IMG/VR virus record: IMGVR_UViG_3300042458_003484
Coordinates: 1-23,003 of that record
From: a virus
Length of the DNA: 23,003 nt
Reading direction: 5' to 3' (one strand)
The notes under the pieces are model-generated. The model was not told the origin of the DNA. It did not search any database and saw only the letters and a program-made list of their open reading frames with translations. This document shows, one piece after another, positions 1-23,003 of this stretch (its first letter is position 1; each line of letters opens with the position of its first letter). The position numbers and the translations under genes were made by a program.

Positions 1-1041
1 ATGCCAAAGGTTCCCTCATTCACGCCGAAATTGACTGATCGCGGGTGGTCGGTTTCGATCCCGCCGACTTTTACGGGGAGCGGAAAACGGGAGCGGCGAT
101 TTTTCTCTGACCCGAAGTTGGCGGAGCGGTTCGCGGGGGCTTTGAGGTCCAAGCTGCGGTCTGGGCAGATCGGCGGAGTGATCCCTTACGATTTGGCGCT
201 CGATGCGGCGAAGGCGATCGAGATCCTGAAGCCGCACGGGCTGACTTTGCTGGACGCAGCCAAAGAGGTGGCGGCGAGGATCGAAAAGGCGGGGACTTCG
301 GAGACGTTCGCAGAGCGGCATGCGGCGGTGATGCTGGCGAATGAGGCGAGGTGGCGGCAAAATTACATGGAGAGCATCGAGAAGATGGCGCGCTGGCTGC
401 CTGATTGGTTCATGGCGACTCAGTGCAATCTGATCGACAAGGAGGTGATCGGGCGGGCGCTGGATGGACCGACGGCGCGTTCGACGAAGGACTTGCGGGG
501 GCGCTATATTTCGGCGGTGCTGGGGCATCGCGAGCGCCACCATAAAAGCGAGCACATCGAGATTCTAACGCCGGAGCAGGTGGATGTTCTGCTGCGGGCT
601 TGTGAGTCGAAGGAGGAGGCGTGGGCGATTGCGCTGCTGCTGTTTGCGGGGATCCGGCCTGACTCGCAGTCGGGCGAAATTTCAAAGCTGGATTGGTCGG
701 ACGTCGGGAAGGATGAGATTTACATTTCCCCTGGCATCGCAAAAACGGGGACGGATCGTCACATACCGATCACACCTCGGCTACGGCGAATGCTGAATGG
801 CCATCCGAAAAGCGGGACGGTGGTGCCATCCAACTGGAAGAAAGTCCACCAGCGGCTGCGCAAGGCGGCTGGGATCACGGCGAGCGATGTGCTGCGCCAC
901 ACCTTCGCGTCGAACTATCTCGCGGCCTACGGCGAGAAGGCGTGTAAGGACGCTATGGGGCACACGGCGGGGTCGTCGGTGCTGTTCCGCCACTACCGCC
1001 GGTCGATCACCGAGGAAGCGGGGAAGCAGTTTTTCAGGTGA
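1..1041 (+). CDS. int: Tyrosine recombinase / phage integrase
   Basis: Catalyses site-specific integration and excision of the phage by DNA strand exchange. The 346-residue protein has the catalytic layout of the lambda-integrase family: Arg219 in AGIRPDS, Lys248 in AKTGTDR, Arg299 and His300 in VLRHTFAS, His321 in MGHTAGS, and the nucleophile Tyr332 in FRHYRRS. The first His of the usual HxxRH box is replaced by Asp296, a variant position. The N-terminal 180 residues would be the arm- and core-binding part. The ATG is the first base of the window, so upstream context (RBS, attachment site, a possible longer start) cannot be judged. It is codirectional with the early genes and convergent with the leftward RHH gene. 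The family call is firm; the integration site is unknown. Confidence 0.93.
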   Translation: MPKVPSFTPKLTDRGWSVSIPPTFTGSGKRERRFFSDPKLAERFAGALRSKLRSGQIGGVIPYDLALDAAKAIEILKPHGLTLLDAAKEVAARIEKAGTSETFAERHAAVMLANEARWRQNYMESIEKMARWLPDWFMATQCNLIDKEVIGRALDGPTARSTKDLRGRYISAVLGHRERHHKSEHIEILTPEQVDVLLRACESKEEAWAIALLLFAGIRPDSQSGEISKLDWSDVGKDEIYISPGIAKTGTDRHIPITPRLRRMLNGHPKSGTVVPSNWKKVHQRLRKAAGITASDVLRHTFASNYLAAYGEKACKDAMGHTAGSSVLFRHYRRSITEEAGKQFFR

Positions 1042-1080
1042 GGTCAGAAGGTGTGGCCGTCAGTCGCGATTGTATACACA

Positions 1081-1302
1081 TCATTGGAAGGTCTTATCGG
1101 GGGGGGTATTTGACGCCGTTAAACGCTGTTCGCGCTCCAAATCTTCAATGGCTTGTTTGAGGCATTGTGCGGCAAAATTAGCCATCGAGCGGCCATCATA
1201 TTGCGCGGCTTTTTTGATGCGGTTTTTGAGATCCTTCGTCATTGACACCCCTAGCATCGTTTGGTCGGGCGATCGATCGTGACTTCTTTTTTCGGTGGGC
1301 AT
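1081..1302 (-). CDS. Ribbon-helix-helix regulator, leftward (candidate lysogeny repressor)
   Basis: A 73-residue protein with an Arc/CopG-like core at residues 16-56: a short strand (MLGVSMTKDL), a basic helix (KNRIKKAAQYDGRS) and a second helix (MANFAAQCLKQAIEDLE). Such proteins bind palindromic operators as paired dimers. The gene is transcribed away from a second RHH gene at 1401, and the region between them contains the repeated GCCGTTTAACG motif, so autoregulation and cross-regulation are likely. The predicted promoter places the transcription start at or next to the A of the ATG, giving a leaderless mRNA like lambda cI from PRM. The 3' end contains a run of eight G/C (1099-1106) and a near-perfect operator copy. 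That it is the maintenance repressor is inferred from position alone. Confidence 0.75.
   Translation of the reverse strand: MPTEKRSHDRSPDQTMLGVSMTKDLKNRIKKAAQYDGRSMANFAAQCLKQAIEDLEREQRLTASNTPPDKTFQ
1109..1123. promoter_or_regulatory. Operator-like site O3 (TTTGACGCCGTTAAA)
   Basis: Matches the O1/O2 palindrome at 14 of 15 bases and continues with GCTGTT 10 bp after GCCGTT, keeping the direct-repeat spacing. It lies in the 3' end of the leftward RHH gene, near the end of the integrase gene, so it may serve in looping or simply be a chance coding match. Confidence 0.45.
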
Positions 1303-1308
1303 GCTGTG

Positions 1309-1337
1309 AATTTACCACGCCGTTTAACGCCTTGCAA
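1309..1337 (-). promoter_or_regulatory. Predicted leftward promoter with operator half-site in its spacer
   Basis: Read on the minus strand there is TTGCAA (1337-1332, 4/6 to the -35 consensus), a 17-base spacer and TAAATT (1314-1309, 4/6 to the -10). The start would fall at about 1302, the first base of the leftward RHH ATG, giving a leaderless transcript. The spacer holds GCCGTTTAACGCC (1319-1331), a half match to the operator. TTGCAA is its own reverse complement, so it could also act as the -35 of a rightward promoter with TATTTT (1356-1361, spacer 18). Prediction only. Confidence 0.4.
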
Positions 1338-1377
1338 AAAAAATTAAACTTTTTTTATTTTTTGCTTGCGGATGCCG

Positions 1378-1392
1378 TTTAACGCCGTTAAA
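1378..1392. promoter_or_regulatory. Palindromic operator O1 (TTTAACGCCGTTAAA)
   Basis: Perfect inverted repeat TTTAACG-C-CGTTAAA, ending eight bases before the ATG of the rightward RHH gene. With flanking bases it also reads as two direct GCCGTT copies 10 bp apart (1375 and 1385), the spacing expected for two RHH dimers on one helix face. An identical 15-mer occurs at 1651-1665. Confidence 0.75.
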
Positions 1393-1400
1393 TACCGCTC

Positions 1401-1616
1401 ATGACTGACAAACAAGCAGACCAAACGATCAACCCCGCAAGTGATACAAACAATCCACAAAACGATTTCCTCGGTGTCAAGCTGCCAAGTGATTTGATGC
1501 TGAAAATCAAGGCAGCCGCCGCAGCTGATGGGAGATCGGTCTCCTCGTTTGTTCGGCAACATCTCGGCAAGTACACTGATCAGGTCATCAGCGAGCACGC
1601 CGCCCAGAATAACTGA
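1401..1616 (+). CDS. Ribbon-helix-helix regulator, rightward (Arc/Mnt/Cro-like role)
   Basis: A 71-residue protein: a flexible polar N-terminus (1-22), then an RHH core with the strand FLGVKLPSDL (23-32), a helix of Lys/Ala (MLKIKAAAAADGRS) and a helix VSSFVRQHLGKYTDQVI. It is distantly similar in layout to the leftward RHH protein (LGV..., DGRSxxxF) but not a close duplicate. The operator TTTAACGCCGTTAAA ends eight bases before the ATG, and another perfect copy lies downstream before the next gene. By position it would be the first product of the early rightward transcript. No Shine-Dalgarno is visible; the leader is AAATACCGCTC. The fold call is good, the Cro- or Arc-like role is inferred. 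Confidence 0.78.
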   Translation: MTDKQADQTINPASDTNNPQNDFLGVKLPSDLMLKIKAAAAADGRSVSSFVRQHLGKYTDQVISEHAAQNN

Positions 1617-1650
1617 TTTCCGACCTGTCCGTTCTTTTTTGCAAATGCCG

Positions 1651-1665
1651 TTTAACGCCGTTAAA
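1651..1665. promoter_or_regulatory. Palindromic operator O2 (TTTAACGCCGTTAAA)
   Basis: Second perfect copy of the 15-bp palindrome, two bases before the ATG of the HTH gene at 1668. It shares further upstream bases with O1 (ATGCC before the palindrome, a TTTTGC tract farther out). Protein bound here would overlap the translation start region and could block transcription or initiation. Confidence 0.72.
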
Positions 1666-1667
1666 AC

Positions 1668-1856
1668 ATGACCGCCGAACCCCTAAAAACGACCCGCGAG
1701 ATGGCAGCGATTCTGCGCATCTCCACCATGACCCTGATCCAGTGGTCGGATAAGGGAATCATTCCGACCGCGATTCGGGTGCCGAACAAGTCAAAGGTCA
1801 CCCGCCGATTTTTATCCTCTGACGTGCTAGACGCGATCGCGCACCGCGTCAGGTAA
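1668..1856 (+). CDS. MerR/excisionase-type helix-turn-helix protein
   Basis: A 62-residue single-domain protein with a winged HTH of the MerR/Xis kind: TTREMAAILRISTMTLIQWSD (recognition helix region, 9-29), then the wing KGIIPTAIRVPNKSKVTRRFLSSDVLDAIA. The pattern 'disrupted/activated step, W..KG.IP..R.....RRF...D' is usual for excisionases and for small phage regulators. It sits third in the control region, with operator O2 two bases before its ATG, so it is probably repressed in the lysogen. It could be the excisionase partner of the integrase or an early gene regulator; the sequence does not decide. Confidence 0.72.
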   Translation: MTAEPLKTTREMAAILRISTMTLIQWSDKGIIPTAIRVPNKSKVTRRFLSSDVLDAIAHRVR

Positions 1857-1963
1857 CCCCTTTTCCCCACGGCGGCAGGGTGACGCCTGCCTCGCTCAAG
1901 TCCGCGCAACGCCAGTTCAAAAAAATCGCGCCGTGGGGGATCCAATCCAACGAAAACGAAATC

Positions 1964-2089
1964 ATGAAAATACCACAAATCATCATCAACCCGCCGGATT
2001 GGCTGGCGGTCCCGATGGCCAGCGGCTTCGGGCTGTTGTTCATCTCCATCATCATTGTCCTGAAGGATCTGGTCCGCCTGTTGCCATGA
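1964..2089 (+). CDS. Small single-pass membrane protein
   Basis: A 41-residue protein with one hydrophobic segment (about residues 14-33, WLAVPMASGFGLLFISIIIV) followed by basic residues, so probably an inner-membrane protein with a short cytoplasmic tail. The ATG is preceded by CCAACGAAAACGAAATC, the A/C-rich SD-less leader type seen at other genes here. An in-frame GTG at 1880 would add 28 residues but lies in a 6-bp hairpin (1874-1891), so I prefer the ATG. It overlaps the next gene by four bases (ATGA). No family recognised; a superinfection-exclusion role is possible but unsupported. Confidence 0.5.
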   Translation: MKIPQIIINPPDWLAVPMASGFGLLFISIIIVLKDLVRLLP

Positions 2090-2433
2090 AACTCATTACC
2101 CCGCAGGAAGCGATCGACCAGGGCTACAAGTCGATTTCGACGGATCTGAACCCGAAGGATCAGGTCAAGAAGAAGGCCCCGCGTGAGTCGTTTGTACGAA
2201 GCCTGGACGCGATGATCGACGGCGAAGTTTCGCTCGAAGAACACATCGCCTCGCTGCGCCGATTGAAAGACTCGCGCTATGGGTTCAGCGATTCGGACAT
2301 CATTGAGTCGATGCGGTCGAACATGGAGGGAGTCGACGCGGCTTTCATCATTTTCGCGCCGACCAAGTGGCAACTGGCGCGGCACAAGAGCGAATACATC
2401 GATTCGGACGTTTACCTGAGCAAAAACGCATGA
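2086..2433 (+). CDS. Hypothetical early protein
   Basis: A 115-residue soluble protein, rich in charged residues and predicted helix (PRESFVRSLDAMIDGEVSLEEHIASLRRLKDS), with no motif I recognise. The start at 2086 overlaps the stop of the preceding membrane-protein gene (ATGA), and its own stop overlaps the next ATG in the same way, so the three genes are probably translationally coupled. Between the control region and the recombination genes it belongs to the accessory early block. Confidence 0.6.
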   Translation: MKLITPQEAIDQGYKSISTDLNPKDQVKKKAPRESFVRSLDAMIDGEVSLEEHIASLRRLKDSRYGFSDSDIIESMRSNMEGVDAAFIIFAPTKWQLARHKSEYIDSDVYLSKNA

Positions 2434-2630
2434 AAATTAACTATCGAGAAAAAGTGCCGTGTTTCGGCAACGAGCCACAAAGCGACATCGAGCTCATGCG
2501 CAAGATGCGAATCGCGCAGATGAAGCGCGAGCACCGCAACGGCGTGATCCTCCACTTTGGAGCCTACACCGCAGGCGCGGTCGTGATCGGGCTGATTTTC
2601 CGCAAGATCCAACAACTGTTTACGCACTGA
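2430..2630 (+). CDS. Small protein with C-terminal membrane segment
   Basis: A 66-residue protein: a charged N-terminal half (NEPQSDIELMRKMRIAQMKREHRNG) followed by a hydrophobic stretch (about 40-58, VILHFGAYTAGAVVIGLIF) and a basic end, which suggests a tail-anchored topology. The start overlaps the preceding stop (ATGA at 2430-2433). No family recognised. It is the second small membrane protein in this block, next to the one at 1964. Confidence 0.58.
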   Translation: MKINYREKVPCFGNEPQSDIELMRKMRIAQMKREHRNGVILHFGAYTAGAVVIGLIFRKIQQLFTH

Positions 2631-2642
2631 AACCACATAAAA

Positions 2643-2945
2643 ATGAGCACTGTTAATTTATCAAATGCACGGATGGATTCGTTCATCGATACCATTACCG
2701 CCCAAGTCGGCGAGCTGCTGCGCGAGCGGTCGGCGGACATCCTGCGAGCATGGCAGGAGAACATCGAGGAGGCGCAGGAGAGCGAGAAGAAATTCCCGCC
2801 GCTGAAGCTGGCCATCACCGGCATGGTCGACCTTGAGGGCTCGAAGATCGAGACCTCGGTGAGGTTCACGGCGACCTACCAATCGAGTCTGTCGGCGACT
2901 CTGCCGGATCCTGACCAAGCCATTCTCCCATTCGGGCAAATCTGA
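2643..2945 (+). CDS. Conserved-type phage hypothetical next to RecT
   Basis: A 100-residue protein with an N-terminal helical part (MDSFIDTITAQVGELLRERSADILRAWQENIEEAQ) and a C-terminal half likely to be beta-rich (KFPPLKLAITGMVDLEG, IETSVRFTATYQ). Proteins with a KFPPLKL...VDLE...IET..RFT pattern are, to my knowledge, common in phage recombination loci without assigned function. The leader AACCACATAAAA has no Shine-Dalgarno. It stands 16 bases before the RecT-like gene, so probably shares its transcript. Confidence 0.65.
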   Translation: MSTVNLSNARMDSFIDTITAQVGELLRERSADILRAWQENIEEAQESEKKFPPLKLAITGMVDLEGSKIETSVRFTATYQSSLSATLPDPDQAILPFGQI

Positions 2946-2961
2946 ACCAAACCATAAAAAT

Positions 2962-3603
2962 ATGACCACACAATTATCAATCGAACACGAAACCATGGCA
3001 TTCGAACTGGTGCAACGCCAAGCGAAGCTGCTTTCATCATCCACGCTGGTTCCGAAGGAATTCCAAGGGAATATGAGCAACTGCGCGATCGGCCTGAACA
3101 TCGCGAAGCGGCTCGGGGCGGATCCGTTTATGGTGCTGCAAAACATCGATGTGATCCATGGCCGGCCATCGTTCCGCGCCTCGTTTCTCATCGCGATGAC
3201 TAACGCATCGGGACGTTTCACGCCGCTGCAATTCGAGCTGACAGGCGAGGCCATGACGCGGGCTTGCATGTGCTGGGCAATTAACAAGGAGACCGGCGAG
3301 CGGGTGGAGGGTCCGCAGGTTTCGATGGCGATGGCGAAGGCCGAAGGATGGAGCACCAAGGCGGGCAGCAAGTGGCTGACGATGCCGGAGCTGATGTTGC
3401 GCTACCGTGCGGCCGCGTTCTTCGCGCGGATTTACGCGCCTGACATCACGCTGGGGATGCACACCAGCGAGGAAAACTACGACATGCCAGCGGATCCGAA
3501 GGTGCGGAACGTCACGCCTCAAAAGTCAGCGGCGGCTCCGTCATTCATCTTGCCAACGACCGATCTGCCACTGCTCGAAACGGAAGGAGAACCCGAGCCA
3601 TGA
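2962..3603 (+). CDS. recT: RecT-like single-strand annealing protein
   Basis: A 213-residue protein likely to pair complementary single strands during phage recombination. Seen: LVPKEFQGNMSNCAIGLNIAKRLGADPFMVLQNIDVIHGRPSFRA in the first half, and WLTMPELMLRYRAAAFFARIYAPDITLGM with a following TSEEN in the second half. The second block resembles the C-terminal helix of RecT proteins, where a methionine/arginine-rich helix precedes an acidic sequence. The tail (about 175-213) is Pro/Ala-rich and probably disordered. The nuclease at 3600 starts in the stop of this gene (ATGA), the RecE-RecT pairing that supports the call. The leader AACCAAACCATAAAAAT lacks a Shine-Dalgarno. Assignment to RecT rather than another annealing superfamily is from memory of family patterns. 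Confidence 0.72.
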   Translation: MTTQLSIEHETMAFELVQRQAKLLSSSTLVPKEFQGNMSNCAIGLNIAKRLGADPFMVLQNIDVIHGRPSFRASFLIAMTNASGRFTPLQFELTGEAMTRACMCWAINKETGERVEGPQVSMAMAKAEGWSTKAGSKWLTMPELMLRYRAAAFFARIYAPDITLGMHTSEENYDMPADPKVRNVTPQKSAAAPSFILPTTDLPLLETEGEPEP

Positions 3604-4364
3604 CTACCGAGGAATACCGAGCACATCCGGCGTTGAATTTCTCGCTGGCGAAGGCGCTGCTGAAGTCACCGGCGCATTTCCAAGCGGCCAAGAATGAGGT
3701 GCGCGAGGCAACGTCGGCGATGCACATCGGGACGATCGCCCATGCGCTGATTTTGGAAGGGCAGGACATCACGTCGCACTATGCGATCCGCCCGGCTGGC
3801 ATGTCATTTGTGACCAAAGAAGGCAAAGCATGGAAGGCCGAGCAGACCAAGCCGATCATCGGATTCGAAGAGGCGGCTGACATCTATAACATGGCAACCG
3901 CGGTAGGGGCGAATCCGAACGCGGCGCACATCCTCAAACAATGCCAGCACCGCGAGACGCCGATCTTGGCGACCATTATGGGCGTCGATTGCAAGGCGCT
4001 GCTCGACTGCCACGGCACCGACGGCGAGGAGTGGGTGATCTGCGACCTGAAGACCTGTCTGGACGCATCGCCGCGAGGCTTTGCTAAGGGCGTGGCGGAC
4101 ATGCACTACGACCTGCAAGCGGCATGGTATAGCACCGTGCTGGCGAAGTCGGAACAGATCGAAAATCCGCCCTACTGGACATGGATCGCGGTCGAGAAGA
4201 AAGCGCCGTTCGTCAATGTCGTTTACACCGCTGAGCAGTGGGTCGAAAGCGGCATGCGGAAGCTGGAGATCGTGCTGGAAAAATACAAGGAATGCACCGA
4301 GTCGGGCGAATGGCCGCTACCGTACCAGGGGATTCATCAACTCGAAAAACCATCATGGATATGA
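3600..4364 (+). CDS. PD-(D/E)XK exonuclease (RecE/YqaJ/DUF3799-like)
   Basis: A 254-residue nuclease expected to resect double-stranded ends and feed single strands to the RecT-like partner. Motifs seen: an early PALNFSLAKALLKSPAHF segment, GTIAHALIL (helix with conserved His), CKALLDCHGTDGEEWVICDLKTC, which supplies the acidic residues and the D-x-K of the PD-(D/E)XK core, and YDLQAAWYSTVL, the Q...Y helix typical of RecB/YqaJ-type nucleases. The start overlaps the preceding stop by four bases, and a GGAAGGAGA element lies 9 to 17 bases upstream. It overlaps the next gene too. Length and order fit an exodeoxyribonuclease VIII-type domain. Confidence 0.85.
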   Translation: MTTEEYRAHPALNFSLAKALLKSPAHFQAAKNEVREATSAMHIGTIAHALILEGQDITSHYAIRPAGMSFVTKEGKAWKAEQTKPIIGFEEAADIYNMATAVGANPNAAHILKQCQHRETPILATIMGVDCKALLDCHGTDGEEWVICDLKTCLDASPRGFAKGVADMHYDLQAAWYSTVLAKSEQIENPPYWTWIAVEKKAPFVNVVYTAEQWVESGMRKLEIVLEKYKECTESGEWPLPYQGIHQLEKPSWI

Positions 4365-4696
4365 TCGATCCAAAAGGAGAAATCGGCAAGACGAAGTGCC
4401 CTCTGTTTCTGCTGCCACCGATGGCGCTGCGGCAGACGGCGTGGGTGCAGAAACTGGGCGCTGATAAGTATGGCGCGTTCAACTGGCGGAAGACCGAGGT
4501 CAGTGCCAGCACCTATATATCGGCGATGATGCGTCACCTGCTGGAGTTTATGGAGGGCGTCGATTTTGACCCAGAGAGCCAGCAAAGCCATCTCGCGCAC
4601 ATCGCGGCGAATTGCAACATCCTGATGGATGCCATGGCGCACCGGACGATGATCGACGACCGCGCGGTGATCCGACTGAAAGGTGGTGAGTCGTGA
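4355..4696 (+). CDS. MazG-like dATP/dGTP diphosphohydrolase-domain protein
   Basis: A 113-residue all-helical protein matching the small phage dATP/dGTP diphosphohydrolase family (DUF5664-type): KCPLFLLPPMALRQTAWVQ, KLGADKYGAFNWRK, YISAMMRHLLEFMEG, DPESQQSHLAHIAANCNILMDA. The acidic and histidine residues of the last two helices would bind metal. Such enzymes hydrolyse dNTPs to dNMP and pyrophosphate and adjust nucleotide pools. Two ATGs (4355 and 4361) are possible; the second gives the ATGA overlap with the nuclease stop. The end overlaps the GTG of the next gene. Confidence 0.75.
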   Translation: MDMIDPKGEIGKTKCPLFLLPPMALRQTAWVQKLGADKYGAFNWRKTEVSASTYISAMMRHLLEFMEGVDFDPESQQSHLAHIAANCNILMDAMAHRTMIDDRAVIRLKGGES

Positions 4697-5019
4697 TTGA
4701 CCACATCGAGCAACTCGGTCTCTTCGATGAGCCGAGCAAACTGGAGAAGCAGTTCCTCAAGTTCCATCTCGCGAACCCGCATGTCTATCAACTGCTCGTA
4801 TCTTTCGCGAGAGAGTGGCGGATCAAGGGCAAGGGCAAGCTGGGGATGGGGATGCTGTTCGAGCATGCGCGCTGGGTGACGTGTACCGAGACGACCGCCG
4901 ATGACTATGTGCTGAACAATAATCACCGGGCGTTTTATGCGCGGCTGATCATGCGACGTGAGCCGGATCTGAATGGGCTCTTCAACCTCCGCGAGCAACG
5001 GGCCGCTTGTTTTTTATAA
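4693..5019 (+). CDS. Conserved phage protein of unknown function
   Basis: A 108-residue protein starting at GTG within GTGA, overlapping the previous stop, with an AGGTGGTGAG sequence upstream that can act as a Shine-Dalgarno. It shows FLKFHLANPHVYQLLVSFAREW, a basic stretch, FEHARW, then DDYVLNNNHRAFYARLIM, PDLNGLFNLRE. I recognise this arrangement (HxxNPHVY, LNNNHxAxYAR) as a widespread phage family near recombination/replication genes, but with no known activity. Probably helical; it may support replication. Confidence 0.7.
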   Translation: MIDHIEQLGLFDEPSKLEKQFLKFHLANPHVYQLLVSFAREWRIKGKGKLGMGMLFEHARWVTCTETTADDYVLNNNHRAFYARLIMRREPDLNGLFNLREQRAACFL

Positions 5020-5032
5020 CCGAACCAAACCC

Positions 5033-5524
5033 ATGATTTACATCGGAATCGACAATGGATTGACGGGCGGACTGGTCGCGCTATCGCAACATGCGGGGGC
5101 GCTTATCGACCGGATCGAGATGCCGACGCGCGGCAAGAGCAAAGGCAACGAGGTGGATGCCGTGGTAATCGGCAAGTTCCTTTGTGGCCTGCGCGAGACA
5201 GGTCCAGTCACCGTGGTGATGGAGACAGCGAGCAAATTCAGCAAGGGGCCGATGGCGCTTTGCTCAATGTGGGACAGCAATGGCTGTATCCGTGGAATCC
5301 TCGAATGGTTAGAAATCCGGCACCACCGGATCACGCCGCAGGCATGGCAGCGGGTCATGCTGCCCGGCTGCAAAAAAGGCGACACCAAGCCCGCGGCACT
5401 GCAACGGGCTCGGCAATTATGGCCCGAGGAGACGTGGCTGAGAAGCCACCGCTGCACGAAGCCACATGACGGGATGATCGATGCCGCGTTAATCGCGGAG
5501 TATGGGAGGGTGAAGAAGCTATGA
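5033..5524 (+). CDS. RuvC-like Holliday-junction resolvase / RNase H-fold nuclease
   Basis: A 163-residue protein with the RuvC layout: IGIDNGLTGG (Asp7), VVMETAS (Glu64) and KPHDGMIDAALIAEYG (Asp146 and Asp150), the four acidic residues expected to bind two metal ions. Family role: cleave four-way junctions and branched DNA before packaging. The start at 5033 follows an AACCGAACCAAACCC leader without a Shine-Dalgarno; an in-frame ATG at 4973 would add 20 residues but lies inside the preceding gene. The stop overlaps the next ATG by four bases. It closes the recombination module. Confidence 0.85.
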   Translation: MIYIGIDNGLTGGLVALSQHAGALIDRIEMPTRGKSKGNEVDAVVIGKFLCGLRETGPVTVVMETASKFSKGPMALCSMWDSNGCIRGILEWLEIRHHRITPQAWQRVMLPGCKKGDTKPAALQRARQLWPEETWLRSHRCTKPHDGMIDAALIAEYGRVKKL

Positions 5525-6519
5525 GTAAAGAAATCAAACACGTGAAGCCGTGCGTGAAGTGTGGGGCTGCGGATCGGGTTATGTCAGGAGGATGTCGTCA
5601 ATGCGCAGTATTCAGCCGTGAGAAGTATCTCGCCAAAAACCCTAATTATTTCAAAGACCGTTACAATCGGATGCTCGCGGAAAACCCTGATTTTTTGAGT
5701 GAGCAATACGCAAGAAAGATCGCCAAAAACCCCGATCTTAATAAAGAAAATTACGCGAAACTGCTCGAAAAAAAACCCAATCACAACAAAGAACATTACG
5801 CAAAATATATCGCAAACAATCCAGATCGTCGCCGCGAACGACACGAAAAGTACTTAAGACAGATCGAAAAAAATCCCGACTACAACAAAGAGAATTATGA
5901 AAAACAGGTCGCAAAAAACCCTAATCGGGGTCGTGAGTATTACGCAAAACTGCTAGCGAAAAACCCCAACCATCTCCACGAGCGCCGTGAACAATACGTA
6001 AAAAAAATCGAGAAAAATCCTAATCACAACAAAGAAAACTACGCGAAACTGCTTGGGAAAAAACCCAATCGTAATAAAGATGAGTATGCAAGACGGATCG
6101 GGAAAAATCCTGATTACAATAAAGAGCAATACTCAAAGATGATTGCTAAAAAGCTTGCTGAAAATCCGGATTATCACCGTGAGCAATATGCCAAGCAGAT
6201 CGAGAGAAATCCGGAAATGCGCCGTGAACAAAGCGCGAAAAAGCTTGATGTAAATCCGGATTACTACCGCGAACAATATGCTAAGCGACTCGCGGAAAAT
6301 CCGAATTATCAGCGCGAGCAATACGCCAAGAAGATCGCGGAGAATCCGAATTATCGACGCGAAAAATACAACAAGGAGCTCGAAAAAAATCCGGATTATC
6401 AACGCGAATACCTCACCAAGAAAAAAGAAGCCAAATCAGCAAAAACCTTCTTCCAACTCCTCGCCGCAGGGCAGGCAATCTCCGATTACGCAAAACAACA
6501 AACCAAAGAAAACCAATAA
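5521..6519 (+). CDS. Zinc-knuckle protein with 17 basic tandem repeats
   Basis: A 332-residue, strongly basic protein. Residues 11-28 hold CxxC-x10-CxxC, a small zinc-binding module. From about residue 36, 17 degenerate copies follow of the unit (I/L)AKNPDYNREQYAKK, mostly 15 residues long. Units 5, 8 and 11 are 18-19 residues long, so three-unit blocks of about 48 residues appear to have been duplicated. The end (residues 290-332) loses the repeat. Zn-knuckle plus Y-x-(K/R)-N-(P/x) basic repeats precede the nuclease domain in phage endonuclease VII/HNH proteins, but no nuclease motif is present here. The coding sequence is more A/T-rich than its neighbours. Possibly a DNA- or RNA-binding, nucleoid-like protein; function unknown. 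Confidence 0.72.
   Translation: MSKEIKHVKPCVKCGAADRVMSGGCRQCAVFSREKYLAKNPNYFKDRYNRMLAENPDFLSEQYARKIAKNPDLNKENYAKLLEKKPNHNKEHYAKYIANNPDRRRERHEKYLRQIEKNPDYNKENYEKQVAKNPNRGREYYAKLLAKNPNHLHERREQYVKKIEKNPNHNKENYAKLLGKKPNRNKDEYARRIGKNPDYNKEQYSKMIAKKLAENPDYHREQYAKQIERNPEMRREQSAKKLDVNPDYYREQYAKRLAENPNYQREQYAKKIAENPNYRREKYNKELEKNPDYQREYLTKKKEAKSAKTFFQLLAAGQAISDYAKQQTKENQ
5629..6423 (+). repeat. Degenerate 45-bp tandem repeat array with 144-bp higher order
   Basis: Coding repeat of 17 units, mostly 45 bp, in the gene at 5521. Units 5-7, 8-10 and 11-13 each begin with a lengthened unit (54-57 bp), giving a ~144-bp superunit. The DNA copies are diverged, with recurring AAAAA(C/T)CC(C/T)GA-type cores. 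Confidence 0.7.
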
Positions 6520-6521
6520 AA

Positions 6522-7109
6522 ATGACAACCGTACTAACAACGAAGCAACAAAACAGCAAGATCAATCAATTCGTCGAGCTTTACACCCAAGGCGTCGAGG
6601 CGTGGGTGGCAGCTGGCGAGATCATCGTGGAACTGGTCGAGGCCGATCCTTATGTGTTTGACTCGATTATCGCGAAATGCCCGCACCTCAACGCTGGGAT
6701 CCTCGGCAAGTTTGAGCAGATGGGCCGTAAGATCATTCACCCGCATTTGTTGATGAATAGCTCCCCTGGCACCGAGCGTCTGGCCAAGCTGCCCTACTCG
6801 GTGCAACAGCGATACATCGACGAGCCGATCGCGCTGGTGGTCCATACCGAGCATGGGACTGATGTGCTCAAGGTTAAGGCTAAGGACATGACCAGCGCGC
6901 AAGCCAAGCAGGTGTTCAAGCAGGACCGAATCCGAACTGAAGGCGAACAAAAGGCATACATGATGGATCAGGAGAGCCGCACGGCGATCGTGAAACCTAG
7001 CTCCAACTCGACGCCGTGGAGCATCAAGAACGGCCGCGTGATCTTCCAGCAAGGCGCAAGCCTGAGCGCGGGTGAGCTGGCGATGATCCTGACGCAGCTG
7101 ACCAAATGA
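6522..7109 (+). CDS. Hypothetical early protein
   Basis: A 195-residue protein starting right after the stop of the repeat protein, behind the SD-less leader AACCAATAAAA. The first 100 residues are helical (FVELYTQGVEAWVAAGEIIVELVEADPYVFDSIIAK) and resemble the start of proteins that bind phage DNA or host regulators, but no clear domain. Residues 100-150 are rich in charged residues (DMTSAQAKQVFKQDRIRTEGEQK). No function can be given. It lies with the recombination genes and is codirectional. Confidence 0.65.
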   Translation: MTTVLTTKQQNSKINQFVELYTQGVEAWVAAGEIIVELVEADPYVFDSIIAKCPHLNAGILGKFEQMGRKIIHPHLLMNSSPGTERLAKLPYSVQQRYIDEPIALVVHTEHGTDVLKVKAKDMTSAQAKQVFKQDRIRTEGEQKAYMMDQESRTAIVKPSSNSTPWSIKNGRVIFQQGASLSAGELAMILTQLTK

Positions 7110-7242
7110 TTTCCGGCGTCGAGTGACGCTGAAAAACCCCTCCCGTGGCATGTCGCCGAGCTGAAGCGCCGAACCCCTAACCGTGGTGGTGGCGTGGAGG
7201 CAGCGGGAGGAACCTATTTTACAAACAATCAAAGAACGAGAT

Positions 7243-7461
7243 ATGTCTAATCAAGAAATCAAGATGGTGGCGGCGCGGCCTCGGTGCTGCACGGTGTGCG
7301 GGTATCCGACACAGGCGCGGTTGCAGATTTGCAGCGTGGCCTGCTTGAGCAAGCACCGGCGCGGTCGCAAGCTGATCCGTGGCAGCGGTGGCGATGGCGA
7401 GTTTGAAACGACCGATGGCGCGCATGGTGAACCGCAAACCATGAATTTAGCGGAATCATGA
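7243..7461 (+). CDS. Small zinc-ribbon protein
   Basis: A 72-residue protein with CCTVCGYPTQARLQICSVAC (CxxC ... CxxxC), the four-cysteine layout of a treble-clef/zinc ribbon, followed by SKHRRGRKL, a basic tail. I chose the ATG at 7243 because it follows GAACGAG and the 133 bases after the preceding gene show no coding pattern. The stop overlaps the ATG of the replication gene (ATGA), suggesting coupling. It could bind nucleic acid; no defined family. Confidence 0.6.
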   Translation: MSNQEIKMVAARPRCCTVCGYPTQARLQICSVACLSKHRRGRKLIRGSGGDGEFETTDGAHGEPQTMNLAES

Positions 7462-8321
7462 ACTGGTTGAATTTGGAGACACGGGTGCTGCACTCTCCCG
7501 AATTTATCGGTTGCGAGCCGACCGAACAGGCGACGTGGCTGAAGCTGATGATGTATTGCGCGAGCCAAGAGAACGGTGGCGTGATCACCGGATGTGACGG
7601 CTGGAAGTGCCGACGCTGGCAGCAGACCTGCGGGGTGATGCTGGAGGAGGTATCGGCGGAGTGTGAATTGTGGGAGTGGGATGGGAATGATGTGGTTCTG
7701 TGGGGATACCCTTCAGACAAGGAGGAAGACGTTAAACTGAAGAGAGATGCGGGATCGAGAGGTGGACGCAAGAAGGCCGAAAACGCGAAAGTTTCTAGCA
7801 CTCCGCTAGCACCAGCCCTAGCAGAATGCGAAAGTGCTACTAGCACACCGCCTAGTGAAACGGAAAACACTAGCTACGGAAAGGAAAGGAAAGGAAAGGA
7901 AAGGAATGAAAAGGAAGCTGCTACCGCAGCTAGCGCGGAGGCGGCGGTGGCGGTGGCACGGATCGGGCAGAAAATCCAATCGCTGCGGTCGAGCTGGGGA
8001 TTTCCGATGACCCACGGCGAACGGGTGACGATCGGCAACGATCTGGAGCTTTTCGAGGGGATCGGTGAGGCGGAATGGGGCGCGATTCGTGACTACCTCC
8101 GTGCGAGGCTCCCAGAGGGCGCTGTAGGCTGGCAACCTATCAAGCGGGACAAGTTCGCACAGACCGCGTCAGACGTCCTTCAGCACGCCTTGTGGTGGCG
8201 AGAAAAGCGCACTCCGCTGCCATCGATCACCCAGATTTTTGAAAAGGTGGTCGTCACTCCGGAAAAACGGGCCGAGGCGGTCGCGGATTTCAAGGAAGTC
8301 TTCGGGAGGGTCGGCGGGTGA
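7458..8321 (+). CDS. Putative phage replication initiator / replisome organiser
   Basis: A 287-residue protein. The N-terminal part (1-95) begins MNWLNLETRVLHSPEFIGCEPTEQ with WLKLMMYCASQENGGVITGC and ends in a polar segment: this is the winged-helix pattern of phage replisome organisers. Residues 96-160 form a low-complexity linker (GGRKKAENAK, STPLAPALAE, GKERKGKERNEKE). The C-terminal domain (about 165-287) is helical and ends in ITQIFEKVVVTPEKRAEAVADFKEVFG, suited to recruiting a helicase or its loader. The linker-coding DNA carries the CTAG and GGAAA repeats, as the lambda O gene carries ori. No helicase gene is in the window, so the phage probably borrows the host one. The call is by architecture and context. 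Confidence 0.6.
   Translation: MNWLNLETRVLHSPEFIGCEPTEQATWLKLMMYCASQENGGVITGCDGWKCRRWQQTCGVMLEEVSAECELWEWDGNDVVLWGYPSDKEEDVKLKRDAGSRGGRKKAENAKVSSTPLAPALAECESATSTPPSETENTSYGKERKGKERNEKEAATAASAEAAVAVARIGQKIQSLRSSWGFPMTHGERVTIGNDLELFEGIGEAEWGAIRDYLRARLPEGAVGWQPIKRDKFAQTASDVLQHALWWREKRTPLPSITQIFEKVVVTPEKRAEAVADFKEVFGRVGG
7793..7936. repeat. CTAG(CAC) iteron-like cluster (candidate origin)
   Basis: CTAG occurs at 7795, 7806, 7818, 7840, 7852, 7870 and 7930, five of them followed by C and four extending to CTAGCA(C). The first steps are 11, 12, 22 and 12 bp, close to whole helical turns. The motif CTAG is elsewhere thin in this window (about 15 in 23 kb). It lies in the linker part of the replication gene, next to a purine-only tract. 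Function is inferred. Confidence 0.5.
7878..7906. repeat. GGAAA tandem repeat, 29-base homopurine run
   Basis: Five full GGAAA units and a partial sixth, within 29 successive purines on the + strand, continued after one T by GAAAAGGAAG. It lies within the replication gene and encodes the Lys/Glu/Arg linker. Five-base units do not divide by three, so a unit gained or lost would shift the frame. Confidence 0.85.
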
Positions 8322-8545
8322 GTAAAGCACCGAACCGACCGAAGAGGACGGACAATGCGCCCAAGGGGATCGAGATTGATCTTGGGCTGGCGATCTCGGG
8401 GGCAACCCTGGTCCACGGCCAATATCGGGATTTGAATGAGCTGGCCGCCTACTGCAACTGCTCGAAACAGATGATTCACTACATTGAAAAAAAGGCGATC
8501 CGCAAGGTCCGCAAGGCACTATTAGAAAAACTAGAAAATGAATAA
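8318..8545 (+). CDS. Small helix-turn-helix protein (sigma-region-4-like)
   Basis: A 75-residue protein starting at GTG in GTGA, overlapping the replication gene stop, with GGGAGG upstream as a Shine-Dalgarno. The C-terminal half LNELAAYCNCSKQMIHYIEKKAIRKVRKAL has the pattern of the sigma-70 region 4 or XRE helix-turn-helix, with Cys-Ser-Lys-Gln-Met at the recognition turn. The N-terminal half is Lys/Pro-rich. Placed after the replication protein, it may be a middle regulator. The stop region overlaps the next ATG by eight bases. Confidence 0.65.
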   Translation: MSKAPNRPKRTDNAPKGIEIDLGLAISGATLVHGQYRDLNELAAYCNCSKQMIHYIEKKAIRKVRKALLEKLENE

Positions 8546-8804
8546 AGAAAACCACGCCGGCAAAGGCGACACACCCAGAAAGGTCGACATGAAGCTCTAC
8601 GGTGAAAACTACGAGTCGATCTTCCGAAGGCGCGAGGCGCTGGCCTGTAAAGGGGGGAACTACTCGCCGGATCAAGAGGCGGAGTTCTACCAAGCACACG
8701 ACGATTTCGCGCGAGCGGTGGCGGACGTCTGCCATCGATGCGACGACTGCGACTGCCAGACCGACCCAGACCACGACAGCCACGACGAAACAACCTACCC
8801 ATGA
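8538..8804 (+). CDS. Hypothetical protein with Cys/Asp-rich tail
   Basis: An 88-residue protein. Residues 1-20 are polar, then GENYESIFRRREALACKGGNYSP, a helix (DQEAEFYQAHDDFARAVADV) and the tail CHRCDDCDCQTDPDHD, which may bind a metal. It overlaps genes on both sides (8538-8545 and the ATGA at 8801-8804). No family recognised. Confidence 0.6.
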   Translation: MNKENHAGKGDTPRKVDMKLYGENYESIFRRREALACKGGNYSPDQEAEFYQAHDDFARAVADVCHRCDDCDCQTDPDHDSHDETTYP

Positions 8805-9064
8805 AACAATTCTGGATCATCGACACCGAAATTGGAGGTACGTCCCAAGGAACCTTTGAGGCGCGTGGGCCATACTCCTCAGTGAAAGCCGCCGAGCAGG
8901 TCATCCTGCAAGAAACCAAGCTGCTATGGGAAGATTCCTGCACCTGCCTGAAAACCGACAAAACCAATCCATGGTGCTACCCATTTCACATCATGGAGGT
9001 GGTAAAAACCGTGCTACCTCAAATCACCGCTAAAGTAACCCTCATAACAACCTCAGAAAAATGA
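8801..9064 (+). CDS. Hypothetical protein
   Basis: An 87-residue protein whose start at 8801 is favoured by the ATGA overlap and by the MKQFWIIDTEIGG opening; an in-frame ATG at 8738 lies inside the previous gene. It has a conserved-looking pattern of short strand, GTFEARGPYSSVKAAEQVILQET (helix), then CTCLKTDKTNPWCYPFHIME. The look is that of small soluble phage early proteins. Function unknown. The stop shares four bases with the next ATG. Confidence 0.6.
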   Translation: MKQFWIIDTEIGGTSQGTFEARGPYSSVKAAEQVILQETKLLWEDSCTCLKTDKTNPWCYPFHIMEVVKTVLPQITAKVTLITTSEK

Positions 9065-9333
9065 ACAAAAACAACGCAAAAGACTTCCTGCCGCTGGTGC
9101 AGGCACTGGCTGATGGGAAAACGATTCAATTCGACGACGGAGGTGATTGGGTTGATGTTGAGAATCTCATTACAGATCCGTATGATCCAGATGAATACCG
9201 AATAAAGCCGTCGCCGCGCACGTTTGAACTGATGAGATCAACTGAAAGTGGTAATGTTTACGATATGTCATTAAATAAATTTAATGATGATGGTCTTTGG
9301 GAACGCATCACCGTGCAGGAGGTGCTGAAATGA
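9061..9333 (+). CDS. Small phage early protein with a 'RIKP' module
   Basis: A 90-residue protein: DFLPLVQALADGKTIQFDDGGDWVDV followed by DPYDPDEYRIKPSPRTFELMRS. The scheme 'helix, GKxIQ, W.D....Y.RIKP' is a recurring module in small early phage proteins with no known activity. The leader AACAACCTCAGAAAA has no Shine-Dalgarno. The gene is more A/T-rich than those around 3-5 kb, as are its next two neighbours, hinting at separate acquisition. Confidence 0.62.
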   Translation: MNKNNAKDFLPLVQALADGKTIQFDDGGDWVDVENLITDPYDPDEYRIKPSPRTFELMRSTESGNVYDMSLNKFNDDGLWERITVQEVLK

Positions 9334-9779
9334 TCGACTGGTCATCTGCGCCTGAATGGGCTACGGGTGCTGCAATGGATGGTGAGAGCGGCGACTGGTA
9401 CTGGTACGAGTCAAAACCTAAACCAGTGGATAGATACTGGAGTAGCGATCAACGTCATGAAAAGATGTTGTTGCAACCAGAAGAACTAAACAAATGGAAA
9501 GAATCATGGATCGTAAAGCCAATCTTATTAACAAACAACAATATGTTTACCGAAACGAAAACAACAACGACCGAAAAGAAATCGCCATTCGTATTTGAAG
9601 AAGGCGGGCCAGTGCATCCAGTAACCTATGGCAACATTCACGATGGGATGTCACTGCGCGACTACTTCGCTGGACAGGCGATGATCTCAATGTACGGCCA
9701 CTCTATAAACATCGCTGAGGAAGCGTATAAAGTCGCAGACGCAATGCTCGAAGCCCGAACCCTGAAGCATAATGACTGA
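9330..9779 (+). CDS. Two-module early protein, apparent gene fusion
   Basis: A 149-residue protein. Residues 1-65 are Trp-rich (WSSAPEWATG, GDWYWYESKPKPVDRYWSS, WKESWIVKP). Residues 72-149 hold a GGPVHPVTYG segment and the GMSLRDYFAGQAM ... AYKVADAMLEAR module that phages often encode as an independent protein. Between them the DNA TTATTAACAAACAACAAT before the internal ATG at 9543 looks exactly like the SD-less leaders used by neighbouring genes, so two genes may have been joined by loss of a stop, or 9543 may still be used as a start. The 5' start at 9330 has GGAGG seven bases upstream. Function unknown. Confidence 0.62.
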   Translation: MIDWSSAPEWATGAAMDGESGDWYWYESKPKPVDRYWSSDQRHEKMLLQPEELNKWKESWIVKPILLTNNNMFTETKTTTTEKKSPFVFEEGGPVHPVTYGNIHDGMSLRDYFAGQAMISMYGHSINIAEEAYKVADAMLEARTLKHND

Positions 9780-10272
9780 TACGTTAAACAAAACACATCA
9801 ATCCTGTACAGTATCTGATACACCGGAAACCAAATGGTTTTTCAGCAGAGCAAATGTAGATAACTGGAACGATCAGATTGATTTCTGCGAAAGGCTGGAA
9901 CGCGAGCGCAATGAAGCAATCCGATCATGCCATATCTGGCAAACTGGAAACAGTGCATTAGTGAGAGATCGGGATGAAGCGATTTGGGATTGCAATCAGC
10001 GCATTAACAAGGTATCTGCCGAACGTGAAGACTGGAAGACCATTGCTGTTGAGTATGAAAAAGAAATCGAAGAGTGGAAAGTAGAAGTTGAACGCTGGAG
10101 ATCGCTTGCCCAGGGGTGGAAGGAGGAGGCTGTTGAGCAAATCAAGGAGGCCAATCGACTAGTCGAAGGGATCCGCGCGGAGCTGAGGAAAAACGCTCAC
10201 CTCGCCGATGGTGATGACTGCACGCTGATCGGGCTGAAGCATTTGATCGGGTATGAGGAAGGCGAGCTATGA
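9772..10272 (+). CDS. Coiled-coil hypothetical protein
   Basis: A 166-residue protein. Residues 35-140 are rich in Glu, Lys, Arg, Trp and Asp with heptad-like spacing (DQIDFCERLERERNEAIRSCHI, VSAEREDWKTIAVEYEKEIEEWKVEVERWRSLAQGWKEEAVEQIKEANRLVEGI), so a long coiled coil is likely. The end (DGDDCTLIGLKHLIGYEEGEL) is separate. It overlaps both neighbours (9772-9779 and the ATGA at 10269). Similar proteins occur in phage early regions; role unknown. Confidence 0.62.
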   Translation: MTDTLNKTHQSCTVSDTPETKWFFSRANVDNWNDQIDFCERLERERNEAIRSCHIWQTGNSALVRDRDEAIWDCNQRINKVSAEREDWKTIAVEYEKEIEEWKVEVERWRSLAQGWKEEAVEQIKEANRLVEGIRAELRKNAHLADGDDCTLIGLKHLIGYEEGEL

Positions 10273-10451
10273 ACGAGCGAAGCCATTTCTTCCCCTTCCG
10301 CGAATCTGACAAATCGTGGAGAATCGAAACGCCAGACGGGCCGACGGTCCTCGATGGAAAAACCAAACTCAAGCAGGCGCAAAGCGTCGCTGAATATCTC
10401 AGACAAAAATACACCAAACCAAATAAACCAAATGCAATCGCTGAACATTGA
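10269..10451 (+). CDS. Small hypothetical protein
   Basis: A 60-residue protein, NERSHFFPFRESDKSWRIETPDG then a Lys/Gln-rich end (KTKLKQAQSVAEYLRQKYTKPNK). The start lies in ATGA with the previous stop, with GGAAGGCGAG as a Shine-Dalgarno. The last 20 bases overlap the next gene. The pattern W-x-I-E-T-P-D-G...A..VA.YL suggests a small conserved fold, but no family. Confidence 0.5.
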   Translation: MNERSHFFPFRESDKSWRIETPDGPTVLDGKTKLKQAQSVAEYLRQKYTKPNKPNAIAEH

Positions 10452-10737
10452 CGTTAAGAAAATCGACAAGGCCGCTCTCTATGTGGGAGCAAAAGGAACT
10501 TACCTTAACCTGACTCTGCTTGAGAATAGGGATGGAACAGACCAGTATGGGAACGACGGCTTCATCACGCAGGTAATCAGCAAGGAGCGCCGACTTGCAG
10601 GCGAGAAAGGCCCGATCCTTGGCAACTGGAAGCACATCGGAGAGCGCGCACCGACGAATCTATCGCAGGCGGCGATCAAGCCGATGGCCTCGGCATCTTC
10701 GGCGGAGATTGACCCGGATGATGACATTCCTTTTTGA
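10432..10737 (+). CDS. SSB-like single-strand DNA-binding phage protein
   Basis: A 101-residue protein, probably a phage single-strand binding or replication accessory factor. Seen: a beta-rich N-terminus (LNIDVKKIDKAALYVGAKGTYLNLTLLENRD), YGNDGFITQVISKEERR-like segment (here SKERR), LGNWKHIG, then an unstructured Ala/Ser stretch and the acidic tip EIDPDDDIPF. A final DDDIPF is the SSB C-terminal tip that binds partner proteins. The size is smaller than E. coli SSB, and the OB fold cannot be shown from sequence alone. The leader AACCAAATAAACCAA has no Shine-Dalgarno. It ends the early block. Confidence 0.65.
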   Translation: MQSLNIDVKKIDKAALYVGAKGTYLNLTLLENRDGTDQYGNDGFITQVISKERRLAGEKGPILGNWKHIGERAPTNLSQAAIKPMASASSAEIDPDDDIPF

Positions 10738-10753
10738 TCGGTGATGGATTGGG

Positions 10754-10787
10754 TTTGTGACTGCTAGCATTGGTTAGTGGTCACAAA
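10754..10787. promoter_or_regulatory. Inverted repeat before late-regulator gene
   Basis: TTTGTGAC (10754-10761) and GTCACAAA (10780-10787), a perfect 8-bp inverted repeat around an 18-base centre containing CTAGC. No T tract follows, so an operator or a hairpin-containing leader is likelier than a terminator. It lies in the 112-base gap after the SSB-like gene. Confidence 0.45.
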
Positions 10788-10849
10788 TTCCAACATCGGG
10801 CAAAATTCAGACTGCCGGTTGACAGGTTCACGAATCGACGAAGGATTGA

Positions 10850-11329
10850 ATGATGCTGTATGAAAACACGGGAAGCTACACGCCAGACATGGCGGAGTTG
10901 ATCGATACCGAGGAAGAGATCATTGCGGATGACATCGGCGTCAGCATTAAGCAGGCGCGGCGGATCATGAAGATGCGCGACGACGCGGTGATGAGGAATC
11001 AATCGCTGATCCTCGCTCGGGTGATTGGGCTCATGCTTCAATCGTCGAACCTTCCGGCGACGGTGCACGCGCTGGCGCTGGCCTCGGGGCTGGATCAGCT
11101 GAACGGCAAGAAGAGCCAAGCGGAGATCGCTCGGGAGCTGGGCTGCACGCGGGCGCTGATTTCGCACTACACGGTTGGGATCCGCGACATCCTGAGCGGG
11201 AAGGATTCAAACTTTGACTGCCTCAAATACCGCAAGAGTCAAGCGTCGCGCGAGGTCTATAAAGCCAAGGCGACCGATCCATTTACCAAGGCCAAGGCAG
11301 AAGCCAGGGCAAGACATTCTAACCAATAA
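10850..11329 (+). CDS. Putative late-gene regulator, helix-turn-helix
   Basis: A 159-residue protein with two HTH-like stretches: IIADDIGVSIKQARRIMKMRDD (about 25-46) and KSQAEIARELGCTRALISHYTVGIRDIL (about 88-115). The second is like sigma-70 region 4 and phage late activators. The C-terminus is basic (YKAKATDPFTKAKAEARARHSN). AAGGA six bases before the first ATG acts as a Shine-Dalgarno, better than most genes here. It stands alone at the border of early and late genes, preceded by an inverted repeat and a TTGACA (10819), which suggests control of late transcription; this is inference. Confidence 0.65.
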   Translation: MMLYENTGSYTPDMAELIDTEEEIIADDIGVSIKQARRIMKMRDDAVMRNQSLILARVIGLMLQSSNLPATVHALALASGLDQLNGKKSQAEIARELGCTRALISHYTVGIRDILSGKDSNFDCLKYRKSQASREVYKAKATDPFTKAKAEARARHSNQ

Positions 11330-11336
11330 CAACACT

Positions 11337-11765
11337 ATGGAAATCATCGACACCAATACGTTTACCCCGTCCGCCGTTAGCCTGCCTGAGTCCACCAGTC
11401 AGGAGCGATGGGAGTCTATCCACCGCAGCATCCTGCTTTGCAAGTCATCAGCATCCAAGTGGCTCAAGCAGTCGCGGGACTTTGCCGCTGCTAAGTGGGG
11501 AGTCGATTACGTCGCCGACGCTGAGGTGCAGATGGAGCTCGGCCTTGGCCTGATCCACTCGCCGAAGCCTGAGACGTTGAACCCAGCGGACAAGAGCAAG
11601 GCGATAGTCACCATTGAGGGGATCCACCAGTCGTTCGTGCTGTGGCAACGCAAGATGAGCGACGAGGTCGAAGCATGGGACAAGGACAAGCTGACGCGCG
11701 CGCTCGACCTACTCGAGCCGATGGAGCGGCAAGCGAAACGGGTCAGGGAGCTACTTGGACGGTGA
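11337..11765 (+). CDS. Hypothetical helical protein before terminase
   Basis: A 142-residue, mostly helical protein (ERWESIHRSILLCKSSASKWLKQSRDFAAAKWG, VDYVADAEVQMELGLGL, SDEVEAWDKDKLTRALDLLEPMERQAKRVRELLG). The ATG at 11337 follows AACCAATAACAACACT, an SD-less leader of the common type, seven bases after the preceding stop. No family recognised. It links the regulator to the packaging genes and may act in either. Confidence 0.6.
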   Translation: MEIIDTNTFTPSAVSLPESTSQERWESIHRSILLCKSSASKWLKQSRDFAAAKWGVDYVADAEVQMELGLGLIHSPKPETLNPADKSKAIVTIEGIHQSFVLWQRKMSDEVEAWDKDKLTRALDLLEPMERQAKRVRELLGR

Positions 11766-11892
11766 TGACTGCGCGTTTGATGCTGTCCAGAGGGGGGTAT
11801 AAGAAGGCTTCCGCCGCTGAAAACCCCTTGGCTGTTGGGGTCATCTCGTTTTTCTTGCGCGAGTTGCTTAGTTTGACATTTGTTGCCCTAGC

Positions 11893-12549
11893 ATGGGGAT
11901 CATCGAATTAAGCAACGCGCTAGGCATCAACAAATCCGTAGTGTCTCGGCTCGTTAAAAAAGGAATGCCGGTCTCTTCGGTGCAGGCGGCGCAGGGCTGG
12001 CGCGAGATTCACGCCAAGCCACGCGCCAAGCGCGGCCAAGCTGGCACCCTGCCGCCACCGCCGAAGCCAGCCCTATCCGGTAACCCTCCGCCACCTGCCG
12101 CCGATCCTCCACCGCCACCACCGGCCCGCGCAAAAGCCATCCCGCACGATACTCCCGAGCCCGACGACGAGGACAACACCCCGCGCCAATCCCTCCGCCG
12201 CGCCCGCCTCGCAGAGAAGGTCGGCTACAATGAGCTAGTTCAATGCAAGCGCAACGGCGGATCCATCGAAGACATCCGCAAAGCGAACCAGGTCTACATC
12301 TCCAGCCGGAATAATCGCCACAAAGCCGAGCGAGATTTCAAAGAATGGCAGCAGCAAGAGGGCATCATGCTCTACTTTGACGAAGCCCGCGACATCACCA
12401 GCCGCCCCCACATCGCCGCCAAGCAGATGATGGAGGTAATGCCCAAAACTCTCGCCCCGCGCCTCTACGGCCAGCCACAAAAAACCATCGAGAAGACGCT
12501 CGGTGACTGGCTCGACACTCTCACCGCAATCATCAGAAAATCAATATGA
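11893..12549 (+). CDS. terS: Terminase small subunit (Nu1-like)
   Basis: A 218-residue DNA-recognition subunit. The N-terminus MGIIELSNALGINKSVVSRLVKKGMP is the HTH typical of small terminases (Nu1, DUF3486-like), with a Pro/Ala linker (about 46-90: PPPPKPALSG, PPPPPARAK) before a helical oligomerisation part (SLRRARLAEKVGYNELVQCKRNGGSIEDIRKANQVYISSRNN...). The end (KTLAPRLYGQPQKTIEKTLGDWLDTLTAIIRK) would bind the large subunit. TTTGACA lies 20 bases before the ATG, and no Shine-Dalgarno is seen. It overlaps the ParB gene by four bases, and TerL lies two genes on. Confidence 0.75.
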   Translation: MGIIELSNALGINKSVVSRLVKKGMPVSSVQAAQGWREIHAKPRAKRGQAGTLPPPPKPALSGNPPPPAADPPPPPPARAKAIPHDTPEPDDEDNTPRQSLRRARLAEKVGYNELVQCKRNGGSIEDIRKANQVYISSRNNRHKAERDFKEWQQQEGIMLYFDEARDITSRPHIAAKQMMEVMPKTLAPRLYGQPQKTIEKTLGDWLDTLTAIIRKSI

Positions 12550-13148
12550 CCATCGAACAAATCAAAACCGCCGACCTCATCCCCTACGCGCGAAACTCGC
12601 GGACCCACTCGGAAGAGCAGACAGCACAAATCGCCGGATCCATCCGCGAATTCGGATTCACAAACCCTGTCCTGATCGATGCCACCAACGGCATCATTGC
12701 CGGCCACGGCCGCGTCATGGCCGCGCAAAAGCTCAACTTAGAAACCGTCCCATGCATCCGGCTTGACCATCTGAGCGAAACCCAGAAGCGCGCCTACATC
12801 ATCGCCGACAACAAGCTCGCGCTCAACAGCGGATGGGACGAGGAGATGCTCGGGCTTGAGTTGGCGGACTTGCGGGAGGCAGACTTTGACCTTGGCCTGC
12901 TTGGATTTTCGGAAGACGAGCTTGGCGCATTCGACATTGAAGAAGCCGGAATGCCGGAACTATCCAGCGAGGACAAGCAACCGTTTCAACAAATGACTTT
13001 CACCGTCCACGATGAGCAAGCAGAGGACGTGCAAGCGGCGATGAGCAAAGCGAAACAAATGGGACACGGTGAAAGCGGCGTGAACGAAAACTGCAACGGC
13101 AACGCGCTGGCGTTTATCTGCCAATCATTCAACCGAGCCAAACCATGA
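12546..13148 (+). CDS. ParB/sulfiredoxin-like nuclease-domain protein
   Basis: A 200-residue protein with the ParB/Srx motifs ADLIPYARNSRTHSEEQ (9-25), IREFGFTNPVLID (33-45) and IIAGHGRVMAAQKL (50-63), the G-H-G-R box that binds nucleotide in ParB relatives. The middle (LSETQKRAYIIADNKLALNSGWD) is also typical of the phage version. The last 60 residues (MTFTVHDEQAEDVQAAMSKAKQ, NCNGNALAFICQSF) match a tail often found when the ParB domain is fused to a DNA methyltransferase; here the methyltransferase is absent. It lies between TerS and the Mom-like gene and overlaps both by four bases. Probably a helper or specificity factor for DNA modification; inferred. Confidence 0.78.
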   Translation: MTIEQIKTADLIPYARNSRTHSEEQTAQIAGSIREFGFTNPVLIDATNGIIAGHGRVMAAQKLNLETVPCIRLDHLSETQKRAYIIADNKLALNSGWDEEMLGLELADLREADFDLGLLGFSEDELGAFDIEEAGMPELSSEDKQPFQQMTFTVHDEQAEDVQAAMSKAKQMGHGESGVNENCNGNALAFICQSFNRAKP

Positions 13149-13966
13149 GCGCAAAGGAGATCATCGTGAAGCCGATAAGTTCCGCCGATGCTGCGCGCAT
13201 CGTGAAGGCGTGCCACTACTCCGGCAAAGTGGTTCAGAACTCACAGCTACACTTTGGAGTATTTCTCGATGGAAAATGCGGCGGCGCGATGTCATTCGGC
13301 CCATCACTCGACAAACGGAAAATGCTCGGCATAGTGGAAGGCACTACTTGGAACGGCTTTCTTGAATTGAACCGCATGGCGTTTGCAGACTGGCTGCCGC
13401 GCAACTCGGAATCCCGTGCAATCGCCGTTGCTATGCGACTCATTCGCAAGGCATACCCTCACATCGAATGGGTCGTTTCTTTTGCAGACGGCACGCAATG
13501 TGGAGACGGGACGATTTATCGGGCGAGCGGTTTCGTGCTGACGGGGATAAAAGAAAATACTCAAGTATGGGAAGCTCCCACAGGGGAAAAGTTTTCTCGC
13601 ACCTCATTGACTGACGGACGCAGTAAGCAGCAGCAGCAGCAGGCGAGGGTGGTAGCGTCTAGGACAACGCTTACAAAAGGAAAGCACGTCATGGAAAATG
13701 GCGCGGCATCTATGAAGCAATTCTCCGATGCTGGCTGGAAACCATTACCCGGCTTTCAACTTCGATATATCTATTTTCTCAACCCGGAAGCGCGCCAACG
13801 CTTGACATGCCCGGTGATTCCGTTTAGTGAAATCACGCGGCGCGGCGCAGGGATGTATCTCGGCAAACCAAAATGCGCGGATAGCATTGAAATCAATGCG
13901 TCTGGCTTCCAGCCAGAAGAAGGCGGTGTGATTCCGACCTCCGTGCTCCATTCTCAAACGGCATGA
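13145..13966 (+). CDS. Mom-family DNA modification protein (GNAT-like)
   Basis: A 273-residue protein of the phage Mu Mom family, which makes N6-methylcarbamoyl adenine and shields phage DNA from restriction. Seen: CHYSGKVVQNSQLHFGVFLDG (23-43), LELNRMAFADWLPRNSESRAI (73-93), a GNAT-like helix (AVAMRLIRKAYPHIEWV), the SFADGTQCGDGTIYRASGF block (112-130) and, in the second half, LPGFQLRYIYFLNPEARQRL and RRGAGMYLGKPK. A run of five Gln (CAG x5, 13628-13642) sits between halves. It overlaps the ParB gene (ATGA) and the TerL gene by four bases. Known Mu Mom is under a Com/Dam control; neither is visible here. I am confident of family, less of substrate. Confidence 0.82.
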   Translation: MSAKEIIVKPISSADAARIVKACHYSGKVVQNSQLHFGVFLDGKCGGAMSFGPSLDKRKMLGIVEGTTWNGFLELNRMAFADWLPRNSESRAIAVAMRLIRKAYPHIEWVVSFADGTQCGDGTIYRASGFVLTGIKENTQVWEAPTGEKFSRTSLTDGRSKQQQQQARVVASRTTLTKGKHVMENGAASMKQFSDAGWKPLPGFQLRYIYFLNPEARQRLTCPVIPFSEITRRGAGMYLGKPKCADSIEINASGFQPEEGGVIPTSVLHSQTA

Positions 13967-15669
13967 CCCCCGCCGCCGAAAACCTGCGTGAACACATCCG
14001 CGCCATCTACGCCCCGATCGATCGCCGCTCCGTCGTCGACTGGTGCAGCGACGAGGTGATCCTATCAGAACGCCAGACGCAAATGCCGGGCAATTTTTCC
14101 GTCACGATGACGCCCTATTTACGCGAGCCGCTCGAGTGCTTCGGCGACATCGACATCTCCGACCTCGTCCTGGTCTTCGGAACCCAAACCGGAAAGACCA
14201 CCATGATCCAAGCCGGCACCGCGTGGCGGATCGTCAACAAACCCCAGCCGATGGTCTGGGTGATGCCGACCGAATCGCTCGCCCGCTCGTTTTCCGAAAC
14301 CCGCTGGATGCCGCTATTCGATGACAGCCCGACGCTCGCCGCCCAGAAGCCGACCAACCCGCACAAATTCAAAAACCTCGAGCAGCATTTCAGCCGATGC
14401 TCCGTCGTCTTCGTCGGATCCAACTCACCCGCCAACCTCGCCAGCCGCCCCGCCGGTCTGCTCCTCATGGATGAGGTCGACAAGTTCGCGAAGGAGACCG
14501 ACCAAGAAACCTCCGCGCTTCTCCTCGCCGAAAACCGCACCAAGTCATTCGTCTCCGCCCTCCGCGTCAAGACCTCCACCCCGACCACTGTCGACGGCGC
14601 CATCTGGAAGGAATATCTAAAGGGCACCCAAGAAAAATTCATGGTCCCGTGTCCGCACTGCTCCGAGAAGATCGAACTACTATGGGAGCAAGTAAAGTGG
14701 GACAAGGAAGCGAGAGACGGCGGAAAGTGGAACATGGCCCGCGTCGAAGAGTCCGCGCACTACGTCTGCCAGTCGTGCCAGGGGAGCATCAACGACGGCC
14801 AGAAAATCGAGATGCTCCAGTCGGGAACATGGCAATCCACCAACCCATCCGCACAAAAAGGATTCCGCTCCTTCCACCTCAATTCGCTCTACGCCCCGTG
14901 GCGGTCCTGCTCCTTCGGCCCGCTCGCCGTGAAGTTTCTGCGAGACAAGGAAACCTTGAACGGCCTCCAAGATTTCACGAACTCGACGATGGCCATGCCA
15001 TGGGAGCAAGTCGAAACCAGCATCGGCGACGCGCGCGTTCTCGGCCTAAAAGGCGACTACGAAATCGGCACCTGTCCCATCGACAACCCCGCCCGTGTCG
15101 TCACCTGCGCCGATGTCGGCCAGAGCAAACAGCACTGGGTCACCTGCGCCTTCGACGAAAACGGCGCGAGCTATGTGCTCGACTACGGCACCACCCACAC
15201 CGTCGAAGACCTGCTAACCGACCCGCCATCGAGGACCTATAAAACCCCCAGCGGCGAAATGATCGCCCCCGAGTGCGGCCTGATCGATTCCGGCTACGCG
15301 ACGTTCCGAGTCTATGCCGCGTGCCAGGCATCGGGCGGATTCTACTATCCGGCCAAAGGAACCAACGTCACTTTCGGCACCCGCATTTCGCGCACCGTCA
15401 TCGACAACTTCCCCGGCGTCGTCCTCTACTCCTACGTCGACCACGCCATCAAGATGGAGCTATTCATCGACCGGATCAAAGACGCCAAGCCCGAGCTTCA
15501 GATCCCCAAAAAAGTCAGCTCCGAATTCCTCGCCGGGCTATCAGGCCAGAAGCTGGTCCCGCGCAAAACCCCGAGCGGGCAGGTCTTCGTCTGGAAAGAC
15601 GTGCGCGACGATCACTTCATGGACGCGCTCAAGCTCTGCCACATCGCGTGGCACATCATGAAAAATTGA
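13963..15669 (+). CDS. terL: Terminase large subunit (lambda gpA family)
   Basis: A 568-residue ATPase-nuclease that cuts and packages DNA into the prohead. Motifs: Walker A-like GTQTGKTT (73-80), MPTESLARSFSETRW (101-115), Walker B LLLMDEVD (166-173) and coupling STPTT (205-209), then a zinc ribbon CPHC (230-233) with CQSC (269-272), and a C-terminal endonuclease domain (CADVGQSKQHWVTCAFDEN, with DSGYATFRVYAACQ and FYYPAKG). This order is that of gpA-family terminases. It overlaps the Mom gene by four bases. After its stop a convergent minus-strand gene begins, so transcription of the late genes must continue through the accessory block or restart at 17.1 kb. Confidence 0.95.
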   Translation: MTPAAENLREHIRAIYAPIDRRSVVDWCSDEVILSERQTQMPGNFSVTMTPYLREPLECFGDIDISDLVLVFGTQTGKTTMIQAGTAWRIVNKPQPMVWVMPTESLARSFSETRWMPLFDDSPTLAAQKPTNPHKFKNLEQHFSRCSVVFVGSNSPANLASRPAGLLLMDEVDKFAKETDQETSALLLAENRTKSFVSALRVKTSTPTTVDGAIWKEYLKGTQEKFMVPCPHCSEKIELLWEQVKWDKEARDGGKWNMARVEESAHYVCQSCQGSINDGQKIEMLQSGTWQSTNPSAQKGFRSFHLNSLYAPWRSCSFGPLAVKFLRDKETLNGLQDFTNSTMAMPWEQVETSIGDARVLGLKGDYEIGTCPIDNPARVVTCADVGQSKQHWVTCAFDENGASYVLDYGTTHTVEDLLTDPPSRTYKTPSGEMIAPECGLIDSGYATFRVYAACQASGGFYYPAKGTNVTFGTRISRTVIDNFPGVVLYSYVDHAIKMELFIDRIKDAKPELQIPKKVSSEFLAGLSGQKLVPRKTPSGQVFVWKDVRDDHFMDALKLCHIAWHIMKN

Positions 15670-15673
15670 TCTT

Positions 15674-15877
15674 CTAACCAATCAAAAATGTCCCATTAGG
15701 CTCTCGCTTCAACTCGACGCCTACGGGATTTATCGGAATTTTTATCGGGTTTGAATAAGCGATCGCAACAACCCTTCCGGTTTCATTACGCAAGATATGA
15801 ATCTGAGAAGCGCCACGACGTTTCTTTTCAGATTCAATCCACCGCTTCCCATATATTCTTGGTTTTTTCATATTCAT
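15674..15877 (-). CDS. Small hypothetical accessory protein
   Basis: A 67-residue, basic protein (KKPRIYGKRWIESEKKRRG, VVAIAYSNPIKIPINPVGVEL), promoter-distal gene in the minus-strand block, convergent with TerL (4 bases between stops). The ATG at 15877 or 15871 is possible. Beta-strand content is likely; no family recognised. Confidence 0.5.
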   Translation of the reverse strand: MNMKKPRIYGKRWIESEKKRRGASQIHILRNETGRVVAIAYSNPIKIPINPVGVELKREPNGTFLIG

Positions 15878-15880
15878 AAA

Positions 15881-16066
15881 TTATAGCCGGAGAAACAACG
15901 CATTCGCAACCGCTGACCGACTCACCCCCTGCCGCAGCGACTCAGCCTTCAGCTTCTCCGCCGCTTCCGGCGTCACGCAAACCGCGATCGTCGCCACGCT
16001 TCGACCAGCCTTCCGGCCCGCACCTTCACGCGCGCCTCCTTTTTTCTTTTCTGGTTCTTCTGTCAT
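15881..16066 (-). CDS. Small RHH protein with Gly/Arg-rich basic start
   Basis: A 61-residue protein: GGAREGAGRKAGRS at 10-23, a motif common in bacterial DNA-binding proteins with a basic arm, followed by VATIAVCVTPEAAEKLKAESLRQGVSRSAVANALFLRL, an RHH-like strand-helix-helix. Such proteins often regulate their own operon. The start overlaps the previous stop by four bases (ATGA on the minus strand). It could repress the promoter at about 17.03 kb, whose start region carries a palindrome. Confidence 0.6.
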   Translation of the reverse strand: MTEEPEKKKGGAREGAGRKAGRSVATIAVCVTPEAAEKLKAESLRQGVSRSAVANALFLRL

Positions 16067-16416
16067 TGAATGTTAGTTTTGATCAATTCAACTTCAGTTG
16101 ATTCATACTCGACCTCGCCGTCTTCATCCGGCTCCGAGAATGTTTCAGTCACCCGGACGATGGCATATTTCCCATCGAACTCACACAGCGCGTCATCATT
16201 CCAATGAGAGATCCAGACGTCTTCGCGTCCGTTGCTTTCCCATTTCGCGCCTTCTGGAAGAAGCGACTTGAATGCCGGGGCTAACACCGTCAGAGACAAT
16301 CCGTCGTTCTCCGAAAGGTAGAGGTTACCCTTGAATCCTCCGTCAGCCACCACGTCGATACGATATGGTGCATGTTTGAATGAGATTCCGAACTCAGATG
16401 ATTTGATCGTTTTCAT
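16063..16416 (-). CDS. Hypothetical acidic protein of the minus-strand block
   Basis: A 117-residue protein of mixed strands and acidic loops (FGISFKHAPYRIDVVADGGFKGNLYLSEND, GAKWESNGREDVWISHWNDDAL, DGKYAIVRVTETFSEPDEDGEVEYE). It is compact, soluble and acidic, features seen in many phage anti-defence proteins, but this is no evidence of function. Its leader contains the T-arm-like hairpin (16442-16462) and ends AACTCCTAGAAAAAA-like (here CACTCCTAGAAAAAA) before ATG, lacking a Shine-Dalgarno. Confidence 0.6.
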   Translation of the reverse strand: MKTIKSSEFGISFKHAPYRIDVVADGGFKGNLYLSENDGLSLTVLAPAFKSLLPEGAKWESNGREDVWISHWNDDALCEFDGKYAIVRVTETFSEPDEDGEVEYESTEVELIKTNIQ

Positions 16417-16441
16417 TTTTTTCTAGGAGTGAATGATTAGG

Positions 16442-16462
16442 GCCGGGGGATCGAACCCCGGC
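16442..16462 (-). other. T-arm-like hairpin leader, copy 1
   Basis: On the minus strand GCCGGGG-TTCGATC-CCCCGGC: a perfect 7-bp stem and a 7-base loop that matches the tRNA T-loop consensus TTCRANY. It begins 8 bases after the stop of the gene at 16470 and ends 25 bases before the next ATG. The second copy at 16792 has the same placement and loop type. No acceptor stem or CCA is present. Confidence 0.7.
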
Positions 16463-16469
16463 GGGATTT

Positions 16470-16766
16470 TTAGATTTCAGAAACTGAAAAATCATCCCAG
16501 TTGCAAGCCTCCGACTCATCCTCAGTATTGCTGTTGATGATCTCCCAAGTCACCTTGTATTGGATCGGGTCACCATCAGTGTCGCGGTGCGTCCGACTGG
16601 TGGCGTGCGCCTCGTACCAGACATCAGTGGGCGTTCCGCCCTGATTGATGTAGGCTTGTTTAGTGAGGTCAATGATCTCGCCGTCATCTTTGATGATGGT
16701 CCCGTGATCGCATCCGTTGATGCCGGTGGTCGTGTATTGGCTATTTTGTCCGTATTGTAGTTTCAT
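16470..16766 (-). CDS. Hypothetical acidic protein of the minus-strand block
   Basis: A 98-residue protein with polar, beta-like character (KLQYGQNSQYTTTGINGCDHGTIIKDDGEIIDLTKQAY, DVWYEAHATSRTHRDTDGDPIQYKVTWEI) and an acidic tail (NTEDESEACNWDDFSVSEI). No family recognised. The start follows CACTCCTAG-type leader AACTCCTAGAAAAAA, nearly the same as that of the next gene, and a T-arm-like hairpin lies 25 bases upstream. The repeated leader suggests common post-transcriptional control. Confidence 0.6.
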   Translation of the reverse strand: MKLQYGQNSQYTTTGINGCDHGTIIKDDGEIIDLTKQAYINQGGTPTDVWYEAHATSRTHRDTDGDPIQYKVTWEIINSNTEDESEACNWDDFSVSEI

Positions 16767-16791
16767 TTTTTTCTAGGAGTTAATGATTGAG

Positions 16792-16812
16792 GCCGTGGGA
16801 TTGAACCACGGC
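16792..16812 (-). other. T-arm-like hairpin leader, copy 2
   Basis: On the minus strand GCCGTGG-TTCAATC-CCACGGC: 7-bp stem, 7-base loop of TTCRANY form. Stem base changes relative to copy 1 are compensated (G-C to T-A), so the shape, not only the sequence, is kept. It starts 10 bases after the stop of the gene ending at 16823. Followed by TCAATCATTAACTCCTAGAAAAAA and ATG. Confidence 0.7.
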
Positions 16813-16822
16813 TTGTGGTTGA

Positions 16823-16972
16823 TCAGGCAATCTGCCAAGCTTCGTATTGGCGAACGATTTCCTCTTGGTTTACCTTGAAGGCATCTGAAAGTGCGATGAC
16901 AAGGTAGAGAGGAATGTCAGACTGAAGACGGTTGAAGACTTGATGAAGTTTGGCGATTTGGTTTGTTGTCAT
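16823..16972 (-). CDS. Small hypothetical, first gene of minus-strand block
   Basis: A 49-residue helical protein (MTTNQIAKLHQVFNRLQSDIPLYLVIALSDAFKVNQEEIVRQYEAWQIA). It resembles the small helical repressor-like or adaptor proteins of phages but has no clear HTH. I prefer the ATG at 16972 (a 49-residue product) to the upstream in-frame ATG at 17050 because the predicted promoter would lie inside the longer version. No Shine-Dalgarno; the leader is CCAACCAACCAATCCA. Confidence 0.5.
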   Translation of the reverse strand: MTTNQIAKLHQVFNRLQSDIPLYLVIALSDAFKVNQEEIVRQYEAWQIA

Positions 16973-16996
16973 TGGATTGGTTGGTTGGATTCTAGC

Positions 16997-17011
16997 GTTG
17001 CGTCGTGCAAC
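16997..17011. promoter_or_regulatory. Palindrome at the minus-strand promoter
   Basis: GTTGC-GTCGT-GCAAC, a perfect 5-bp inverted repeat, beginning just after the predicted start site of the minus-strand block. A good candidate operator for a repressor such as the RHH protein encoded at 15881. Confidence 0.4.
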
Positions 17012-17018
17012 TGAGAAG

Positions 17019-17047
17019 AACTTAGCACCCCACCTTGAAAGCGTCAA
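17019..17047 (-). promoter_or_regulatory. Predicted promoter of minus-strand block
   Basis: On the minus strand TTGACG (17047-17042, 5/6 to -35), a 17-base spacer and TAAGTT (17024-17019, 3/6 to -10). It would start transcription at about 17012, 40 bases before the first minus-strand ATG. The -10 match is weak, so this is only a suggestion that the block is expressed independently of late genes. Confidence 0.35.
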
Positions 17048-17106
17048 CAATTATTTCAAAAAGATTCAAAAAAGATTTTCCCCCGTTTTGACTCCCGCGT
17101 CCAGTC

Positions 17107-17382
17107 ATGGACGAGAATCAAAAAATCCGAGGAATCAAAAAATTCCTCCGCCGCACGAAAACCCTCAGCGAACTCGAAGACCTCGCGATCACCTGCGCGG
17201 CCTCAGCTACGGAAGAGGTAGTAATCACCTCCATCGGCACCGAGGGCTCATCGTCATCCGGCCAAGTCAGTTTTCCGAAATGGCTTTTGCTGAACTGCCT
17301 TGAAGACCTCATCGAAGAAGACGGCGGCGGCCGCCAGCTGATGACATTCGGCGACTTCGGCGGCATGCCGTCCCAAACTTGA
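17107..17382 (+). CDS. Small head protein at gpW position
   Basis: A 91-residue protein between terminase and portal, where lambda-like phages encode gpW, the head-tail joining protein. Seen: KIRGIKKFLRRTKTLSELEDLAITCAAS (helical) and PKWLLLNCLEDLIEEDGGG. gpW has two helices around a beta hairpin, so the layout fits loosely, but similarity is not visible. TTTGACTCCCGC starts 20 bases before the ATG. Call by position. Confidence 0.5.
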   Translation: MDENQKIRGIKKFLRRTKTLSELEDLAITCAASATEEVVITSIGTEGSSSSGQVSFPKWLLLNCLEDLIEEDGGGRQLMTFGDFGGMPSQT

Positions 17383-17404
17383 TTTGACACCCGCAAATCA
17401 AGAT

Positions 17405-18916
17405 ATGGCGGCGAAATCAAAACACGGTGGGGTCAGGACAGGCGCGGGGCGCAAACCCAGCGCCATGAAAAGCCAGCTCACCGAGACCGCGTTTGCCGCC
17501 TACGAGGCCACCAAGATCGGCGGCAACGGATCCCGCGCGTGGGTTTACATGCCCACGCTCGACGCCCGACGCGAGCTCACATCCTACGACCGCACCGAGC
17601 TGATCCGCCGCGCGCACTGGATGTACAACAACCTCGGCATCGCGGCCCGCGCCATCGATGGCGTCGCCCGCTACGCTTGCCCGCTCGTCCCACAGGCTCG
17701 ATCCTCCAACGCCGCCTGGAACAAAAAAGTAGAACAACTTTTCGAGGACGCCTGCGGCACCGCGCCATTCGGTTTCGACATGGGCGCCGAGGTCAATTTC
17801 TACGAGGCTCAGCCCTACATCCTCCGCCAGATCGCGCTCGACGGTGATTTCTTCTGGCAAAAATGTTTATCAAAAAGCGGCCGTGGCATGGTCCGCTTCA
17901 TCGGCGGCGAATCCGTCGGCAACTCGTCATCGATGCCGCAGGGGCAGGACTGGGTCGACGGCGTGCTGCCCGATAAATTCGGCCGCCCTCAAGCCTACAA
18001 CGTCCTCGCCCCCGGCGATTCGTCCAAAGGCAAAATCGTCAGCGCCGACGAACTTCACCAGGTCAAACGCATGTACCGTCGCGGCTACCTCCGCGCGCCC
18101 TCGTGGCTCGCCCGCGCATCGAATCATCTCCAAGACATCAGCGAAATCCTCGGCTTCGAGAAGGCGAGCTTTAAGATGAACGCGCAGGTCGCGTTTGTCA
18201 TCACCTCACCCGACGCGGGAAACATCGGTCTCGGCGCCTCGCGCAACAAGATCCCGACTGGCACCGGCGGCGTCACCGTCGACTCACTCTACAACAGCTC
18301 GGGAGTCCCGCAGCTCCAGCCGGGCGAAAAAATCGAGTCGTTCACCAACACGCACCCCAACACCAACTTCAAAGCATTCCTCGATTACCTGATGCGGGAC
18401 ATCGCATGGGGCATGGGCATTTCTCCCGAGCTTCTGTGGGATGTCGCAGGAGCTGGCGGCGCGAACACCCGCTACCTGCTCGAAGACTCGAACGTGTTTT
18501 TCCGCGAGTGCCAGTCCGTCATCCGCGAACAATTCTGCCGCCCGTTCTGGACGTTCTGGGTCTGGCAAGAAATCGAATCCGGCCGCCTCGAAAACCCCGG
18601 CGATGACTGGTGGCGCTGCGACTGGATCGCCCCGAAACCCCCGAGCGTCGATCTCGGCCGCGATGGCAAACTCTACCTCTCGCTCGTCCAAGCTGGCCTC
18701 ATGTCGCGCAAGCGTTACCACAACATGATGGGCCTCGATGACGAGACCGAGGAAGACGACATGATCTCCGCCGCCGCTCGCTTAAAAGCGAAATGCGCCG
18801 CCGCTGGTCTGCACGTTTCAGAAGTCATCCCGCCGATGCCTGGAGCCGCCCCCACCGAAACCATCGACGAGGAAAACGCAGCACCTTTGACACCCACCCC
18901 CGAACCAGAACCATGA
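17405..18916 (+). CDS. Portal protein (lambda gpB-type)
   Basis: A 503-residue portal forming the dodecameric ring through which DNA passes. Seen: KSKHGGVRTGAGRKPSAM at the start, RRELTSYDRTELIRRAHWMYNNLGIAARAIDGVARY (family-typical), the DNA-channel part (QPYILRQIALDGDFFWQKC), FLDYLMRDIAWGMGISPELLWDVAGAGGANTRYLLEDSNVFF and FWVWQEIESGRL, all features of lambda-type portal proteins. I chose ATG 17405; an in-frame TTG at 17384 is the TTGACA motif itself. TTTGACACCCGC ends 12 bases before the ATG. The tail is acidic/Pro-rich. Confidence 0.88.
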   Translation: MAAKSKHGGVRTGAGRKPSAMKSQLTETAFAAYEATKIGGNGSRAWVYMPTLDARRELTSYDRTELIRRAHWMYNNLGIAARAIDGVARYACPLVPQARSSNAAWNKKVEQLFEDACGTAPFGFDMGAEVNFYEAQPYILRQIALDGDFFWQKCLSKSGRGMVRFIGGESVGNSSSMPQGQDWVDGVLPDKFGRPQAYNVLAPGDSSKGKIVSADELHQVKRMYRRGYLRAPSWLARASNHLQDISEILGFEKASFKMNAQVAFVITSPDAGNIGLGASRNKIPTGTGGVTVDSLYNSSGVPQLQPGEKIESFTNTHPNTNFKAFLDYLMRDIAWGMGISPELLWDVAGAGGANTRYLLEDSNVFFRECQSVIREQFCRPFWTFWVWQEIESGRLENPGDDWWRCDWIAPKPPSVDLGRDGKLYLSLVQAGLMSRKRYHNMMGLDDETEEDDMISAAARLKAKCAAAGLHVSEVIPPMPGAAPTETIDEENAAPLTPTPEPEP

Positions 18917-20055
18917 AGCTCTCCTATTTCTCCACCGCCACCGGCAGCGCCGTCGATCGATCCGCCGGAATGCTTCGCGGCGTCTCCGTCATCACCGAGG
19001 GCGAAGCCAAAGGCCACGCACTCCAGATCGACGCGAAAACGCTACAGCAAGTCAAAGCCTGCGCCGAAACCTACAGCGACGGATTGCGAGTCAAGATGGA
19101 CCACTACACCGGCATCGATGCCATGGTCGGAGTGCTCAAAAACTTCGCCATCGATGGCGCTCAACTCCGCGCCGACATGCACCTTCTCAAGAGCCATTCC
19201 GACTTTGAGAAAATCATGGAGATGGCTGAAACCATGCCCGGTGCCTTCGGTCTCTCCATCGCATTTTCAGGCGCTCCCGAAGGTGGCGACGACGGCACCC
19301 TCCGCTTCGCCCGCTGCACCGAAATCTACAGCTGCGACATCGTCGACATCCCCGCCGCGAATCCCACCGGCCTATTTTCCGAACCTATGAAAACCGCCCC
19401 CGAATCCACCACCGAAGACGAGGCGCTCGCCACCGTCACCATTACCGTCACCACCCCCGAAGACGCCGCTGAAGAAGCTGCTGAAACCGCCGAGGAAGAG
19501 GCCGAAGAAACCGCCGAAGACGAAGCCGCCGAATCCCCCGAGGAACAAGCGCAAGAAGAAGCCGACGGCACCGAACAACCGATCACCGAGGATCCTGCCG
19601 CTGAAACTCCAGCCGCCGAAGAAGATCCCGCCGCCGAAGAAGACGACGAGGAGAAGAAAACCAAAGCGCCCATGCTCGACGCCATCGTCAGCGACGTCGC
19701 CCAATTCGCCGCTGCGCAAAACGTCCTCTCCGCCGAACTCGCCACCGTTCGCGCCGACATCGCCACCAAGGAAACCGTCATCTCCAGCCTCTCCGCGAAG
19801 CTCGCCGACCAGACCACCGAGCTATCGATCGCCCGCGCTGACCTCGCCGCCTACGACCAAAAGCACACCCAGCTTAACGCGCTTCACGCATCGTTGAAAA
19901 AGGTCCTCGGCCTCATGCCCGCCACCAACATCCCCGACGTCGCCGTCATCGATCAGGCCCGCACCCCCGAGGATTTCCGCAAGGAGTACGCATCAATCCA
20001 AGACCCGACCCAACGCGCGGAATTCTATCAGGCGAACGAAAAGCAAATGTTCTAA
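18913..20055 (+). CDS. Prohead protease fused to scaffold
   Basis: A 380-residue protein. Residues 15-155 look like an assemblin/S78-type prohead protease: VKMDHYTGIDAMVGVLKNF (His64), ETMPGAFGLSIAFSG (Ser115) and CTEIYSCDIVDIPAANPTGLF (Asp142/Asp145, third-residue candidate uncertain). Residues 160-265 are extremely acidic and low-complexity (Glu/Ala/Thr); residues 270-360 form a coiled coil (AQNVLSAELATVRADIATKETVISSLSAKL), the scaffold, ending in a capsid-binding tail. It overlaps the portal stop by four bases. An internal ATG at 19387 (residue 159) could make the scaffold alone, as lambda Nu3 inside C. Confidence 0.72.
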   Translation: MKLSYFSTATGSAVDRSAGMLRGVSVITEGEAKGHALQIDAKTLQQVKACAETYSDGLRVKMDHYTGIDAMVGVLKNFAIDGAQLRADMHLLKSHSDFEKIMEMAETMPGAFGLSIAFSGAPEGGDDGTLRFARCTEIYSCDIVDIPAANPTGLFSEPMKTAPESTTEDEALATVTITVTTPEDAAEEAAETAEEEAEETAEDEAAESPEEQAQEEADGTEQPITEDPAAETPAAEEDPAAEEDDEEKKTKAPMLDAIVSDVAQFAAAQNVLSAELATVRADIATKETVISSLSAKLADQTTELSIARADLAAYDQKHTQLNALHASLKKVLGLMPATNIPDVAVIDQARTPEDFRKEYASIQDPTQRAEFYQANEKQMF

Positions 20056-20113
20056 ATTTGACACCCGCCCATCACTCGTAATCTAAAAACTCTAATCCCA
20101 CCCCACCACTCTT

Positions 20114-21037
20114 ATGTCTAACGCTAACGGCTCACTCTACGGCAACCTGATTCTTCAGCGCGCACTCGCCCTCACCTTCACCAAGCGCCCGCTGCTGAAA
20201 ATGATCAGCAAAGGATTCCGCGAAATCGACGGCCAAGTCGACAACGCGCTGCTCGGTCAATCCGTCGTCACCCGCACCAAGGCGGTCGGCACTGTCAGAG
20301 CTTTCGGCTCCGGCGCAGTTGATACCGCCGACGTTGACGTATCCGTCACGCTCAGCGACCATAAAGAAGTCCACGTCGCATTCGGCCCTTCCGAATACAA
20401 CGCCACCAACCGTGACCTCATCGAAGAAGCCGCAGAGCCGATCGCCGTCGCCATCTCCAACAGCATCGTTGATTCTGTCGCCTCCCTCTGGACGCTCGCG
20501 AATTACTCGCAAACCGTCCAGCCAACGACCAACACGACCGACTGGACCTATGCCAAGCTGATCCTGGCGATCCGCAACAAAATGGCCAGCTCTGGTATCG
20601 CCGAAGATAACCGTTTCGCGGTTTTCAACTCGGACGTTTACGGCGCGCTGCTCGCTGACACGACCATCGTCGCGGCCCTCAACAACCCGCAAAACATGAA
20701 TGCCATCGCGGAAGGTAAACTCCCAAAGGTCTCAGGCATCCAGATTGACGAATATCCATCGCTCGGCCTCAACACCACTGACAAGCGCATCGGTTTTGCT
20801 GGCAATCCAGAATCAACCATCTTCGTCGCCCGCGCGCCGAAGGGACCAGGTGAAGTCATCGGCGGCCTGAACTACCCGGGCACCATTAATTACATCGAAG
20901 ACCCTGCAACTGGCTTCCGCGTGATGCTCACGCAGTGGGTCGATCCTGCAACGCTTGTCGTTAACAACCGCGTTTCGTGGCTCCAAGGATTCGCCAAGGG
21001 CAACACGACCCAAGGCATCCTGATTCGACAAGCGTAA
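20114..21037 (+). CDS. Major capsid protein
   Basis: A 307-residue shell protein, predicted HK97 fold: an N-terminal arm (LYGNLILQRALALTFTKRPLLKMISKGFREIDGQV), GSGAVDTADVDVSVTLSDHKEVHVAFGPSEYNATNRDLIEEAAEPIAVAISNSIV (E-loop/spine region), then a mixed P-domain and A-domain with DNRFAVFNSDVYGALLADT and the ending NPESTIFVARAPKGPGEV ... GFRVMLTQWVDPATL. Position straight after the protease/scaffold and before connectors supports the call; no decoration gene is seen. TTTGACACCCGC lies 56 bases upstream. A strong hairpin terminator follows, so the capsid transcript may end here in part. Confidence 0.82.
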   Translation: MSNANGSLYGNLILQRALALTFTKRPLLKMISKGFREIDGQVDNALLGQSVVTRTKAVGTVRAFGSGAVDTADVDVSVTLSDHKEVHVAFGPSEYNATNRDLIEEAAEPIAVAISNSIVDSVASLWTLANYSQTVQPTTNTTDWTYAKLILAIRNKMASSGIAEDNRFAVFNSDVYGALLADTTIVAALNNPQNMNAIAEGKLPKVSGIQIDEYPSLGLNTTDKRIGFAGNPESTIFVARAPKGPGEVIGGLNYPGTINYIEDPATGFRVMLTQWVDPATLVVNNRVSWLQGFAKGNTTQGILIRQA

Positions 21038-21073
21038 CCAATCCCGCTGCCCCCGCAGCGCCCCCCCCCACAG

Positions 21074-21112
21074 ACGCCCCGCCGGTTACACGCCAGCGGG
21101 GCGTTTTGTTTT
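21074..21112 (+). terminator. Rho-independent terminator after capsid gene
   Basis: ACGCCCCGC (21074-21082) pairs perfectly with GCGGGGCGT (21096-21104) around a 13-base loop, followed by TTTTGTTTT. The GC-rich 9-bp stem and T tract make a classical terminator. It is preceded by nine C (21061-21069). Partial read-through would reduce expression of the connector and tail genes relative to capsid. Confidence 0.82.
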
Positions 21113-21131
21113 GACAGCCCCGCCTCCATAA

Positions 21132-21455
21132 ATGTCGCCCGCCTCCATCAACGCCTTCCGGCTCAAATCCGCCGCCGTCCAAAATACGGCGCACGGCGTA
21201 GCAGTCACCTTCCGAGGCGCACCAATCCTCGTCTGCCTCTCGTCGGTCCGCATCACGCTCGACCTTGAAATAGGCGGGCTCAGGCAGGGCGGGGAGTACA
21301 CCTGCCGCTTCCTCGCGTCGTCACTCGCCACCCCTCCGGGTCGTGGCGAAATTGTCATCTTCAACGCCCGCCGCTACGTCATCCAAGACGTCCGCGATCT
21401 CATCTCCACCCCCGGCGAATACGTCGTCACCCTTCACCCCGGCTCCCGCGCATGA
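21132..21455 (+). CDS. Head-tail connector (stopper-like)
   Basis: A 107-residue, beta-rich protein after the capsid gene: FRGAPILVCLSSVRITLDLEIGGLRQGGEYTCRFLASSL, PPGRGEIVIFNARRYVIQDVRDLISTPGEYVVTL. In lambda-like phages this position holds head-completion proteins (FII, stopper). The pattern 'GEIV..N...Y.I.DV...' fits the short connector fold but is not diagnostic. TTTTGACAGCCCCGC begins 22 bases before the ATG. Overlaps the next ATG by four bases. Confidence 0.58.
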   Translation: MSPASINAFRLKSAAVQNTAHGVAVTFRGAPILVCLSSVRITLDLEIGGLRQGGEYTCRFLASSLATPPGRGEIVIFNARRYVIQDVRDLISTPGEYVVTLHPGSRA

Positions 21456-21862
21456 ACCTCCCCACTGAACAAGCCGTCGCCATGTGGCTCGCCGACTCAG
21501 GCTACTTCAACGATGCGATCATTCTCAAAGGCCAGAACGATGAGGAGGTCCCGAACGACAAGGCGGTCATCTACGTCGCGTGCGAAAACACCGACTCACC
21601 CGCCACCGCGCTCTACCTCGCCAGCGTCCGCATTATTATCTCATCGCCCGCCGTCATCGAAGATAGCCTCGAAGACCACCGCGTCACGTGTCTCGCTCTT
21701 CGCGCTGTCCTTCGCAATGCCGCCACCATGGTCACGCCATTTGCCAGTGAGTCGATCGCTTGCCGTGGTGCCGTGCTGAATAATTGGGCGGATTCGCAAG
21801 ACAAAAATCGGTGGCTCAGCCAAGCCAGTTTGACCATCGGCATCGTCGATTTACTCGCCTGA
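21452..21862 (+). CDS. Tail terminator / neck protein (gpU-like position)
   Basis: A 136-residue protein starting in ATGA with the previous stop. It has TEQAVAMWLADSGYFNDAIILKG, DKAVIYVACENTDSPATALYLASVRIIISSPAVIEDSLEDHRVTCLALRAVL and a final beta strand SLTIGIVDLLA, which is the order helix, strands, helix, strand of tail terminators that end the tail tube. Position between stopper and major tail protein agrees. No direct family match is claimed. Confidence 0.58.
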   Translation: MNLPTEQAVAMWLADSGYFNDAIILKGQNDEEVPNDKAVIYVACENTDSPATALYLASVRIIISSPAVIEDSLEDHRVTCLALRAVLRNAATMVTPFASESIACRGAVLNNWADSQDKNRWLSQASLTIGIVDLLA

Positions 21863-21904
21863 CATTTGACATAGCAGGAATGGGAGAACCCACCCATCCC
21901 CCCC

Positions 21905-22546
21905 ATGCCAGCAACCTTATTTAAAGAATCTTCCGCTAACGGAGTAAACTTCGGAATCACCAACGAGACTGGAATTCTTCTCTCCAGTTTCTCCCGCGAC
22001 GTCTCCCCGAAAAAGACGGAAGTCATGGACGCCAATGGCGATGTCGTGGCTGTCGCATTCACGGGCAATACCGCAAAAATCAAGCTCGACGGCACCCTTA
22101 ACGGTGCGGCTTCGTTCAACGTCGGCACCATCTATGCCCTCGCGAATAGCGCCACCAGTTACGGACTCACGGGCGGCACGATCCTCGTCGATTCCGTCAG
22201 CGAATCCGCTGCTTCCGGCGAGTTCAAAAAGATCAGCGTCGAACTCACCCAGTACGAAAAAACGATGACCGGTGGCACTTTGGTTACGGCTCCAGGCACA
22301 CCGACCCCGCTGGCCGCTACCGCTGGCGTCAAGCAAGCGACCATCACCTTCACCGCCGGATCACCTGCTGGCACCAGCTACACCGCCACTTCGAATCCGG
22401 GCGGCATCACTGCCACCGCCGCAGCGTCGCCGATCCTTGTCAGCGGCCTGACTACTGGCACGTCCTACACCTTCACCGTAGTTGCCAACAACACCGGCGG
22501 TGCAGGTACCGCATCCACCCCGACTGCGGCCGTCACCCCAACGTAA
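21905..22546 (+). CDS. Major tail (tube) protein with FN3/Ig-like C-terminal domain
   Basis: A 213-residue protein. Residues 1-125 form the tube domain (LFKESSANGVNFGITNETGILLSSFSRDVSPKKTEVMDANGDVVAVAFTGNTAKIKLDG, FKKISVELTQYEKTM). Residues 132-213 are an Ig/FN3-like module: PGTPTPLAATAGVKQATITFTAG, SYTATSNPGGITATA, PILVSGLTTGTSYTFTVVANNTGGAG. Lambda gpV has the same two-part design, where the outer domain decorates the tail surface. TTTGACATAGCAGG begins 40 bases before the ATG. It is followed by a hairpin and a poly-C tract. Confidence 0.78.
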   Translation: MPATLFKESSANGVNFGITNETGILLSSFSRDVSPKKTEVMDANGDVVAVAFTGNTAKIKLDGTLNGAASFNVGTIYALANSATSYGLTGGTILVDSVSESAASGEFKKISVELTQYEKTMTGGTLVTAPGTPTPLAATAGVKQATITFTAGSPAGTSYTATSNPGGITATAAASPILVSGLTTGTSYTFTVVANNTGGAGTASTPTAAVTPT

Positions 22547-22563
22547 TCGCCCGCCTGATTCCT

Positions 22564-22597
22564 ATGCCTCCCATGAATTCCCATGGGAGGCATTTCC
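22564..22597 (+). terminator. Hairpin after tail tube gene, probable terminator
   Basis: ATGCCTCCCAT (22564-22574) pairs with ATGGGAGGCAT (22583-22593), extended by one G-C pair, leaving a 6-base loop. It is followed by TTTCCCTATCT, a weak T tract. Its place 17 bases after the stop fits a terminator, possibly partial. Confidence 0.55.
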
Positions 22598-22619
22598 CTA
22601 TCTCCCCCCCCCCAAAAAC

Positions 22620-23003
22620 ATGACACAAAAAGAACTATTCCACACCGCCAACCTCAAGTCCGCCTGCGCCCTCCTCACGCTCGGATTTAAGAAAGAAACA
22701 TGGACGCGCATGATCCGCTCCGACGGCACCGAATCCACCGTCTACTGGTTCGAGGCGCGCAACGCCGACGGCGTCACCGCCGAGTCCGTCCACGACGGCA
22801 TGACCAAAGGAGGCGACGCGCTCGCAGCGAATAATCCCGAGCACGTCATCAACTACCTCCGCGCCTACGCCGCCAACCGCGACGAGCTGGTCCAAGACAT
22901 CCGCGCCACCCCCAAGATGGTCGTCATCGAATCCAATGGCCGCACCTTCGCCCTCCCCGAAAACGCCAGCGAGGAAACCAAGCGCAAGTTCGCCGCGATC
23001 CTC
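22620..23003 (+). CDS. Tail assembly protein, cut by the window edge
   Basis: At least 128 residues, no stop before the edge. It begins MTQKELFHTANLKSACALLTLGFKKETWTRM, continues with YWFEARNADGVTAESVHDGM, NPEHVINYLRAYAANRDELV and ends in the edge at RKFAAIL. In this position lambda-like phages encode the tail assembly chaperone (G/GT) before the tape measure, with a ribosomal slip that cannot be assessed here. The start ATG follows ten C and AAAAAC, without a Shine-Dalgarno. Confidence 0.58.
   Translation, partial: MTQKELFHTANLKSACALLTLGFKKETWTRMIRSDGTESTVYWFEARNADGVTAESVHDGMTKGGDALAANNPEHVINYLRAYAANRDELVQDIRATPKMVVIESNGRTFALPENASEETKRKFAAIL

Follow-up and report, generated by a model that had tools for sequence, protein, structure and literature searches.

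A divergent pair of predicted ribbon-helix-helix genes with recurring promoter-embedded sites: a putative lysis-lysogeny switch in a phage of a likely Verrucomicrobiota host

Most of the temperate phages that have been studied use helix-turn-helix (HTH) repressors of the CI type. In the CI/Cro region of lambda-type phages, divergent regulators lie beside int/xis and a recombination operon, repeated operators stand within the promoters, and the region is exchanged as a block between relatives. Control by two ribbon-helix-helix (RHH) proteins is known mainly from the secondary immI region of phage P22, where two small RHH repressors are divergently encoded. Mnt represses arc/ant and Arc represses mnt (PMC11016777). 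In the archaeal virus SSV1, a single RHH protein, F55, maintains dormancy through an 11-nt site that occurs several times, in the early promoters and in its own (PMC9608457). Arc-type RHH proteins are also found in Pf phages (Arc proteins) and in SPbeta (YosL), where they have been implicated in lysis-lysogeny control by position or expression (PMC7549136, PMC10516654). The literature that we searched, mostly outside subscription journals, contained no paper on a primary switch made of two RHH proteins.

We analysed a whole viral record of 23,003 bases, hereafter the window. The genes that concern us lie at its left end:

1 to 1041, + strand: tyrosine integrase (Phage_integrase, 1.3e-8; phrog_1, 1.1e-17), convergent with rhh1
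1081 to 1302, - strand (leftward): rhh1, predicted RHH protein of 73 aa, recognition strand MLGVSM
1401 to 1616, + strand (rightward): rhh2, predicted RHH protein of 71 aa, recognition strand FLGVKL
1668 to 1856, + strand: xis-like gene after rhh2, encoding an HTH_17 excisionase-like protein of 62 aa (HTH_17, 2.9e-6, above cut-off; phrog_66 excisionase, 3.2e-4)
2962 and 3600, downstream of xis: RecT and exonuclease VIII

The integrase matched only Akkermansia phages in the phage collection and, among genomes, one Verrucomicrobiaceae MAG and one genome labelled Acidobacteriales. The Akkermansia-phage and Verrucomicrobiaceae matches make a Verrucomicrobiota host likely. Further along, positions 5521-6519 hold a 332-aa ORF with a zinc-ribbon-like N-terminus followed by many degenerate repeats of the KNPNxxxExYAK type.

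The first-pass annotation of this DNA had described two different, divergently encoded RHH proteins, and this was borne out by Pfam, PHROG and PDB profiles, AF2 models and Foldseek. RHH1 matched RHH_5 (2.5e-5; 24.3 bits, under the 26-bit cut-off) and the Arc-like phrog_582 (2.8e-5), while RHH2 matched RHH_5 (0.0014) and RHH_1 (0.0037), both under cut-off; Arc-like repressors were among the best PHROG matches of both proteins. Profile searches of PDB sequences gave matches that include AmrZ, PutA and Mnt. Alignment-based AF2 monomer models of both proteins show an extended N-terminal segment, to which no strand was assigned, followed by helices of about 14 and 23-25 residues. The best fold matches found by Foldseek in the PDB were RHH proteins, Arc and CopG included, none with an E-value below 0.05. 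On these fold and profile grounds both proteins are predicted to be of the ribbon-helix-helix (MetJ/Arc/CopG) type. Against 50,697 phage records, RHH1 gave no match and RHH2 just a weak one.

The 15-mer TTTAACGCCGTTAAA, noted at the first pass before the rhh2 and xis-like starts, is indeed exact at 1378-1392 and 1651-1665, leaving 8 bp to the rhh2 ATG at 1401 and 2 bp to the xis-like ATG at 1668. The copy with 14 of 15 matches claimed at the leftward gene's 3' end is likewise present, at 1109-1123, and none of 100 shuffles reached the match count of the window. Both exact sites extend to a 21-bp repeat, ATGCCGTTTAACGCCGTTAAA (1372-1392 and 1645-1665); apart from a run of GGAAA and the pair 16411/16761, the window has no other exact direct repeat of at least 18 bp. 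This pair (TTTCATTTTTTTCTAGGAGT, exact over about 20 bp, 16411-16430 and 16761-16780) coincides with the starts of the leftward ORFs 16063-16416 and 16470-16766 and is possibly a translation-start signal that they share. Upstream of the leftward rhh1, a copy exists where a half-site had been proposed, but it turns out to be an exact core of 13 bp, GCCGTTTAACGCC, at 1319-1331. GCCGTT recurs at a distance of 10 bp within the site, in keeping with the direct repeats first described. The operators had also been called palindromic; palindromes are clear in some loci, but the sequences compared here are better read with a tandem 10-bp half-site, lying within the promoter spacer, as the unit. The sites and promoters that we propose are the following:

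1108 to 1127, - strand: operator-like site within the rhh1 3' end, an inverted copy with a 16/20 match
1309 to 1337, - strand: proposed leftward promoter, TTGCAA (1337-1332), 17 bp, TAAATT (1314-1309), 6 nt before the rhh1 ATG; the operator core 1319-1331 lies in the spacer
1366 to 1394, + strand: proposed rightward promoter, TTGCGG (1366-1371), 17 bp, TAAATA (1389-1394), 6 nt before the rhh2 ATG
1374 to 1393, + strand: putative operator OR, two 10-bp direct repeats, GCCGTTTAAC followed by GCCGTTAAAT
1647 to 1666, + strand: putative operator OX before xis, GCCGTTTAACGCCGTTAAAA, with TTGCAA at 1639-1644 and TAAAAC at 1662-1667

The site inside rhh1 was rejected as a general third operator: a possible counterpart was found in the closest relative (L204) only, where coding constraint may be its source. 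A scan of the viral collection for TTTAACGCCGTTAAA returned at least 120 stretches, which is about chance level, so that the 15-mer alone is useless as a marker across viral contigs and was set aside.

Related loci were collected from RecT relatives first, then from RHH1 and integrase alignments, and from 388 genomes of the phylum of the Verrucomicrobiaceae MAG. Twelve further non-redundant loci with a divergent RHH pair were obtained, nine viral and three in bacterial genomes (L204, L136, L138, L207, L208, L215, L216, L267, L226, L238, L239 and L240), and most of them have an excisionase-like gene downstream; counts out of 13 below refer to the window and these 12 relatives. A genomic pair of divergent RHH-like ORFs (L243/L281), to which the promoter geometry described below did not fit by eye, was left out. 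Protein searches of viral contigs with RHH2 alone or integrase alone gave no match. A genome search with an RHH2 profile returned mostly unrelated RHH genes and no new independent divergent pair. Many matches from the 388 genomes (L234-L237 and similar) are RHH genes of the host that lack a divergent partner. In three integrase relatives, L124 (2273-2677, minus strand), L209 and L212, the rhh1 position is taken by a different regulator, divergent from a small gene and xis; that of L124 has 135 aa and, towards its C-terminus, a weak match of the TacA1-like (RHH) type. Between integrase and rhh1, L136 (4420-4620), L216 and L226 carry a tRNA-like 3' end that is likely an attachment site. Near it, ATTGACGCTAC (L136/L138) or GTGGCAA/TTGCCAC (L216/L226) is repeated, possibly as integrase arm sites. 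The window has no tRNA-like stretch, and its int is inverted relative to rhh1.

A 10/11-bp direct repeat, a palindrome or both were found within 50 bp upstream of rhh2 in 11 of the 13 loci; L136 and L138 have their repeat farther off, at about 68 bp. Examples are TCCGTAAAGC followed by TCCGTTAAAC (L204), CGTTAAACGG followed by TCTTAAACGG (L267), TGCCGTTTTACGGCATACAACGGCA (L216), CCGTAACACGGCTAGTTACGG (L215) and TGGCGTGCTG followed by TGGCGTGCTA (L240). In z values pooled over loci, not every one of which is significant singly, the direct-repeat signal appeared at 10-bp spacing only (z 6.1; all other spacings from 5 to 20, z at most 2.3), and palindromes reached a z of 4.0. Counted from the rhh2 ATG, the beginning of the main site falls at -26 to -28 in six loci (the window, L204, L207, L216, L267 and L238). 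Extra copies near rhh1, downstream or both were observed in 9 of the 13 loci: the window, L204, L136, L208 and L267 have one towards rhh1, and downstream copies lie at +118 to +136 (L215, L238, L239), +246 (window) and +344 to +407 (L136, L138, L204). No convincing second copy was seen in L207, L216, L226 and L240. The first-pass annotation had named the absence of the site from this position in relatives as a refutation; the relatives do have a repeated site there, but its sequence differs by locus.

In the window, the repeated site fills the -35/-10 spacer at both the rhh1 and rhh2 starts. The arrangement TTGnnn-16..18-TAnnnn-6..8-ATG, which had caught the eye in several of the 13 loci ahead of any count and is in that sense post hoc, occurs at 9/13 rhh2 starts and 5/13 rhh1 starts. 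When these upstream regions were dinucleotide-shuffled, the means were only 0.29 (rhh2) and 0.18 (rhh1), with a maximum of 3 in 2000, and the arrangement was present at 12 of 437 control ORF starts, taken mechanically from the same loci (ATG-starting, at least 60 aa). A generic sigma-70 consensus scan of 1000-2100 revealed no promoter; the leftward promoter predicted at the first pass, on which that scan was empty, is supported by the comparative geometry. A -10 element six bases before the ATG makes for a leaderless message, and the sequences imply that the rhh1 and rhh2 mRNAs would be leaderless or nearly so. At xis, the -10-like TAAAAC abuts the ATG, too close for a leaderless start, and the gene is therefore probably read from a longer message, or its start lies elsewhere.

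To compare operators with proteins we used a Mantel test over few, non-independent loci, with the operator windows of L136 and L138 placed by hand; operator similarity correlated with RHH2 similarity (r 0.63; partial r given RHH1 0.50, 0 of 2000 permutations), whereas the partial correlation with RHH1 given RHH2 was 0.17 (p 0.15). By this comparison the putative operator sequence goes with RHH2, not with RHH1. The recognition strand of RHH1 hardly changes (xLGVSM) across loci whose operators do, and this would be unusual if RHH1 repressed through those operators. In two phage pairs, near-identical flanks enclose a stretch from rhh1 to xis that alone differs. L216 and L226 are 97% alike in integrase, 186/190 in att-side DNA and 89% in xis; their RHH1 proteins are 65% and their RHH2 proteins 14% alike, and their operators are unrelated. 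L208 and L267 have 100% identical xis and near-identical flanks, with RHH1 at 62%, RHH2 at 56% and different operators; identity drops inside rhh1 and returns at or near the xis start. Putative repressor and operators are thus exchanged as a block between homologous flanks in both pairs, and the rhh1-to-xis block behaves, as far as sequence can tell, like an exchangeable immunity cassette of temperate phages. L226, the locus with the swapped RHH2 and operator, also carries a third RHH-like gene of 80 aa (MKKNMLNFRVDTEIL...) on the minus strand at about 5000-5600, between rhh1 and rhh2, whose stop overlaps the rhh1 start.

These exchanges bear on another reading, in which the sites are not operators but arm-type sites of integrase or of excisionase (directionality factor). 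The sites do lie between the integrase and the excisionase-like gene, and integrase/excisionase directionality factors often bind direct repeats. Yet they are unrelated in L216 and L226 despite the likeness of integrase and xis, they differ in L208 and L267 despite identical xis, and in six loci they are phased to the rhh2 start; we regard arm sites as very unlikely. The weak family matches to RHH antitoxins and partition proteins, which use repeated operators, would instead fit an autoregulated type II antitoxin remnant or another RHH housekeeping module (plasmid-type partition) without a lysogeny role. No toxin-like neighbour of the RHH genes was recognised, the window and nine relatives gave no ParA-type AAA_31 ATPase, and the swapping of a cassette between fixed int/xis flanks is how an immunity region behaves; together these points make such a module extremely improbable.

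We then looked for other repressors. In the window and ten relatives, no HTH_3 domain above cut-off and no S24 peptidase was detected (controls positive), which agrees with the earlier claim that a CI-type HTH repressor is lacking, within contigs that are linear and possibly partial and past whose ends a CI-type gene could lie. Since S24 peptidase was not found, induction must differ from the lambda type. The only HTH_3-like matches in the window, both weak (8432-8539 and 11108-11188, in ORFs 8318-8545 and 10850-11329), lie deep in the rightward operon; the ORF at 8318-8545, in the early operon, shows weak similarity to sigma-70 region 4 (RpoD C-terminal, sigma-32). The possible incompleteness of the contigs leaves room for an accessory anti-immunity module that modulates another, unseen primary repressor, and P22 offers a precedent with mnt/arc, a divergent RHH/RHH pair in mutual repression that is secondary to immC (PMC11016777). 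However, no antirepressor-like gene was recognised after rhh2, which is followed by xis and then the recT/exonuclease genes; the search for HTH_3 and S24 also speaks against such a module, as does the different, longer regulator at the rhh1 position of L124, L209 and L212, expected of a primary immunity slot. An accessory role is thus unlikely in our opinion, and the RHH pair region is probably the main immunity region.

We consider it likely that positions 1081-1856 form a lysis-lysogeny (immunity) switch of RHH proteins, with CI/Cro logic and a P22-immI-like anatomy. The Arc/Mnt-like lysogeny switch proposed at the first pass is in this respect retained, with the RHH folds, the recurring sites, the failure to find a CI-type repressor and the cassette exchange in its favour; its operator unit had to be corrected, and operator identity goes with RHH2. 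Binding, repression, the role in lysogeny, the protein that holds it and the control of xis we infer as follows. RHH2, the first gene product of the rightward early operon, would be a Cro/Arc-like autorepressor that binds DNA carrying GCCGTTTAACGCCGTTAAA, its dimers sitting side by side on the 10-bp tandem half-sites in the -35/-10 spacer of its own promoter; its other targets would be the copy in front of xis and that at the rhh1 promoter. RHH1, encoded divergently, would be the Mnt/CI-like counterpart and would keep the rightward promoters off in the lysogen. With rhh1 and rhh2 mRNAs presumed to start at or near the ATG, a bound repressor would shut the gene directly.

More tentatively, we propose that in a Verrucomicrobia-type phage family two RHH proteins alone may constitute a complete primary switch without an HTH repressor, with leaderless divergent messages, promoter-buried 10-bp tandem half-sites, and operator and RHH2 specificities that turn over together as exchangeable immunity types. 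If true, an RHH-only primary switch would be a second solution to the CI/Cro problem and would provide a sequence signature by which to assign immunity types in a phylum from which few phages have been isolated. The covarying operator/repressor pairs of the 13 loci lend themselves to a study of changes in strand-based recognition, and the failure to find an S24 peptidase raises the question of the route of prophage induction.

Among the described systems, SSV1 F55 differs in having one RHH gene, an archaeal promoter and no divergent RHH partner, whereas an RHH pair is present here. For neither Pf Arc nor SPbeta YosL has a divergent RHH pair sharing tandem operators been described, in contrast to the layout proposed here. 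P22 immI is likewise a divergent pair of small RHH genes, and such genes with putative operators between them were found in the window and all 12 related loci. However, the rightward RHH gene is followed here by an excisionase-like gene and the early operon instead of ant, the same site recurs at three gene starts, and no CI-type repressor corresponding to immC was found alongside. Because no ant follows and a separate CI-type repressor was not found, the module of the window is immI-like but not a member of immI. From the lambda CI/Cro region it departs in its predicted folds, which are RHH and not helix-turn-helix, and in its tandem 10-bp half-sites as opposed to 17-bp palindromes, while the position of the regulators, the repeated putative operators within promoters and the block exchange are those of lambda CI/Cro.
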